Source of the DNA: a virus
IMG/VR virus record: IMGVR_UViG_3300047478_000286
Location: 1 to 56,124 of that record
Strand: one strand, 5' to 3'
Length of the DNA: 56,124 bases
Below are positions 1 to 56,124 of this stretch, piece after piece; position 1 is the stretch's first letter, and each line of letters starts with the position of its first letter. The notes below the pieces were generated by a model. That model had not been told where the DNA came from. It did no database searches and was given only the letters and a program-made list of their open reading frames with translations. Position numbers and translations under genes: made by a program.

Positions 1-717
1 CCAGGCAACCCTGGTGGAGCTGGCGTAACGCTGGTCGAACAAGCGCCTGTAATTGCAGTAGGCGCAAGTGGGGCAGGAGCAGTTCCAACAAGGTCTACGT
101 CAGGAATGGGTTGTTTGCCATTACAAACAGTTGCCGGAACACCAAAATACTATATAACAAGAGTTTTCTCAGGCAACACTGTTGGTTGCAGACATAAGCT
201 TTATGACCGCTTGTGGCACGCTAATGTTGCCACATCATCACTTGGAACTGTAACAATAGCCTCACCGCCAAGTTACGCAGCAAGACTTCCTGGGTCTAAC
301 TATGCCGGTTTAGAATTATTTTTAGAAGTGACCACAGCAATTGCAGCGGCAACAACTATCACAATTACTTATACCAACCAAGACGGCGTAACTGGTAGAA
401 CTGCGATTGCCACACCTTCTCTTACAGGTTTCACAATCGGAAGGCATGTTTATATTGGCTTGCAAGAAGACGATACCGGAATACAAGCTATAGAATCAAT
501 TGTTGTTGGTGGAACTGCTGGCGCTGGCGCTATTAACGTTTGCGTTGTTAGGCCGCTTTGGTTTGGAAAATGCTCAACAAACTCCGGTGAGATACAGCCA
601 TTTGATAGAACTGGGATGCCAGTAGTCTTTCCAACAAGCTGCATTCAACTAGAGGTAACAGCAGACAGCACGAGCTCTGGGCTGCCAACTATGTTCGTCG
701 AAGTGGCGGCACTCTAA
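1..717 (+). CDS. Phage structural protein, paralogue A (5'-partial)
   Basis: The frame is open from the first base of the window, so the first ATG (106) is internal and the 5' end lies outside. The visible start is Gly/Ala/Pro-rich, followed by a beta-rich domain with TNQDGVTGRTA and a GLQEDDTGIQAIE segment. Both segments recur in the next gene, so the two are tandem paralogues of about 240-280 residues. The stop overlaps the next ATG by one base (TAATG). The composition (Gly, Thr, Val, Ala; few charged residues) and position before a fibre-like protein suggest a virion protein such as a head decoration or tail/fibre subunit. That role is inferred; no named family was recognised. Confidence 0.75.
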   Translation, partial: PGNPGGAGVTLVEQAPVIAVGASGAGAVPTRSTSGMGCLPLQTVAGTPKYYITRVFSGNTVGCRHKLYDRLWHANVATSSLGTVTIASPPSYAARLPGSNYAGLELFLEVTTAIAAATTITITYTNQDGVTGRTAIATPSLTGFTIGRHVYIGLQEDDTGIQAIESIVVGGTAGAGAINVCVVRPLWFGKCSTNSGEIQPFDRTGMPVVFPTSCIQLEVTADSTSSGLPTMFVEVAAL

Positions 718-1562
718 TGTCTTTTACAACCTGGGCGCAGCTTACAAGTAAAGGCGCAATAGCATGTAATATACACAAAACCAACACGGTTGGTGGTGTA
801 ACCGCGTCTTCATGGGTATCTACAGCAACAGCAGCAGGTAACCCCCCAGCCCCACCTGGTAGCGGTAGCGCTGCAATACCAGGCGGCACAGTCACAGGGG
901 CTATTCCACAAAAAGGAAGTGGAACAATTAATTTCCCAAACCCAAAGATTAATGAGAACCCATATATAGTTGAGGCAAGTATAGCAAACTCATTAGGGAT
1001 AGCTTCCGGCGACAATGGCATGATACACATGCTTTACGATAAGCTTTGGCACACAACCATTGCACCATTTAATGCGCTGGGAACAATTACAGTGTCGGGA
1101 GCACCGAGCTACTCGGATAGAGTCGGTGGCGATTTTTCTGGAACGTTGATAATACTAGAGTCAACGGGAACAACTTCCGCTACGGCTACAACAATTACAG
1201 TCACATATACGAATCAAGATGGCGTAACCGGCAGAACCGCAATGGTAAGCCCAAGTCTTGCAACAACGCAGACTGGAAAGTGGATTATATTGGGCTTACA
1301 AGAAGACGATACTGGCGTTCAGGCAATAGAAACAATCGTTATTGGCGGAACTGTGCCAACAAACGGCGGTATGAACGTTGCGGTCGTAAAGCCAAAAATG
1401 TTTGGTGTTTGCAGAGAAAGCTCAAGCGCAAGATATGACGTTTTGGGTTACGAAAGCTGCAACACAAAATTAATTGGAGAAGAAGCTTTATTCGTAGCGA
1501 CCCTTTGCAACGGCACAAGCACTGGTCTTCTAAACGCTCAATTTAATTTAGTTTACGGTTAA
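717..1562 (+). CDS. Phage structural protein, paralogue B
   Basis: 281 residues. The N-terminal third (about 1-85) is low in complexity and Gly/Ala/Pro-rich (NPPAPPGSGSAAIPGG), as in paralogue A. Residues about 95-260 align with the upstream protein: MLYDKLWHTT matches KLYDRLWHAN, TNQDGVTGRTA is identical, and GLQEDDTGVQAIETIVIGGT is nearly identical. It starts one base into the upstream stop codon, with GTGGCGG upstream as ribosome binding site. Tandem duplication followed by divergence is clear. A virion role is inferred from composition and position; the family is not recognised. Confidence 0.78.
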   Translation: MSFTTWAQLTSKGAIACNIHKTNTVGGVTASSWVSTATAAGNPPAPPGSGSAAIPGGTVTGAIPQKGSGTINFPNPKINENPYIVEASIANSLGIASGDNGMIHMLYDKLWHTTIAPFNALGTITVSGAPSYSDRVGGDFSGTLIILESTGTTSATATTITVTYTNQDGVTGRTAMVSPSLATTQTGKWIILGLQEDDTGVQAIETIVIGGTVPTNGGMNVAVVKPKMFGVCRESSSARYDVLGYESCNTKLIGEEALFVATLCNGTSTGLLNAQFNLVYG

Positions 1563-1565
1563 GAA

Positions 1566-3215
1566 ATGTCACTGAGGATAAATAATAGAGCCTCAAGACA
1601 AAATACACTTGCTGGGTATATAAAAGCAGGTGCGAACACAGATGCCCAAAAAACAGTATTAAGCAAAGTATTTACCCCCGTTTCTGCTGTAGGTGTCACG
1701 CTAGAAGCGCAGTCCTCAACAGTAAGCAGCACAAGCGCAACGGCGAATGCGCAAATACGCTTAAATTCAACGCCCACAGCTTTAAATCAAACTAACTTAA
1801 CGCTCACTACTGGGTTAAATTTAAACGCAGCTAGCGCGACTGTATCAAGCTCAAATTCTGGCTTAACAACGTCAATAAGGCTAACCAGCTCAACAGCGGC
1901 TGAAAGCTCTAGTTTGGCGAATTTATCAGTAGCTGGCGGCCTTTCGTTTGAAGCAATAAGCGCAACAGTAAGCACAGCGACGACGGATTTATTTACCGCA
2001 ATTCAGCTTTCTGGCGACTCGTCCGCCACAAGTCAGACAACAATAACTAACCTAAACACTCAAATATTATTAAATATAAGAGAGCAAAGCGGTGACACGG
2101 GTTTTGTAAAGCCAAACTCAATAGAAGTGGGAACAACTGGCGTTGCTTTTTCAACAAGCGCAAACAATGTTCTCGAAGAAGATGGTGTGACGGCAGATGT
2201 GACGCTTAATAACGGCGGAAGGTCAAGACACATCAAATTTCCGCTAAGAGACCTTGCTATACCGAAAGGCTCAAAGATTACCGGCTTAGAGCTTAGCGTC
2301 TTCTGGGGCTCAACAAATAGCACAAGTGCTGGCAGCATGATTAACACCTCAATCATGAATGCCACAGTTGGCTCTAGCACTGTAAATGGCGCAACGTTTA
2401 TTTTTGGCTCAACAACTACCGGCGTATTTGAAGAACAAAGCACTGGACTAATTACCCCAAATGACCCAGGTAAATACAACTACCCAGGTGAATTAACAAG
2501 TGACGTAGCAACCGACAAAGCTATTTCGGTATATGTAACCAACTCTAGCGGCGTAAGTTTTAGAGTTTATAAGATTGACAATATCAAAGTCAGAGCAACT
2601 TATGAAAATTCTGGGCAGCAAAGTCAGTCTAACCTTTTAACAGCTATAACATTTGCCGCAAACTCTGTTGCTGAGAGCTTAACGACCGCTGAAATACTTG
2701 TTCCAAGCCAGCAAGAGTTGTCCGTAACTTCGGGCGCAACAAGCTCCACAAATGCCAACGTCAGCACAGATATAACATTACAAGCAAATACCAATGCTGT
2801 TAGCTCAAGCTCTTCAAGCGTCCAAACGCAAATACTACTTGGCGGGTTGCAAACCTCTGCTTTAGCAACAACTTCGCCAACATTGACGAGTGCGATAAGA
2901 TTAGTCGCATCAAGCGCGGCAACCAACTCTTCGGCAGCAAGCGCGCAAACCGGGATTAGTTTAAACTCCGCAACTGGTATAGTTAATGCTACAAGTTCTA
3001 ATCTAAGCACCGGAATATTGCTAAATGCGCAAGGTCAAAGCTTGCAAACGAATTTAACAGTGGCGGGTCTTTTCACAAGACAATCCATAAACTTTACAAA
3101 CGGTTTTGTGGTGTTCCCCGACAACACAAGCTACCCAATTACATTCCAAGAATATAGCAACATACTTGTTAACAGTGGCGATTATGCAAAAATAATCGTA
3201 GAAGGTCGTCTATGA
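1566..3215 (+). CDS. Repeat-rich fibre-like structural protein
   Basis: 549 residues, dominated by Ser, Thr, Ala, Asn and Leu. Residues about 45-165 and 350-500 consist of roughly 20-residue repeats of the type (I/L)xLxAxSATVSSxSxxLxT. Together they give about ten copies, compatible with a beta-solenoid or trimeric fibre shaft. Between the two blocks (about 170-345) is a non-repetitive domain that looks like a beta-sandwich. The C-terminus (about 500-549, FTNGFVVFPDNTSYPITF onward) is a separate small domain. It follows the two paralogous structural genes by three bases. A tail-fibre or surface role is inferred; no receptor-binding or enzymatic motif is visible. Confidence 0.72.
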   Translation: MSLRINNRASRQNTLAGYIKAGANTDAQKTVLSKVFTPVSAVGVTLEAQSSTVSSTSATANAQIRLNSTPTALNQTNLTLTTGLNLNAASATVSSSNSGLTTSIRLTSSTAAESSSLANLSVAGGLSFEAISATVSTATTDLFTAIQLSGDSSATSQTTITNLNTQILLNIREQSGDTGFVKPNSIEVGTTGVAFSTSANNVLEEDGVTADVTLNNGGRSRHIKFPLRDLAIPKGSKITGLELSVFWGSTNSTSAGSMINTSIMNATVGSSTVNGATFIFGSTTTGVFEEQSTGLITPNDPGKYNYPGELTSDVATDKAISVYVTNSSGVSFRVYKIDNIKVRATYENSGQQSQSNLLTAITFAANSVAESLTTAEILVPSQQELSVTSGATSSTNANVSTDITLQANTNAVSSSSSSVQTQILLGGLQTSALATTSPTLTSAIRLVASSAATNSSAASAQTGISLNSATGIVNATSSNLSTGILLNAQGQSLQTNLTVAGLFTRQSINFTNGFVVFPDNTSYPITFQEYSNILVNSGDYAKIIVEGRL

Positions 3216-3295
3216 TGTGTATGTCAAAAGACACTTAGGGTTGGTCAAGTATGCCTTGTTTAATAGTTTTTTAATTAATCTGCAAGGAAATAACC

Positions 3296-4045
3296 GTGAG
3301 AACTCGACGCAAATATGAAAACCAAAACCCAATAACAAAATCAGAAAGAAGAGAGGCGAAGAGGAACGGAAAAAGAAACGCCCAAAATCTTACGGTAGTC
3401 CCAATACTCGGTTATGAGCAAGAAATAGAACCAATTCAAGCGCTTAACGAGGCTCAACAAGAATACATTAATTCAATAAAAGAAAACATCATCACGTTTG
3501 GCATAGGCCCGGCCGGAACCGGAAAAAGTTATGTTGCCGCATGTTCCGCCTATGACATGTATAAATCTAAAAAAATAAAAAGAATTATAGTTAGTAGACC
3601 TGTTGTTGAAATGGGTGAAAAGCTTGGATTCCTACCAGGCGAGTTGGAAGATAAATTTGCACCATATCTTGAGCCAATTAAAGCTATTCTTTATGACAGA
3701 ATAGGAAAAGGTGAAACCGACTATATGATTAAAAACAAAAAGATAGTTGCGATGCCATTAGCATACATAAGAGGTATGTCTCTCAAAGAGTCATTTGTTA
3801 TGCTGGATGAGGCTCAAAACTGTTCTGTCGTTCAAATAAAAACATTCCTAACAAGAATCGGCAACGATTGCAAAGTAGTGATTGACGGTGACCTAGACCA
3901 GAAAGATATTGCGGGTCAGTCCGGATTAGGTTGGGCGATAGATAAGTTAAAAGATGTAAAGAAAATTAACACCGTAGAATTTGAAATAGATGATATTGTC
4001 CGCTCAGGTATCTGTAGAGATATTGTAAGAGCATTCTCAAAGTAA
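3296..4045 (+). CDS. phoH: PhoH-like P-loop ATPase
   Basis: 249 residues. The start is GTG, preceded by AAGGA. A lysine/arginine-rich N-terminus (1-35) precedes a PhoH ATPase domain: Walker A GPAGTGKS (about 77-84), VSRPVVEMGEKLGFLPG, and Walker B FVMLDEAQNCS followed by VVIDGDLDQKD. PhoH-like proteins are common in tailed phages. The family is RNA-helicase/ATPase-like and its phage role is unsettled. The gene stands alone between the structural module and the replication genes and ends in a rho-independent terminator at 4053-4080. Identity of the family is secure; function is not. Confidence 0.93.
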   Translation: MRTRRKYENQNPITKSERREAKRNGKRNAQNLTVVPILGYEQEIEPIQALNEAQQEYINSIKENIITFGIGPAGTGKSYVAACSAYDMYKSKKIKRIIVSRPVVEMGEKLGFLPGELEDKFAPYLEPIKAILYDRIGKGETDYMIKNKKIVAMPLAYIRGMSLKESFVMLDEAQNCSVVQIKTFLTRIGNDCKVVIDGDLDQKDIAGQSGLGWAIDKLKDVKKINTVEFEIDDIVRSGICRDIVRAFSK

Positions 4046-4052
4046 CACAAAC

Positions 4053-4080
4053 ATGGCGGGGTTTTTGCTCCGCCATTTTC
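4053..4080 (+). terminator. Rho-independent terminator after phoH
   Basis: ATGGCGG (4053-4059) pairs with CCGCCAT (4070-4076), extended by weaker inner pairs, and TTTTC follows. It lies seven bases after the phoH stop. Confidence 0.85.
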
Positions 4081-4212
4081 TATTTATTTATGCTACAAAA
4101 AACAAGCTTAGATAAACTCCGCAAGCTATTGATTTAATATAGTGAAATAGAAGAATGCGGCCAACTCTTTGCGTTCTATTATTTATAAGCATTTAAAAAT
4201 AAATTTAAGTAT

Positions 4213-4233
4213 AAGTAAAAACTGACTTATAAT
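4213..4233 (+). promoter_or_regulatory. Dyad promoter/operator element, copy 1
   Basis: AAGTA-AAAACT-GACTT followed at once by ATAAT, giving TATAAT at 4228-4233. It lies 31 bases before the 4265 gene, where a transcription start would be expected. Confidence 0.65.
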
Positions 4234-4264
4234 TGCGTCTTCTTATTCTTATTGAGTTAAGCAA

Positions 4265-4981
4265 ATGTTGGTAGAAGAGTATTACGGTAGTGACTTTGAT
4301 ATACTGGATTTCGAAAAATTAGCGGTAAATACTTTCGACGAAGATGTGCTACAGAAAGAGCTGGGTCTTTTTAAAACAAAATGGTTTTCATACAGACATC
4401 TACACCCTACAAATGCCACGTATCTATACGGGCATCATTACTTAGCTGAATTTAGAAAAACATACAGGAAGTGTTTCGACAACAATCGAGGCAAATATAT
4501 ACACTGGGCTAAAGGCGGCAGTGTAAACAAGAAAGTGGACCCAATAAAAGCATCACAAGGAATTGGAATTTGGAAAGGGAGACAAGCAGCTGACTCTATT
4601 GGCGCTCCATACGACTTCTACATCCGGTCTGCGTTTGATGTTCTTATAGAAGAAAATATATGGAAGCACATACCAAGACCTGTTCACTTCTACTCAGAAG
4701 AGCTGAAAGAAATTATTGCCATGATGTGGCAAGAAACACTAGACGCGGACATAAAAGAGCCGCAAATTTCGCATTTAAGCGACGATAATATTTTTGCGCA
4801 GAATCTCAAGCTGGAGATTGGTTTTTGGCTCTGTGAGCGCATAAAGCGGAAATTAAACCCAATTTACGCTCTAGCTAACTTTATTTTTGAAAGACAGCTC
4901 ATAACCGAGCAGCAAGCGTTACAATTCTTTAATCAAGACGACATTACGAAAGCGTATAAATTCTTTTTGAATAATAAGTAA
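4265..4981 (+). CDS. Hypothetical phage protein (238 aa)
   Basis: Not recognised. 238 residues, soluble, with many aromatic and charged residues (for example YGHHYLAEFRKTYRKCF and ENIWKHIPRPVHFYSEEL). No signal peptide, membrane segment or nucleotide-binding motif is visible. It has its own promoter-like dyad upstream (4213-4233), and its TAA stop lies inside the next copy of the dyad (4976). It is the first gene of the unit leading into the Hfq-like protein, helicase and primase, so an accessory replication role such as helicase loading is possible but is only positional inference. The ribosome binding site is weak (TTGAGTTAAGC). Confidence 0.7.
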   Translation: MLVEEYYGSDFDILDFEKLAVNTFDEDVLQKELGLFKTKWFSYRHLHPTNATYLYGHHYLAEFRKTYRKCFDNNRGKYIHWAKGGSVNKKVDPIKASQGIGIWKGRQAADSIGAPYDFYIRSAFDVLIEENIWKHIPRPVHFYSEELKEIIAMMWQETLDADIKEPQISHLSDDNIFAQNLKLEIGFWLCERIKRKLNPIYALANFIFERQLITEQQALQFFNQDDITKAYKFFLNNK

Positions 4982-4997
4982 TAGCTAACTTAATAAT
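4976..4997 (+). promoter_or_regulatory. Dyad promoter/operator element, copy 2
   Basis: AAGTA-ATAGCT-AACTT then AATAAT. The upstream gene's TAA (4979-4981) forms part of the element. It heads the Hfq-like/helicase unit. Confidence 0.55.
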
Positions 4998-5023
4998 TTT
5001 TATATTTCTCATATAGGTAAATC

Positions 5024-5347
5024 ATGAACAAACCAACATTAAAATTAAACAATGAGCCAAAACTACCACACGAAGTTGAGCGTGAAAAGCAAGCCCAACA
5101 CGCGAAAGTGTTTGAGCGTAAAGTTAAGCAGCCTCAGACAATCACGGGTCACGAAGTTGCGTTAGCGAAAATGGTCAAAGAACGCAGAAGAATCAAGGTG
5201 ACATTTGTGAACTGTGAGTCAGTCGAAGGCGAGCTTTTAGAATTCGACAAATTCTCAATCAGAGTTGCTCTTGATTCTGGCATCTGTGAGTGGTTCTTTA
5301 AAAGCAACTTGAAGTCATTCTCAGAGGTAGGAAAGAATGTCAGATAA
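5024..5347 (+). CDS. Hfq/Sm-like protein
   Basis: 107 residues. A charged, Lys/Gln-rich N-terminal tail (1-50) precedes a compact domain (about 57-100): IKVTFVNCESVEGELLEFD then KFSIRVALDSG and WFFKSNLKSF. This follows the Sm1/Sm2 pattern of Hfq (hxLxNGxxhxGxhxxFDxFxhhh, then a YKHxI-like strand). Here the loop NG is NC and the C-terminal motif is FKSNL. Hfq-family proteins form RNA-binding rings, so a phage version could bind host or phage RNA. It overlaps the helicase start by 11 bases. The assignment rests on motif pattern only; other SH3-like small barrels are possible. Confidence 0.6.
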   Translation: MNKPTLKLNNEPKLPHEVEREKQAQHAKVFERKVKQPQTITGHEVALAKMVKERRRIKVTFVNCESVEGELLEFDKFSIRVALDSGICEWFFKSNLKSFSEVGKNVR

Positions 5348-6665
5348 GTTTGTGTCTTTTGATGAAGAATTCCAAACTAAAATAGCGGCGCTTATCCTTC
5401 GGGATAGCGTCTTTAACAGGAGAGTTGACGGGCTGATAGAGCCCTCTTATTTCGAAAACGGCGGACACGCAATAATTGTTAATTGTGTTTTAAGGTATTT
5501 CCAAAAATACGATACTGTTCCAGCTGTCGCCGTTTTGCAGCAGTTAATTAAAGAAGACAAGGCTGCAAAGATAATCAGGGAAGAAATGATTCCAGAAATA
5601 AAGGAATCAATAGTGGCACTTCTAAAAGAAGACATCACGGACGGTAAATATGTAGCAGATAAAGTTGCTGAATTCGCAAGACATAAGGCAATGGAAGACG
5701 CTGGCATTAAATACGCAGAGCTTGTGGAAAAGGGAGACCTAGACAAAGCTGCTAACGTAATTGAAAAAGCTTCTAACGTTGGGACGACTGAGGGTCAAAA
5801 AACTTACGACCTGTTCGGCGACGATGAGCTGGAAGATAGAGAACGGGTAAGAAACGAAAAGGTAGCGGGAATATCAAAACGAAAGGCAATATCAACCGGC
5901 ATAAGAGCATTAGATAACGCACTATTTCATGGCGGCTGGTATAGAGGCGAGTTTTATGTTTTTATGGGCCCTCCAAAATCTGGAAAGTCCTTCTGTTTGG
6001 CATGGTTTTCTCAGATTGGCGCTCTTTTGGGTTTTAATGTTCTTTTTATTACACTGGAAGTCTCAAGAGAGATAACCTGTGAAAGAATGGACGCAGCAAT
6101 AACTGGCATACCAATCAAAGAGTTAAAGACAAGAACAATTGAAGCGAAAGAGAAAATAAAACTTGCCGTTTCGTCAAGAGGCAAGGTTGGAAAGCTGGTG
6201 GTCGAAGAGTATCCAACCGGAACATTTAGACCAAAAGACCTAAAACGCTCTTTAGAAAAACACAGAGCGAACGGTATTGTTTTCGACATGGTTGTTGTTG
6301 ATTACTGCGACATTATGGCATCCAATTTAAAACAGACCGATAACATAGAAAGGTCAAAATCTATATATGTAGATATGCGAGCCATATCTCAAATTGAAGA
6401 TGTCGCCTTAATATCTGCAATGCAAACAAACAGAGACGGGGCAAAAGCAACAACAGCAAAAGCAGAACATGCCGCCGAAGACTTTAACAAAATAAGGATT
6501 CCAGATTTGGTTATTTCCATCAACGCAACAGAGACAGAAAAGGCAAACAAAGAAGCTAGACTACATTTCGCAGCTTCGAGAAACCAAGAAGGCGGCTTTT
6601 CTGTGCATATAAATCAAGACTTAGAAAGGGCCTGTTTTATTAAATCTGTAATAAAGGTAGAGTGA
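5337..6665 (+). CDS. DnaB-like replicative DNA helicase
   Basis: 442 residues. The N-terminal domain (about 1-150, helical) resembles the DnaB primase-interacting region. The RecA-fold motor (about 180-442) has ISTGIRALDNALFHGGW, Walker A GPPKSGKS (about 205-212), the H1a-like FITLEVSREITCERM, Walker B VVVDYCDIM and sensor AMQTNRDGA. It should be the hexameric 5'-3' helicase at the fork. It overlaps the Hfq-like gene by 11 bases and is followed after 13 bases by the primase gene, the usual helicase-primase pairing. Confident family call. Confidence 0.92.
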   Translation: MSDKFVSFDEEFQTKIAALILRDSVFNRRVDGLIEPSYFENGGHAIIVNCVLRYFQKYDTVPAVAVLQQLIKEDKAAKIIREEMIPEIKESIVALLKEDITDGKYVADKVAEFARHKAMEDAGIKYAELVEKGDLDKAANVIEKASNVGTTEGQKTYDLFGDDELEDRERVRNEKVAGISKRKAISTGIRALDNALFHGGWYRGEFYVFMGPPKSGKSFCLAWFSQIGALLGFNVLFITLEVSREITCERMDAAITGIPIKELKTRTIEAKEKIKLAVSSRGKVGKLVVEEYPTGTFRPKDLKRSLEKHRANGIVFDMVVVDYCDIMASNLKQTDNIERSKSIYVDMRAISQIEDVALISAMQTNRDGAKATTAKAEHAAEDFNKIRIPDLVISINATETEKANKEARLHFAASRNQEGGFSVHINQDLERACFIKSVIKVE

Positions 6666-6669
6666 GGAT

Positions 6670-6687
6670 AAGTAACACATGACTTAT
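6670..6687 (+). promoter_or_regulatory. Dyad promoter/operator element, copy 3 (overlaps primase start)
   Basis: ATAAGTA-ACACAT-GACTTAT, a near-perfect copy. The annotated primase ATG (6679) lies inside it. If it is a promoter, translation from its transcript would have to begin further in, at ATG 6712. Confidence 0.55.
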
Positions 6688-7770
6688 GAAGCTGACAGCA
6701 TAGGTGACTTGATGGAAAACTTCGATATGGAGGCTTACTTGGATTGGCAAGGGTTGACATATCGACGCACAAGAGGGTCAAGTGGGAATCAGTTAAATTT
6801 AAAAACTTGCCCCTTTTGTGGCGGAAGCAAATGGAAAGTTTATATAGGCACAGACGAGGGGCATACTGCTGGAAACTGCAACTCCGGCTCATGTGGTGTT
6901 CGTTTTGGATACTGGTCTTTCGTTAGAGCAAATCTTGGCGACGTCGCAACTACAGAAGTTGCTAGACACATAAAGCAGTTTGTTTCCGGCTTGGGCTGGA
7001 AGCCTAAAGAAAAGATAAAAATATCAGTCGTAGAAAATGGTGACTTGGTAATGCCAGATTCCGTTTCGATACCTCACAACGGCAGTAATGCAAAGTATTT
7101 AGCAAAGCGGGGTATCACATCAGAAACGGCAAGTTATTTCAATCTGAGATATTGCACAAGTGGTGGTTTTAGATACGAACTTAATGGCAAAAAGTTAATT
7201 CAAGACTACTCAAGCAGAATTATCATACCTATATATGACCTTGATGGTGTTCTTGTGTCTTTTCAAGGGAGGGATGTTACTGGAGAGCATGACAAAAAGG
7301 TTCTTTTCCCACCGGGGTTTGCTTCGACCGGTAAATATTTCCTCAACGCACACAATGCTCATTTTTCAAGCGAGGTTGTTATTGGAGAGGGTGCTTTTGA
7401 TGCCATGTCGCTAAAGCAAGCTTTGGAAATGGACTCAAGGTTTGCTTCGGTTGTTGCTTTGGCATCGTTTGGAAAGAATATATCAATGGGTAATGAAAAC
7501 GACCAGTTGACGCAACTTTTCCAATTAAAAGCCAAGCGACTGAAAAAGATTACGATATTCTGGGACGGCGAAAGAAAAGCTACAAAAGCAGCGGTCGATG
7601 CGGCTCTAAAACTAAAATCTTTTGGCTTTAAAGTTAATGTTGTTTTGCCACCAAAAGACCTTGACCCAAATGAAATGACACCAGAGCAAATATGCTACCA
7701 CTATGCGAATTCGGTAGAAGTAACTAAAGCATCAGCTTTGAGCATTTTAACCAAGTTGAGCCAATACTAA
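6679..7770 (+). CDS. DnaG-type DNA primase
   Basis: 363 residues from ATG 6679. It has an N-terminal zinc-binding domain with CPFCGGSKW and a second cysteine pair in NCNSGSCG (about 48-75). A TOPRIM-containing catalytic core follows, with VVIGEGAFDAMSLKQA (about 235-250) and the acidic IFWDGERKA (about 290-298). It synthesises RNA primers at the fork with the adjacent helicase. ATG 6712 (LMENFDME) has a better ribosome binding site (AGGTGA, 4 bases away) than 6679 and would lie downstream of the overlapping dyad. It therefore may be the true start, giving 352 residues. Confidence 0.9.
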   Translation: MTYEADSIGDLMENFDMEAYLDWQGLTYRRTRGSSGNQLNLKTCPFCGGSKWKVYIGTDEGHTAGNCNSGSCGVRFGYWSFVRANLGDVATTEVARHIKQFVSGLGWKPKEKIKISVVENGDLVMPDSVSIPHNGSNAKYLAKRGITSETASYFNLRYCTSGGFRYELNGKKLIQDYSSRIIIPIYDLDGVLVSFQGRDVTGEHDKKVLFPPGFASTGKYFLNAHNAHFSSEVVIGEGAFDAMSLKQALEMDSRFASVVALASFGKNISMGNENDQLTQLFQLKAKRLKKITIFWDGERKATKAAVDAALKLKSFGFKVNVVLPPKDLDPNEMTPEQICYHYANSVEVTKASALSILTKLSQY

Positions 7771-7819
7771 TTGATTAATATAACAATACATTAATTCTTT
7801 AAATTCTTATTCAAAAATT

Positions 7820-8416
7820 ATGAGCGACGTTAACAAAAGCATCGGTGGTCAAAATCGTTATACATTCACATGCGATTATGTGGAGCAAAAAAGATATTAC
7901 GGGGTCTGTCTTTGGCTTATGAAGTCATTTGAAGAAGGTAAGTTACAATTTGACGAAAGACGAGAGGATTGTGGCACAGCAATGAAATGCGCAAAGTGTC
8001 CGGCTATGAAAATGAGAGCCGAAGAAATCGCAGCAGACAAAGCGATTTATTACACAGACCCAGAGAATCCGCCAGCGCCATCCACTTCAAAAGTTGACAA
8101 AACAAGCCCCTCTTATATTAGAGGCTGGAATCAAGTCGGCTCTTCCATAGGCAGAGAAGATTCAAATATAAAACAAACAATACCAACAAAGGTAGCAGCG
8201 AAGCCGCAACCAAAACAAGCACAAGCTGGTGTTTTAAATGCAGATGTTGGGGCATTAATATCGGCAGAGCTTAAAAAAGAAAAATTAAGAAGCGAAGCTA
8301 TTCAGGAGTTAAAAAGGCTGCGAGACGAAATACAAGAAGTTATGAAAACAAACCCTACCAAAGCTAGAGAGCTATTGCTTAAAGCCAAAACAATCAAAGA
8401 CACATTAACGGCATAA
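7820..8416 (+). CDS. Hypothetical protein with cysteine cluster and C-terminal coiled coil
   Basis: Not recognised. 198 residues. The N-terminal half has CDYVEQKRYYGVC and CGTAMKCAKCPAMKM (four cysteines within about 50 residues, a plausible metal site). Residues about 80-140 are Pro/Lys/Gln-rich linker. Residues about 150-198 form a predicted coiled coil (ELKKEKLRSEAIQELKRLRD). No clear Shine-Dalgarno precedes ATG 7820; the 49-base gap after primase is AT-rich. The gene ends two bases before the ligase ATG, so they are probably cotranslated. A replication accessory role is positional inference. Confidence 0.65.
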   Translation: MSDVNKSIGGQNRYTFTCDYVEQKRYYGVCLWLMKSFEEGKLQFDERREDCGTAMKCAKCPAMKMRAEEIAADKAIYYTDPENPPAPSTSKVDKTSPSYIRGWNQVGSSIGREDSNIKQTIPTKVAAKPQPKQAQAGVLNADVGALISAELKKEKLRSEAIQELKRLRDEIQEVMKTNPTKARELLLKAKTIKDTLTA

Positions 8417-8418
8417 TT

Positions 8419-10287
8419 ATGACACCACAAGAACTATGTAACCAAATACTTTTGCTGTCAGAAGAAAAGGCACAAAAGACCGTTGAAAAGTTAAATGAGC
8501 GTTACCGTGCAGGTAACGCCTCAATGCCAGATAGGCTTTATGACGCTTTACTTTTAAAGTTGTCAGAAAAGTTTCCAGACAATGAAGTGTTCGGCGAGAG
8601 AATCGTTGAATCAGATATTGGTATATTTGGCTCAAAAACAGTTCCATTGCCAGCGCGTATGCTTTCAACACAAAAGGCGTATAAAAAAGAAGAGATTGAA
8701 AAGTGGGCTGATGGAATTATCACTGTCGGCAGGGAATTCGGCATACATGATGTCTTCTTTAAAGTTACACCAAAGTTAGATGGGTTCGCCGCATATCATC
8801 AAAAGGGAAAGTTATACACTCGCGGAGATGGTAGAAACGGGACTGACATCTCATGGGTAGTTAATAGATTGTGTGACCATATTCGAATTGACGGCCCGGG
8901 CGAAATTGTGGTTGAGAAAGAATACTTTGAGAAACATCTTTCTGGCAAATATGAAAATACTCGCAATGTGATTGCCAGCTTTATTAAAGAAGGTGAACTA
9001 GAGCCTGAAATACTTGATGCAGCTTTGTCTGGTGCTATCGTGTTCAAGCCCTTTTCCGAACTAAATGGTTGGGGCGCATTCACTTATGAAGAGCTGTTGA
9101 GCCAGTTAGAGTTGATTTGGGAAACCAATAACACTTATGGCAACTATGACACAGACGGTTTGGTTATAGAAGTAACTTCTGACGCAATAAAGGCAAAAGT
9201 AGGTCACACAAATCACCATCATCGTTGGCAGATTGCCTTTAAAAAGAATACTGAATTCCACGATATTGAAGTAACCGACCTCGTTTGGCAAACCAGCAAG
9301 AATGGGCGGCTGACTCCGGTAGTGCTACTTACCCCAACAAAAATCAGCGGCGTTACTATTTCTCGCGCCACAGGTCATCATTACGGTAACGTAAAGAACA
9401 ACATGATTGAGAGAGGTGCGGTTGTTCGTGTATGTCGCAGTGGGCTTGTAATACCGTATATTGAAAGAGTTATTACTCCGGCAAAGCTATTTGTTACTCC
9501 AGGCTTCTGTCCAAGCTGCGCAGCCGACACCGAAATAGACGGCGACAACCTGCTATGTTCAAACGACCCAATAAGTTGCCCAGCGCAAGTAGAAGGTATG
9601 ATTGAGTTCTTTTTTCAAACTTTGGGTAATATTGATGGTTTCGGGCCAAAAGTGATTGAGCAAATTTGCGAAAAGTCCGGGGCAAGTAGTTTGTCTCACA
9701 TATACTCATTTAAGTTAAGCGATTTGAAAAGATGCGGCTTTGGAGAAAAAACCGCTTTGAATTTGTTCCAAGAGTTGTCCGGTAGCTTAAGCAGACCAAT
9801 CGAAGACTGGCGCTTCCTTGCTGCCTTCTCAATCCATAATGTCGGAAAAGGCGGTTGTGAACGTTTACTTCAAAAGCACAAGCTAGAAGATGTATTCGGC
9901 TTAACAATCGAAGACATAAAGAAAATCGACGGCTTCTCGGACAAAAAGGCTGAAAGTTTAGTTAGGTCATTGAAGAATATTAAATCGGAATTTGACAAGC
10001 TTTATGAGCTAGGTTTTAACTTACAAGAAACGCCTAGAGGGGAAATTAAGAAATACACCAAAATATACGGCAAGCAAATCGTATTCACTGGAAGTATGCA
10101 AACCGGCTCTAGGGAAGAAATGAAGAAAAAAGCAAAAGAGCTTGGTGCGATAGTTGGCGAATCGGTGTCGTCTAAGACAAATTTCCTAGTATGTGGGGCG
10201 AATGTTGGAGCAAACAAGACTAGCGCAGCCGAAAAGCATGGTGTAATGGTATTGACTGAATCCGAATGGCTAGAGTTAATAGCTTAA
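8419..10287 (+). CDS. ligA: NAD-dependent DNA ligase (LigA-like)
   Basis: 622 residues, close to bacterial LigA (about 670). In order: helical Ia-like region; nucleotidyltransferase domain with the adenylated lysine K119 in TPKLDGFAAYH and RGDGRNGTD; OB fold; four-cysteine zinc finger (CPSCAADTEIDGDNLLC then CPAQ, about 362-395); helix-hairpin-helix repeats (FGPKVIEQI, IDGFSDKKAESLVRSL); and a C-terminal BRCT domain (about 550-622). It seals nicks with NAD+, for example between Okazaki fragments. An NAD-type ligase is less common in phages than the ATP-type. All catalytic domains appear intact. Confidence 0.95.
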   Translation: MTPQELCNQILLLSEEKAQKTVEKLNERYRAGNASMPDRLYDALLLKLSEKFPDNEVFGERIVESDIGIFGSKTVPLPARMLSTQKAYKKEEIEKWADGIITVGREFGIHDVFFKVTPKLDGFAAYHQKGKLYTRGDGRNGTDISWVVNRLCDHIRIDGPGEIVVEKEYFEKHLSGKYENTRNVIASFIKEGELEPEILDAALSGAIVFKPFSELNGWGAFTYEELLSQLELIWETNNTYGNYDTDGLVIEVTSDAIKAKVGHTNHHHRWQIAFKKNTEFHDIEVTDLVWQTSKNGRLTPVVLLTPTKISGVTISRATGHHYGNVKNNMIERGAVVRVCRSGLVIPYIERVITPAKLFVTPGFCPSCAADTEIDGDNLLCSNDPISCPAQVEGMIEFFFQTLGNIDGFGPKVIEQICEKSGASSLSHIYSFKLSDLKRCGFGEKTALNLFQELSGSLSRPIEDWRFLAAFSIHNVGKGGCERLLQKHKLEDVFGLTIEDIKKIDGFSDKKAESLVRSLKNIKSEFDKLYELGFNLQETPRGEIKKYTKIYGKQIVFTGSMQTGSREEMKKKAKELGAIVGESVSSKTNFLVCGANVGANKTSAAEKHGVMVLTESEWLELIA

Positions 10288-10327
10288 GTGCGGTCTAAAA
10301 AGGCTATCATTGATCGGGTGGATGATG

Positions 10328-10369
10328 AAGTGATAATTTTGTAGCCATAAAAGCCAACAATTATCACTT
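10328..10369. repeat. 11-bp inverted repeat upstream of cobT-like gene
   Basis: AAGTGATAATT (10328-10338) and AATTATCACTT (10359-10369) are perfect complements 20 bases apart. The right arm abuts the TAATATATACAC promoter-like sequence, so it may be an operator or an mRNA hairpin. Confidence 0.7.
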
Positions 10370-10380
10370 AATATATACAC
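10369..10380 (+). promoter_or_regulatory. TAWAATATACAC-class promoter-like element
   Basis: TAATATATACAC, 28 bases before the cobT-like ATG, followed by ACTGATTAACAAAAC. The same core plus ACTAACAAAAC follows the element at 34550. Confidence 0.5.
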
Positions 10381-10407
10381 ACTGATTAACAAAACAAACG
10401 TGAGCAA

Positions 10408-11118
10408 ATGAACAAATTAATTAAAAAAGATGTTGAAGTGGTAAGAAAGTCTATTACCGCGCTTACTCAAATATTAGCAGAGAAAAAAATAAGAGTCACT
10501 CAGCAGGGTGAAGATGCTTTTGTTGAGTCAAGAGACGGTGTCCCTGTAAGAATCAATATACCGTATATTCCTGACAATATTTCAGAAACTCTTTTGGCGG
10601 CAATTAACGGGTTCTTAGACCACGAGGTTGCTCACGTTCTTTATACAGACTTTAACGCAACAATTAGACACAAAATCCCACCAAACAGCGGCATATACCA
10701 ACTTTACAACATACTGGAAGATGCCCGTATAGAACTACGGATGCAAGAGAAATTCAAAGGTTCTAAAACAAACCTAACAAAAGTTGGCAACTTTGTTCTG
10801 GATAGCGTATGGAAACCGGGATTTGATGCAGCTATGAAAGAAGGCAGCGAAGAGCGAATCTTTCTAGCTCTTCTTGGCCCAGCGTTGAGAGCTATGGCAG
10901 GTCAAGAAATGTTTGCCAATTTTATGGAAGATAAGTGGGTGCATATTAGTTCAACAATTGAAAAACTTTCGCCACTGAAATCCAGAATTGCAAAGATGCA
11001 AAGCACCGATGAAGTTTGTGCCATTGCTAAAGAAATGGCAAAGATACTGAGTCAAAAAGACGAGCCAAAAAAAGACGAAGAGGGTGATGGCGAAAATTCC
11101 AAAAAAGATAAGTCTTAA
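10408..11118 (+). CDS. cobT: CobT-like protein, N-terminal metallopeptidase-like part (frame interrupted)
   Basis: 236 residues up to an in-frame TAA (11116-11118). It contains LDHEVAHVLYTDF (HExxH, about 71-77) and NILEDARIELRM, a possible third metal ligand, as in the N-terminal region of CobT/VWA phage proteins. The same frame stays open after the TAA and runs through a Glu/Pro and Asp/Ser-rich acidic linker straight into the VWA domain at 11518. The reading frame therefore once was, or by readthrough still is, one protein of about 690 residues ending at 12477. CobT-like subunits partner MoxR/CobS ATPases. The stop could be a mutation, sequencing error or regulated recoding. Confidence 0.75.
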   Translation: MNKLIKKDVEVVRKSITALTQILAEKKIRVTQQGEDAFVESRDGVPVRINIPYIPDNISETLLAAINGFLDHEVAHVLYTDFNATIRHKIPPNSGIYQLYNILEDARIELRMQEKFKGSKTNLTKVGNFVLDSVWKPGFDAAMKEGSEERIFLALLGPALRAMAGQEMFANFMEDKWVHISSTIEKLSPLKSRIAKMQSTDEVCAIAKEMAKILSQKDEPKKDEEGDGENSKKDKS

Positions 11119-11211
11119 AAAGAAAAAGCAAAGTCAGAAAGCAGCAAAGGCAGCAAAAGCTCCGAAAAAAGCAAAAGCAAATCAGAAACCAAAGAAGAGC
11201 AGGAAAATGAT

Positions 11212-11280
11212 GAAGAGCCTGAAGAGCCTGAAGAGCCTGAAGAGCCTGAAGAGCCTGAAGAGCCTGAAGAGCCTGAAGAG
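11212..11280. repeat. 9-bp tandem repeat encoding Glu-Glu-Pro
   Basis: GAAGAGCCT occurs seven times in a row (11212-11274) plus a partial unit. In the cobT frame it encodes EEP repeats of an acidic linker, although it lies between the annotated halves. Confidence 0.9.
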
Positions 11281-11350
11281 AGTGACAATAGCGGCCCGGA
11301 AGAAGACGAAAGTGGAGAAAGCGAGGGCGATAATACCGATGATTCCGATT

Positions 11351-11410
11351 CTGATGACGACAGTGACGATGACGAAGGTTCTGATGACGACAGTGACGAT
11401 GACGAAGGTT
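11351..11410. repeat. 30-bp tandem repeat encoding an Asp/Ser-rich linker
   Basis: Two exact 30-base units (11351-11380 and 11381-11410), with a partial third. In the cobT frame they encode acidic SDDDSDDDEG-type sequence. Confidence 0.85.
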
Positions 11411-11517
11411 CTGATGACGGCGATTCTGATAACGACAGTGACGATGAAGAAAGCGGTGAAAAGAGCGAGAGCGAAGAGGGCTCGTTTGATATAGACAAGA
11501 TTGACAAAGGTGATTTT

Positions 11518-12477
11518 ATGGACGAATTCGCCAAATCAATTAAAGAGCTTTGCAGAAAAGAAAAAGTAGGGTCCGATTACACAATTTACACCACAGATAA
11601 TGACAGAGTTATCCCGTTCAAAACTAAAGGTATAGATGGGTTGGCGGATTTTGAGCAGAAGGTGTCTGGTGTTTCTGGTGTCCTCAAATACACTCTTGAG
11701 CGCCTAATTAAAGCGAAATCTGTTAGCAGAAGAATTGGCGGCAGAAAAAGTGGCTCAATAAACTCAGCGGCTCTGTATAGACTAAAAACGGAAGACTTTA
11801 GGGTTTTTAGACAAAAAGAGGAAAGCATTACCAATGACGTTGACGTAAGCTTGGTTGTAGATTGCTCTGGCTCAATGAGACATCAGGATAAAGTAAATGG
11901 CGAATATATAAGCAGAATAACTGTGGCAATGCAGTCAGCTTATGCCATGTGCGATGTGTTAACTAAACTAAATATCAACTGTGAAGTTATAGGTTTTACT
12001 ACAAACGCAAGCTTTGCCACAAGAGAGTCAGAGTCGCCAACTTACGGCTTTAGCAGATATGAGCCGCTGTATATGCCAATATTTAAAGAATTTGGCGAAA
12101 GGTTTTCTATTGAGCAAAAACAAAGAATTTATGAAATTCAGAGCAATATCATTGGCAGAGGTATACTTAGAAACAACGTTGACGGTGAATGTATCAGAAT
12201 AGCAGCTAAAAGATTAATATTCTTAGGCAAATCAAAGAAAAAAACAATGATAGTATTCTCAGACGGTAGGCCGGAAGCTTACGGTAGCGGCGCAGACCAG
12301 CACAGAGACCTCTTAAAAGCAGTTAAAGAAATCACCGCTTCGGGGATTAACTTAATAGGCATCGGAATAGGAGACAACGCGGTTAGAAACTATTACCCAA
12401 AATGCTCAGTCGTGAACAATATAGGCGAACTGCCTAATGTTTTACTGAAGGTTCTTTCTGACACGCTACTTAAGTAA
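11518..12477 (+). CDS. cobT: CobT-like protein, VWA-domain part
   Basis: 319 residues from ATG 11518, which has a good Shine-Dalgarno (AAAGGTGA, spacing 7) although the frame is open upstream as well. The VWA domain has a MIDAS signature LVVDCSGSM (about 113-121) and IVFSDGRPEAYG (about 246-257). VWA proteins of this type act with MoxR/CobS AAA+ ATPases, here the 13464 gene. It is in the same frame as the 10408 gene, separated by one stop and a 399-base acidic linker. It is either the downstream product of a split gene or the C-terminal half of a readthrough protein. Confidence 0.85.
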   Translation: MDEFAKSIKELCRKEKVGSDYTIYTTDNDRVIPFKTKGIDGLADFEQKVSGVSGVLKYTLERLIKAKSVSRRIGGRKSGSINSAALYRLKTEDFRVFRQKEESITNDVDVSLVVDCSGSMRHQDKVNGEYISRITVAMQSAYAMCDVLTKLNINCEVIGFTTNASFATRESESPTYGFSRYEPLYMPIFKEFGERFSIEQKQRIYEIQSNIIGRGILRNNVDGECIRIAAKRLIFLGKSKKKTMIVFSDGRPEAYGSGADQHRDLLKAVKEITASGINLIGIGIGDNAVRNYYPKCSVVNNIGELPNVLLKVLSDTLLK

Positions 12478-12491
12478 GTAACCGATTACTA
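12476..12491. promoter_or_regulatory. Dyad element, copy 4
   Basis: AAGTA-ACCGAT-TACTA. The cobT TAA stop (12475-12477) overlaps it, and the minus-strand HNH gene ends inside it. It probably belonged to the cobS leader before the HNH gene arrived. Confidence 0.45.
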
Positions 12492-13316
12492 AAATAATTC
12501 CGTAATTTGCATGTTATAATTTTCATTAAGCTGTTTTACCTTTTCCAGGTTTTTGTGGAAATTATATATCTTACCAAGCTCATCTATTGATGCGTCATTT
12601 TTTAAGCAGTTGGCTCTTCTTGAGGTTATTAATATATTACCCTTTACATAACCAAGAGAATTGTCAATGCGGTCAACGCTAACTGAATTAGGTTTATTTG
12701 CGCCAACATTGAATTGTATTTTCATGCCTAAAATCGGGCATGTTTCTGGTATGTCAATATCACTCTCTGTTAGGTTGAAATCTAAACCTTTTTTTGCAGC
12801 TCTAGTTTTTAAGGCTCTTAATAGGTATCTTTTTATGTTATTTTGTTTTGATTTTAAGGTGGATTGGCATGAACACTTTTTGCATTTATGCAAAACCCCC
12901 CCAACATATCTTTCAGAAGGGGTAAATTCAGATAGCGGCTTTGTTATCCCGCATATTGCACAGGTTTTTATATGAGGGCTTTCTTTGAAAAATTTTTTAC
13001 TAATTTTGCCTTTAAAAGGTATGTCGTTCCTTTTAAGTATATTAAACACCGTTGACCAGCAAATGTTTTCAGAATTCATTATCTCAACAATTGGCGTATT
13101 GTTTTTGTATTTCTCAATTACCGCTTTTTGGTCGCACCTCTTATTTGGTTTTTTGATTGGGGCGTTTTTTATAGAAACACCCCCAGCTTTGAGAATTCTA
13201 TACGTTCCGGTATATGAAAGCTCGAATTTTTTACCTATTTCTTCTATTGTTAGGGATGTTTCTAAATACATTTTTATAACATCTTGCCTTTCCTCAATTG
13301 TCGTGTGCTTTCTCAT
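12489..13316 (-). CDS. HNH homing endonuclease
   Basis: 275 residues, the only convincing minus-strand gene in the window. Two helix-turn-helix-like segments (TIEEIGKKFELSYTGTYRIL and a second near 55-95) precede a zinc-finger-like CAICG...CKKC region. The endonuclease core follows, with CPILGMKI then SVDRIDNSLGYVKGNILITS and RRANCLKNDAS. Such genes are mobile and cut cognate DNA lacking the insertion. It separates the cobT-like and cobS-like partners, which normally cooperate, and runs against all neighbours. Both support recent insertion. The exact target site is unknown. Confidence 0.85.
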   Translation of the reverse strand: MRKHTTIEERQDVIKMYLETSLTIEEIGKKFELSYTGTYRILKAGGVSIKNAPIKKPNKRCDQKAVIEKYKNNTPIVEIMNSENICWSTVFNILKRNDIPFKGKISKKFFKESPHIKTCAICGITKPLSEFTPSERYVGGVLHKCKKCSCQSTLKSKQNNIKRYLLRALKTRAAKKGLDFNLTESDIDIPETCPILGMKIQFNVGANKPNSVSVDRIDNSLGYVKGNILITSRRANCLKNDASIDELGKIYNFHKNLEKVKQLNENYNMQITELF

Positions 13317-13411
13317 TTTTTGCGTCTCAGCAGGTTAAATTAGTAATTATTTTATCATATTTAAAAATGAAGATAAACACAAAATAGCCAATCACACCCT
13401 GGAAATAGAAG

Positions 13412-13423
13412 TATAATATAAAC
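13412..13423 (+). promoter_or_regulatory. TATAATATAAAC promoter-like element
   Basis: A strong -10-like TATAAT with TATAAAC extension, 41 bases before the TTG start of the cobS-like gene. It resembles the TAWAATATACAC class. Confidence 0.5.
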
Positions 13424-13463
13424 ATATCAAACACTTAAACGAAAAAACAATTGGAGAAATGCT

Positions 13464-14744
13464 TTGAAAATAACATGCAAACTATGCGGAGACCTGATAC
13501 ATTCTGTGGAGTTACACCTCAGAGACGCTCATAAAGAAGTCGCCTTAAAAGAATACAAAGAAAGGTTTCCAGAAGCGCCATTGTTTTCTGAGAGAGCTAT
13601 TGAGCTAATGAAGGCTAAGCGAGACGCTATAGCTGTCGCTGAGCAACCCTCAAAGGCCGAAGCGTCAAAACGCACAACAAAAGATAAGTCATTACCTACT
13701 TATGACAAGTCTGGTAAAGTTGCATTAACTAGCGTTTTTGGCATCACACGTAAGTCTTCTTTTAAAGCTTGGCAATCAATGTCTGGAGATGACATCATGG
13801 TATCCAAGCTGGACGCTGAAGGTGAATTTTCCGACCTTATCCCAAAGCTGGACAAAAATTACGTATTCTTACCAGAGCTTGTAAAAAATGTAATGCTTGG
13901 TATCGAAATGAACATACCAACTTATCTTTGGGGACATGCTGGAACTGGTAAATCCTCATTGATTGAAAACGTTTGCGCCGTAACGAATCGTCGGTATATA
14001 CGAGTGCAGCACACAATGAACACCGAAGAGTCACACATTGTTGGTCAGATACTTGCGAACAAAGATGGCACTTATTTCGAACCAGGCCCTCTTGCAATAG
14101 CAATGAGAAATGGCTTTGTTTATAACGCCGACGAGTATGACTTCGCCCACGCATCGGTCTTAGCGATTTATCAAGCGGTCCTAGAGGGTAAGCCTTTAGT
14201 CATTAAGGAAGCCCCACCAGAATGGAGAGTTGTGCAGCCACATGAAAACTTCAGATTCTTGGCTACTGGAAACACTAACGGAAGCGGTGACGAAACTGGA
14301 CTGTATAGCGGAACGCAAATGGGCAACTCAGCTAACTATTCGCGCTTTGGCATAACACAGCACGTTGAATATATGCTGCCAAAACTTGAAATACAGGTTC
14401 TATGCTCACAAGTTGGGTTGCAAAAAGAGCACGCGAAAAGAATGGTAGATTTTGCTAAGGCCATTAGAGAAGCCTATAACAACTCCAAAATGACCACTCC
14501 AATCGGAACAAGGGAGTTGATTTACAGCGGAAAAGTTGGAATGGCAAAAGGATGTTGGGTTACTGGAATAAGACTTGCGTATATCAATAGGCTCGCTTCT
14601 GTGGATAGAGAAATTGCAAACGGTGTCGCTCAAAGAATATTTGATGAAGCAACCTATGTTCCCTCAAGTGACGATGAAGACGATGATACCGATGCAGTGA
14701 GTTCAATAACCCCAGTCGATGCAGATTTGGATATATTGTTTTAA
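13464..14744 (+). CDS. cobS: CobS-like MoxR-family AAA+ ATPase
   Basis: 426 residues, TTG start with GGAG seven bases upstream; the ATG at 13459 is out of frame and stops at once. The N-terminus has a C2H2-like finger, CKLCGDLIHSVELHLRDAH (about 4-22). The AAA+ domain has Walker A LWGHAGTGKSS (about 155-165), Walker B-like GFVYNADEYD, and ATGNTNGSGDETGLYSGT. The C-terminus is acidic. MoxR/CobS ATPases remodel targets with VWA partners, here the 11518 protein. Phages lack the cobalamin pathway, so metal chelation for B12 is unlikely and the real substrate is unknown. Confidence 0.88.
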   Translation: MKITCKLCGDLIHSVELHLRDAHKEVALKEYKERFPEAPLFSERAIELMKAKRDAIAVAEQPSKAEASKRTTKDKSLPTYDKSGKVALTSVFGITRKSSFKAWQSMSGDDIMVSKLDAEGEFSDLIPKLDKNYVFLPELVKNVMLGIEMNIPTYLWGHAGTGKSSLIENVCAVTNRRYIRVQHTMNTEESHIVGQILANKDGTYFEPGPLAIAMRNGFVYNADEYDFAHASVLAIYQAVLEGKPLVIKEAPPEWRVVQPHENFRFLATGNTNGSGDETGLYSGTQMGNSANYSRFGITQHVEYMLPKLEIQVLCSQVGLQKEHAKRMVDFAKAIREAYNNSKMTTPIGTRELIYSGKVGMAKGCWVTGIRLAYINRLASVDREIANGVAQRIFDEATYVPSSDDEDDDTDAVSSITPVDADLDILF

Positions 14745-14747
14745 ATT

Positions 14748-15332
14748 ATGGCAAATATTGGATGCTTCGGCTCTGTAATTTGCCATGACTCAGAAAGCGA
14801 CACTTGTAAGGCATGTCCGCAAGTGTCGCTTTGCGGTGAGCTTGTAGGCAAAAACTTTAAAGAAATATCGGACAGCCTTACTGACAAAGGTAAAAAGGCA
14901 AAAACAAAAGCCGTCAAGAAACAAATATCAAGCGGCACAATCACTGAATTTTCCCAAGCTGACTTAAAAAAAGCTGGCGAAAGAATTGCGCTAACAAAAT
15001 ACGAAATGGCGGCGATAGCAAAAACAGCAACAAAAAAAAGAATCAAAAGACACCTAGCGAGTTTAAAGCGCAAAGGTATTTCCGGGAGCTATGTCAGAAA
15101 TGTTCTTGTTAGTGGCAAAAACCCATTCCAAGAAGAGAAACCTGAACTGTTAAAATTAGCATGTGAAAATATGTTAACCAATAATCTAACATTAAACAAA
15201 ACCCAATTAGTTGAAACGCATGAAAGGAAGGGAAAGCAAAGAAAGACCGCTCTTGCCCAAGCTGACACTGCTATAAATGTATTACAAGAATTAAATGTTA
15301 TTAATAAATACCTTAATTTTACAGGTGTATAA
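14748..15332 (+). CDS. Hypothetical protein with N-terminal cysteine cluster
   Basis: Not recognised. 194 residues. Residues about 6-29 hold five cysteines (CFGSVICH, then CKACPQVSLC), suggesting a zinc or Fe-S site. The rest is basic and helical (KKAKTKAVKK, KTATKKRIKRHLASLKRKG), compatible with nucleic-acid binding. It starts three bases after the cobS-like gene, and its stop abuts the polymerase ATG (TAAATG), so it is translationally linked to both. A DNA- or RNA-binding accessory role is inferred. Confidence 0.65.
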   Translation: MANIGCFGSVICHDSESDTCKACPQVSLCGELVGKNFKEISDSLTDKGKKAKTKAVKKQISSGTITEFSQADLKKAGERIALTKYEMAAIAKTATKKRIKRHLASLKRKGISGSYVRNVLVSGKNPFQEEKPELLKLACENMLTNNLTLNKTQLVETHERKGKQRKTALAQADTAINVLQELNVINKYLNFTGV

Positions 15333-18300
15333 ATGAATTACTTTTACGTAGCCCGTTCTGACTTTTCTCTGGGGCAAAGTTTGCTGGGTCCAAAAAAGAT
15401 AGCTTATATAGCAAAGCGCGACAACGTTAAAACCGTTGCCTTGTGCGATACGATGACAATTTCCGGCATGACAGATTTTGTTTCCGCCTGTAACTCAGAA
15501 GGTATCAACTATATCATTGGCTGTAGGCTGTGCGTTGTTATGGACTTGGATTACAGAAAACCCAAACGCTCAGACTTGGCACTACCGAAACCCAATCCTG
15601 AATTCTACCCCAAAGTTTATGTAAAGAACGAGCAGGGCATGTTTGAGCTTATGCGCCTTCTTTCTTTAGCGAATAGCGATGAATCCGGCAGGTTTCATGA
15701 CAAAGCAAGAATCAATCTTAATGACCTGATTCAAGTCCTGAAAATTGGGAATCTGGCGTTCTCAACTGGGGATTTGGGTTCTGTTTTTATGGTAAGGGAA
15801 AAAGAATATAACTGGCAAACTATTATGAAATATATAGCCAGCGAAATTCCTCACGAGAATTTGTTTTGTGAGCTTTTTAACGCTGATAGCATACTCTATG
15901 CTAAGTATAATAAAAACGCGCTTGAGTGTGCTGTAGCTAACAATTTAAACATAATTACAAGCAACTTAACACTATACGATGAACAAGCGGACATGGTAGC
16001 TCTGGATGCGCTTTCTGCTATCGTTTCAAACAACAAAATCACAGACAGTTGGCGTAGTATTCAACAATTAAACTGCCTACATAGCAAATCCGACCCACAG
16101 ATGCACAAAGAATGTGGTGAGCTTTTTGCAAAACTTTGCGCAGACTACCCGCCATCGCTTGATTTAAGTTTGTCGAATCAAGCCTTGATAGACTCATGTA
16201 GCTACAAGTGGCAACAGCAACCAATATCTCTGCCAAAGATAGTCGCAGACGAAACAAAAGAGCTTGAAAGATTGGTGGTTGAGGGTTGGAAAAAAAGAAT
16301 CAAAAAACCAATTATGGGCTACAAGCCACCAGACGACCTGATTTACAAATACAAAGCAAGGTTACACTATGAACTTGGCACACTCAAGAAGCTTGGCTTT
16401 GAGCGTTACTTTATTCTAGTCAGCGATCTGGTCAGATGGTCAAAGCAAAATGGAATAATGGTAGGCCCTGCAAGGGGTAGTTGCGCTGGTTCTCTTGTTG
16501 CGTATCTGCTAGAAATTACAGACATTGACCCGATACGATTTAATCTTATTTTCGAACGTTTTATAAACCCTGAGCGACTAGATTTACCTGACGCTGACTT
16601 GGATTTTATGTCAACAAGACGAATGGAGGTAATTGACTATCTTATTGAAAAATATGGTAAAGAAAAAGTTGCAGGCATTTCAAACTATGGAACGCTAGCA
16701 TCAGCCTCAGCATTTAGAGATTGTGGCAGGGTTTTTAGTTTGACACCTGAGCAAATGGAGGCGACAAAATATGTCCCAAAAGAAAATGGAACGTCCTATG
16801 AATTAGAGGTCGCAGCGGAAGCTGTTCCCGAAATACAGGCGCTCAAAGAAGCGCACCCTAAAATATGGAGTATAGCTACGAAACTTGAGGGCGTTATGCG
16901 CTCACTAGGTAAACACGCAGCCGGAGTTGTTGTTGCGGACGAGCCTTTGGTAAATAGATGTGTTGTCGAATCGAGAGCTGGGGCACAGACGGTAAACTGG
17001 GACAGAATGAGTGTTGAAAGTTGGGGTTTGGTCAAGGTAGATATTTTAGGGCTAAACACATTAGATACTCTAAGAATAACCTTGGACTACATTAAAGAAA
17101 ACAGGGGTGAAGTTATTAATCTCTTGGACATACCATTGGGCGATGAAGAGACTATGGAAGCCTTTTCCAGAGCGCAAACAGTTGGTATTTTCCAATTGGA
17201 AAGTTCAAGTATGCGGTCAATCTTAAAGCGGCTAGCGAAGGGCGGCAGATTAACTTTTGACGATATATGCGCAACAACAAGTCTTAATCGCCCAGGCCCT
17301 CTTGAGTCTGGAATGTGCGAAGCTTACATTAAATGGCGACAAGGTATTGAAGACCCAGAGTATGCGCATCCAAGCATGATACCCGCGCTAGAATCAACTG
17401 GCGGAACTATGGTGTATCAAGAACAAACGATGCAAATAGTTAGAGACCTTGCCGGATTCTCGATGGCAGAAGCCGACCTTGTAAGAAAGGCGATTGGTAA
17501 AAAAGACCACGATAAAATGAAGAAAATCAAAGGCGGCTTCATTGAAGGTTGTATTAGAACCTCTCATATCACAGAAGCTCAGGCTGATAAGATATGGCAA
17601 GATATTGAAAAGAACGCCTCTTACCAGTTTAACTTAAGCCACGCCGTTAGCTATTCAGTTATTAGTTATTGGTGCGGTTATTTAAAAACACACTATGCGC
17701 CTGAATTCTTCGCAGCAACGCTAACAACGATTGACGATGAGGGTAAGCTGCAATCAATACTTTTTGACGCACAAAGGCATAAAATTAATGTAATGCCACC
17801 AGATATAAACATATCAAGTCACAAGTTTGTTATCCAGAAAAAAGATGAAGGTTATCAGCTTGTAGCTCCATTTAATAAACTTAAGGGTGTTTCCGACAAA
17901 ACAACGGCCGCAATTTTAGAGGCTAGAGAAAAAGTTGGTGGAAAGTTTAAAAGCATCAATCACTTACTGGAAAACGTGGCAAGAAGAAGTTGCAATGTAG
18001 GGCACGTTAAGGTCTTAGATACAGTTGGGGCTTTTGCGAATATAGAGCCTGGTCAATTACCAGTCAAACACCCAGATAGAATAAAAGACCAAATCGAGCT
18101 ACTGCCCGGTTTGATTAATGACTTGGTTAAGACAAGTAAAGTAACAAGTCTAAGTGACATAACTCTGCCAGCGAGTGCTCTGATAAGAGGTATCAGGAGT
18201 TGCGACAAATGCAGTTTAAAAGAATTGCAACATTGCATACCTGTCGCTGGCAACAAGATAACTTATATGGTAATTACTGACGCTCCAAACACTAGCGAAT

Positions 18301-18713
18301 CAAACGAAGGTAAAATGCTACAGGGCGATAGTTGCAATACACTTATCACGGCAATAAAAGACGCTGGCCTAAGAAAGACAAATGGTTATTTTACTTCGCT
18401 TGTAAAAGTAAAAAAGCCAAAAGAGCTAAAGATGTTTGCAAATGAAACTCTGATACCATGTGGAAAGCTTTTAAGCGAAGAGATAAAGATGGTAAACCCC
18501 GGAGTTATAGTCGCGCTAGGCGGCGCAGCGATTAGATACCTTTTGCCAGAACTAAAAGGCGGCTGGGAAGAGCTTGCTGGTAAGGTTTACTATTCCAAGA
18601 CGCTTGATTGCTCGGTTGTTTGCGGACCCAATCCTCAAATGGCGTTTTTCCGCGAAGAGATACCCGGCATATTGCAAAACGTTTTTGAAAAGGTATATGA
18701 AATGACAACTTAA
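15333..18713 (+). CDS. dnaE: DNA polymerase III alpha (DnaE-like) fused to a UDG-like domain
   Basis: 1126 residues. The N-terminal PHP-like domain has lost its metal histidines (VARSDFSLG where HxHS is usual). The palm has GPARGSCAGSLVAYLL, catalytic PDADLDF (about 420) and VKVDILGLNTL (about 565), with the fingers motif GKHAAGVVVADEP. The helix-hairpin-helix region follows (KLKGVSDKTTAAILEAR). Instead of OB and tau-binding domains, residues about 950-1120 resemble family-4 uracil-DNA glycosylase: SCDKCSL, TDAPNTSESNEGKMLQGD, then LIPCGKLLSEEIKMVNPG and VIVALGGAA. The glycosylase active-site motifs look altered (DAPN for EAPG; NP for HP). It is the replicative polymerase; the extra domain may sense uracil rather than excise it. 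Confidence 0.92.
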   Translation: MNYFYVARSDFSLGQSLLGPKKIAYIAKRDNVKTVALCDTMTISGMTDFVSACNSEGINYIIGCRLCVVMDLDYRKPKRSDLALPKPNPEFYPKVYVKNEQGMFELMRLLSLANSDESGRFHDKARINLNDLIQVLKIGNLAFSTGDLGSVFMVREKEYNWQTIMKYIASEIPHENLFCELFNADSILYAKYNKNALECAVANNLNIITSNLTLYDEQADMVALDALSAIVSNNKITDSWRSIQQLNCLHSKSDPQMHKECGELFAKLCADYPPSLDLSLSNQALIDSCSYKWQQQPISLPKIVADETKELERLVVEGWKKRIKKPIMGYKPPDDLIYKYKARLHYELGTLKKLGFERYFILVSDLVRWSKQNGIMVGPARGSCAGSLVAYLLEITDIDPIRFNLIFERFINPERLDLPDADLDFMSTRRMEVIDYLIEKYGKEKVAGISNYGTLASASAFRDCGRVFSLTPEQMEATKYVPKENGTSYELEVAAEAVPEIQALKEAHPKIWSIATKLEGVMRSLGKHAAGVVVADEPLVNRCVVESRAGAQTVNWDRMSVESWGLVKVDILGLNTLDTLRITLDYIKENRGEVINLLDIPLGDEETMEAFSRAQTVGIFQLESSSMRSILKRLAKGGRLTFDDICATTSLNRPGPLESGMCEAYIKWRQGIEDPEYAHPSMIPALESTGGTMVYQEQTMQIVRDLAGFSMAEADLVRKAIGKKDHDKMKKIKGGFIEGCIRTSHITEAQADKIWQDIEKNASYQFNLSHAVSYSVISYWCGYLKTHYAPEFFAATLTTIDDEGKLQSILFDAQRHKINVMPPDINISSHKFVIQKKDEGYQLVAPFNKLKGVSDKTTAAILEAREKVGGKFKSINHLLENVARRSCNVGHVKVLDTVGAFANIEPGQLPVKHPDRIKDQIELLPGLINDLVKTSKVTSLSDITLPASALIRGIRSCDKCSLKELQHCIPVAGNKITYMVITDAPNTSESNEGKMLQGDSCNTLITAIKDAGLRKTNGYFTSLVKVKKPKELKMFANETLIPCGKLLSEEIKMVNPGVIVALGGAAIRYLLPELKGGWEELAGKVYYSKTLDCSVVCGPNPQMAFFREEIPGILQNVFEKVYEMTT

Positions 18714-18717
18714 AAAT

Positions 18718-18733
18718 AAGTAACTGAATACTT
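18718..18733 (+). promoter_or_regulatory. Dyad promoter/operator element, copy 5
   Basis: AAGTA-ACTGAA-TACTT, five bases after the polymerase stop. A second-class promoter-like element follows at 18754. Confidence 0.55.
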
Positions 18734-18753
18734 ACTAACCGACAAAATCGAGT

Positions 18754-18765
18754 TATAATATACAC
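18754..18765 (+). promoter_or_regulatory. TATAATATACAC promoter-like element
   Basis: Perfect consensus of the second promoter class, 38 bases before ATG 18804. Confidence 0.55.
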
Positions 18766-18803
18766 TTTAGAAGCTATCAAAACACACAACACGAGGAATT
18801 TTT

Positions 18804-19298
18804 ATGTCCAAGCTAACCTTAAGCGAAGCGGGTTTTTCTGCGCAAATCATGCAAGATGTATCATTTACAGAGGCGTTAATAAACGAAGCGTTTGTTAGTC
18901 AGGCAGCTTTGTTTGCGTATTATGCTGACCAAAGCAGAGTTGCTACCAAAACAGCCGACAACTTGAAAATGCGCATTGACATGGTCGCTTCTTCATTGGA
19001 CGAAGCGATAAGAAACAAAGCCGCAACAGACGGCGCAAAAATCACAGAAAAGCTTGTAGAACAGGCAATTTGCCGTGACGACAAATACATCAAGGCTGTT
19101 GAGGAATACAACAACGCGAAGTCAACTGCCCAAATGTTACGTGATACATTAGAAGCATTGAAAATGAAAAAAGATATGCTCATACAGGTCGGAACAAATA
19201 TCCGTGAAGAAAAAAGGGTTACAGCCGTGTATGAAGCACCCGATTTAATGAAACAAAGGCGCGAAAGTATTTTGAAAAAAACACAAGAGCCTAATTAA
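18804..19298 (+). CDS. Coiled-coil phage protein, possible recombination mediator
   Basis: 164 residues, strongly helical, no cysteines of note and no membrane segments. The C-terminal half reads as a coiled coil with KAVEEYNNAKSTAQMLRDTL and ALKMKKDMLIQVGTNIREEK. Good ribosome binding site (ACGAGGAA). It sits directly before the SSB and three genes before RecA. T4 UvsY, a small helical mediator, loads UvsX onto gp32-coated DNA; a UvsY-like role fits size, fold type and position, but I see no diagnostic motif. It has both promoter classes upstream. Confidence 0.6.
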   Translation: MSKLTLSEAGFSAQIMQDVSFTEALINEAFVSQAALFAYYADQSRVATKTADNLKMRIDMVASSLDEAIRNKAATDGAKITEKLVEQAICRDDKYIKAVEEYNNAKSTAQMLRDTLEALKMKKDMLIQVGTNIREEKRVTAVYEAPDLMKQRRESILKKTQEPN

Positions 19299-19388
19299 AA
19301 GAATTTGTTAGCGATAACAAGTAAACCCGCTGAAAAGTCGCAAGACGAAAAGGCATCAAATAAAACTAAATAAACCAAAGGTAAAAAT

Positions 19389-20324
19389 ATGTCAAGTTTA
19401 AAAGATTTAATGCTAAAGAAAAAACAACAAATCGCCCAATCAACAGGCCGCTTTGCTAAAGCAGTGAAGCCAAAAATGGGAACTTCTCGCTGGAGAATCT
19501 TACCATCTTGGAGACAGCAAGAAGGCTGGGAAAGAACCAATCCAGACCAAGACATTAATCAGTTTTGGCATGATTTTGGGCAACACTACATTAAAGATCA
19601 AAACGACGAGCTGAAGGCTGTTTATATTTGCTCAAGCAAAACGTTCGATACTCCATGTGCCGTATGCGATACATTACGTGATGGATATTCAAAAGCAACA
19701 ACCGACGAAGACAAGGATTTAATCAAGAAGGCTTTTGCCACTGGTCGTGTTTTGGTAAATGCGCTTGATATTCAAACAGACCCAACAACTCCGGTAGTGC
19801 TTGAACTTTCGCCAACGACTTTCGACTTGTTTTTGAATCTTTACATGCAAAACATTGACCCTGCTAACGAAGATTTTAATATCGTCACTGACCCAAATGA
19901 CGGTCTTGATATTAACATTACTCGTGAAGGCACTGGGCTCAATACAAAATACAGCATAAGCCCGGTAATTAAAGGCTCAAAAGCTGTGCCTGCTGATGTT
20001 CTCTCAAAAATGACTGACCTTGATGCTTATGTTGCCCAAGAAACCTCACAAGGTTTAATTAAAGCAAGCCAAGAAGCAAGTAAGTTGGTTCACTATGCAG
20101 CAGCGACAGCCGGTGCAATTGGCAGTGATGCTTTTGAAACTAGCGATGTGCCTCATTTTGAGTCGCCAAAGCCAACAAAAGCCAAAAAAGCAAGCGTTGC
20201 AGAAACAAAAGCCGAAGACTCTTATGACGATGGCGTTATAGAGGGTTCATACGAAGCAGTTACAGCCGATTCAGAAATGCCAGAAGAAGAGTTAAACGCT
20301 CTTTTAGAAGGCTTGGACGACTAA
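19389..20324 (+). CDS. gp32-like single-stranded DNA-binding protein
   Basis: 311 residues. A basic N-terminus (1-30, LKKKQQIAQ, AKAVKPKMG) precedes a core with aromatic/basic residues and a gp32-type zinc site: His61 or His66, then C81, C90 and C93 (CSSKTFDTPCAVCD). T4 gp32 uses a comparable His-Cys3 arrangement. The C-terminus is acidic (DSEMPEEELNALLEGLDD), the usual SSB partner-recruiting tail. It coats ssDNA for replication and recombination. Ribosome binding site AAAGGT. It precedes exonuclease and RecA genes. Confidence 0.88.
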   Translation: MSSLKDLMLKKKQQIAQSTGRFAKAVKPKMGTSRWRILPSWRQQEGWERTNPDQDINQFWHDFGQHYIKDQNDELKAVYICSSKTFDTPCAVCDTLRDGYSKATTDEDKDLIKKAFATGRVLVNALDIQTDPTTPVVLELSPTTFDLFLNLYMQNIDPANEDFNIVTDPNDGLDINITREGTGLNTKYSISPVIKGSKAVPADVLSKMTDLDAYVAQETSQGLIKASQEASKLVHYAAATAGAIGSDAFETSDVPHFESPKPTKAKKASVAETKAEDSYDDGVIEGSYEAVTADSEMPEEELNALLEGLDD

Positions 20325-20329
20325 AGGTT

Positions 20330-20345
20330 AAGTAACAGCTTACTT
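20330..20345 (+). promoter_or_regulatory. Dyad promoter/operator element, copy 6
   Basis: AAGTA-ACAGCT-TACTT; here the palindrome is perfect over AAGTAA/TTACTT. A strong hairpin begins two bases later. Confidence 0.55.
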
Positions 20346-20346
20346 A

Positions 20347-20373
20347 GATAGGGCGTTAACACAACGCCCTATC
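20347..20373 (+). terminator. Strong hairpin between SSB and exonuclease genes
   Basis: GATAGGGCGTT (20347-20357) pairs perfectly with AACGCCCTATC (20363-20373), loop AACAC, then ATTTT. It could terminate SSB transcripts or attenuate those starting at the adjacent dyad. Confidence 0.75.
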
Positions 20374-20390
20374 ATTTTATGAGGCTTAGT

Positions 20391-21359
20391 ATGAAGTATT
20401 TGATAGTAGATGGTAATTCGCTTGGTCACGCCGCAAATGACTCAACACCGTTACATGTAGGTGGTGAACCTATACATGCTGTGTATGGTTTTATAAGGTC
20501 GCTAAGGGCACTTATGCTCAAATATCCAGAGCATAAGGTGGTAGTATTATGGGATGGAAAGTCACAAACTAGGCGCAATCTGTTCCCTCTTTACAAGGCG
20601 AATAGAGAAGCCGAAAGTAAGAGTCCGGAGCAAGAAGCAAGAAGAGCTGGTTACAAAAAACAAGTGCCAAAAATAATGGACGCACTTGAGCTACTAGGCG
20701 TTAGACAACTTCTTGACTACACGGAAGAGGCTGATGATTTAGCTGGCTACATTGTAGAAAAAATCCAAGCAGAAGAAATTGTTTTGATAACCGGCGACGG
20801 TGACTGGAAGCAATTAGTTTGCAGACCTAATGTTATTTGGCAAGACCATAGAACAGATGCAATTTGCAACTATGATAACTTCGAAGCGGTGACGGGTTAC
20901 AAAAACGCCCAAGCTTTCTTAGAAGGCAAGGCGCTAGTTGGCGATACTTCTGACAACATTCCAGGTGTAGGTGGCATTGGTAAAGAAACGGCCCCGATGA
21001 TACTGAAACAACATGGTTCAGTTGAGACGTTTTTGAATTTTTGGACTAGAAAAATAGGCGAAGGTGAAAAAGTGCCTAAATGGGTTAGCAACTTTGTTCA
21101 CAATCTTGCGCCAAAAGAGTCAACCAAATACGGGAAAATGTTACCCACCCAAGAAGCATTCGCGCGAAATATGCAGCTTATGAAGTTAGCTGGCTACAAA
21201 CCAAATAAATCAAATCTACTTAACAAAGTAGGCTCATACGACAGGCAAGCTTTTAGAGACCTATGCCAAGAGTTTATGTTTAACTCGATATTGGCTCAAT
21301 TTAATAGCTGGATTGTCCCTTTTGAAAGGGCTTCCAAAATAACGGAGAGTAAGAAATGA
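20391..21359 (+). CDS. 5'-3' exonuclease (FEN/PIN family)
   Basis: 322 residues from ATG 20391, chosen because GAGG lies seven bases upstream; the earlier in-frame ATG 20379 has no ribosome binding site and sits in the hairpin tail. Family motifs: LIVDGNSLGHAA, VVLWDGKSQTRR, YTEEADDLAGYIV, LITGDGDWKQL, and GDTSDNIPGVGGIGKETA with its helix-hairpin-helix. These are the acidic metal ligands of the Pol I N-terminal/T4 RNase H group. It would remove RNA primers and flaps. Its TGA overlaps the recA start by four bases. Confidence 0.92.
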   Translation: MKYLIVDGNSLGHAANDSTPLHVGGEPIHAVYGFIRSLRALMLKYPEHKVVVLWDGKSQTRRNLFPLYKANREAESKSPEQEARRAGYKKQVPKIMDALELLGVRQLLDYTEEADDLAGYIVEKIQAEEIVLITGDGDWKQLVCRPNVIWQDHRTDAICNYDNFEAVTGYKNAQAFLEGKALVGDTSDNIPGVGGIGKETAPMILKQHGSVETFLNFWTRKIGEGEKVPKWVSNFVHNLAPKESTKYGKMLPTQEAFARNMQLMKLAGYKPNKSNLLNKVGSYDRQAFRDLCQEFMFNSILAQFNSWIVPFERASKITESKK

Positions 21360-22360
21360 GTATAGAAGATTTAATGGCGCAACTTGATAAGGAAATTGGC
21401 AAAAACTCAAGCGGACAAAAGGTGGAAAATTTCATCAATACAGGTTACCCACCTTTAAACAAAATAATGTCGGGCAAGTATGATGGCGGTCTTCCATTCG
21501 GACGCATGATTGAAATTTATGGCGCTTCTGGTTCTGGAAAAACTGCGATAGCAACTCAGTGCATGATTAACGCCCAAAAGCTTGGTGGTATTGCTATTTT
21601 TATAGACTGGGAGCGTAGCTTTGACGTAGATATGGCGGTTTCAATGGGCCTTAACCCAGAAAGACCTTACTGGATTTATGACAAGGCAAAAACATGGGAA
21701 GCTGGCAATATGTTAGCAGCCAAAGCGTGTAAGCTAATTAGACAGTCAAGAGCAATACCTGACAGCGCACCAATCATTGTTGTGTTTGACTCAATAGCAG
21801 CCGCTATACCGCAGTCGAGCAGCGAAAAGGAAATTGACACACTGACAATGAACGACACCTCTGCGCTAGCTCGTGTTACCTCAACAACTTTAAAATACCA
21901 AGCGCAGTTTGCCGAAGAATATAACGCAACCTTTTTATATCTAAACCAAATTAGAGAAAAGCTGGGAATCCTTTTCGGCCCAAATACCACCACGCCAGGT
22001 GGCCGGGCCATGGAATATTACGCAACTGTTAGGCTACAAATATCCAGAAAGGCTTTGCTAGATAAAACAAGCGAAGATGGCGGGATGACGGGCCAAAACA
22101 TCACCATTAAATGCACGAAGTCAAAGATGACTGCGCCATTTAAAACGTGTGAGTTGTTATTGTCATTTGATGATACCGGCAAGGCTGATTTTGATATGGT
22201 CACAAGCTTAATTGATTATCTGGCAGAGCAGGGGATTATTGAAGTAAGTGGAACAAGAATAGTCTGGGAAGGTAGTAAGCTTTACAAAAAAGAAGTTGCA
22301 AAACGTATACACGAAAGCGGTGAATACAAAAAGCTAGTTGATATGCTAAAAGACGCATAA
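21356..22360 (+). CDS. recA: RecA/UvsX-like recombinase
   Basis: 334 residues. RecA-core motifs: INTGYPPLNKIMSGKYDGGLP, Walker A YGASGSGKTA (about 57-66), the catalytic-Glu strand FIDWERSFD, Walker B IVVFDSIAAAIP, the L1-like region, and FLYLNQIREKLGILFGPNTT with GGRAMEYYATVRL (L2 and strand). The C-terminus is short. It polymerises on SSB-coated ssDNA for strand exchange, repair and recombination-dependent replication. Start overlaps the exonuclease stop (ATGA). Confidence 0.93.
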   Translation: MSIEDLMAQLDKEIGKNSSGQKVENFINTGYPPLNKIMSGKYDGGLPFGRMIEIYGASGSGKTAIATQCMINAQKLGGIAIFIDWERSFDVDMAVSMGLNPERPYWIYDKAKTWEAGNMLAAKACKLIRQSRAIPDSAPIIVVFDSIAAAIPQSSSEKEIDTLTMNDTSALARVTSTTLKYQAQFAEEYNATFLYLNQIREKLGILFGPNTTTPGGRAMEYYATVRLQISRKALLDKTSEDGGMTGQNITIKCTKSKMTAPFKTCELLLSFDDTGKADFDMVTSLIDYLAEQGIIEVSGTRIVWEGSKLYKKEVAKRIHESGEYKKLVDMLKDA

Positions 22361-22380
22361 AGCCTAGTAAAAGTAATGTT

Positions 22381-22413
22381 ATCATCTACGCTTTTTTAAT
22401 AGGCGTAGATGAT
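22381..22413 (+). repeat. Perfect 11-bp hairpin immediately before the 22416 start
   Basis: ATCATCTACGC (22381-22391) pairs with GCGTAGATGAT (22403-22413), loop TTTTTTAATAG. The right arm ends two bases before the ATG, and no Shine-Dalgarno is visible there. Confidence 0.8.
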
Positions 22414-22415
22414 TC

Positions 22416-22799
22416 ATGCGACAAATCAAATTCAAGCCCCCAATCAGGGGCTTAACAGACATCAAAACAAACACATTCAGAGCTGGCTTAGCTTGGTTTA
22501 AAAGACTAAAAGTTGGCGATGAATTACAACTTTTAAATACCAAAACTCTTGAAGTGTTTGCGACAGCGACTGTCGCCGAACTACATAGCGGCACAAAGGA
22601 AGAAATGGCAGAAATTCATGGTGCTTTTAATCACTCAATCCAAGCCCTGGAAATTACTGATAATATAGCAGCTACTATATTAAAGCGATTAAAAAACAGC
22701 TCAGGCACAAGAGCGTTCGAAAGCACAAACTACATCACCGTAATTTACTTAAAAGAAATAAAATGGCAAGAAGATGGGAAAAATTTGAAAGACACCTAG
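22416..22799 (+). CDS. ASCH/PUA-like domain protein
   Basis: 127 residues. Residues about 8-75 resemble an ASCH domain: IKTNTFRAGLAWFKRLKVGD then ELQLLNTKTLEVFATATVAEL, i.e. a 'fixed width/level' lead-in, KVGD turn and beta strands. The C-terminus carries charged beta strands. ASCH proteins are small RNA-binding or RNA-processing folds related to PUA. The start codon follows a perfect 11-bp hairpin and lacks a clear ribosome binding site, so translation may be controlled. The last 37 bases overlap the next gene in another frame. Confidence 0.5.
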   Translation: MRQIKFKPPIRGLTDIKTNTFRAGLAWFKRLKVGDELQLLNTKTLEVFATATVAELHSGTKEEMAEIHGAFNHSIQALEITDNIAATILKRLKNSSGTRAFESTNYITVIYLKEIKWQEDGKNLKDT

Positions 22800-23146
22800 A
22801 CGAAAAGAAGCATCATTTAGGCGACTGGATGCGAAACATTGAAACAGGCGAAGTTATCTATTGCGGCATCAGACAAAACTATAATCAAGGTGACTCAAAA
22901 AGTTTGATATTCCGCAACACTAATTCGGTGTGCGTAGACGTAGACATCATTGAAGCGGCGAAAGCCAGGGATGTGCGTGTAATTGTTTTTAAAGTTAAAA
23001 GCACCAAGACCAGATACGCCACAACCGTAGCAACACTTGAAAAGTTCGGCGTGTTACATAGTTATAAACATAAAGACCAAAAGCCGCAACTGGCATTGCC
23101 GGTTCACAAGTTTGTTGTGCAAGACAAATACACCTTAAAAATGTAA
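22763..23146 (+). CDS. Hypothetical protein (127 aa)
   Basis: Not recognised. 127 residues, basic, predicted mixed alpha/beta, no membrane segment. It begins inside the ASCH-like gene (37-base overlap) with only weak AAAGAAA upstream, so translational coupling is likely. Its TAA (23144-23146) is part of the next dyad element. Context is the recombination block between RecA and SbcD. The overlap and good codon structure over its whole length support it being real. Confidence 0.6.
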   Translation: MARRWEKFERHLDEKKHHLGDWMRNIETGEVIYCGIRQNYNQGDSKSLIFRNTNSVCVDVDIIEAAKARDVRVIVFKVKSTKTRYATTVATLEKFGVLHSYKHKDQKPQLALPVHKFVVQDKYTLKM

Positions 23147-23160
23147 GTAATTAGTGACTT
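23145..23160 (+). promoter_or_regulatory. Dyad promoter/operator element, copy 7
   Basis: AAGTA-ATTAGT-GACTT then AATATG; it uses the upstream TAA stop. It heads the small 23164 gene and SbcD/SbcC. Confidence 0.55.
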
Positions 23161-23163
23161 AAT

Positions 23164-23313
23164 ATGAATATACAAGAAACCCTACCAAAAATGCCGCTAA
23201 TTGTTTTAGCAATGGCGGAAAAAATGAGAATAGAGGCAGAAAAAGTTGCCAAATTCAACCCTAATTCTGAACAGTATAATAAGCAAGACAAAAAACAAAA
23301 CACAACACTATGA
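23164..23313 (+). CDS. Small hypothetical protein (49 aa)
   Basis: Short frame from ATG 23164 to TGA 23311-23313. The protein begins MNIQETLPKMPLIVLAMAE and ends in a polar Lys/Gln/Asn-rich tail. The stop overlaps the SbcD-like ATG (ATGA), the arrangement seen repeatedly here for real genes. It may serve chiefly to couple translation into the nuclease gene. No clear ribosome binding site, since the dyad lies directly upstream. Confidence 0.45.
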   Translation: MNIQETLPKMPLIVLAMAEKMRIEAEKVAKFNPNSEQYNKQDKKQNTTL

Positions 23314-24389
23314 AACCATACTTAATAGTAAGCGACATTCACTTTCATGACTTTAGCGCCTTCTCTGAAATACTCCCAAGCGGTGTTAATTCAAGGCTTC
23401 AAACTTCACTGAATGAAATTAAAAGGGCGGCAGACACCCTGAAGAAAGTTGGGGGCAACACAATATACTTCACAGGTGACATATTTCACGTTAGAGGCTC
23501 TATTTCTCCAAAAGTGCTAAATCCGGTTCGTGATTTTTTCGAGAACGTTTTAAGTAAAAAAGGTTTTACTGTTAGAATGATTCCAGGCAATCATGACTTG
23601 GCGGACAAAGAGTCAAACACATTAGGTAGCATGATACAGGCGCTAGAAGGTTTTGGCGTTGAGATAAACAATAATAAAAATGGTAATTATTATTCCGATG
23701 ATAGGGTGTTGATGATTCCCTGGCATTCAACGGTAGAAGGTTTAAAAGAGACTATGCAGGCTTCCATGTTGGCGCTGAGTGCGAGTGGGGCGATGGCATC
23801 AACAAGTCTTTCAGAAGTAGACCTAATGATACATGCGCCAATTGATGACGTTATATATGGCTTGCCAGAGCATGGTTTGACTGCGGACTATCTTGGCTCG
23901 CTTGGTTTTAAAAGAGTATTTGCAGGTCATTATCATAATCATAAAGATTTTGGAAATGGGGTTTATTCAGTGGGTGCGTTAACCCATATATCGTTTTCAG
24001 ATGTCGGAAGTAAAGCTGGTTTCTTAATAGTGAGCGATAAGGGGGTTTCTTATAGCTCAACACATGCGCCAAAATTTGTCGATATTGACGAGGATAATTT
24101 TTCCGACTTGCCGTTGTTAGTTGATGGCAACTTTGTGCGCTGCAAAATTAAAATCAGTAAAGAATCTGAGGTGGAAAAATTAAGAGCACACATAATGGCA
24201 AACGGAGCTGCCGGTGTTGTTATTAGTCAAATAAAAGACACCACAACCGTTAGACCGACAGAGGGCACTGGAGCTATTGGTGGCTCGTTAACGCTGGAGC
24301 AGTCAGTTGCGGCGCATGTAAAAGAGAAAGGCTACTCGCAAGATGTTGCCAAATTATGTATGGAAATTTTATCAGAGGCGGAGAGTTAA
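23310..24389 (+). CDS. sbcD: SbcD/gp47-like nuclease subunit
   Basis: 359 residues. Calcineurin-like metallophosphoesterase motifs: SDIHFHD (about 8-14), TGDIFHVRG (about 56-64), IPGNHDLADKES (about 94-105), and FAGHYHNHKDFG near 210. With the SbcC-like ATPase downstream it should form the Mre11-Rad50-type complex (T4 gp47-gp46), which resects double-strand ends for RecA. The start overlaps the 49-residue gene by four bases. All metal-binding motifs appear intact. Confidence 0.92.
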   Translation: MKPYLIVSDIHFHDFSAFSEILPSGVNSRLQTSLNEIKRAADTLKKVGGNTIYFTGDIFHVRGSISPKVLNPVRDFFENVLSKKGFTVRMIPGNHDLADKESNTLGSMIQALEGFGVEINNNKNGNYYSDDRVLMIPWHSTVEGLKETMQASMLALSASGAMASTSLSEVDLMIHAPIDDVIYGLPEHGLTADYLGSLGFKRVFAGHYHNHKDFGNGVYSVGALTHISFSDVGSKAGFLIVSDKGVSYSSTHAPKFVDIDEDNFSDLPLLVDGNFVRCKIKISKESEVEKLRAHIMANGAAGVVISQIKDTTTVRPTEGTGAIGGSLTLEQSVAAHVKEKGYSQDVAKLCMEILSEAES

Positions 24390-24390
24390 T

Positions 24391-24609
24391 ATGAGATATT
24401 TTATAGTCGTTTTTCAACTAAACAGCAAAGACAGAAGTGGGTGGATGAATCTCAACATACAGCATGAAAAATACCCAAACAATAATTGGGTTTTAAATCA
24501 TGCCGCAACAAGAGTTGAATGTGAGCCAAGAGATTTGTGCATAGTTAATATTATGGAACTGACCGAAGAAGATTTTCTAAGCTACACCTCGCAAGAGTGC
24601 TGTGAGTAA
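24391..24609 (+). CDS. Hypothetical protein between sbcD and sbcC (72 aa)
   Basis: Not recognised. The start is placed at ATG 24391 (MRYFIVVFQLNSKDRSGW), with GGCGGAGAG just upstream; the same frame extends into sbcD but without a ribosome binding site. The 72-residue protein has aromatic and acidic residues (CEPRDLCIVNIMELTEEDF) and ends with ECCE. It is sandwiched between the two subunits of the recombination nuclease, so it is coexpressed with them. Confidence 0.6.
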   Translation: MRYFIVVFQLNSKDRSGWMNLNIQHEKYPNNNWVLNHAATRVECEPRDLCIVNIMELTEEDFLSYTSQECCE

Positions 24610-24651
24610 ACGGAATTAATAAAGCAAACATATTTCAACCAAAAAATTCAA

Positions 24652-26589
24652 ATGAAAATTAAAAAGCTAACAATTAAAAATTTCAAAGCAATCGGTGAAG
24701 CGGAACTTAATCTGTATGACATAGGTTTGGTTTTAATCAATGGTGTTAACGACACAGACACCTCTTCTTCATCAAATGGCGCTGGCAAGTCTACAATCAT
24801 TGAGGCTATTTCATGGTGCTTGTTTGGAGAAACCGCTAAGTCATTAGGGGCAAATGACGTTGTAAACAACAAGGTTGGCAAAAACTGCGCGGTAGAAATA
24901 ATCGCAGAAATAGAAGGTGTTGTTTACAATATCACGCGCCATAGAAAATGCGCAGGGATTGCTGATGGCTTGTATGTTGCTCGCGGCGCAGATGAGTTAA
25001 CAAAAGGAACAACCGCGCTTACACAAGAGCTTCTTAATGAATTGATTGGCTGTAACTATGATATTTTCAAGGCAGTTGTTTATTCCGGTCAAGACGCTAT
25101 GGTTGACCTGCCCGGGATGTCAGACAAATTTTTGAAAGCAGTTGTAGAAGATGCTGCCGGACTAGATAAACTGCAAAGTGCATCGGACATAGCCATCGCC
25201 AAGAACAAAGCCCAGTCTGAGCAGGTTGTGCTTTGCTTAAAAAGGCGAGATGGCGCAATGATAGCTGTGGAATTGTTAGAAAACGACCTGCAAAAAGAAA
25301 AAGAACGCGCGGCAGGGAAAAAAGCAGCAGACGAAGAAAGACGAGCTGAGGTATATAAACAATTGTTCGAGGTCGTAGAAGAAATAAAAGCGATGCCAGC
25401 ACTGCTTGGCGAAGATAAACTTAAACGCCTAGAAAACAATAAAGCGAAAATTGATAGTCAAATAAAAACAGCCCAGGGCGATGAAAAAGAAAAGCTGTGG
25501 CAAATGCAGCAAACAGAAAAATCACTTCAAAGCCTTAAAGATGTTGCCAATGTTAACTTAACACATGCCACAGCGAAAGTTGACAAATTACAGCGCAATT
25601 TAGACCTGATTAATTCCCGTATCGGGCAACCTTGCGGAGAATGTGGTAAAACTTATCACGCCGAAGATATTGAAGCGGTTGCTGAAAAAGAGCGTGGTTT
25701 GGTTGAAGTTGCAAAATCTCAAAGAGAAGCTTTAGAGGCTGATGTTAAACGAGCTGAAACCGCTATCAATGACGCTGTAGCAGCACGAAAATCTTTTGAA
25801 GCTAGTATGACTGATGTTAGCGATTTACTAAGCGTCAGAGCGAAAATTGACAAGTTAATCAACAACGAAAAGCACAACGCACAACTAAAACAAGAAAAAG
25901 AGAAAGCTGTGGCAAGGCTGAATAAAGACATTGAAAGTATTGAAGAAAAAATAACCAAAGACGACTTCGAATTTCAAAAATACTCCGCCGACCAATTAGA
26001 AGAAATTGATATGGCGAAGTGTAATCTAAAAGTAGCAAACGAAGCATTAGAAGCCGCAGAAAAACAGTTAGAATTGACAGCAGCAGCAGTTGAAGTGTTT
26101 GGAAGAGCTGGCGTTAGGGGTTTTATTCTTGACACTGTGACACCTTTTTTAAACGAAAGAACAGCACAATACTTAGGTGCTTTAACAGATGGTAACATTA
26201 CAGCAAACTGGACTACGTTGAGCAAAACAGCAAAAGGTGAAATTAGGGAAAAATTCACAATTGATGTTGAGAAAAAAGATGGCGCAAAAACATTCGCCGG
26301 TTTATCTGGTGGCGAAAAAAGAAAAGTGAGACTGTCTACCGCGTTTGCTTTGCAAGATTTAGTAGCATCAAGGGCGACAAAACCTATTGGTTTCCAGTTC
26401 CTAGATGAAATAGACACGGCTTTAGATAGTGCTGGAGTGGAGCGACTTATGGGTATACTTGAGGAAAGAGGTAGAGAAAAGGGAACGATACTTGTTGTGT
26501 CGCATAATGACCTAAAAAGCTACATAACAAACTCAATAACCGTAACGAACAAGGGCGGTATCGCCAAAGTAACACTGGAAACCGAATGA
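24652..26589 (+). CDS. sbcC: SbcC/gp46-like SMC ATPase
   Basis: 645 residues, Rad50-like architecture. Walker A SSNGAGKST (about 40-48); a first coiled coil (about 190-320); a zinc hook with C328 and C331 (QPCGECGKTYH); a second coiled coil (about 335-470); signature LSGGEKRKVRLSTAFALQ (about 551-568); and Walker B FQFLDEIDTALDSAG with VSHND. It partners the 23310 phosphoesterase. The coiled coil is short, as in phage gp46. The stop overlaps the next gene (ATGA). Confidence 0.93.
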   Translation: MKIKKLTIKNFKAIGEAELNLYDIGLVLINGVNDTDTSSSSNGAGKSTIIEAISWCLFGETAKSLGANDVVNNKVGKNCAVEIIAEIEGVVYNITRHRKCAGIADGLYVARGADELTKGTTALTQELLNELIGCNYDIFKAVVYSGQDAMVDLPGMSDKFLKAVVEDAAGLDKLQSASDIAIAKNKAQSEQVVLCLKRRDGAMIAVELLENDLQKEKERAAGKKAADEERRAEVYKQLFEVVEEIKAMPALLGEDKLKRLENNKAKIDSQIKTAQGDEKEKLWQMQQTEKSLQSLKDVANVNLTHATAKVDKLQRNLDLINSRIGQPCGECGKTYHAEDIEAVAEKERGLVEVAKSQREALEADVKRAETAINDAVAARKSFEASMTDVSDLLSVRAKIDKLINNEKHNAQLKQEKEKAVARLNKDIESIEEKITKDDFEFQKYSADQLEEIDMAKCNLKVANEALEAAEKQLELTAAAVEVFGRAGVRGFILDTVTPFLNERTAQYLGALTDGNITANWTTLSKTAKGEIREKFTIDVEKKDGAKTFAGLSGGEKRKVRLSTAFALQDLVASRATKPIGFQFLDEIDTALDSAGVERLMGILEERGREKGTILVVSHNDLKSYITNSITVTNKGGIAKVTLETE

Positions 26590-27458
26590 TGGTAAAAATA
26601 CTACCTTTAAAGCCCGTAGTTAGGTCGCTTCTTTCACAAGATACGCCGCCAACTATTGGGCAATTGCATGAAATGGTAAAAAACAAAAAACTAACCGAAG
26701 AAGATGCTGAATATATTGTTCAAGCTTTATACGACAGGTTCAGAAAGCAGTCGGCTTCAAGAGAAGCCAGAGAGGAAATAAAATCTTTTTCAGAAACGCT
26801 AACTGAGCACAGCCCAAAACCAAGCAGTTTTGTAGAAACATTCGCCACAGGGGGAGTGTTGCCGCGCTCTGAAATAACAAAGGGCATCGCGGAAGAAACG
26901 CTAGAAATGGCAAAAAAGAAATTCTTAATGACATTTGATGACGCAGAACGTGCCATGGAAAAAGAGTCATTCTACTTTGGTAAAATTTGTAATTACGCCA
27001 GAAACTCAGAAGATTTAAAAGAGCTTAAATTGGCAATACAGGAAGACGAAAACCTAAAATGCTTTAGTTTTATCATTGATGACATTGGCTATATTGCAGG
27101 CGAAACGTATCCGCAGCCATGCTCAAGAGACCCCGCTGATGATATTTATTCATTGCGGGATGTAAATATTTACCGTGTGAATTCTTTTGAGTCGGAATAT
27201 GAAAGAAAAAAAACCGATTATGAGGTTGCAAAACAGATTGTTTTTTCAACAATACGTCAGGAATTTAAAAAACCTGTTGCATATCCAAAAATAAGTCTTT
27301 GCAAGCTAAGAGAAGCTGGCGGTTTTATGGAAAAAGTTTGGTTAGCTACCGAAAAACAAATTGAAATAAAAAGAAACGCGAGGGGCGCAACGAAACAAAT
27401 CAATACTGAATGGCTGGAGAATATGAAAAACCAATATAAAGATTTTGGCACATTTTGA
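26586..27458 (+). CDS. Hypothetical protein ending in YKDFGTF (290 aa)
   Basis: Not recognised. 290 residues, soluble and largely helical in the first half; no nucleotide-binding motif. It overlaps the sbcC-like stop by four bases. It ends with NMKNQYKDFGTF; the next, otherwise dissimilar, protein ends with KKYYKNFGTF. Such a shared aromatic C-terminal peptide resembles short partner-docking tails, for example clamp-binding peptides. That is inference, and no clamp gene is seen in this window. Context: recombination block. Confidence 0.65.
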   Translation: MMVKILPLKPVVRSLLSQDTPPTIGQLHEMVKNKKLTEEDAEYIVQALYDRFRKQSASREAREEIKSFSETLTEHSPKPSSFVETFATGGVLPRSEITKGIAEETLEMAKKKFLMTFDDAERAMEKESFYFGKICNYARNSEDLKELKLAIQEDENLKCFSFIIDDIGYIAGETYPQPCSRDPADDIYSLRDVNIYRVNSFESEYERKKTDYEVAKQIVFSTIRQEFKKPVAYPKISLCKLREAGGFMEKVWLATEKQIEIKRNARGATKQINTEWLENMKNQYKDFGTF

Positions 27459-27467
27459 GGAACGAAG

Positions 27468-28586
27468 ATGGCTTTTGAAGAATATACTGACAGCTTTCGA
27501 ACAAAAAAACTAACAGAAGAGATAACCCAAAAAACAATAGAAAAAATAAAATACTATTTACTTGCTGACAATAATCTTTTGCACGCAGTCAATCAAAAGA
27601 TAAGAAACACGCCGGAAGGCTCACAAGTTTGGCACGATATGTCGCCGGAAATGCTTAAAGAATTTTTCCTAGCATACCCAAGACAGTTCGAAATTTACAG
27701 AATAACATCGTCATTGCCTGCTGTATATGGTAAGGAAAAAGATACGATAAAAGTGGGCATCAAGTTCGCAGGGTCTGGTGGTTTGCGCATGGTTAAAATT
27801 GACAAGCTTGCGTCATGCCCAAGTGCCATAAAGCATTTATGGGCTCTCACTGAGGCAGCTGCAAGTTTCGTTGACAAGGCAAAAATTGAAGAGGATATAG
27901 GTAAAGTAGATGTTTCACATATTGCTGCCGCAACTGTGTCGAGAAGTAAGATTTCTGACGATATGATTATGGCACACCCAGACGAGATGTATAGAGCTAT
28001 GTATGGCGACCCTCCCGTTATGCCTTCGTTCCTCCACAGAAGGGCACGCGTAACAGGGGATAAATACGAAGAAGCAGCATTGTATGGTGAGAGTTGTTAT
28101 GAAAAGCTTTTACACTACCTAAACATAAAAGAACATTTGCCAATAGTGAATGACATAATCGCAGCAAAGCTTGCCTCACATAAGTTTGATATGTCATGGT
28201 TTAAGTTTAAGTTGAAAGACAAAGATTTAGTAATGCAAGAAAGTTGGGGTGTGGTTAATGGAATTAGCGGCTTGTTTAGCGACACACCAACCGACAGAGA
28301 CGCAGGGCCAGTCACCAGTTGGGGAACTACACCTAGCGGGGCGAATATTGTGTTTGACATAAGACTCACTAGCGGTAGAGTTGTCTCAATCCCCTTTTAT
28401 GATTTACGTGAAGCCTCGCATATTAGCGTGGTTTTGTGGAACGCAATAGAAAAAGATAAAAGGTTTAAGTCAGTAACAGCGAAAGACCTGGCGGACATTA
28501 AAACACAACAAACAATCAAAGCCGAAAGGCAACAACAAGAGCTTATAGCGGCAAAGAAATACTATAAAAACTTTGGCACATTCTAG
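27468..28586 (+). CDS. Hypothetical protein ending in YKNFGTF (372 aa)
   Basis: Not recognised. 372 residues, soluble, no signal peptide. Good ribosome binding site (TTGAGGAACGAAG). Segments such as WHDMSPEMLKEFFLAYPRQF and VTSWGTTPSGANIVFDI show no known catalytic signature. The last residues (KKYYKNFGTF) repeat the C-terminal tail of the preceding protein, suggesting that both bind the same partner. It lies between SbcC and the RuvC-like resolvase. Confidence 0.65.
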   Translation: MAFEEYTDSFRTKKLTEEITQKTIEKIKYYLLADNNLLHAVNQKIRNTPEGSQVWHDMSPEMLKEFFLAYPRQFEIYRITSSLPAVYGKEKDTIKVGIKFAGSGGLRMVKIDKLASCPSAIKHLWALTEAAASFVDKAKIEEDIGKVDVSHIAAATVSRSKISDDMIMAHPDEMYRAMYGDPPVMPSFLHRRARVTGDKYEEAALYGESCYEKLLHYLNIKEHLPIVNDIIAAKLASHKFDMSWFKFKLKDKDLVMQESWGVVNGISGLFSDTPTDRDAGPVTSWGTTPSGANIVFDIRLTSGRVVSIPFYDLREASHISVVLWNAIEKDKRFKSVTAKDLADIKTQQTIKAERQQQELIAAKKYYKNFGTF

Positions 28587-28588
28587 GT

Positions 28589-28604
28589 AAGTAATGACTT
28601 ACTG
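28589..28604 (+). promoter_or_regulatory. Dyad promoter/operator element, copy 8
   Basis: AAGTA-ATGACT-TACTG followed by ATATATACTG, a -10-like stretch, before the RuvC-like gene. Confidence 0.5.
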
Positions 28605-28638
28605 ATATATACTGTTGCTTTAAATTAAGGCGGTATAT

Positions 28639-29205
28639 ATGTTAAAAATAGTGGCGTTAGACCCAAGTTACAACAACACCGGAGCTGTGTCGGCGACGAT
28701 TGATAAAGACCTAAAGTTAAGTGTGCATAAGCTTTATTTAATACAGCCAGAAAAAACAACAAACAAAGAAAGGGCTAAATTAAAAATCAGAAAGTCTAAT
28801 GATGACATTCGACGGGCAAGATTCGCAAGCGAGGAAATACATAACCTTGTAAAAAATTGCGACATCGTTTTTGCGGAAATACCGGTAGCAGGGCAGAGCG
28901 CAAGAGCTGCATTTTCTTTTGGTATTGTTTACGGAATACTGGCAGGCATTAAACAACCGTTAGTAGAGCTAACACCACAAGAAGTAAAAGTTGCGGCAAC
29001 TGGTATAAAAACAGCAACAAAAGAAGAAATGATGGCATGGGCTTATGAAAAATACCCCCATTTAAACTGGCGTAAAATCAAAAGAAACGGCGAGCAAGTG
29101 CTTAAAAAAGATTCAGAGCATGAGGCTGATGCTATTGGCGTTTTGCATGCAGGTTTAGCAAAAAAAGAATTTTTAAATTTTTTAAAAACTTATATAAGCA
29201 GTTAA
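28639..29205 (+). CDS. RuvC-like Holliday junction resolvase
   Basis: 188 residues with RNase H fold motifs of the RuvC family: D8 in IVALDPSYNNTG, E80 in IVFAEIPVAG, and H161/D164 in SEHEADAIGVLHAG. These supply the usual acidic metal ligands. Size is typical (RuvC about 170). It would cleave recombination or replication junctions, a role filled by endonuclease VII in T4. Good ribosome binding site (TAAGGCGG). Its TAA overlaps the next dyad. Confidence 0.85.
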   Translation: MLKIVALDPSYNNTGAVSATIDKDLKLSVHKLYLIQPEKTTNKERAKLKIRKSNDDIRRARFASEEIHNLVKNCDIVFAEIPVAGQSARAAFSFGIVYGILAGIKQPLVELTPQEVKVAATGIKTATKEEMMAWAYEKYPHLNWRKIKRNGEQVLKKDSEHEADAIGVLHAGLAKKEFLNFLKTYISS

Positions 29206-29220
29206 TAACTGACTTATAAT
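29200..29220 (+). promoter_or_regulatory. Dyad promoter/operator element, copy 9
   Basis: AGTTA-ATAACT-GACTT then ATAAT (TATAAT 29215-29220). The left arm is degenerate, the right arm and -10 are perfect. It heads the RNR genes. Confidence 0.6.
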
Positions 29221-29251
29221 TCCAAACCCAATTTATTAACTAGGAAAATTT

Positions 29252-30178
29252 ATGACAAAGGCTGTTAAATATAATATAGAGATAGACTACTCGCGGGATA
29301 ATTTATTTGACGAACTTGGCTTGGTTAGGCTCAGAGAGTCATACATGATTCCGGAAGAGCAGTCACCACAAGAAAGGTATGCCTACGTTAGCGCGTTTTT
29401 TGCGTCAAGCCAAGCTCATGCTCAGAGGCTGTATAATTACGCTTCCAAACATTGGCTGTCGTATTCGACTCCAATATTGGCACATCATGAGAGTAAAAAA
29501 GGATTAGGGATAAGCTGTTATGTAAATTATCTTGAGGATAGCTCTCAAGGTTTGGTTGATAATCTGAGTTTGTCGAATTGGCTCTCAATGTATGGCGGTG
29601 GTGTTGGGGTGAATATAGGCATTCGTGGTGCTGATGGGAAATCTGTTGGTGTAATGCCACACATGAAGACTTATGATTCATGCTCTATGGCGTATAAACA
29701 AGGCTCAAGGCGAGGAAGTTACGCAGCTTACTTGGACATAAACCACCCGGATATTGTGCAATTCATCGAAATGAGAAAGCCCACTGGCGACCCTAACATG
29801 AGAACGCCGAACTTAAATCATGGTATAAATGTTTCCGATGAATTTATGGAGATTATCAAACGCTGCATGGAAGACCCAAACGCAAGTGACGATTGGAATT
29901 TGGTGCAGCCGCATAACGGCAAAATAACAGAAGTAGTTTCGGCAAAAGAATTGTGGCAAAAAATACTAGAAACAAGAATGCAGACAGGCGAGCCATACTT
30001 GTATTTCATTGATACCGTGAATAGAGCATTACCACAGTATCAAAAAGATGCGGGTTTGCGTGTTAATGGCAGCAATCTGTGTATTGAGCTTTGTGAAGCA
30101 ACGAGCGCAGAAAGAACGGCGGTTTGTTGCCTGTCTTCTGTGAATCTTGAATATTGGGAAGCGTGGAAAGATGCCTGA
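29252..30178 (+). CDS. nrdA: Ribonucleotide reductase alpha, N-terminal part (nrdA split)
   Basis: 308 residues. It lacks the ATP-cone and opens directly with the alpha-barrel lead-in. Active-site elements: GISCYVN (first redox Cys), NLCIELC (Asn-x-Cys-x-Glu of the radical site) and TAVCCLSSVNL (second redox Cys). It stops with TGA at 30176-30178, exactly where class I alpha chains continue with xxDVxxxLDNVLxxFI. That continuation is encoded at once in the +1 frame by the next gene. So nrdA is split, frameshifted or recoded (GCC TGA C) here. The frame and catalytic residues on both sides are intact. Confidence 0.92.
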   Translation: MTKAVKYNIEIDYSRDNLFDELGLVRLRESYMIPEEQSPQERYAYVSAFFASSQAHAQRLYNYASKHWLSYSTPILAHHESKKGLGISCYVNYLEDSSQGLVDNLSLSNWLSMYGGGVGVNIGIRGADGKSVGVMPHMKTYDSCSMAYKQGSRRGSYAAYLDINHPDIVQFIEMRKPTGDPNMRTPNLNHGINVSDEFMEIIKRCMEDPNASDDWNLVQPHNGKITEVVSAKELWQKILETRMQTGEPYLYFIDTVNRALPQYQKDAGLRVNGSNLCIELCEATSAERTAVCCLSSVNLEYWEAWKDA

Positions 30179-31043
30179 CGTTTTGGAAATGCTAGACAAT
30201 GTATTGGAATTTTTTATCACCAACGCCCCAGACACTATAGCAACCGCAAAGTATTCCGCATATAGGGAAAGGTCTGTTGGAATTGGGGCGTTGGGGTTTC
30301 ATGCTTTGTTGCAACAAAAAAGCATACCATTCGAAAGTGCTTTAGCCAAAAGCATTAATATGAAAATTTTCAAACACATACAGGCAAGCTTAGATGCTGC
30401 GAACCTTGCGTTAGCTGAAATTCGCGGTAGCTGCCCGGACGCGGAAGATTATGGCGTTAAAAAACGAAACACCCACACAATGGCAATAGCACCAAATGCG
30501 TCAACCTCAATTGTTATGGGGAACACAAGCCCAAGCATTGAGCCATTCGCAGCAAACTTTTATCGCCAAGATACAACTTCCGGAACTCACTTCAACAAAA
30601 ACAAATACCTAGAAGCGATAATTCTTGATAGGTCAAAGGATGAAAAAGAAGGGTTTTATGAAGAGATATGGTCTTCAATCGTCGCACATGAAGGTTCGGT
30701 GCAGCATATCGAATGGCTAGATGATTGGCAAAAAGATGTTTTCAAAACCGCAATGGAGATAGACCAGCGTTGGATTATTGACTTGGCGGCAGACAGGCAG
30801 CAGTTTGTAGACCAGTCTCAAAGTTTGAACATTTTCTTTGAGCCCGATTCAAGCGTTCAATATATACATGCGGTTCACTTTATGGCATGGGCGCGTGGGG
30901 TGAAGTCGCTGTATTATTGCCGCAGCAAGAAGTTGAGAAAAGGAACTGACAAGGTTGGTTTGAAAGTTAAAAGAATGAAAATCGAAGATGAAATTAACAT
31001 GGCAGAAATCGCACAAGGCGGTGGATGTTTGGCTTGCGAATAG
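30171..31043 (+). CDS. nrdA: Ribonucleotide reductase alpha, C-terminal part (nrdA split)
   Basis: 290 residues from ATG 30171, overlapping the N-terminal part by eight bases; a TTG at 30147 is an alternative start. It begins MPDVLEMLDNVLEFFI and carries AIAPNASTSIVMG with TSPSIEP (catalytic loop), SLYYCRSK (the tyrosine pair of the radical path) and the C-terminal redox pair in GGGCLACE. Together the halves give about 597 residues with a complete class I catalytic set. Reassembly of two chains is possible: split NrdA is known in Aeromonas phage Aeh1. So are ribosomal frameshift and sequencing error. nrdB follows after eight bases. Confidence 0.9.
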   Translation: MPDVLEMLDNVLEFFITNAPDTIATAKYSAYRERSVGIGALGFHALLQQKSIPFESALAKSINMKIFKHIQASLDAANLALAEIRGSCPDAEDYGVKKRNTHTMAIAPNASTSIVMGNTSPSIEPFAANFYRQDTTSGTHFNKNKYLEAIILDRSKDEKEGFYEEIWSSIVAHEGSVQHIEWLDDWQKDVFKTAMEIDQRWIIDLAADRQQFVDQSQSLNIFFEPDSSVQYIHAVHFMAWARGVKSLYYCRSKKLRKGTDKVGLKVKRMKIEDEINMAEIAQGGGCLACE

Positions 31044-31051
31044 GTGGGAAA

Positions 31052-32023
31052 ATGAAAAAGATAAAACTAACACATGAAAGACCATACTTTAAACCGTTTG
31101 CATACCCCTGGGCATACGATGCGTTTCTTAAGTCTGAGCAGATGCACTGGCTGTTCACAGAAGTTCCATTGGCAGAAGATGTAAATGACTGGAAAAATAA
31201 GCTAAACCAAGAAGAGCAAAGGTTTCTAACGCACTTATTTAGATTTTTCACCCAGGCTGACTTGGATGTTGCCGGTGCTTACGTTAAGAATTACCTACCT
31301 AACTTTCCGCAACCGGAAGTTAGGATGATGTTGAGCAGCTTTGCTGCGAGAGAGGCGGTGCATGTTGGGGCATACAGCCATCTTATTGAAACTTTAGGTT
31401 TGCCAGAGACGACTTATAATGAATTCTGGCAGTATAAAGAAATGCAAGCCAAGCACGATTATTTCCTTGAGTTTTATGGGCAAGACAGGATGACTATGGC
31501 GCAGCAAATAGCCGTCTTCTCGGCTTTCACGGAAGGTATGCAGCTTTTTAGTAGTTTCGTTATGCTTTTGAATTTCACAAGATTCGGCAAGATGAAAGGA
31601 ATGGGGCAGATAGTTAGCTGGTCTATTCTTGACGAGAACCATCATTGCGATTCGATGATTCAGCTATTCAGAACCTTTGTGAGAGAAAATGTAGAAATAT
31701 GGAATGATGAACTGAAGGCGGAGTTGTATGGTGCAGCTAGAAAAATGGTAGAGCTGGAAGACGCTTTTATTGACTTAGCTTACGGCGTATCAGAAATGGA
31801 AGGGCTGGCAAAAGAAGATGTGAAGTTGTATATCCGCTATATAGCTGACCGTAGGCTGATTACTATGGGGCTTAAAGGTAATTACAAAATAAAACAAAAC
31901 CCGCTACCCTGGGTGGAGCAAATGCTGGGCGTGACACATGGCAACTTCTTCGAGCAGCGAGTTACAGAATACTCGAAAGGGGCGCTCACAGGCAGTTGGC
32001 AAGATGTCTGGGCGGCAAAATAA
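31052..32023 (+). CDS. nrdB: Ribonucleotide reductase beta (radical subunit)
   Basis: 323 residues from ATG 31052, chosen for AGGTGGG five bases upstream; an earlier in-frame ATG 31025 lies inside nrdA. Diiron ligands of class I beta: DLDVAGAY, REAVHVGAYSHLIE (Glu, His and the radical Tyr), FTEGMQLF, and LDENHHCD. The C-terminus (AALTGSWQDVWAAK-like end) would dock to alpha. It generates the tyrosyl radical for deoxynucleotide synthesis. The stop overlaps a dyad element and is followed by a terminator. Confidence 0.94.
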   Translation: MKKIKLTHERPYFKPFAYPWAYDAFLKSEQMHWLFTEVPLAEDVNDWKNKLNQEEQRFLTHLFRFFTQADLDVAGAYVKNYLPNFPQPEVRMMLSSFAAREAVHVGAYSHLIETLGLPETTYNEFWQYKEMQAKHDYFLEFYGQDRMTMAQQIAVFSAFTEGMQLFSSFVMLLNFTRFGKMKGMGQIVSWSILDENHHCDSMIQLFRTFVRENVEIWNDELKAELYGAARKMVELEDAFIDLAYGVSEMEGLAKEDVKLYIRYIADRRLITMGLKGNYKIKQNPLPWVEQMLGVTHGNFFEQRVTEYSKGALTGSWQDVWAAK

Positions 32024-32042
32024 GTAATAAAATACTTATAGT
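32022..32042 (+). promoter_or_regulatory. Dyad promoter/operator element, copy 10
   Basis: AAGTA-ATAAAA-TACTT then ATAGTA. It overlaps the nrdB stop and sits just before a terminator hairpin. Confidence 0.5.
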
Positions 32043-32046
32043 AACG

Positions 32047-32072
32047 AAAAGGGGTTTAAAACACCCCTTTTT
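32047..32072 (+). terminator. Rho-independent terminator after nrdB
   Basis: AAAAGGGGT (32047-32055) pairs with ACCCCTTTT (32063-32071), loop TTAAAAC, T-rich right side. Confidence 0.85.
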
Positions 32073-32143
32073 ATTGCCTGATTAACCGCAACTCTGCTTA
32101 TACAATAAGCATGTCAAAACAACAAACACAAAAAGAGCTTAAG

Positions 32144-32476
32144 ATGAAAAAATTATTATTAACAATGACGATTTCCGCTTGTTCGTTCACTGTAACAGCG
32201 GATGAGGGGTATAAAATGTTTAAAAACCCAAACCACATTGCCTGTTTAGAAGAAAAGCATTTACAAATGGCGATGCAGTTTGGCGGCGCTCACGAAATAG
32301 CCGGGGTAAAAAGTTTAATTGATATGCAATTGTGCTTCCCGCTGCCGGTCAACGAAAGAGTGGCCTACAAAGAGCTAGAGCGTGGTGAAGTTATTTCAAA
32401 AATAATGATAGCTCTGTCAGGGCCTGAGAGAGTTGTTGAGGTTCCAGCTTACGCATTAACAGACGCAATAAGATAA
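32144..32476 (+). CDS. Secreted protein, tandem paralogue 1
   Basis: 110 residues from ATG 32144 (MKKLLLTMTISACSFTVTADEG), a Sec signal peptide probably cleaved near TA-DEG. An in-frame ATG at 32111 would add 11 residues ahead of the signal. The matching leader of the next gene (AGAGCTTAAG directly before both starts) supports 32144. The mature part contains HEIAGVKSLIDMQLCF and ALERGE-like ELERGE, shared with the next gene. Function unknown; presumably periplasmic. Confidence 0.7.
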   Translation: MKKLLLTMTISACSFTVTADEGYKMFKNPNHIACLEEKHLQMAMQFGGAHEIAGVKSLIDMQLCFPLPVNERVAYKELERGEVISKIMIALSGPERVVEVPAYALTDAIR

Positions 32477-32494
32477 AACACAAAAGAGCTTAAG

Positions 32495-32827
32495 GTGAAA
32501 AAATTATTATTAGCAATTGCACTTTCAGCGCCTATAGCTGCAACAGCTAGCGGTAAAGGAAAGATGTTTGAAGAACCCTATAACATAGGGTGCGTTAACA
32601 AAGCTTCTTTGGAAATGGCATTGAAATTTAGAGGTTCTCACGAAATAGCTGGGGTAAAAAGTTTAATTAATATGCAACTATGTTTTGAGCTTGCCATTCA
32701 TGAAAGCGTCACTTATGAGGCGCTGGAGCGAGGGGAAGGTATTTCAAAAATACAAATATCACTACAAAGAGAACTTGCTCCACCAATTACAACTACAGCT
32801 TATGTAATCAACCAGGCAATAAGGTAA
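32495..32827 (+). CDS. Secreted protein, tandem paralogue 2
   Basis: 110 residues, GTG start. The leader AAGAGCTTAAG and the following 17 coding bases repeat those of paralogue 1, so leader and gene were duplicated together. Signal peptide MKKLLLAIALSAPIAATAS, then HEIAGVKSLINMQLCF and a conserved C-terminal half ending NQAIR (DAIR in paralogue 1). A conserved cysteine pair (GCVNKAS, QLCF) suggests a disulfide in the periplasm. Function unknown. Confidence 0.7.
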   Translation: MKKLLLAIALSAPIAATASGKGKMFEEPYNIGCVNKASLEMALKFRGSHEIAGVKSLINMQLCFELAIHESVTYEALERGEGISKIQISLQRELAPPITTTAYVINQAIR

Positions 32828-32831
32828 AAAC

Positions 32832-33014
32832 ATGGATATAAATCAATTTTTAACATGGTTTTTTGAAGACCACAACTTTTTAGCAGCAGTTTTGCTGCCT
32901 TTTTGGACGATGCTTTATAGCGCATGGAAAGGCTACGCATTGCAAGCGGCCCTTTGTTTTGTGATTTGGATATTCTGGACAATTGGCAGTATTACAAAAA
33001 AATCATCACATTGA
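32832..33014 (+). CDS. Small membrane protein (60 aa)
   Basis: 60 residues with two hydrophobic segments (about 12-30 and 36-53), short polar ends and KKSSH at the C-terminus. It starts four bases after paralogue 2. No family recognised. A membrane-active accessory protein is likely, and a holin-like role cannot be excluded from topology alone. No endolysin is adjacent. Confidence 0.55.
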   Translation: MDINQFLTWFFEDHNFLAAVLLPFWTMLYSAWKGYALQAALCFVIWIFWTIGSITKKSSH

Positions 33015-33021
33015 GGCGCAA

Positions 33022-33306
33022 ATGAACTTAATAAGCTGTGACAATTGCGCAACCGTATATGATGCAGAAAAGCTATTGTGGCCTGAAGATTTGTTCGATG
33101 ATAGCGGCTCTGTTGTTGATTTAACAAAAGCGGCTTGGGACGGCGACAGGCACGTTGCAAAATTATCATGCTCACATTGCGGAGAGGATATTCTCAAACC
33201 AACAAAACCTATACCAAAATGTTGCGTTTGTGGCACGACTGAAAACTTAACAAAAGACGGTTGGCATGGCTATCGCTGCGCCAGCGCAGACTGCGTTATG
33301 TTTTAG
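33022..33306 (+). CDS. Zinc-ribbon-type small protein
   Basis: 94 residues from ATG 33022 (ribosome binding site GAGG, six bases). Cysteine pairs: CDNC (6-9), CSHC (about 52-55), CCVC (about 69-72) and CASADC near the end, enough for two zinc ribbons. There are acidic stretches between. No enzyme motif. Likely a nucleic-acid or protein-binding regulator; target unknown. It lies within the secreted/membrane block but itself has no signal peptide. Confidence 0.6.
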   Translation: MNLISCDNCATVYDAEKLLWPEDLFDDSGSVVDLTKAAWDGDRHVAKLSCSHCGEDILKPTKPIPKCCVCGTTENLTKDGWHGYRCASADCVMF

Positions 33307-33308
33307 AT

Positions 33309-33325
33309 AAGTAACGATTTATTTA
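33309..33325 (+). promoter_or_regulatory. Dyad promoter/operator element, copy 11
   Basis: ATAAGTA-ACGATT-TATTTA; the right arm carries one mismatch. It precedes the secreted 33345 gene. Confidence 0.45.
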
Positions 33326-33344
33326 CAAACCATAGGAAAACAAA

Positions 33345-33731
33345 ATGAAGAAATTAATATTGGCAGTATTGTTAGCAACAACATTAGCAAACGCTAACGC
33401 GGCATGTGTTCGGGCCGATTTAACCGGCAGATGGGTTATGTTTACCGACGACTCAGCAATGCAAGGTTTTGCAATCACAAGATGCGTTGTGACATTTCCG
33501 GCAACTGGAAGCGTTAGCACAGCCGCAACTTGCACCCCAGTAGGTTACCCAGCCAAAAGCGCCACAGTGACTATGGCAATTACATCAGCTTGCGATGTAT
33601 CAGGCAGGTTGGCAATAAGCACTTTGGGCACTACCAGCTTTATAGCTGCATTAAATTCCAGCAAGAATGTTATGAGCGGCGGTTGGTATTATTCCAAAGA
33701 GCTGGGCGGCTCATTTTCAGGCACTAAATAA
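33345..33731 (+). CDS. Secreted hypothetical protein (128 aa)
   Basis: 128 residues with a clear Sec signal peptide (MKKLILAVLLATTLANANA, cleavage about residue 19). The mature part is small, beta-rich, Ser/Thr/Ala-rich with three cysteines (ACVRADL, ITRCVV, ATCTP, SACDV) and repeats of the theme GRWVMF/GRLAIS. No family recognised. Ribosome binding site TAGGAA. It probably resides in the periplasm. Confidence 0.65.
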   Translation: MKKLILAVLLATTLANANAACVRADLTGRWVMFTDDSAMQGFAITRCVVTFPATGSVSTAATCTPVGYPAKSATVTMAITSACDVSGRLAISTLGTTSFIAALNSSKNVMSGGWYYSKELGGSFSGTK

Positions 33732-33740
33732 GGGGTAATT

Positions 33741-34133
33741 ATGAAAAAGTTATTATTAGCGGTAGTGGTTAGCTTACTTTCTGGTTGCGCTACGATGTAT
33801 CAAGGCTCAACGCAAGAAGTCACGGTTCTAACCAGGAACGACAACAGCCCAAACATCACTCAGTGCAAGCTTATTAACGAAGAGGGTCATTGGGAGACAA
33901 GAGCCAACTCTACTGTGAGAATTCACAGAGATGGTAATGAAATGCAGGTGCTTTGCAGTAACGAAGCTCAAGCTGGCGAGGCACATGTGAGCCCTGAGTT
34001 TTCGGGCGGGTATGTGTTTTTGGATTTTTTGTTGGATTTCGGTATAGTTTCCGGCACGATTGATGGTTTGAACAACGCTTTCTATAACTACCAATCCAGT
34101 ATTGACGTAAACATGGGGAAAAGAGGTAGATAA
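33741..34133 (+). CDS. Lipoprotein
   Basis: 130 residues. Lipoprotein signal MKKLLLAVVVSLLSGC with lipobox LLSGC, acylation at Cys16. The mature part (TMYQGSTQEVTVLT, TQCKLINEEGHW, FSGGYVFLDFLLDFGIVSG) resembles small bacterial outer-membrane lipoproteins of unknown function. The hydrophobic stretch (about 88-105) may insert in membrane. Strong ribosome binding site (AAGGGG). Phage lipoproteins can act in lysis (o-spanin) or superinfection exclusion; neither is demonstrable here. Confidence 0.7.
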   Translation: MKKLLLAVVVSLLSGCATMYQGSTQEVTVLTRNDNSPNITQCKLINEEGHWETRANSTVRIHRDGNEMQVLCSNEAQAGEAHVSPEFSGGYVFLDFLLDFGIVSGTIDGLNNAFYNYQSSIDVNMGKRGR

Positions 34134-34134
34134 A

Positions 34135-34494
34135 ATGTCAGAAAATAGAAATTTTGGTTCATTAAATCAGCAAGAAAAGTTAGACCTATGTGCACCAATT
34201 ATGGATTCGCTGGCGCGCATTAATAGGCGTGTCGATGATTGGGTAGTTACTGATGTAGACATTCCTGGGTTTGGCTCCAATTGGCGGATTAATTATGATG
34301 CCCCAGTTATTTTCAAACGAAGCGTGGCGCAAAATGCGATGCTAGGCGCAAATAAAGAAGAAAGCCTCACAGGTGAAGAAAAGAGCCTAAACTCAATGCC
34401 TGAGATTTTGGGTCTATCGAAGCAAGACAGGCAGTTAATGTTGCTAACGGAGATATTAACAGAGTTGCGGGAGATAAAGTCAAAAATTCAATAG
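34135..34494 (+). CDS. Hypothetical cytoplasmic protein (119 aa)
   Basis: Not recognised. 119 residues, no signal peptide despite following a lipoprotein gene by one base. Mixed charged composition, with a leucine-rich helical C-terminus (QLMLLTEILTELREIKSKIQ). Ribosome binding site GAGG. It is the last gene of its unit; a GNRA-loop terminator follows eight bases later. Confidence 0.6.
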   Translation: MSENRNFGSLNQQEKLDLCAPIMDSLARINRRVDDWVVTDVDIPGFGSNWRINYDAPVIFKRSVAQNAMLGANKEESLTGEEKSLNSMPEILGLSKQDRQLMLLTEILTELREIKSKIQ

Positions 34495-34501
34495 CCCATT
34501 T

Positions 34502-34523
34502 AGGGGCGCAAGCCCCTTTTTTT
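34502..34523 (+). terminator. Rho-independent terminator
   Basis: AGGGGC (34502-34507), GCAA tetraloop, GCCCCT (34512-34517), then six further T residues. Confidence 0.9.
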
Positions 34524-34549
34524 AGCCATAAACACCTCTAATTCGCAAT

Positions 34550-34561
34550 TAAAATATACAC
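34550..34561 (+). promoter_or_regulatory. TAAAATATACAC promoter-like element
   Basis: Second promoter class, 31 bases before ATG 34592, followed by ACTAACAAAAC as in the cobT leader. Confidence 0.5.
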
Positions 34562-34591
34562 ACTAACAAAACAAATAACGAGTGACTAAAA

Positions 34592-34888
34592 ATGGCAACA
34601 ATTACAATACCAAGTTCAGTGGCAATGAAAAGTCCACTAACAAATAAAGCTTTAAAAAATGTTGGTTTGCTTTTAATTGTTACGTTAACACAACCGGCAT
34701 TTGCGAAAGAAGAACATAAACCATTGCCATACCCGTTAAATGTTGACGCTATGGTTAACGGGGGTTGTTATTCAGAGCAACAAATAGGAATTGGTGTTTT
34801 CAACGAAAGTTGTAGTGCAGACCTTGAATGTTATCCAATTAACAGCGCCAGCTATAAACTCAAGTTGAGAGAAAAAAGGAAAAAATAA
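34592..34888 (+). CDS. Putative exported small protein (98 aa)
   Basis: 98 residues from ATG 34592 (CGAGTGAC upstream). A hydrophobic segment with AFA-KEE-like cleavage (LLLIVTLTQPAFAKEE, about 27-42) indicates export. From ATG 34625 (MKSPLTNKALKN) it would be a standard signal peptide, so that start is also possible. The mature part is short with three cysteines and a very basic end (KLREKRKK). Function unknown. Confidence 0.55.
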   Translation: MATITIPSSVAMKSPLTNKALKNVGLLLIVTLTQPAFAKEEHKPLPYPLNVDAMVNGGCYSEQQIGIGVFNESCSADLECYPINSASYKLKLREKRKK

Positions 34889-34934
34889 ATAATTATTAAT
34901 TTAAAATTTTATAACAATTAACTAAGGTGAAAAT

Positions 34935-35180
34935 ATGAATAGTGAAAAAAGAGATTGTTTGAATTTCGCGTTTGGGCTTTTTATAGGCTTTTCGTTAACA
35001 GTGGTAGTGTTGTTGACGATACATGTGTTTTCAGATAAACGGGCTCACCAAGAGCCAAAAATTCATCACAAAACAATGTGCATTAACGGTTGGAAATACG
35101 CTTATGACGGCGAATATTTAGCGCCCATTTTGTCACACGAATGGCGTGGATTTATACCATGTGTGGAGTCCGATATATGA
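34935..35180 (+). CDS. Membrane-anchored Cys protein, tandem paralogue 1
   Basis: 81 residues. One transmembrane segment (about 10-32), probably N-in/C-out. The outer tail contains EPKIHHKTMCINGWKYAYDG and a second Cys near the end. The pattern C-xxG-xx-YAYD-...-P-...-C recurs in the next gene. Good ribosome binding site (TAAGGTG). The stop overlaps the next ATG (ATGA). No family recognised; a small envelope-located pair. Confidence 0.6.
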   Translation: MNSEKRDCLNFAFGLFIGFSLTVVVLLTIHVFSDKRAHQEPKIHHKTMCINGWKYAYDGEYLAPILSHEWRGFIPCVESDI

Positions 35181-35401
35181 AACGTTGGCAAGAAAAATTA
35201 TTAGACGTGTGTTTGATTGTTTCCGTAATAGCGCTTATTGGTTTGCTTGTATTTACCGTAACCAAAATAACACCACATGTCGAACAAGAACAGCAAGAGC
35301 CACACATGACATGCTTTGGTGGGCGTGTTTATGCCTATGACGAAGGGCACACAATACCCATTTACAACAGTGAAGGTAAATCTGTTAAGTGCCCCAGGTA
35401 A
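35177..35401 (+). CDS. Membrane-anchored Cys protein, tandem paralogue 2
   Basis: 74 residues from ATG 35177, which overlaps the upstream stop; an in-frame ATG 35141 lies inside the previous gene. One transmembrane segment (about 10-30), then EPHMTCFGGRVYAYDEG, P and a C-terminal Cys, the same tail layout as its neighbour. The paired duplication suggests a two-component membrane complex. Function unknown. Confidence 0.6.
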   Translation: MKRWQEKLLDVCLIVSVIALIGLLVFTVTKITPHVEQEQQEPHMTCFGGRVYAYDEGHTIPIYNSEGKSVKCPR

Positions 35402-35410
35402 AAAATACCC

Positions 35411-35548
35411 ATGCGACTAATTAATACAACCGGAGATTTCTCAGTATACTTTAGCTGTGAATTGCAAGAATACTTTGTTTATAAAGCAGAAAAGCTTTTA
35501 AGGCTAAATGTTTACAACTTTTCAATTGCAAAAAACTATCTTACTTGA
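35411..35548 (+). CDS. Possible small ORF (45 aa), weak
   Basis: Open frame MRLINTTGDFSVYFS... to TGA 35546-35548, which falls inside the Shine-Dalgarno of the next gene. Only a distant AGG precedes the ATG. Amino-acid composition is plausible (aromatic, Leu/Lys), but evidence is limited to the frame filling the gap between two genes. Confidence 0.3.
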   Translation: MRLINTTGDFSVYFSCELQEYFVYKAEKLLRLNVYNFSIAKNYLT

Positions 35549-35558
35549 GGTTATTATT

Positions 35559-35870
35559 ATGAAAAAATTACTTACGATTTTATTATTAACGGCATCTTTC
35601 GGCGGTTACGCGAGTCCGATTATGCAAGGCGGTCAAGCGTTAAGACCGCAAACGCATAACCCTTCAACAACCTACTATTTAAAAAAGTTGCATAGGGCGA
35701 ATAATCAGCAAGCAAAGGCAAAAGTTCCAGACGGGTGCTGGATAGCTTACAATAACGCGCAAATAACAAACCGAGTTAAAGCAAAGGTAGGTCGGCCAAC
35801 TATATTATCTGACGACATACTATACGCTATACTATACGGCATCGGATACACGCCATTTGCTTGCCAGTAA
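35559..35870 (+). CDS. Secreted hypothetical protein (103 aa)
   Basis: 103 residues from ATG 35559 (TTGAGG eight bases upstream); the in-frame ATG 35508 would bury the signal peptide. Signal peptide MKKLLTILLLTASFGGYAS, then a basic, Gln/Asn-rich mature chain with two cysteines (DGCWIAYNNAQ, PFACQ). It has its own good ribosome binding site. Function unknown; predicted periplasmic. Confidence 0.65.
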   Translation: MKKLLTILLLTASFGGYASPIMQGGQALRPQTHNPSTTYYLKKLHRANNQQAKAKVPDGCWIAYNNAQITNRVKAKVGRPTILSDDILYAILYGIGYTPFACQ

Positions 35871-35898
35871 GTTAAAAAATCACATTCGGAGTGCTAAG

Positions 35899-36384
35899 AT
35901 GAAGGTTATAAAGCTGTTTGTTTTAATAATGGTGTGGCTTATTAGTTTGATTTTCTTTGCGAGCTTTGTTAAATCCGCTTTCCCAGAAAGCCCAATGATT
36001 TATTTTACTGTTGGGATTGTTGCTTGTGTTGTTTGGACTTCGCCTGTTTACTTTTGGTGCTTAAGCTCAGAAAATCAATCGGCGCACTATGCAGCTAAGG
36101 CAAAAAAGGGTTTAATTGTATTAATTACAATCTTTGTTGCTTTAATTGGGTGGCTGCTTTTTTTAATTGGATGGCTGTTTGGTTTGATTTTTATTCTTAT
36201 CTTGGCTGGACACGTTGCAAATGAAGACCCAAGCACCGCTGGCTTTTTGGGTGTTTTTGCGCTTTGTGTGTATACCCCAATATACTTTGAATATTTCCTC
36301 GGTGATTCAGAAGAAAGAGGAGACCATAGCGCAGAATTTAAGGGAAAGACGCTGGAAAATCGCAGGGCAAAAGAATGGCGTTAG
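35899..36384 (+). CDS. Polytopic membrane protein (161 aa)
   Basis: 161 residues from ATG 35899, chosen for TCGGAGTG upstream. About five hydrophobic segments (about 4-24, 33-53, 70-88, 90-106 and 112-132) and a charged C-terminal tail (SEERGDHSAEFKGKTLENRR). No family recognised. It is the last of the envelope-targeted group beginning at 32144. Host-membrane modification or superinfection exclusion is possible, by location only. Confidence 0.6.
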   Translation: MKVIKLFVLIMVWLISLIFFASFVKSAFPESPMIYFTVGIVACVVWTSPVYFWCLSSENQSAHYAAKAKKGLIVLITIFVALIGWLLFLIGWLFGLIFILILAGHVANEDPSTAGFLGVFALCVYTPIYFEYFLGDSEERGDHSAEFKGKTLENRRAKEWR

Positions 36385-36402
36385 TCGCTTTAGCCGCAAA
36401 GT

Positions 36403-36423
36403 AAGTAATTAAAGACTTATAAT
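36403..36423 (+). promoter_or_regulatory. Dyad promoter/operator element, copy 12
   Basis: AAGTA-ATTAAA-GACTT then ATAAT, giving TATAAT at 36418-36423. The same 20 bases occur at 37512. Confidence 0.65.
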
Positions 36424-36451
36424 ACTAACAAATCAACACATTGGAGCACAC

Positions 36452-36562
36452 ATGAGCACAGAAAGAGTTTTCTACCCATTTCCAAGTATCGGGCAATTCC
36501 GTAATGTCTGTAAAGATGCGCCGAAAAAAAGAAGTTGGGAAGCATGTTTCCGGCCCAGCTAA
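36452..36562 (+). CDS. Small hypothetical protein (36 aa)
   Basis: 36 residues, from ATG 36452 with TTGGAG eight bases upstream and a dyad promoter 30 bases before. The sequence contains FYPFPSIGQFRNV and ends with CFRPS. The segment PSIGQFRNV is reminiscent of the N-termini of phage RNA-ligase-like proteins, so this may be a truncated remnant, but it is too short to be sure. A real leader and promoter suggest it is expressed. Confidence 0.4.
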   Translation: MSTERVFYPFPSIGQFRNVCKDAPKKRSWEACFRPS

Positions 36563-36592
36563 ACAATGGTTCTTACAACAAGAGGTATAAAA

Positions 36593-36817
36593 ATGAATAT
36601 CGCAGAATTGATTCAAGAGTTACAACAATTCGACCCAGAGCTTGAAGTGGCAATATTGGACGGTCTTAACGGGGCTGGTGTTCCACGCACAATAAACTTG
36701 GGCCCGGTATTATTTGACGGCGAAGCTAAATACGAAGGCGACGAGAACGCGGAATATAAAGACATCGACACGGAGCCAGGTAACCCAATTGTAATTATGG
36801 GTTACGGTTTTTATTAA
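36593..36817 (+). CDS. Small acidic phage protein (74 aa)
   Basis: 74 residues from ATG 36593 (AGAGG upstream; the in-frame 36566 lacks one). It begins MNIAELIQELQQFDPELEVAI, a pattern common among small phage proteins of unknown function (xxELIxxLQxxDPxxxV). The acidic remainder ends in VIMGYGFY. No partner is known. Confidence 0.6.
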   Translation: MNIAELIQELQQFDPELEVAILDGLNGAGVPRTINLGPVLFDGEAKYEGDENAEYKDIDTEPGNPIVIMGYGFY

Positions 36818-36821
36818 GCGC

Positions 36822-37016
36822 ATGGGCAACTTGACGCTACCTGAGCGCAGATACGCAATTTTTGTTAGCGCAACCACTTTCAAAGAGTATGCGATTGTGG
36901 TTTCCGGCAAGGATATGGAAACAGCCCCTAAATGGGGTGGCTTTGTAAGATGGCTGGGTGGAATTAGACCAGCAATAAATTACAAACTAAATGGTAAAAT
37001 ATACAACAAGTTATGA
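36822..37016 (+). CDS. Small hypothetical protein (64 aa)
   Basis: 64 residues, ATG four bases after the previous stop with no strong ribosome binding site, so probably coupled. Sequence is beta-rich (RRYAIFVSATTFKEYAIVVSG) with a basic C-terminus. The stop overlaps the phosphoesterase start (ATGA). Not recognised. Confidence 0.5.
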   Translation: MGNLTLPERRYAIFVSATTFKEYAIVVSGKDMETAPKWGGFVRWLGGIRPAINYKLNGKIYNKL

Positions 37017-37510
37017 ATAAAGTTTACCTGATAGCAGACCTGCATCTAGGGCACAAAAAAGTTATCGAATTTGAAAGTGCAGCTAGACCTTTTAAAACAA
37101 TCGAAGAACATGACAATTGCCTAATTGAACGTTGGAATTCAGTTGTTGATAAGCGAGACACGGTTTGGGTGTTGGGTGACTTACTGTTCGGCAGAGATTC
37201 ATTCGAAAAGCTAAAACAACTTAAGGGTGTGAAAAAGCTAATACTAGGTAATCATGACGTGTATCCAACCGAGCTTTATTTAGAGCACTTTAGTAAAATC
37301 CAAAGCTCGGTGAAGTTAGATAAATGCCTATTAACACACATACCAATACACCCAACACAGTTCAGGCCAGGTATTGAATACAATATACATGGGCACATGC
37401 ACAGTAGAGTGTTAAAAGACCCGCGTTATTTTTGTGTTTCTGCCGAGCAAGTAAATCTAACGCCGGTGCCTTTTCATCAACTTGTTAATTTTTTACATTC
37501 CACCGCTTAG
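37013..37510 (+). CDS. Calcineurin-like metallophosphoesterase
   Basis: 165 residues, complete single-domain metallophosphoesterase: ADLHLGH (8-14), VLGDLLFGRD (about 54-63), LILGNHDVYP (about 76-85), LLTHIPIHP (about 109) and IHGHMHSR (about 127-134). These are the two-metal ligands. Small phage and bacterial relatives act on phosphoesters of unknown identity. The gene is distinct from the SbcD-like nuclease subunit at 23310, which is longer and paired with SbcC. The substrate cannot be inferred. Confidence 0.88.
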   Translation: MNKVYLIADLHLGHKKVIEFESAARPFKTIEEHDNCLIERWNSVVDKRDTVWVLGDLLFGRDSFEKLKQLKGVKKLILGNHDVYPTELYLEHFSKIQSSVKLDKCLLTHIPIHPTQFRPGIEYNIHGHMHSRVLKDPRYFCVSAEQVNLTPVPFHQLVNFLHSTA

Positions 37511-37511
37511 T

Positions 37512-37532
37512 AAGTAATTAAAGACTTATAAT
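37512..37532 (+). promoter_or_regulatory. Dyad promoter/operator element, copy 13
   Basis: AAGTA-ATTAAA-GACTT then ATAAT (TATAAT 37527-37532). It heads the unit with thymidylate synthase. Confidence 0.65.
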
Positions 37533-37574
37533 AAACGCAGTTAAAACAAAACAATAAAACCAAAGGAAATAAAA

Positions 37575-37847
37575 ATGAAACCAATCCCAGTTGAAACCGA
37601 GTCAGAAGATACAAAGTTAGTTACCGCTTACGTGTCAAAAGATGGCAAGTTGTGGCTCGAAAAGAGCGAAAGAGATGCGTGTAACAGGGCTTTATGTGTA
37701 GTAGAACTCACCAAACATGTAGGAAGCTACTTAATAAAAAATGACGAAGATGAATATGGTGGCGCAATTGCAACTGATAGAGATGTTGCGGATTACATCG
37801 CCAAATACTTCGGCACAATACAAGAAATTGTAAATCGGGTTAAATAA
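37575..37847 (+). CDS. Hypothetical protein upstream of thyA (90 aa)
   Basis: 90 residues with AAAGGA ribosome binding site. Acidic start (ETESEDTKLVTAYVSKDGK) and helical C-terminus (DVADYIAKYFGTIQEIVNRVK). The layout (a strand pair 'AYVSKDGKLWLEKSERDA', then a helix) is seen in small phage proteins but no family name can be given. It is expressed from the dyad promoter at 37512. Confidence 0.6.
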   Translation: MKPIPVETESEDTKLVTAYVSKDGKLWLEKSERDACNRALCVVELTKHVGSYLIKNDEDEYGGAIATDRDVADYIAKYFGTIQEIVNRVK

Positions 37848-37873
37848 GCGAATTAAACAAAAAGGAATAACAA

Positions 37874-38773
37874 ATGGTAAAATTCAAAGAAACAGTCCCG
37901 ATGCACCAATATTACAACCTCTTGGTTGATGTGCTACATCGCGGCACAAAAATGATGGACAGAACTGGAACGGGTTGTATCGAGAAATTCGGCGCACAAA
38001 TCCGATTCGATTTACAAGAAGGATTCCCGCTTGTTGCCGGTAAGTCAGTGCCTTTTAAGTTAGTTGCCTCAGAGTTGTTGTGGTTTTTGTCAGGCTCGAC
38101 AAACAATAATGACTTAAAAAAGCTAAACAAAAACTCTATGCCAACAATTTGGGAAGAATGGCAACTTCCAGACGGAAACTTAGGTCCAATCTACGGCAAA
38201 CAATGGCGCAATTGGGGCGGTGGCGAGTGTGAATGCAATGAACCTGTAGACCAAATCAAAACACTGGTGCGTGGGCTGCAAAACAACCCATTTTCACGCA
38301 GACACGTTATTAGTGCCTGGAACGTTTCAGACTTACCTGAAGAAAAGTTTAATCCACAATTAAACGTCCAACACGAAAGAATGGCTTTAGCGCCTTGCCA
38401 TATTCTTTCGCAATATAACGTTTCTGAATATGATGGTGTTAAATTTTTAAACTGCCACATGTATCAACGTTCAGCAGACCTTTTCTTGGGCGTTCCTTTC
38501 AACATTGCAAGTTACGCTTTGTTAACACACATGTTGGCGCACGTTTGCGATATGCAAGTTGGTGACTTAATTATTAGCTTTGGGTCAGCGCATATTTACA
38601 GCAATCATATTAACCAGGTTAAAGAGCTTCTAAGTCGTGACCTTGCTGCGCTTACATTTCCAAAAGTGTTTTTACGTGAAGGCGTAGAAGACATAGACGA
38701 CTTTAAAGTGTCGGACATTAATCTTTTTGGTTACAGCTCCTTTTCAACAATTAAAGCAGAGGTTGCGATTTAA
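37874..38773 (+). CDS. thyA: Thymidylate synthase (ThyA type)
   Basis: 299 residues. Catalytic nucleophile C175 in LAPCHILSQ; dUMP/folate motifs DRTGTG, GPIYGKQWRNWGG, FSRRHVISAWN, FLNCHMYQRSADLFLGVPFN with IASYALLTHM, and HIYSNH. The Asn in VPFNIASY marks dUMP specificity; dCMP hydroxymethylases carry Asp there. So it makes dTMP and gives no sign of hydroxymethylcytosine DNA. Coupled in the pathway with DHFR two genes later. Good ribosome binding site (AAAGG). Confidence 0.96.
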   Translation: MVKFKETVPMHQYYNLLVDVLHRGTKMMDRTGTGCIEKFGAQIRFDLQEGFPLVAGKSVPFKLVASELLWFLSGSTNNNDLKKLNKNSMPTIWEEWQLPDGNLGPIYGKQWRNWGGGECECNEPVDQIKTLVRGLQNNPFSRRHVISAWNVSDLPEEKFNPQLNVQHERMALAPCHILSQYNVSEYDGVKFLNCHMYQRSADLFLGVPFNIASYALLTHMLAHVCDMQVGDLIISFGSAHIYSNHINQVKELLSRDLAALTFPKVFLREGVEDIDDFKVSDINLFGYSSFSTIKAEVAI

Positions 38774-38774
38774 C

Positions 38775-38921
38775 ATGACACCGACAATTATTATAAAATT
38801 GATTCTGGCTTTTATAGGTTATTGCGTAGCTTTTTGGTTTATAGCTGACGTATTTAGTTATAAATTAATTTGGGCTTATGTATTTTGGCAAATAGCAGAG
38901 CGGCTAATGGAGATAAAATGA
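38775..38921 (+). CDS. Small membrane protein (48 aa)
   Basis: 48 residues from ATG 38775, one base after the thyA stop region. It is nearly all hydrophobic/aromatic (two short segments, about 5-24 and 28-42), ending AERLMEIK. The TGA overlaps the DHFR start (ATGA), so it lies in the thyA-folA unit. Function unknown. Confidence 0.5.
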   Translation: MTPTIIIKLILAFIGYCVAFWFIADVFSYKLIWAYVFWQIAERLMEIK

Positions 38922-39400
38922 TTACGCTTATAGCGGCGGTTTCAAAAAACAACGTAATTGGTGACAGCACTTTGAAGACTATGCCTTGGAAATGCTCAAA
39001 AGAGCTGGCGTTTTTCAAAGAAAACACAATGGGCAAGATAGTTGTAATGGGCAGAAAAACTGTTAAGCAGGTCGGCAGGCTACCGGGCAGAGATTGCATT
39101 ATGCTAACTCGCAACCCAAAGCAAATTATGCTTAATTTGTTTCGCCCTTATGACTTGCATACCTTGTTGGAAATGGAGCGCGGCAGTCCGGAGCTTCACT
39201 TCGCAATCTGTGGCGGTGCAGAGATTTACAAGCAACTTGAGCCTTATGCGCATCATGCCTTGATTTCTTACATGAATTTCGACGCGAAAGGCGACACATT
39301 CTGGGAAGAGCTTGACGCAAAATGGGTTGAAACATCGACGCATCGTTTTGATGAATTTATAGCAATAGCTTACACCAACTGCAACCCTTTGTTTTATTGA
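38918..39400 (+). CDS. folA: Dihydrofolate reductase
   Basis: 160 residues from ATG 38918 (GGAG eight bases upstream). DHFR motifs: LIAAVSKNNVIGD, MPWKCSKELAFFKENT, VVMGRKTVKQVGRLPGRD, and FAICGGAEIYKQLEPYA. The substrate-binding acid is Glu (in KELAFF) where E. coli has Asp27; Glu is used by other DHFRs. It regenerates tetrahydrofolate consumed by thymidylate synthase. The earlier in-frame ATG (38870) lies in the preceding gene. Confidence 0.93.
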   Translation: MITLIAAVSKNNVIGDSTLKTMPWKCSKELAFFKENTMGKIVVMGRKTVKQVGRLPGRDCIMLTRNPKQIMLNLFRPYDLHTLLEMERGSPELHFAICGGAEIYKQLEPYAHHALISYMNFDAKGDTFWEELDAKWVETSTHRFDEFIAIAYTNCNPLFY

Positions 39401-39411
39401 TAAAATAACTT

Positions 39412-39428
39412 AACTAACAAATTACTTA
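39412..39428 (+). promoter_or_regulatory. Dyad promoter/operator element, copy 14
   Basis: AACTA-ACAAAT-TACTT then A; one mismatch in the left arm. It precedes the NUDIX gene. Confidence 0.4.
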
Positions 39429-39444
39429 CAAAAGAGAAATTAAT

Positions 39445-40092
39445 ATGGCACGTAAAATGGAACATATCTTAGCAATGTCAAGAACAGCGGCTGATAAAAT
39501 CGCAGGCTACAAAAGCGGCTTCTTCCCATTCTCGGAAGGGGCTGAAAGATTCCCAGTCGAGATTGATGACCTTTGGGTTGGTTCCAGAGACATCCTTGAG
39601 CAAGATACTGAATACGCACAAATCATTCCCTACGCCATAGTAGAGAGATTCGGCAACGTTTTGGTATACAGAAGAACCAACAAAGGTGGAGAATCACGCT
39701 TGCATGATAATTGGTCTATCGGATTTGGTGGACACATTAGCGTAGGCGACATTTCTGTATCGAAAGATGGCAATCTAATTGACTTAGAAACAACCGTAGC
39801 TAACTGCACTCTCAGAGAGCTTAATGAAGAGCTTAAAATTGAGGCAGGTATGTCGTTCGAAGCTTACGGGTATCTGAGAAGCTACAAAACAGAAGTGGAC
39901 GAGGTTCATTCTGGCTTTGTTATGATTGCAAGAACAGAATCAATGGTTGTCGAGCAAGAAGATGCAATTGAGATTGTTGGTTGGCGCTCGCCCGAAGATT
40001 TGTATAAATCGGCCGAGTTTGAAAAATTAGAGTCTTGGTCGAAGATTGTCATAAAGTATGTGGCAGAGAATGGTGGGCTGCCAAAGCCATGA
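39445..40092 (+). CDS. NUDIX-like hydrolase
   Basis: 215 residues. Central domain with IIPYAIVERFGNVLVYRRTN, WSIGFGGHISVGD, and a NUDIX-like box: G...E, then CTLRELNEELKIEAG (RE-x2-EE). It is followed by HSGFVMIARTE and EIVGWRSPEDL. The spacing before the REL helix is longer than canonical. NUDIX enzymes hydrolyse nucleoside diphosphate derivatives. In a dNTP-metabolism block it may sanitise or tune nucleotide pools. The stop overlaps the next start. Confidence 0.82.
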   Translation: MARKMEHILAMSRTAADKIAGYKSGFFPFSEGAERFPVEIDDLWVGSRDILEQDTEYAQIIPYAIVERFGNVLVYRRTNKGGESRLHDNWSIGFGGHISVGDISVSKDGNLIDLETTVANCTLRELNEELKIEAGMSFEAYGYLRSYKTEVDEVHSGFVMIARTESMVVEQEDAIEIVGWRSPEDLYKSAEFEKLESWSKIVIKYVAENGGLPKP

Positions 40093-40697
40093 GTGGCGGC
40101 GGAATAGGTATTATTGGAGCGCCCAAAACGGGCGTTTCAAGTGTAGCTTTTGAGGTTTGTAATCTTATTAAGTTGCCGCTTTTAATTTGTAACACGCAAA
40201 CCTTTTTTGACATATTGAATATAAACAGATTTACCTGTTCGTTTTCGGAAAAGCTTTTTGTTTACAAAACCTGTCTGGATGCTATGGAAAATAATTATTT
40301 ATTCTGCGACGGTTTGTTTGTTGCTGAAATAATACCGATGCAACTGGCAGCAGAAATTGTTATTGAAGCTGGAAAAGGCGGTTTGAGCCCTTATGAGTCT
40401 GCCGCAGTTACTGACTTCGTAATTAGATGCGAGACGGTTTGTAACTTATACTTTAGGTCAATAGTGTTGGTGCAGCCAGGTATAGTTTGTGAAGGCGCTG
40501 AGGCAGAGAAGCAGGCAAATATTAACTTGGTTCTTTCTGGAATGTTAACCGATGCTAACAAAAGACTTTACATGCAAAAAAGTATTTTAAACCAAACTTT
40601 ACTGGACAATAAACAAAGAGCGGCGACGGTTATAAAGCTTGCTGCTCTTGACGAAAGCCAATTAATGCAACAAAGAAAAAATTCGGTAGTGCATTAA
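40089..40697 (+). CDS. P-loop-like protein with altered Walker A
   Basis: 202 residues from ATG 40089 (ATGA overlap). IGIIGAPKTGVSSVAFEV at about 6-23 has the layout of a Walker A loop (GxxxxGK[ST]) as found in AAA_28/NadR-like or dNMP-kinase proteins, but the invariant Lys is Val (GAPKTGVSS). DNNYLFCDGLF-like ENNYLFCDGLFVAE could be the Walker B strand. The C-terminal half is helical and Gln/Asn/Lys-rich. Either a degenerate, non-hydrolysing relative or a different fold. Position next to NUDIX/TS suggests nucleotide metabolism. Confidence 0.55.
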   Translation: MSGGGIGIIGAPKTGVSSVAFEVCNLIKLPLLICNTQTFFDILNINRFTCSFSEKLFVYKTCLDAMENNYLFCDGLFVAEIIPMQLAAEIVIEAGKGGLSPYESAAVTDFVIRCETVCNLYFRSIVLVQPGIVCEGAEAEKQANINLVLSGMLTDANKRLYMQKSILNQTLLDNKQRAATVIKLAALDESQLMQQRKNSVVH

Positions 40698-40708
40698 TTT
40701 AAAATTGT

Positions 40709-40725
40709 AAGTAAATAATTACTTA
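40709..40725 (+). promoter_or_regulatory. Dyad promoter/operator element, copy 15
   Basis: AAGTA-AATAAT-TACTT then AAAATT; TATAAT sequences follow at 40734 and 40747, before the 40784 gene. Confidence 0.55.
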
Positions 40726-40783
40726 AAATTACCTATAATTTAGTTGTATAATGTGATTGAGAAACTTTTAAGAGGTCTAAGTG

Positions 40784-40948
40784 ATGGAATTAGTTGATTT
40801 TTTTGTTGGCATGTTTACAGAGGCTGAATTTTGGTTTTCTGTAGCTGTTTTCTTTTGGTTCCTAAATATGGTGTCTTTGACAGTCATGTTTGTTGTTTGT
40901 GTTTGGGCGTTTATCGTTTGGCGCAAAAGAGCAAGAAAAGAGGCTTAG
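40784..40948 (+). CDS. Small membrane protein (54 aa)
   Basis: Short frame from ATG 40784 (AGAGG nine bases upstream) to TAG 40946-40948. 54 residues: MELVDFFVGMFTEAEFWFS then a long hydrophobic stretch (about 16-45), and a basic end (WRKRARKEA-like). The strong leader and composition mark a real small membrane protein, inner-membrane anchored with a cytoplasmic basic tail. No family recognised. Confidence 0.65.
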   Translation: MELVDFFVGMFTEAEFWFSVAVFFWFLNMVSLTVMFVVCVWAFIVWRKRARKEA

Positions 40949-41007
40949 CATTCGAATAAAGTTTCTCGTAGTATGATTTTTAGAAAGTTAAAAAATTGTT
41001 GGTATGT

Positions 41008-41040
41008 AATACACTCAGTCTATTTAATTCTGGGTGTATT
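41008..41040 (+). repeat. Hairpin between membrane genes
   Basis: AATACACTCAG (41008-41018) pairs with CTGGGTGTATT (41030-41040), one G-T pair, loop TCTATTTAATT. No T-tract follows, so its role is unclear. Confidence 0.65.
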
Positions 41041-41098
41041 GACTTACCTAAAACGCAATACGACAATCAAAACCAATCACTAATACGAGAGAAAGATT

Positions 41099-41641
41099 AT
41101 GGGTGAGTTAGCAGTAAATTTTTTTATAGGTTTATTTGTTGTAAATGGTTTATTTACGATAATGTCAATAATGGTTTTCTATATAAGAATAGAACATGTA
41201 TATAAGATGCCATTTGTTAATTACGTTACCACAACGATGTTTGTTTGTGTAATTTGTGCCTTGATTGGTTCGATATGGAGTATACCGATGTCCATTTCAG
41301 GTGCAATAATTGGATTTTATTTTTATCACATATTTATGATTTACATACCGCCACAGCCTAAAGTTGGAAAAATATATGCCGGAATGCTCACTACATTGGC
41401 AATCATTATCATATTAATGATATACAGTCATAGAGCAAAGGCGGACGTTTATCGACAATATTTACCAGATGGCTCGGTGCATTACAAGTCAACACTGGAA
41501 CAGCCGCTTTATTTTCCACCAGCTCAAGAGTTGACTGGCGGTTATGATAAAGACGTTGTTGAAAGGTATAACAGCAACACAGAAAGCCCAGCGGACGAAA
41601 TGCTTGAAAGAATTGACGAAGCATTAGAGGCGGGAGAATAG
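41099..41641 (+). CDS. Membrane protein with soluble C-terminal tail (180 aa)
   Basis: 180 residues with about four hydrophobic segments (about 6-27, 38-60, 61-82, 94-112), then a polar tail beginning HRAKADVYRQYLPDGSVHYKS and an acidic end. The tail motif (DGSVHY-KS and aromatic residues) suggests an external or periplasmic domain. Ribosome binding site ACGAGAG. Two hairpins follow the stop. No family recognised. Confidence 0.6.
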   Translation: MGELAVNFFIGLFVVNGLFTIMSIMVFYIRIEHVYKMPFVNYVTTTMFVCVICALIGSIWSIPMSISGAIIGFYFYHIFMIYIPPQPKVGKIYAGMLTTLAIIIILMIYSHRAKADVYRQYLPDGSVHYKSTLEQPLYFPPAQELTGGYDKDVVERYNSNTESPADEMLERIDEALEAGE

Positions 41642-41645
41642 CGAG

Positions 41646-41673
41646 AACTTGGTTTGTGAGGACTTACCAAGTT
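41646..41673 (+). repeat. 8-bp inverted repeat after the 41099 gene
   Basis: AACTTGGT (41646-41653) and ACCAAGTT (41666-41673), directly before the terminator hairpin at 41688. Confidence 0.65.
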
Positions 41674-41687
41674 TTAGTGTGATGACA

Positions 41688-41710
41688 GCCCGGAAAGACG
41701 GGCATTTTTT
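41688..41710 (+). terminator. Rho-independent terminator
   Basis: GCCCG (41688-41692), loop GAAAGA, CGGGC (41699-41703), then ATTTTTT. Confidence 0.8.
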
Positions 41711-41870
41711 ATGCTCAAAAATCGACGCTGTGAGCTGTTTTTAAATTATCTTTAATATGTATCAAGTTAATTAAAAAAACGCTTAAAACGCTTTAAATTC
41801 GATATTTTAAATAGAACCGTTATCTGCTTTGTATAATGTATCAACAGCAATAAAGCACATGGAAATAATC

Positions 41871-42311
41871 ATGACAACCGAAATACCAACTCTTTTTGAA
41901 GAGTTAAGTAGAAAAACTTTTGAAGAGATTGAAAGGTTAGTAAACAACAGGGAAAAGGGCTTAATAACCAACGCGGAGTATAAAGCTTCAATCAATACGG
42001 TTTTCAATATCGCATCGGGTCTTTTAGGTGAAGATTTCTTCGAATTAATCAGCGTTGCAGGTGAAGAGTATCAGGTAGATTATAGCTTTTGCCGTAATCG
42101 TATATTTTCAAATGCAAGCAAGATTGTTTTCATTGCCCGAACAAAAGGTAAGTCACGATATACTTACAGCGTAATTGCGGCAAACTTAACAAAAGCTAAT
42201 CATGTTGAGGGTGAGCTTGATGGTATCGCAGACACAGAAGCCGCTACGGAAATAAAGATTGGCACAATAATACAGACTTTAAAAAAACAAGGCTATTTGG
42301 AGTTAATGTGA
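41871..42311 (+). CDS. Hypothetical protein (146 aa)
   Basis: 146 residues from ATG 41871 (TGGAAATAATC upstream); the in-frame ATG 41829 overlaps a TATAAT at 41832 and is unlikely. An N-terminal helix (FEELSRKTFEEIERLVNNRE) precedes a mixed domain. It has no recognised motif. A TATAAT-type -10 about 40 bases upstream probably starts this unit. The stop overlaps the next gene. Confidence 0.6.
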   Translation: MTTEIPTLFEELSRKTFEEIERLVNNREKGLITNAEYKASINTVFNIASGLLGEDFFELISVAGEEYQVDYSFCRNRIFSNASKIVFIARTKGKSRYTYSVIAANLTKANHVEGELDGIADTEAATEIKIGTIIQTLKKQGYLELM

Positions 42312-42622
42312 AAGATATAGAAAAAATTACAGAGTCGTTAATACAACTTTCTAAGGCGACAGATGCGCTGGTCAGCACGGTTGTTAATGACAGAACGAAT
42401 AACTTAAAAATGTTTGAGGCTCAAAACGCAACAATACAGAACACGCTTGCCTTGCTTTCAAGAACGTTGACAAGACTGGATTTTGCGGAAACCAAAATAG
42501 AAAACCTTGAAGCAAAAATTACAGCAATGAATGAAGGCAGCCCTATCAAAAGAACACCCGGCGAAATTAAATCAGCAGCAAGGGAAATGTGGGAAAAATA
42601 CAAGCGTGGTGAAAATCAATGA
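42308..42622 (+). CDS. Coiled-coil protein (104 aa)
   Basis: 104 residues, GTG start overlapping the upstream TGA (GTGA). It is a heptad-rich helix for most of its length (about 5-80: LLSRTLTRLDFAETKIENLE), with a basic C-terminus (AAREMWEKYKRGENQ). Stop overlaps the next ATG. A structural or scaffolding role is likely; no family recognised. Confidence 0.6.
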   Translation: MKDIEKITESLIQLSKATDALVSTVVNDRTNNLKMFEAQNATIQNTLALLSRTLTRLDFAETKIENLEAKITAMNEGSPIKRTPGEIKSAAREMWEKYKRGENQ

Positions 42623-42834
42623 AACCATACAAAAAAAGGGAAAATGTTTTTATCTACGTAGATGGGGAAAAGATGGTTGCTCACGATGCCGCCATCAAAT
42701 ATAAAATATCTGACTCTGCGATTTTATACAGATTGAAACGCGGGTTAAGTGATGAATTATCTGTAAAAATGCATCGCATCAAGTGTCAAAATTTACACAT
42801 TTGGGGGCGATATGAAATTGCTGGTATGCGCTGA
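42619..42834 (+). CDS. Small HTH-like protein (71 aa)
   Basis: 71 residues, basic. AHDAAIKYKISDSAILYRLK (about 21-40) reads like a helix-turn-helix of the type found in NUMOD/HTH segments (AAKK-GIS--TI--RLKRG). It overlaps the DnaQ-like gene by 23 bases in another frame. Could be a small DNA-binding regulator; the call rests on one motif. Confidence 0.45.
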   Translation: MKPYKKRENVFIYVDGEKMVAHDAAIKYKISDSAILYRLKRGLSDELSVKMHRIKCQNLHIWGRYEIAGMR

Positions 42835-43354
42835 CACGGAAACCACTGGGGTTAAAGTGGAAAAAGGTGACAGAGTAATTGAGCTTGCAATGGTCGGTTA
42901 TGACCTCGACGCAAAGAAAGTAATGTTTACGTTCTCCAAGCGGTTTTACGTAACCAAGCAAATCGACCCTAAAGCAAGCTTAGTGCATCGCATCTACAAC
43001 CCTGACCTTCTTAGTTGCAAACCGTTCGATGAATACGCGGACACAATCAATAAGATTTTTAAAATAACAAAGGTGCTTGCGGGGCACAACATTATCAATT
43101 TTGATATTCCTTTTATTTTGGCTGAATTTGATTACGTCAAAAAGAAAATATCCAATGTTGAGATGGCGATGCTTGACACAATGCAAGAATCAAGATGGGC
43201 AACGTGGGATGGTAAAAGCCCAACTTTGGGTGAGTTGTGTTACGCATTTGATGTTGATTATGACCCAACTAAGGCGCACTCTGCTTTGGCTGACGTTAGA
43301 TACAACCTCGCTTGTATATTAAAAGGCATAGAAGCTGGAGTTTATAAATGTTAA
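42812..43354 (+). CDS. DnaQ-like 3'-5' exonuclease
   Basis: 180 residues, DEDDh exonuclease: D8/E10 in VCADTETTGV, AGHNIINFDIPFILAEF (about 88-104) and HSALADVRYNLACI (about 156-169) supplying the His and last Asp. It is the size of the epsilon proofreading subunit (about 180-240) without the alpha-binding tail. As the polymerase gene at 15333 lacks an exonuclease domain, this is the likely proofreader. Ribosome binding site GGGGGCGAT. Confidence 0.9.
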   Translation: MKLLVCADTETTGVKVEKGDRVIELAMVGYDLDAKKVMFTFSKRFYVTKQIDPKASLVHRIYNPDLLSCKPFDEYADTINKIFKITKVLAGHNIINFDIPFILAEFDYVKKKISNVEMAMLDTMQESRWATWDGKSPTLGELCYAFDVDYDPTKAHSALADVRYNLACILKGIEAGVYKC

Positions 43355-43542
43355 TAATTGGGCTAATTGCCGCACTTGCAAGTATACCTTTGTTTTTATT
43401 GGTATATGGCTTAATAGGTCTATTGATGTTGACTGGTTATGTATCAATAGTATTGGAAGGCTTGATAGATTTTTTTGGCTCGCTGCTAGACAGCCAATTA
43501 GAGGTGGTGGAGAAAATATTTCCAGGGAGGGATAAAAACTAG
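43348..43542 (+). CDS. Small membrane protein (64 aa)
   Basis: 64 residues, overlapping the exonuclease end by seven bases. Two hydrophobic stretches (about 2-32 and 34-48), then an amphipathic tail (LDSQLEVVEKIFPGRDKN). No recognised family; it is another of the many small membrane proteins of this genome. Confidence 0.5.
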   Translation: MLIIGLIAALASIPLFLLVYGLIGLLMLTGYVSIVLEGLIDFFGSLLDSQLEVVEKIFPGRDKN

Positions 43543-43553
43543 CAACGTTTAAT

Positions 43554-43571
43554 AAGTAACGCATGACTTAT
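43554..43571 (+). promoter_or_regulatory. Dyad promoter/operator element, copy 16
   Basis: ATAAGTA-ACGCAT-GACTTAT, followed by TGGTATACTTT at 43586, before the secreted beta-helix gene. Confidence 0.6.
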
Positions 43572-43619
43572 TTGCCATGAAAATGGTATACTTTATTTTT
43601 TTAACCATAAAGAGAGAAA

Positions 43620-44966
43620 ATGATGAAATTTTTGAAAGTGTTTTTGGCAGCTTATGTTGCTGTCATGTCTTTTGGTGCACATGCACACGGGACAAATAAC
43701 ATTAATTACCGCGAGTTTGACCATCGTTGCGTAAACACAGCATTGGGTGTAAATCGTAAAATGCTTTACTTCGGTGAGACTTGTGCTCCAGGTGAAACAG
43801 CTACGCACGTCCAATATGACCGGATGTTACCAACTGCGCCACCGCCTCCTCCACCACCTACACCACCAGCCCAAGTATTGCCGTTAACTTATTGCGCACA
43901 ACCGGCATACAACAAAGCGATTGTTCACGTTACAACCGCTGGTGCGATTCCTAACGACAACCTGAGTGATTCAGCAGCTATCCAGTCTGTTATTGACTCA
44001 ACTTCTGCAAACCTAACCACAGCGTTTATTCCGGCTGGAACGTGGAACATTGAACCAAACGTTGTAAAGTTAAAAACCAACACAACTTTAGTTCTTGACC
44101 CATTAGCAGTTATCAAAATGGCTCCTACTAGCGCAGGCAGCTACTCAGTGCTTGATGTTACTGGTGTTAATAACGTAAACGTTTCTGGTGGAACTATCGT
44201 GGGTGACCGTTTAGCTCACACTGGCACTACTGGCGAATGGGGTATGGGTTTCTATATCCGCAACAGCTCACAAATCAACATCGAAAACGTTGCGGTTAAA
44301 GACGCTTGGGGCGATGGTATCTATGTAGGTAACGTCTCTGCTAACGTTAAACTTTGTAAAGTTGTTGTAGATAACGCACGCCGTAATGGTTTGTCTATCA
44401 CCTCTGCTAACAACGTTTTTATTGACCAATCAATCTTCAAAAACACACACGGCACTTTGCCTCAGTCTGGTATTGGTTTAGAGCCTAATGTTAATGAAAC
44501 TGTTAGCAACGTAACCATCAAAAGCACAGAAATGCACGGCAACTACGCCTCTGGTTTCTACGCTGGTTGGGTTCAGTCTGCTACTGGTGCAAGCATCACT
44601 GGCGTTATTTTAGATGGCAACAACATCCATGACAATGGCTTAGATTTATCTACTTCATTTGCTTATGGCATTTTGTTAGACAAACAGGTTAACGCTGTTG
44701 TTAAAAACAACACAATCAAAGACAACAAAAATGCCGGTATCTATGTTGATAGCAACACCACTGGTTCACACATCTTTGGTAACACTTTAACAAACAATGG
44801 TGGTTTCGGTATTCCTTTGGATAACACCGTTTCCAACTCACTTATTGAAAACAACACCATTACAGGCCACGCAACTTGCGACATTATTAGCTGGTCGTCT
44901 GGGGCTGGTAACGTTTGGCGTGCAAACACTGTCGTTAAACCTTGCGGCACTGTTCAACAACCTTAA
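43620..44966 (+). CDS. Secreted right-handed beta-helix protein
   Basis: 448 residues. Signal peptide MMKFLKVFLAAYVAVMSFGAHAHG, cleavage about residue 23. A small Cys-containing domain (about 24-70) and a proline run (PPPPPPPTPP) lead to a parallel beta-helix (about 100-440). The helix has DNLSDSAAIQSVID, NVNVSGGTIVGD, IENVAVKDAWGDGIYVGNV, then ILDGNNIHDNG and NNTIKDNKNAGIYVD repeats, as in pectate-lyase-like and depolymerase folds. A signal peptide means export from the infected cell rather than virion assembly. Polysaccharide degradation or binding is inferred. Codon use looks smoother and less AT-biased than neighbours. Confidence 0.82.
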   Translation: MMKFLKVFLAAYVAVMSFGAHAHGTNNINYREFDHRCVNTALGVNRKMLYFGETCAPGETATHVQYDRMLPTAPPPPPPPTPPAQVLPLTYCAQPAYNKAIVHVTTAGAIPNDNLSDSAAIQSVIDSTSANLTTAFIPAGTWNIEPNVVKLKTNTTLVLDPLAVIKMAPTSAGSYSVLDVTGVNNVNVSGGTIVGDRLAHTGTTGEWGMGFYIRNSSQINIENVAVKDAWGDGIYVGNVSANVKLCKVVVDNARRNGLSITSANNVFIDQSIFKNTHGTLPQSGIGLEPNVNETVSNVTIKSTEMHGNYASGFYAGWVQSATGASITGVILDGNNIHDNGLDLSTSFAYGILLDKQVNAVVKNNTIKDNKNAGIYVDSNTTGSHIFGNTLTNNGGFGIPLDNTVSNSLIENNTITGHATCDIISWSSGAGNVWRANTVVKPCGTVQQP

Positions 44967-44993
44967 TTCCTGAATAGATTCATTTAAGCAAAA

Positions 44994-45026
44994 GGCGTGT
45001 TAAGTGTTTGATTTGCTTAACACGCC
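44994..45026 (+). repeat. Perfect 11-bp hairpin after the beta-helix gene
   Basis: GGCGTGTTAAG (44994-45004) pairs with CTTAACACGCC (45016-45026), loop TGTTTGATTTG. No T-run follows on the + strand; it may terminate, or protect the 3' end of the mRNA. Confidence 0.75.
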
Positions 45027-45034
45027 AATGTTGA

Positions 45035-45080
45035 TGAATAGATTCCTGAATAGATTCGTGAATAGGTTCACGAATAGCTT
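45035..45080. repeat. 12-bp periodic repeat array with embedded hairpin
   Basis: TGAATAGATTC-like units start at 45035, 45047, 45059 and 45071, exactly 12 bases apart (the last two diverged), with another unit at 44971. Within the array ATTCGTGAA (45054-45062) and TTCACGAAT (45067-45075) form a perfect 9-bp dyad with TAGG between. It lies 30 bases before the DUF1996-like gene, a plausible operator. Confidence 0.8.
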
Positions 45081-45109
45081 AAATCCCTTAACAATTAATT
45101 GGTAATATT

Positions 45110-46207
45110 ATGAAAAAAATTTTTACACTAATCGCGTTGGTTATGCTTTCAAACATGGCGCAAGCTGCGTTCGAAGCTGGCAACGTTCCATCACCAAAAA
45201 TCGCTGCACCAGCGGGCCCACGCTTCCCTGGTTCACGCATTAAACTTAACGCTGCTTTACCTGACTATGACTTTGCTGAAGGCAAGCAACGTTTAGGCTG
45301 CTTGTGGTCACTTGCACAGAAAGTAGACCCCATAGTTGAACCTAACGTATTCCCTAGTAACCATTTACATGATTTTTATGGCAACCCTACTATAAATCAA
45401 TTCAGCACTGCCGCTTCTTTAGCTTTACCTACTGCTGGCTCTAGCTGCTCAGGTGGTAATGAATATCAGTCGTCTTTTTGGTTCCCTTCAATAGTTGACA
45501 CTAATGATGTCGTAACGCCTGCTTCTGGCTCAACTCCTGCTAAATATCGTTACGTTGGAACTAGCGGCGCTTTGGTATACTACGCAAGTGCTGTAGGTTT
45601 AGAAGGTCGCAAAGTGCAGCCTATCCCATTTGGTTTGAAAATGGTTATCGGCAAAATGCACAACACTAACCCAGCTGAAAACCTGTCTGACTGGTCTTGC
45701 TCTAACGCAACAGGCACGCCCTTTACACGCGTTGGCGCTCAAAAGACTATTCCAACTTGCGTTTATGGCGAAAAGTTGCGTGAATTATTACGTTTTAACC
45801 AGTGTTTGAAGTTGAAGCCAAACGGTCAGCCTTACTTGGATACCGACGCTGTTAACTTCCCCGCTAACGACCACCGTAGTCATTTAGTGCCTACTAGAAC
45901 TGGCAATTGGCAAACTAACCCTGCACAAAACGAGTGTCCTAGTGGTCACATGCTGATTCCACAAGTAACTTTGATTCGTGACACTGTTGTTCCTGCTGGT
46001 AAAACAACAGCCGGTTATCGCTTAGTAACTGACAATAGCAACATGAGCAACCCAGGTGGAACCGCCCATGCCGACTATTTCATGGCGATGAAAGCCAAGT
46101 GGATGAACATGATCGTTGAGAACTGCATCAACGACCACAAGAACTGCGGCATCGGTCTGATGGGTATTGACCCTGCTGATGGTATCAGTAAAGCTCTGAT
46201 TCAATAA
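45110..46207 (+). CDS. Secreted DUF1996-like protein
   Basis: 365 residues. Signal peptide MKKIFTLIALVMLSNMAQA (cleavage about 19). The mature chain has the DUF1996 signature SNHLHDFYGNPT (about 80-91), then SCSGGNEYQSSFWFPS, LVYYAS, QPIPFGLKMVIG, and a C-terminal HADYFMAMKAKWM. DUF1996 is known mainly from fungi and actinobacteria, in secreted proteins of unknown activity. Here it is paired with a secreted beta-helix protein and shares its less AT-biased codon use. Likely acts on extracellular or envelope material; activity unknown. Confidence 0.78.
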   Translation: MKKIFTLIALVMLSNMAQAAFEAGNVPSPKIAAPAGPRFPGSRIKLNAALPDYDFAEGKQRLGCLWSLAQKVDPIVEPNVFPSNHLHDFYGNPTINQFSTAASLALPTAGSSCSGGNEYQSSFWFPSIVDTNDVVTPASGSTPAKYRYVGTSGALVYYASAVGLEGRKVQPIPFGLKMVIGKMHNTNPAENLSDWSCSNATGTPFTRVGAQKTIPTCVYGEKLRELLRFNQCLKLKPNGQPYLDTDAVNFPANDHRSHLVPTRTGNWQTNPAQNECPSGHMLIPQVTLIRDTVVPAGKTTAGYRLVTDNSNMSNPGGTAHADYFMAMKAKWMNMIVENCINDHKNCGIGLMGIDPADGISKALIQ

Positions 46208-46250
46208 AGCTACAATGCTCGCTTAGATAATAAGCAAGCAGTTAAATACA

Positions 46251-46280
46251 AAGGCTATCTGTAATGGATAGCCTTTTTTT
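46251..46280 (+). terminator. Rho-independent terminator
   Basis: AAGGCTATC (46251-46259) pairs with GATAGCCTT (46267-46275), loop TGTAATG, and more T residues follow. Confidence 0.9.
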
Positions 46281-46304
46281 ATGCTCATTGCCTAGCTAAA
46301 TGAG

Positions 46305-46316
46305 TAAAATATACAT
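46305..46316 (+). promoter_or_regulatory. TAAAATATACAT promoter-like element
   Basis: Second promoter class, one mismatch at the last base, 52 bases before ATG 46368. Confidence 0.45.
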
Positions 46317-46367
46317 TGTGGAAAGCAATTAAAGTTTTCTTTTTTATTAATCTTTGGAGTTACTAAA

Positions 46368-47078
46368 ATGGCTGTAGGAATTGTTGAATCTATAAACGAA
46401 AAATCGGAAGGCTTGGACGACCTTGAGTTTGAGAGCTTAATGGATTTTTTATCAGAAAGTGAGAGTGAGGCTGCTATCGAAAAGACAGAAGCTTTGGAAG
46501 TTGCGCCAATTGAAGACATCGTTGCCGCTGTTGAGTTGGATAGCGAACTTGTTGCCGCTGTTGAGCTTGCCACAGAAGTTGTGCCTAGCGTTAAGAAAGA
46601 ACGCAAAGCGAAAGTGGCAAAAGAAAAAGTCGTAAAAGAAAAAGTCGTTGCGGAAGAGAAAGTGATACCAAGAGACTTTTACGCTCTTTTGAAAAGCGAT
46701 GTCGAGCCAGGTGTCGATATAAAAGTTATCGAAGCTGGGACACACGAGCTGATTGAGCAGATGAATAATAAAGTTGGGGCAAAATGCGCAAACTTATTTA
46801 CTGCCGCAAATGGTTTGGGTGGATTCTCTGTATTTGTGCGTATTGGCTTGGAATATGTCTTAACGGCAAAACAAATTGAAAAAGACGATTTCGTTGCCTA
46901 CTTTATGGACGAGGCAAGAAATTCCGTAAGCTCATACGCAAAATCAACCGCGCAGCCGCAAGCTACGAATTTACTTAGCTTGTTTGTTGCTGTAAAGATT
47001 TTGAACAAAACCGACAAGGAATATGCTGTTAACCCTGAAAGCCTTTTGTTGGAAAAGGTAAGGAAGTTATTGCCTTGA
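46368..47078 (+). CDS. Hypothetical protein with acidic and Lys/Val repeat N-terminus (236 aa)
   Basis: 236 residues. Residues 1-75 are acidic (LDDLEFESLMDFLSESESE). Residues about 76-100 are basic with KVAKEKVVKEKVVAEEKV repeats. Residues about 105-236 form a compact mixed domain (ADLYAL-like YALLKSDVEPGVDIKVIEAG, ANGLGGFSVFVRIGLEYVL). No family recognised. The leader shows the T-tract/GGAG arrangement shared with 50830, 53150 and 53679. The next gene starts within the stop codon. Confidence 0.65.
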   Translation: MAVGIVESINEKSEGLDDLEFESLMDFLSESESEAAIEKTEALEVAPIEDIVAAVELDSELVAAVELATEVVPSVKKERKAKVAKEKVVKEKVVAEEKVIPRDFYALLKSDVEPGVDIKVIEAGTHELIEQMNNKVGAKCANLFTAANGLGGFSVFVRIGLEYVLTAKQIEKDDFVAYFMDEARNSVSSYAKSTAQPQATNLLSLFVAVKILNKTDKEYAVNPESLLLEKVRKLLP

Positions 47079-47317
47079 GAAAACCAGACAATTTAAACGA
47101 GTTGGAGCTGTTGCTTGCGGTCACTATGAATCACGTAGTTTATTACCTTGACCAGCACCCAGTTATGCGCTTCTTTGCAAGACTAGGCTTGTTTAACAAG
47201 TTTATTTACGACAAATCTATGGCGTTAGCGTATGAAGAGTTAACAACTGTAGATTTCGATGGCGGTAAATGGCAATTTAAGTATGGCGCTAAAATGAAAA
47301 ATAAGGAAAAGCGATGA
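47075..47317 (+). CDS. Hypothetical protein (80 aa)
   Basis: 80 residues from TTG 47075, overlapping the upstream TGA (TTGA), with AAGGAAG upstream. A helical protein with aromatic residues (HVVYYLDQHPVMRFFARLGL), basic C-terminus. The stop overlaps the next ATG. No family recognised. Confidence 0.5.
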   Translation: MRKPDNLNELELLLAVTMNHVVYYLDQHPVMRFFARLGLFNKFIYDKSMALAYEELTTVDFDGGKWQFKYGAKMKNKEKR

Positions 47318-47529
47318 AAGAAGGCGTGAAAATTTATAAATACTCTTTTTTGCTTAACGAGAGGGTTGCTATTGGGACTCTTGCGCCGGACGAGAGTTCT
47401 GCCAGAGCCCAGGCTTTACAGATGTTCGGCAAGGATTCGGTGCTGGACTTGTGCTCAGTAACCTTTAGTCATGTAACCGGAGAGTTCGGAGTTATTGGCA
47501 AAGCAAAAGAAAGCGGTGTAATTGTATAA
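47314..47529 (+). CDS. Small hypothetical protein (71 aa)
   Basis: 71 residues, ATGA overlap and AAGGAAAAGCG upstream. Pattern of a compact alpha/beta fold (IYKYSFLLNERVAIGTLAPD, SARAQALQMFGKDS), similar in layout to small phage DUFs that begin with a beta strand followed by a DEssAraqAl helix. Its TAA lies in the next dyad. Confidence 0.55.
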   Translation: MKEGVKIYKYSFLLNERVAIGTLAPDESSARAQALQMFGKDSVLDLCSVTFSHVTGEFGVIGKAKESGVIV

Positions 47530-47548
47530 GTAGGCATATACTTATATT
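47528..47548 (+). promoter_or_regulatory. Dyad promoter/operator element, copy 17 (perfect arms)
   Basis: ATAAGTA-GGCATA-TACTTAT: both seven-base arms perfect, then ATTAT (TATATT 47543-47548). It heads the 47585 gene. Confidence 0.65.
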
Positions 47549-47558
47549 ATGGTAAAAT

Positions 47559-47584
47559 AAAACCTCAATTAATCCGGAGGTTTT
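47559..47584 (+). promoter_or_regulatory. Hairpin sequestering the ribosome binding site of 47585
   Basis: AAAACCTC (47559-47566) pairs with GAGGTTTT (47577-47584), directly before ATG 47585. The GGAGG Shine-Dalgarno (47576-47580) is mostly inside the stem. Confidence 0.65.
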
Positions 47585-47845
47585 ATGAAAGTTGTAGATG
47601 AAGTGGTAAAGGTTGCTATTAGCGCCTTAGTTAGAGCGTTGGGTCATGGTGGTGTGTTTTCAAGAATTAAGGCGTTAGTTGTTACGGCTGACAATCAATT
47701 GGAAGGCGCTAACGGTGTGGTTAAAAAGGATTTTGTTATTAATTCTATGAAAATCGTTTTCCAAGACCTCGCTGTTCCAGTTGGGCAGGCTATTTTGAAT
47801 TTATTGTTGGAGTTAGCGGTAACTTACGTTAAACGCTCTAAGTAA
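47585..47845 (+). CDS. Hypothetical protein, translation probably controlled (86 aa)
   Basis: 86 residues, helical, with hydrophobic stretches near residues 5-20 and 58-78 and a basic end (YVKRSK). A very strong Shine-Dalgarno (GGAGG) sits within an eight-base-pair hairpin, so translation may need unfolding. The sequence (VDEVVKVAISALVRALGHGG, FQDLAVPVGQAILNLLLELA) matches no family I know; amphipathic helices suggest membrane association. Confidence 0.6.
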   Translation: MKVVDEVVKVAISALVRALGHGGVFSRIKALVVTADNQLEGANGVVKKDFVINSMKIVFQDLAVPVGQAILNLLLELAVTYVKRSK

Positions 47846-47851
47846 CCCTCT

Positions 47852-47924
47852 AAACACCTGCTTTAAACGCTATAATAGTAAATAACAACTTAGTTATTTA
47901 ATTATTCTTTTTTAGCAGGTGTTT
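47852..47924 (+). promoter_or_regulatory. Inverted repeat sequestering the RBS of 47929, with internal promoter
   Basis: AAACACCTGCT (47852-47862) and AGCAGGTGTTT (47914-47924) are perfect complements. The right arm contains the AGCAGG Shine-Dalgarno of ATG 47929. TATAAT (47871-47876) lies inside the loop, so a transcript started there would lack the left arm. AATAAC/GTTATT forms a small inner dyad. Confidence 0.7.
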
Positions 47925-47928
47925 CTTT

Positions 47929-48354
47929 ATGTCAGGCAAAATCTATTTAGGTAATTCGGAAGAGTGGGGCTCGGTTTACTTAAGCTGGCACAAGTGGGAT
48001 TGTGATTGGTATTGGGCTTTTGGTTACTTGGGTAACGTGAATTGCCACTATCACTTTGACGACTATCTTGACGGCAAACATTGGAAAGTTGAAAGTGTTT
48101 TTACATCTACCTGGATAAAGCAAGAACTTTGGTGGCTTATGCTTGACTTGTTCAAACAAGCCTACGCGTTAAAAAGAGTGGCGGAAGTTTACAGACATGG
48201 TGGGCGTGTTTCATCCAAGCCCGGCATTACTGACGCCATCAAAAGCCAAGATAAAGCCGCCATTATTAACGCTGACCTTAAAATTGTGTTAGATAAAATC
48301 AAAGAAGTTGTAATTGAGGCTAAATTAAAACTTTCACAAGCGGGTGCGGAATGA
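47929..48354 (+). CDS. Conserved-type phage protein, aromatic-rich (141 aa)
   Basis: 141 residues. The N-terminal half is unusually rich in Trp, Tyr and His (SVYLSWHKWDCDWYWAFGYL, NCHYHFDDYLDGKHW); I recall this style from conserved small phage proteins but cannot name a family. The C-terminal half is helical (AAIINADLKIVLDKIKEVV). Its ribosome binding site is in the right arm of a long inverted repeat with a promoter in the loop, suggesting timing control of translation. Stop overlaps the next start. Confidence 0.65.
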   Translation: MSGKIYLGNSEEWGSVYLSWHKWDCDWYWAFGYLGNVNCHYHFDDYLDGKHWKVESVFTSTWIKQELWWLMLDLFKQAYALKRVAEVYRHGGRVSSKPGITDAIKSQDKAAIINADLKIVLDKIKEVVIEAKLKLSQAGAE

Positions 48355-48437
48355 CGCACACAATAGAATGCCCTAATTGCGGGCACTTGCAAAAAATAGA
48401 AACTGGGGACTTACCTAGCAATATCTTCAAACAGTAA
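48351..48437 (+). CDS. Very small zinc-knuckle-like protein (28 aa)
   Basis: 28 residues from ATG 48351 (ATGA overlap, GGGTGCGGA upstream) to TAA 48435-48437. It contains CPNCGHLQ, one CxxC pair, so at most a half-site; dimerisation would be needed to bind zinc. Frame fills the gap between two genes. Too short for a firm call. Confidence 0.4.
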   Translation: MTHTIECPNCGHLQKIETGDLPSNIFKQ

Positions 48438-48448
48438 GGATGAACAAA

Positions 48449-48865
48449 ATGGAAACGCACCACAAATTTTACATAAAAACTTATAAAAACGGCGTTATTG
48501 TGCGCGAGGTATTTCACGCAGCGCATGGGCGACCATACAATATGGACTTCAATAAAGACAAAGGCTACACAAGAGCGCAGGCAGCTTATCTAATTGGCGT
48601 TTGGAATAATCAAGCCAGGAGATATAACGAAACTGAGCCAAGAGTGGACGCTGGTGTGTATAGCTTGTTGTGGGAAAAAGAAAATGAAGTTGTAAATGCT
48701 CTCTTACCGGCATTGAGACAATACAGAGGCAACATGACGGACGATTTCATTGCTGGCTATGATAAAGAAGAGGCCGAAAAAGTTGTTGGGGGCTTGTTGG
48801 CGCAAATAAAACATTTGAATTCAAGGTTGGCTGCGATAAAAGTGGCTTTAGAGGGTTTGAAATGA
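48449..48865 (+). CDS. Hypothetical protein (138 aa)
   Basis: 138 residues from ATG 48449 (AAGGA eight bases upstream; ATG 48440 is too close to that site). Helical C-terminal two thirds (AQAAYLIGVWNNQARRYNE, AQIKHLNSRLAAIKVALEGLK). No motif recognised. It overlaps the next gene by four bases, part of a run of coupled accessory genes. Confidence 0.55.
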   Translation: METHHKFYIKTYKNGVIVREVFHAAHGRPYNMDFNKDKGYTRAQAAYLIGVWNNQARRYNETEPRVDAGVYSLLWEKENEVVNALLPALRQYRGNMTDDFIAGYDKEEAEKVVGGLLAQIKHLNSRLAAIKVALEGLK

Positions 48866-49071
48866 AAGCTTATCAAGAAAACTGGGTTGAATCACTTGTT
48901 GAATTCAGAACACCTTGGAATAAAGCGAACGCAATAAATAATATCTTAGGCGTTTGTTGCGAAATTATAGGCGATGACACAGGTGACACGGACTTTTTGG
49001 CTAAAGAATTGGCGACAATATTGCGACAAATGTGTATGGAAAAACTGACCGCTTTATTAACAGAGGACTGA
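48862..49071 (+). CDS. Small hypothetical protein (69 aa)
   Basis: 69 residues, ATGA overlap with the previous stop. Helical, with two adjacent Cys (GVCCEIIGDDTGD) and MCMEKLTALLTED at the end. No recognised family. Confidence 0.5.
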   Translation: MKAYQENWVESLVEFRTPWNKANAINNILGVCCEIIGDDTGDTDFLAKELATILRQMCMEKLTALLTED

Positions 49072-49074
49072 ACG

Positions 49075-49239
49075 ATGGCAAAAAAGATGTGTGAGATTTG
49101 CGGAGAGAAACCAGCAACCGTGCCCGATAGGGAGCAAATTGGACAACTCGTAAACAGGGTGTGCTTGTCCTGCCACTCGCTGCGACTTGCTGGCAACATG
49201 AAGCGCATTTTTGAACTGCACGAGAAGCGCAGAGAATAG
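49075..49239 (+). CDS. Small zinc-finger protein (54 aa)
   Basis: 54 residues from ATG 49075, three bases after the previous stop. MCEICGEKPA and CLSCHSLRL give two CxxC pairs about 20 residues apart, a classical zinc-ribbon arrangement, followed by a basic helix (NMKRIFELHEKRRE) fit for nucleic-acid binding. GAGG seven bases before the ATG. Convincing composition despite its short length; target unknown. Confidence 0.6.
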   Translation: MAKKMCEICGEKPATVPDREQIGQLVNRVCLSCHSLRLAGNMKRIFELHEKRRE

Positions 49240-49290
49240 AGCAAAGGTTTCTAACGCAAAGCTAACTAGATTATTAACAGGTGGTAAAGA

Positions 49291-49644
49291 ATGAGTATAT
49301 TTGACATTGAACGGATTACCCGGCACATCCCAAAGGGCGACGGCTATAACAGCGAATATGCTAACGATTTAAGTGATGCTGCCGATTGCATAAAACAACA
49401 AGCAACCGAGCTTAAGGCGTTGCGTGAACTGAATTTAGACCTTCAAGACCAGGTGCGATTATTAAATGCTCATATTGCCTCTTTGGAATACGACTGGGAT
49501 GTTATTAAAGAAACTATCACGACACTCACCCATGCCAGGTCATTTATTACTTCAAAATTAATTTCTATGCACCCTGATGGCGTAGCCCTGTATGACGAAA
49601 ATATAGAGACGTTAAAACAATTAATCAGAGAGGGCGGCGAATGA
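49291..49644 (+). CDS. Ea22-like coiled-coil protein, tandem copy 1
   Basis: 117 residues. DLSDAADCIKQQATELKALR then a coiled coil (LNLDLQDQVRLLNAHIASLE). The element IxQQAxELKALRxF is shared with the next two genes and is typical of Ead/Ea22-like accessory phage proteins, which are modular and of unknown function. Ribosome binding site AGGTGG. Stop overlaps the next ATG. Confidence 0.6.
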   Translation: MSIFDIERITRHIPKGDGYNSEYANDLSDAADCIKQQATELKALRELNLDLQDQVRLLNAHIASLEYDWDVIKETITTLTHARSFITSKLISMHPDGVALYDENIETLKQLIREGGE

Positions 49645-49982
49645 GCAATAACTATAAATCACCTTCGGAAGTTCCAACGTCAAAGCTGATAGAAAGGCTT
49701 AACGAATTAGCTATCCACGTTGCAAACGGTAATCATAGTGAATTTTATATGCGCATACCGGTTGAATGTGACCGGGATGCAGATATTGTTTTAAGTGAAG
49801 CGGCGAATAGGATTGAACAACAAGCCGCCGAGATTGAGGCGTTGCGTGGGTTTGCTTTGTGGTCAATAAATAACTATGACAATCAAACGTTTATTTACGA
49901 CTATCTTGATAAAGCTATTAATGCCGGGCTAATCGACGAAAACGGCAAGCCAACAGCCTTACTAACAGGGGTTAAAGAATGA
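49641..49982 (+). CDS. Ea22-like protein, tandem copy 2
   Basis: 113 residues. DIVLSEAANRIEQQAAEIEALRGFAL matches the shared element, and the C-terminus PTALLTGVKE matches PLLTGFKDE of copy 3. The N-terminal part is specific (SKLIERLNELAIHVANG). Overlaps on both sides by four bases, so the three copies are translated as one unit. GGGCGG-type ribosome binding site. Confidence 0.6.
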   Translation: MSNNYKSPSEVPTSKLIERLNELAIHVANGNHSEFYMRIPVECDRDADIVLSEAANRIEQQAAEIEALRGFALWSINNYDNQTFIYDYLDKAINAGLIDENGKPTALLTGVKE

Positions 49983-50239
49983 TTGAAGAATACTGTAGAT
50001 GTCCAGGCTGCGGCGTATGTAGCAGCCATGCAAAAATAAAAGCAATTAAGTTAATTTCAGCCAATAAAGATAAGATTATCGAGCAACAAGCCGCCGAGCT
50101 TAAGGCGTTGCGGGGTTTTGCCGCAGCAGTTCTTGAAAAAACATTAAGTTTAACAGTAAAGAACGAGGCGTATGACTACGGATTATTAAATGATGATTAT
50201 GAATCAACGCCACTATTAACAGGGTTTAAAGATGAATAA
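49979..50239 (+). CDS. Ea22-like protein, tandem copy 3
   Basis: 86 residues. A cysteine-rich N-terminus (CRCPGCGVC, residues 6-14) not present in the other copies, then IIEQQAAELKALRGFAAAV and a C-terminal LLTGFKDE. The fused Cys cluster could bind metal. ATGA overlap with copy 2 and 8-base overlap with the next gene. Confidence 0.55.
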   Translation: MIEEYCRCPGCGVCSSHAKIKAIKLISANKDKIIEQQAAELKALRGFAAAVLEKTLSLTVKNEAYDYGLLNDDYESTPLLTGFKDE

Positions 50240-50525
50240 CATCGAACCATTATGGGATTCAAAAAAAGCTCGTAAAGCTGGGTATTGTATTGTGAGCCGA
50301 AAAAAGCCGACTTTGGCTGCGCGAATAGACCGCAAGGATTGGAAAGAGTATATGGCATCGAAACACCCCGGAGGGATGGATTGGGTTAAGTTCCTAGCTA
50401 AAGATGCCGCAGATTATTACAGGCGTTGCTACAGCAAAGACATTGTGGTGGTTCCGGCGTCGTGGACAAAGAAGCTGCCGAATTCAAATGACGGGTCTAC
50501 CGAGTTTATGCCCTACGTAGAATAA
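50232..50525 (+). CDS. Hypothetical protein (97 aa)
   Basis: 97 residues, basic, with Trp/Lys-rich segments (RKDWKEYMASKHPGGMDWVK) and polar C-terminus. No recognised family. Starts inside the end of copy 3 of the Ea22-like set. Confidence 0.55.
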   Translation: MNNIEPLWDSKKARKAGYCIVSRKKPTLAARIDRKDWKEYMASKHPGGMDWVKFLAKDAADYYRRCYSKDIVVVPASWTKKLPNSNDGSTEFMPYVE

Positions 50526-50538
50526 ACAGGAGAAAACA

Positions 50539-50766
50539 ATGAGCAAAGATGATAACGTAATACCAATAGGCGGCTACACAAGATTACCTATTAGCCCCGA
50601 CACTGTGCTGGAGGCGGCGAAAGGGAAAGTAGAGCATTGTTTAGTGTTAGGCTTTGGCAAAGAACAAATGCTTACCTATGTTGCCTCTTCTAGCGGCGAA
50701 AAGCGGTGGCTTTTAATGGCAATAGAAGAATTTAAACACAAACTTTTAGCTGGCGGATACGACTAG
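50539..50766 (+). CDS. Small conserved-type phage protein (75 aa)
   Basis: 75 residues. LPISPDTVLEAAKGKVEHCL then VLGFGKEQMLTYVASSSGEK and ending RWLLMAIEEFKHKLL. This layout (DxVLxxA-GK-...-V-G--K-....-YVASS....WLLxxxKHKLL) is common for small phage proteins of unknown role. Strong ribosome binding site (CAGGAGA). Confidence 0.65.
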   Translation: MSKDDNVIPIGGYTRLPISPDTVLEAAKGKVEHCLVLGFGKEQMLTYVASSSGEKRWLLMAIEEFKHKLLAGGYD

Positions 50767-50789
50767 CCTTTTTTTTTGAGTATAATAAT

Positions 50790-50806
50790 CAGTAACAGAT
50801 TACTTA
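50790..50806 (+). promoter_or_regulatory. Dyad promoter/operator element, copy 18
   Basis: CAGTA-ACAGAT-TACTT then ATTC; TATAAT lies just upstream at 50781-50786. Confidence 0.5.
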
Positions 50807-50829
50807 TTCTTTTTTCGGAGTTACATAAA

Positions 50830-50991
50830 ATGGCAAAAACATACATTGTGATTACAGAGGGCGGGCTAGACTCTTTGCCGATTGATAACAAGGAAGAAGC
50901 TGTTTTATGGGGCAATGAGACAAATTGCCCCTTCTCAGTTGTTGAAGACGGTTGTTTGATTGTTTATATCAGCGACTTCCCTTACTTATAA
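50830..50991 (+). CDS. Small hypothetical protein (53 aa)
   Basis: 53 residues from ATG 50830, with CGGAG seven bases upstream after a T-tract; an in-frame start at 50776 would read through the promoter. Compact acidic sequence (TYIVITEGGLDSLPIDNKEE, CLIVYISDFPYL). Not recognised. Confidence 0.55.
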   Translation: MAKTYIVITEGGLDSLPIDNKEEAVLWGNETNCPFSVVEDGCLIVYISDFPYL

Positions 50992-51005
50992 CACAAGAGG
51001 TTTGT

Positions 51006-51347
51006 ATGCAAAAAGAACTGTATTTAGAATTTTTAAAAGACGTAGCTGAAAAAGGCAGCGTCCAAGAAGCAGCTAAGGGCTGGGAAGTTAATTGCAATAG
51101 CGGGTGGTTGTCTTATGGAAAAAGTGACAAGGACATCCCTGGATTTTTCGACGGTTACGCGTATCGACGCAAACCCAAACCCCACCCACATGCCGAGTTA
51201 ATGGCAGAGTTTGTCAAAGACGCGCTAGAAACGTCAGAGCCCTGGGAAAGATGGGAGTATAGAGAGAAAAATAGCACGATTTGGAATAAACTTTCTTATA
51301 TGCCGTGTTGGGTTGTGAGCATGGATTATAGAAGAATACCCAGGTAG
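51006..51347 (+). CDS. Phage protein with Trp/YRR motifs (113 aa)
   Basis: 113 residues from ATG 51006 (AGAGG upstream). Two halves each end in a W...YRR-P motif: DGYAYRRKPKP (about 52-62) and VSMDYRRIPR at the end. This repeated 'W...DYRRxP' unit occurs in many small phage proteins of unknown function. N-terminus LEFLKDVAEKGSVQEAAKGW resembles a regulator helix. Confidence 0.6.
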   Translation: MQKELYLEFLKDVAEKGSVQEAAKGWEVNCNSGWLSYGKSDKDIPGFFDGYAYRRKPKPHPHAELMAEFVKDALETSEPWERWEYREKNSTIWNKLSYMPCWVVSMDYRRIPR

Positions 51348-51351
51348 CCTC

Positions 51352-51831
51352 ATGGAATCGGATAACAGCAAAGAAGAAAGAACGGCGCTAATAGCGCAAT
51401 TAAAAGCCGAAGTCATGGCGCTCAAGCAAGAGGAAAGGGAGATTAACGAGTATTTGGCGAAAATACATGAAAAACAAGTAAGACTAAGAGAGATTCTTGG
51501 GTCTGGCTTTTCGGGGCCAGGGATTAAGCAGCGTAAGTTTAATGAATACAAAAACGCTCATTACCCTGTTTACCAAAAAGATACTCGTGGTTTTGATTTT
51601 GACACTGACAGCACGGTAAGGATAGTATACGTTGATGATAAGTGGGTATACACCAAAACAGACAGAATTGGAGCCGCTGTTAATAGATTTAATATCAAAA
51701 CAGGCATCAAAGCGGGAACTAGACCCAATCAAAGGTCTCCAGACCAAATTGACATTGAAAAGGCGTTAAATATTTGGGCTGCATTCGGCCCAGAAATACC
51801 AGATTTTTATAAACCATCGGAGAAAAAATGA
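51352..51831 (+). CDS. Hypothetical protein with N-terminal coiled coil (159 aa)
   Basis: 159 residues. Coiled coil about 5-50 (ERTALIAQLKAEVMALKQEE), then a globular part with FDFDTDSTVRIVYVDDKWVY and KAGTRPNQRSPDQIDIEKAL. No recognised motif. Starts five bases after the preceding gene; the next start overlaps its stop. Confidence 0.6.
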   Translation: MESDNSKEERTALIAQLKAEVMALKQEEREINEYLAKIHEKQVRLREILGSGFSGPGIKQRKFNEYKNAHYPVYQKDTRGFDFDTDSTVRIVYVDDKWVYTKTDRIGAAVNRFNIKTGIKAGTRPNQRSPDQIDIEKALNIWAAFGPEIPDFYKPSEKK

Positions 51832-52364
51832 AACTTACAAGACAAGAAATGTTGCAATACCTGATTCGCTTTTATGCGATTCTTGAAGAAAGGCACTCAG
51901 GGCATGTTTTTAAACAAACAGGCTTAAAGTTAGTGAAAGAAAACACAAAATACCCAAGCAAACTAAATGCTGGTAATTTTAACTTGTTGCCGTTGAATAA
52001 CAAACATCAGTCTTTTGCCTTGCGGATTGCTTTTAAATCTTATTTGTATGCCGCGTTGGATTTTAAAACTGGCAGCAAGCAAACGCAGGCCGATATTGAA
52101 GCAGGGCTTCATGGCTTTGTTAAGCTAACGTTTATTGGTGGCCCTACAATTCAACAGCCAGACTATAAACTTAAAGGGTTACCTGTTACATTAGATGACT
52201 TCTCAATAGCGGCAAAAGACTTGCCTTTTAAATTAACATTTAATGCTTATGTCGATGCCGATAATTTGATTGCTTTACTTGAAACAATTAGCAACATTGA
52301 GTATGTGCCACCTATCGTTATTAGCCCAGTTGTTTTAATAAAGAAAGCAGCGCAGGTAAAATAA
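51828..52364 (+). CDS. Hypothetical protein (178 aa)
   Basis: 178 residues, ATGA overlap. Mixed alpha/beta, basic (TRQEMLQYLIRFYAILEERH), with a hydrophobic C-terminal strand set (PPIVISPVVLIKKAAQVK). No recognised family. The TAA (52362-52364) is part of the next dyad, and a terminator lies 66 bases on, so this ends the unit begun at 50830. Confidence 0.6.
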   Translation: MKLTRQEMLQYLIRFYAILEERHSGHVFKQTGLKLVKENTKYPSKLNAGNFNLLPLNNKHQSFALRIAFKSYLYAALDFKTGSKQTQADIEAGLHGFVKLTFIGGPTIQQPDYKLKGLPVTLDDFSIAAKDLPFKLTFNAYVDADNLIALLETISNIEYVPPIVISPVVLIKKAAQVK

Positions 52365-52379
52365 GTAAATAAATACTTA
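52363..52379 (+). promoter_or_regulatory. Dyad element, copy 19
   Basis: ATAAGTA-AATAAA-TACTTAC, overlapping the stop. A TATAAT lies 25 bases downstream inside another inverted repeat, and a terminator follows, so any transcript would be short. Confidence 0.5.
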
Positions 52380-52390
52380 CAATCCTTAAA

Positions 52391-52412
52391 ACAAGGTGTA
52401 TAATCACCTTGT
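52391..52412. promoter_or_regulatory. Inverted repeat with TATAAT as its loop
   Basis: ACAAGGTG (52391-52398), TATAAT (52399-52404), CACCTTGT (52405-52412). A -10-like hexamer exactly framed by an eight-base dyad is a plausible repressor site. Confidence 0.55.
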
Positions 52413-52429
52413 GTTTTAAGCTCCTATGT

Positions 52430-52452
52430 GCCCTCGCCTAGAGGGCTTTTTT
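52430..52452 (+). terminator. Rho-independent terminator
   Basis: GCCCTC (52430-52435), loop GCCTA, GAGGGC (52441-52446), then six T residues. Confidence 0.9.
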
Positions 52453-52579
52453 ACAGGTTTTGTTTTAGTATCCGGCAGCGTTTCCGTCCTGGTGTATACA
52501 GTTAACCTTTGAAATATATAAACCTTTTTGTTAAAACACCGCTTTAAACAGCCGCTTACATAGCCATTTTGAGCCGTGT

Positions 52580-52594
52580 AAGTAGCTTATAATA
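52580..52594 (+). promoter_or_regulatory. Variant promoter-like element lacking the spacer
   Basis: AAGTA directly joined to GCTTATAATAAT: the right half and -10 of the dyad element without the six-base spacer. It precedes the 52637 gene by about 45 bases. Confidence 0.4.
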
Positions 52595-52636
52595 ATCATT
52601 AAGCAATTAGTTATATATCTTTTTCGGAGCCACACA

Positions 52637-53077
52637 ATGAAAACCAATCTATTAAAAACCTACAACAACTCTATAGACGAATACAACTACGCAATATTAC
52701 TGCAAAGGTTTAAAGCTTTTGAATTAAAAACGGGCCCAAGAATCGGGGACTTTTTAGTTTTAGAAAACGGCAACGTAAAAAGATTTACACATGACTGGGG
52801 CGCAGAAATTCAAACAACTTTATGGGGTGAAGCTGGTTCATTCTACATAGGCGGGGAAGGGTGCGTAAGTTTCTCTGGCGGTTTGGATTGTGCTTTACCT
52901 AAATCAAGCATGGAATTGACAACTGAAGTTAAAATGGGCTCGTTCTGGTTTTTCTACAGGAACGAAGTGAAGGCACATAACGGCTTGAATGTTTTAATAC
53001 CCTGCGCTGTTTGGTGCTACACAGCAACAGACTATCAAGATAAGTTAATTCATCCAGAAATATACCCTGCCATTTAG
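52637..53077 (+). CDS. Hypothetical protein (146 aa)
   Basis: 146 residues. Beta-rich with aromatic residues (LKTGPRIGDFLVLENGNVKR, FYIGGEGCVSFSGGLDCALP). The general pattern (GPRVGDFV...RFTHxWGxxIQT) recalls small DUFs found in phages and plasmids, though I cannot name one. Leader with T-tract and CGGAG. Stands alone between terminator and the 53150 gene. Confidence 0.6.
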   Translation: MKTNLLKTYNNSIDEYNYAILLQRFKAFELKTGPRIGDFLVLENGNVKRFTHDWGAEIQTTLWGEAGSFYIGGEGCVSFSGGLDCALPKSSMELTTEVKMGSFWFFYRNEVKAHNGLNVLIPCAVWCYTATDYQDKLIHPEIYPAI

Positions 53078-53149
53078 CCGCTAGTCGCCGCGTTTTGCTG
53101 TTTACAATAGCTTTCAGTTAATTGATTTTATTATCTTTTTGGAGTGCAA

Positions 53150-53602
53150 ATGAAAACCTTGACACAATCTTTCGTTAATTCTTTAAGCGCCATTAATACA
53201 GTTTCAGAATTAAAATACTTTATTGATTCAGATGACATAACTCACCATGACAGCTGTTTGTCATCGGAAAATTTCGAAGATGCCCCGTATCCAGTCGAAG
53301 AGTATGTAGGTTATTACTTTATGAATAAAGTGCCTATGTGTTTGGAGCCGAACGCTGAGCTGTTTGCCGCTATAGAAAATGTCGTGCAAAGGGTTTTTGG
53401 TGGAAACCTCAGAATTCAGCCTGAGTATTATGGTTTTGATGGATGCAGCAATGTTAAAGAATTGTGGGAAGCTTGTATGGAATTTAATGTCGTCTATGTA
53501 GGTTACGAAGAATGTAAAGAGCTAGTTGATGGTATTGTTGCTCATTACGGATTTGATTTAGTCAAATACTTTGATTTAGATGAAGTATTTGGAGTAATTT
53601 AG
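53150..53602 (+). CDS. Hypothetical acidic protein (150 aa)
   Basis: 150 residues from ATG 53150 (GGAG five bases upstream); an in-frame GTG at 53144 overlaps that site. Acidic with several Cys (HHDSCLSSENFEDAPYPVEE, DGCSNVKELWEACMEF). No recognised motif. Independent leader of the T-tract type. Confidence 0.6.
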   Translation: MKTLTQSFVNSLSAINTVSELKYFIDSDDITHHDSCLSSENFEDAPYPVEEYVGYYFMNKVPMCLEPNAELFAAIENVVQRVFGGNLRIQPEYYGFDGCSNVKELWEACMEFNVVYVGYEECKELVDGIVAHYGFDLVKYFDLDEVFGVI

Positions 53603-53618
53603 CCGCTACTCGCCTTGT

Positions 53619-53636
53619 AAGTGACTGTATACTTAT
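53619..53636 (+). promoter_or_regulatory. Dyad promoter/operator element, copy 20
   Basis: AAGTG-ACTGTA-TACTT then ATTACA, ahead of the 53679 gene. Confidence 0.5.
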
Positions 53637-53678
53637 TACACGTTGTAAATAATTCTTTTTATTTTTTGGAGTTACAAA

Positions 53679-53987
53679 ATGTCAAAATACCAAGTCCTTT
53701 CACCTGCAACTAAAGCCCTACCTATCGTGAAGACATACTTCACCACAGCCATGTTCGACGCCATTGAACTGGACTATTTTGCCGACGATTACGAGGAAAA
53801 CGAAGCCTTGATTCAGCAAGCTGTTGAGCAAAAGGTTATAGCGATGCCCCTTTTGCAAATAGCAAACTTTGCAGCAGCAGCTGTTACCGGACATGAGATT
53901 AAATACAGCGTCGATACCGACACTTTCTACATCGAAGAAAGAGACACCACAACCGACTCTTTCACTGAAATTGACTACTTTTTTTGA
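53679..53987 (+). CDS. Hypothetical acidic protein (102 aa)
   Basis: 102 residues, acidic, ending EERDTTTDSFTEIDYFF. Helical middle (ALIQQAVEQKVIAMPLLQIA). Leader contains T-tract, TTGTAA/TTACAA repeat around GGAG. No recognised family. Confidence 0.55.
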   Translation: MSKYQVLSPATKALPIVKTYFTTAMFDAIELDYFADDYEENEALIQQAVEQKVIAMPLLQIANFAAAAVTGHEIKYSVDTDTFYIEERDTTTDSFTEIDYFF

Positions 53988-53999
53988 GGCGAATTTGAA

Positions 54000-54260
54000 A
54001 TGATAAGTAATGAAATGCTACTTATAGGTATTGTTGCAGGTTTTGCGTTAGGTCTACTTTACACAAAATTACCAACAAAAAAAGAAAAAAGACAAAACTT
54101 GGTAAATGCACTTGTTGATGTTAGTAAACTTGCCCTATACCAACTTTACATTGAAAATCAACAACTTGCGGAGGGCGCTGAGCCGATAAGAACCATCCAA
54201 ACCAGAATAAATTTTGAAGAAGAACAACTCCAGGTAAAAATCCAAATTGAGGTGCAGTAA
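54000..54260 (+). CDS. Membrane-anchored small protein (86 aa)
   Basis: 86 residues. N-terminal transmembrane segment (about 6-24, LLIGIVAGFALGLLY), then a basic stop-transfer (KLPTKKEKRQ) and a cytoplasmic helical tail. It follows the previous gene by 12 bases, and its stop overlaps the next ATG by one base (TAATG). Unknown function. Confidence 0.55.
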   Translation: MISNEMLLIGIVAGFALGLLYTKLPTKKEKRQNLVNALVDVSKLALYQLYIENQQLAEGAEPIRTIQTRINFEEEQLQVKIQIEVQ

Positions 54261-54676
54261 TGAAAATCAAAATTTTAGCCTTAGCTTTGCTTAGCGTCAC
54301 CGCCCAAGCTAAAGAAAGAGCGGTTAATATAGAGCTAGGCTCTGAAAGCATATTAACCATTTACCCCGACACTTTCGCCTATGTTGATAACGTCGGAATT
54401 GTGAAAGTTCGCTATGTAACGCCTGAAAAAGTGCATATAAACAATATCGCAATAATCGCAGAAGAGTGCGCCGCTGGCGAAGGTAGAGTCGGTATTGCCG
54501 AACTAAATGCCAGGTCACGCGAAGATATGGTATTTATGGACTGGTCTTTCGACGCAAATAACGCCCTGAAATACGCCGCCGCATTTATCTGCAATAGTTT
54601 TGATGAACTAAAGCAAGCCAAAGCAACACCAAAGGCCGGAAAATTAAACAACCCAACTCAATATTATCGTTACTAA
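54260..54676 (+). CDS. Secreted hypothetical protein (138 aa)
   Basis: 138 residues with a short signal peptide (MKIKILALALLSVTAQA, cleavage about 17). Mature part beta-rich with two Cys (AEECAAGEG, AFICNSF), C-terminus NNPTQYYRY. Translation is coupled to the preceding membrane protein. Predicted periplasmic; family unknown. Confidence 0.6.
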   Translation: MKIKILALALLSVTAQAKERAVNIELGSESILTIYPDTFAYVDNVGIVKVRYVTPEKVHINNIAIIAEECAAGEGRVGIAELNARSREDMVFMDWSFDANNALKYAAAFICNSFDELKQAKATPKAGKLNNPTQYYRY

Positions 54677-54689
54677 TTAGGTAATCGCC

Positions 54690-54932
54690 ATGTCAAAACA
54701 TCACAAAGAAATGTATACCGAAATGGAAGCCCTTGAAGAGCGTTGCGCAAAAGAACCCAACAAAGCCTCGCCTAAAAAACACACAAACAAGGCGCTTTTT
54801 ATAGTGCGGGAGCTTTTGATAGTGTTGTTGGCTTTACTGATTGTAGTCGCAATTTTCATTAAACCTGTGCTTTTGCTTCATTTTGTAGGTTGCTATATTA
54901 TTTTAAGCACTTTAAGCAACGAAAATAAGTAA
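54690..54932 (+). CDS. Membrane protein (80 aa)
   Basis: 80 residues. A charged N-terminal helix (EMYTEMEALEERCAKEPNK) then a hydrophobic region (about 33-72, two passes likely). Weak ribosome binding site (AGGTAATCGCC). Last gene before the 811-base non-coding region. Confidence 0.5.
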   Translation: MSKHHKEMYTEMEALEERCAKEPNKASPKKHTNKALFIVRELLIVLLALLIVVAIFIKPVLLLHFVGCYIILSTLSNENK

Positions 54933-55146
54933 GCGCACACATATTGCTAATAAACTTTAAAAACGTCACTACGAGCTTAAAAACGCGCTTAAATTGCATG
55001 TTTTCAATTTATTCTAAGCGCTATTTACAAATTCCAGCAGAGACGGCTTAAATTTTAACCGTTTCTTGCCTATGTTTTGATTTAAGACTCAGCTAAAATG
55101 TTTGTTAAAATAAGTTTTTTTAAAAAACTATGTAACAATACTTTTG
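54933..55146. other. AT-rich non-coding stretch upstream of the structured RNA
   Basis: No credible frame. It holds AGTTTTTT-T-AAAAAACT, a perfect eight-base dyad at 55113-55129, and CTTAAAAACGCGCTTAAATT (54976-54995), similar to sequence at 41775-41800. It could contain the promoter of the RNA below or origin-like sequence; neither is provable by eye. Confidence 0.5.
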
Positions 55147-55530
55147 CTTTCTTGTTTTAAGAAAGCCGGTTCAGCATAACGGAGGGACGATACCGCTGGC
55201 GACTGAACTGGAAGTGCCACAAGTGAGACTCAAGGTGGCAACGTGGGCTTGATAATTTTGCTAGAGCGTGAGGGGTTTTAACCGTTTTCCGGTTAACGTA
55301 AGTCTGGCATTCCTCATTTTCAAAGCATGGCGGTTTTACCGTTACTGATTTTAGAAAATAGAGTTAAGGCGAATAGGTAAAAAAACAAGTAAGTTTTATT
55401 AAGAGTTTTCTCTTTTTTATTTGTTTTCCCTATGGGTCTTAACTTGTCCTATTTTCTAGCATGTCTTTTTTAAAAGCTATTTTTAAATTTATTTAATGTT
55501 TCGCAAGGCCCTTAATTGGGCTTTTTTGTT
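55147..55530 (+). ncRNA. Putative large structured RNA, terminator-ended
   Basis: Nested complementary segments. CTTTCTT/AAGAAAG (55147-55165). CCGGTTCAG (55166-55174) with CTGAACTGG (55203-55211). TGCCAC (55215-55220) with GTGGCA (55235-55240). TGAGG/CCTCA (55269-55273, 55312-55316) enclosing TTAACCG/CGGTTAA (55278-55296). A 107-base arm with TAGAAAATAG+AGTTAAG (55352-55368) opposite CTTAACT (55438-55444) and CTATTTTCTA (55449-55458), enclosing ATAGG/CCTAT, AAAACAA/TTGTTTT and AAGAG/CTCTT. A terminator ends it (55505-55530). Base composition is less AT-rich than the flanks in 55165-55300. It matches no RNA class I recognise; tRNA, tmRNA, 6S and RNase P are not apparent. Confidence 0.6.
55505..55528 (+). 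terminator. Rho-independent terminator of the putative RNA
   Basis: AAGGCCC (55505-55511), loop TTAATT, GGGCTTT (55518-55524) with one G-T pair, then TTT. Confidence 0.8.
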
Positions 55531-55743
55531 TCTTAAGCTCTAAAAAAATTGCGCCGCGCAAAGCTAAACTTTTTTAAACAAAACCTACATAGCAGATTCA
55601 AACAAACCCGGTTAATAGCTGTTGTCGTTTAGCTTGTGGAACAAATAAGCTTTTCTCAGGCTTACCCGTTGCAGCCAATGCTTGAGTTAGCCATTGACTA
55701 TGTTATATTTTCTTAACTTTAATTAACAAATGCCGGAACTAAT

Positions 55744-56055
55744 ATGAAAACCCAACAAGACAACTACAACGCAAGCTGTATAAAAATATTAAAGCCAGAA
55801 GAAGCCCAACAAAAATTCGGCTGGTTAATGGCACAAGAGCTGGCACAAAAATATTCAAAACCTTTAGAGTTCATTGAGCGTGGCATTGAGGCTTGTCGAA
55901 GGTCTTCCACTGCCATTGAGTTTTTTATTGCGCGTTACTTGGAAAAACAAGAAACACCACTACCACGTAATGAATTGTTAGAAGTGGCTTATTTAGAAGT
56001 CATGGCGGAACACAGAGAAGCGTTCCAAAAGTCAGGCCCAAAACGCTTAAATTAA
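55744..56055 (+). CDS. Hypothetical protein (103 aa)
   Basis: 103 residues, soluble, highly charged, helical throughout (EEAQQKFGWLMAQELAQKYS, RSSTAIEFFIARYLEKQE). No recognised motif; the helical make-up is compatible with a small regulator or RNA-binding protein. Preceded by TGCCGGAACTAAT (weak ribosome binding site) and by the non-coding region with the putative RNA, so it may be transcribed separately. Confidence 0.6.
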   Translation: MKTQQDNYNASCIKILKPEEAQQKFGWLMAQELAQKYSKPLEFIERGIEACRRSSTAIEFFIARYLEKQETPLPRNELLEVAYLEVMAEHREAFQKSGPKRLN

Positions 56056-56103
56056 AAAGCTGCAAATTTGCGTTCTAAGCGTCGAAAAAAACGAAGAGCT
56101 ACG

Positions 56104-56124
56104 ATGAAACGACTTAGAAAGAGA
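56104..56124 (+). CDS. Possible start of a gene running off the window
   Basis: ATG 56104 begins MKRLRKR and stays open to the last base; GAAGAGC lies nine bases upstream. Seven codons are too few for more than a suggestion. Confidence 0.25.

Follow-up and report, generated by a model that had tools for sequence, protein, structure and literature searches.

What does a stretch of 811 nt without any gene do in the genome of a phage? The question is raised by the window analysed here, which is the whole IMG/VR virus record IMGVR_UViG_3300047478_000286 (56,124 nt) and whose longest ORF-free region lies at 54933-55743, with no strand assigned to it. We think that a structured non-coding transcript is the best reading of this gap, with a probability of about one half.

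The gap and its genomic setting

The gap is bounded by two small plus-strand genes. The upstream one (54690-54932) encodes 80 aa with a hydrophobic stretch and belongs to no family, and the downstream one (55744-56055) encodes 103 aa that match phrog_18265, of unknown function (E 1.9e-25). Homologues of phrog_18265 in Vibrio, Shewanella and Escherichia phages have no upstream gap of comparable size, except for one of 594 nt in TH18. Inside the gap no ORF exceeds 35 aa on the plus strand or 33 aa on the minus strand, and the longest stop-free readings are 38 aa on plus and 68 aa on minus, where no start codon comes early in the reading, which bears out the claim of the first-pass annotation that these 811 bases lack a credible frame. 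Possible small toxin ORFs at 55098, 55268 and, on the minus strand, 55598 were discarded, being just 20-26 aa long and without an evident ribosome-binding site; codon scores of the tiny ORFs in the gap were uninformative. No coding potential was found in the gap, as is proper for a structured non-coding RNA. If ORFs of 45 aa or more count as coding, whichever strand they lie on, only three gaps of the window are longer than 200 nt (219, 272 and 811 nt). The genome had been described as otherwise packed without gaps; the outstanding size of this one stands (811 nt vs 272 nt for the next), but gaps of 219-401 nt occur too. The GC content peaks at 0.53 in 55150-55249 and is as low as 0.23 in 55050-55149 and 0.24 in 55400-55499, in agreement with the earlier remark that 55165-55300 is less AT-rich than its surroundings. 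On the plus strand, taken as the transcribed one, G prevails over C in this GC-rich core.

The recognised genes of the window are nearly all on the plus strand. They include a replication block (DnaB-like helicase, NAD-dependent ligase, SSB, RecA-like and SbcC-like proteins, ribonucleotide reductase, thymidylate synthase and a DnaE-type polymerase at 15333-18713) that is largely collinear with that of Nickievirus phiK7B1 and of several IMG/VR contigs. The polymerase also matches those of Rhizobium RHEph10-like phages, Stenotrophomonas phage ANB28 and the phage-plasmid SSU5; its identity to relatives is ~36-47% over the full length and ~52% in the best partial match, the highest value once an identical 7.8-kb fragment is set aside. 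Judged by these genes, the phage is SSU5/Nickievirus/RHEph10-like and, because its identity to relatives is low, of an unsampled genus. By comparison with these relatives, the window would cover about half of a genome of 100-120 kb. Beyond 33 kb the majority of its genes have no homologue in relatives, and the genes around the gap show neither family matches nor homologues there. No tRNA genes were found in the 56-kb window, and none of the scanned proteins was recognised as a partition protein.

Several other features of the record deserve mention. The large subunit of ribonucleotide reductase is spread over two overlapping frames, 29252-30178 (308 aa) and 30147-31043 (298 aa), of which the former matches just the middle part of the large-subunit profile; a frameshift or a split gene is possible. 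A minus-strand gene of the endonuclease VII/HNH type with DNA-binding parts (12489-13316), placed between two plus-strand genes, is probably a free-standing homing endonuclease. Moreover, a 17-nt palindrome, AAGTA-N7-ACTTA, is repeated in the window, mostly between genes and near their starts, with 22 matches to AAGTAAATAATTACTTA at up to three mismatches where 0.6 are expected. Exact half-sites occur at 4213, 4976, 6670, 18718, 20330, 23145, 32022, 36403, 37512, 40709, 43554, 47528 and 52363, and the copy at 54927-54943, with one mismatch, lacks significance when taken alone. The palindrome is enriched in SSU5, RHph_X66 and the relatives G003, G007, G018 and G022; enrichment was not found in phiK7B1, ANB28, G013, G031 and G043. 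These palindromes probably serve as the operators of a regulator or repressor specific to the lineage, for which the stoperators of mycobacteriophage L5 offer a comparison.

Predicted fold and transcription signals

The best-supported extent of the candidate RNA is 55147-55531 on the plus strand. The predicted fold of 55147-55530 has -112.4 kcal/mol and a z of -3.82, which none of 100 dinucleotide shuffles equalled. It is formed by the hairpins H1 (55147-55165, CTTTCTTG/TAAGAAAG), H2 (55166-55211, CCGGTTCAG/CTGAACTGG with an inner stem) and H3 (55215-55240, TGCCAC/GTGGCA), the arm H4 (55259-55327, GTGAGG/CCTCAT with inner TTAACCG/CGGTTAA), the hairpin H5 (55328-55344, TGGCGGT/ACCGTTA) and H6 (55351-55459), a long, AT-rich and imperfect hairpin of 109 nt that corresponds to the 107-base arm noticed earlier, all on the plus strand. 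The excess stability is unevenly distributed among these elements. The H6 segment alone (55344-55462) gives z -5.46, with 0 of 200 shuffles as good, and 55351-55500 ranks second among the 1244 strand-windows of a scan of the whole window (150 nt, both strands). At the 5' side, z is -3.16 for H1 with H2 and -3.22 for H2 with H3; H4 with H5 gives -2.50. The middle, 55200-55345, is no better than its shuffles (z +0.28), 55147-55346 gives z -1.11, and the scan windows that begin at 55171 and 55261 do not stand out. Across the gap, z is -5.28 on the plus strand vs -2.54 on the minus strand. The excess stability thus lies in H6 and the 5' hairpins, and the large, constrained multi-stem RNA proposed for 55147-55530 is demonstrated for those parts only. 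The multi-stem part ahead of H6 is plausible as real structure because it forms a GC-rich island (0.53) within flanks of 0.23-0.24, a point that its stability does not prove.

The same scan gave an observation elsewhere in the record: the most over-stable 150-nt window is 44911-45060 (z -6.0 on the plus strand, -4.2 on the minus strand), between the genes 43620-44966 and 45110-46207.

The folded region was said to end in a good terminator, and one is indeed found at 55505-55524: H7, an intrinsic plus-strand terminator of seven pairs (AAGGCCC-TTAATT-GGGCTTT-TTTG) that extends with its T-run to 55530. A second intrinsic terminator, overlooked in the first-pass annotation, faces it on the minus strand (55561-55549, TTGCGCGGCGCAA followed by TTTTTTT), and this is the sole minus-strand terminator site with an unbroken run of seven T in the last 20 kb. 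Terminator-like sites are somewhat frequent in that 20-kb scan (30 vs 19 expected), and the two of the gap belong to the few whose T-run is clean. The minus-strand terminator suggests a short leftward transcript of ~160 nt as a possibility; it would span 55545-55705, where the minus-strand fold is weak (z -1.46, 19 of 200 shuffles as good). For the plus-strand RNA, a weak promoter candidate with an extended -10 is present at 55082-55111 (TTAAGA-18-TAAAAT, TGTTAAAAT), from which we infer a start at ~55118. Matches of this kind occur at chance frequency (43 in 20 kb vs 46 in shuffles), and the palindromic operator is absent from this site. Another promoter-like site, TTGAGT-16-TATATT with TG, precedes the downstream gene at 55682-55709 on the plus strand.

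Known phage RNAs and related phages

No relative of the candidate RNA was found. Nothing in Rfam matched at the gathering score, and relaxing the limit to E<=10 added chance-level matches only (best E 0.26, a plant miRNA model). Searches of the gap by blastn found no homologue in phages and plasmids, and those of 55140-55540 in 47 records of relatives returned merely chance pieces of 16-37 nt. Words of 16-21 nt from the core had 0 to 5 matches each in IMG/VR and GTDB contigs, with no likeness outside the word, and the seven of the second batch sit in long open frames. Close relatives were not found through the neighbouring proteins and the polymerase either.

The strongest precedent for reading the gap as a phage RNA of ~400 nt is the most abundant transcript of ICP1, an ORF-less RNA of ~800 nt from the 1-kb space between gp139 and gp140 (PMC7567579). 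Both are long non-coding stretches of a large gammaproteobacterial phage, terminator-ended and away from tRNAs; the ICP1 RNA differs in its ~800 nt and in its demonstration by RNA-seq, and it has no sequence similarity to the window. GOLLD and ROOL are likewise large phage RNAs of unknown function, the one ornate and the other structured. Neither gave an Rfam match at the gathering score or at E<=10, and both assignments were rejected. GOLLD RNAs are in many cases longer than 800 nt and close to tRNAs, and ROOL is often near tRNA islands (PMC12286853), whereas the 56-kb window has no tRNA and the gap no such neighbours; for GOLLD this location is a frequent feature and not a strict criterion. 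In extrachromosomal mycobacteriophages, lysogens need a non-coding RNA locus of some 400-500 nt that adjoins parABS (PMC7157519); the length is similar to that of the candidate RNA, but no partition system was recognised among the scanned proteins of the window. A tmRNA or tmRNA-like RNA was rejected as well, with no tag-like frame in the gap and model R1 at noise. The SSU5-type RNA resembles the candidate as a long, ORF-free and structured RNA of a related lineage, but the element is absent from the window by model R1, whose best score there is 13.5 bits vs 131-137 for members.

That element is a side finding in its own right. The structured region of 0.9 kb without an ORF in SSU5 (z -10.4) is a further precedent for the candidate RNA. 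This SSU5 region (JQ965645, 41.76-42.6 kb) opens with a conserved element of 160 nt, which is found in the 5' part of long RNAs that lack an ORF, frequently next to tRNAs. Its loci include L170:1808-1965 (SSU5), L204:661-820 (HK620), L205-L209, L214-L219 and, on the minus strand, L181:5068-5226 (G028). A 146-nt query from the SSU5 element has blastn matches in 493 phage records of enterobacterial phages, including Felixounavirus, Suspvirus, Mooglevirus, Kuttervirus, Taipeivirus, Lederbergvirus HK620, Klebsiella siphophages and SSU5-like phages, and the HK620 version has matches in 755 of 5426 E. coli genomes, the majority of them on plasmids. A frame of ten codons, AN(D/E)..LAVA-stop, with the form of a tmRNA tag is present in 13 of the 13 loci read. 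Its variable columns number 2/3/8 by codon position, the tags of Sa157lw and Vi01 differ by synonymous codons, and a hairpin with compensatory changes follows the frame. Rfam gives the element sub-threshold permuted-tmRNA/tmRNA matches only, ARAGORN found no tmRNA in the loci scanned, and no full tRNA-like domain was identified in the element, which is mostly unannotated among the matches listed. In a survey of 2014, mycobacteriophages and Bacillus phage G are the only phages listed with ssrA (PMC4131195), and one genome report mentioned ssrA in Felix O1 (PMC4392139). The element looks like a widespread phage tmRNA-like RNA, and this finding looks stronger than that of the candidate RNA in the gap.

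Structured ORF-free stretches are common in the lineage: among some 55 gaps of 230 nt or longer, the z of the sense strand falls below -4 in about 10. One relative, G032, carries an ORF-free, strongly folded stretch at 1960-2300 on the minus strand (z -4.75) with a terminator-like hairpin and T-run at its end, 38.7 kb downstream of the polymerase start, vs 39.6 kb for the gap of the window. This positional match is a hint, and the synteny may be accidental because the two stretches share no sequence and similarly placed gaps of other relatives are unstructured (G003, G022, W02, W03 and G012, at 37.6-41.2 kb, fold about as shuffled sequence). No homologue of the G032 stretch was found in phages. 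Its contig (L093) shows an RNA-like structured stretch at 500-2460 and 2500-2660, minus strand, with a hairpin of ~15 bp and a terminator; many CCATGG palindromes (CCATGGTAATTCCATGG) come after the structured stretch and purine-rich repeats (AGTAAGAGATAGGTA) before it. In two GC-rich phages, AT-rich ORF-free stretches are extremely foldable on both strands (G025:68069-68612, z -8.5/-8.1; G003:103797-104057, z -7.2/-6.0) and are candidates for origins or palindromic regulatory DNA. In L067, a contig of L096/G042, the polymerase match is interrupted by long extra sequence, with 681 residues spread over 3.3 kb, which suggests an intein or intron in this DnaE; an ORF-free stretch of 424 nt is located within the gene.

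Weighing the explanations

We give even odds to the proposal that the gap encodes a discrete phage structured RNA of ~400 nt, acting as RNA in infection or lysogeny. The ORF-free gap, the terminator, the GC-rich core and the excess stability of the arm and the first hairpins are observed, and around them the gap would be a small intergenic transcription unit of an SSU5/Nickievirus/RHEph10-like phage, producing a single non-coding RNA of ~385-415 nt. Transcription would start near 55118 at the putative promoter, pass through the five small hairpins with the GC-rich core and then the 109-nt hairpin, and stop at the terminator 55505-55530. The RNA might act in trans as a stable folded molecule during infection, like the ICP1 ORF-less transcript, GOLLD and ROOL, and H6 could be a double-stranded element of the RNase III type that sets off or protects the core. 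We counted in favour of a discrete RNA the length of the ORF-free stretch in a tightly packed genome, the GC-rich core, a fold that outdoes all shuffles and is stronger on the plus strand, the terminator right behind the fold and the opposite one that insulates it from the right, and against it the lack of a homologue and hence of covariation, a middle no stabler than shuffles and a promoter match at chance level. A bolder version, in which the gap encodes a phage structured RNA of a new class, distinct from GOLLD and ROOL and seen here for the first time, with a GC-rich multi-hairpin core and a double-stranded arm and working as RNA in infection or prophage maintenance, is tentative and in our opinion rather unlikely, and a single known sequence does not allow a class to be defined from the candidate.

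The facing terminators at 55505-55530 (plus) and 55561-55549 (minus), together with the promoter-like site before the next gene, would also fit an ordinary transcription-control spacer at an operon boundary with no working RNA. Most of the excess stability belongs to one AT-rich hairpin, and another intergenic region has a comparable z (-6.0 at 44911-45060). However, the gap is three times the next one by the same measure, and a GC-rich core with its own hairpins is superfluous for termination; we regard such a spacer as a rather unlikely account. More doubtful still is a replication origin or maintenance locus whose RNA would prime or control replication of the plasmid kind, after the example of extrachromosomal mycobacteriophages. 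There are known prophage replicons based on RNA (PMC7157519), the phage-plasmid SSU5 is part of the lineage, the repeated palindromic sites look like operators of temperate phages, and the region is AT-rich with a long internal palindrome; but iterons, a DnaA-box cluster (two weak one-mismatch sites among 158 in the window) and a GC-skew switch are missing at the gap, signs that an RNA-primed origin would not need. The scanned proteins include no recognised partition gene, and the genome encodes a DnaE-type polymerase and a DnaB helicase of its own. The least probable explanation is decay, i.e., remnants of lost genes in a fast-changing accessory block. The surrounding genes have neither family matches nor homologues in relatives, and gene turnover is rapid here; but no trace of a former gene can be seen, the stop-free readings being short, and a strand-biased fold followed by a terminator is unexpected in junk DNA.

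Returning to the structured non-coding transcript, as it stands the gap holds an orphan candidate RNA. If transcribed, it would join GOLLD, ROOL and the ICP1 RNA in the small set of long phage RNAs that are unrelated to each other and have no known function, and it would point to a repeated origin of such RNAs in separate phage lineages.
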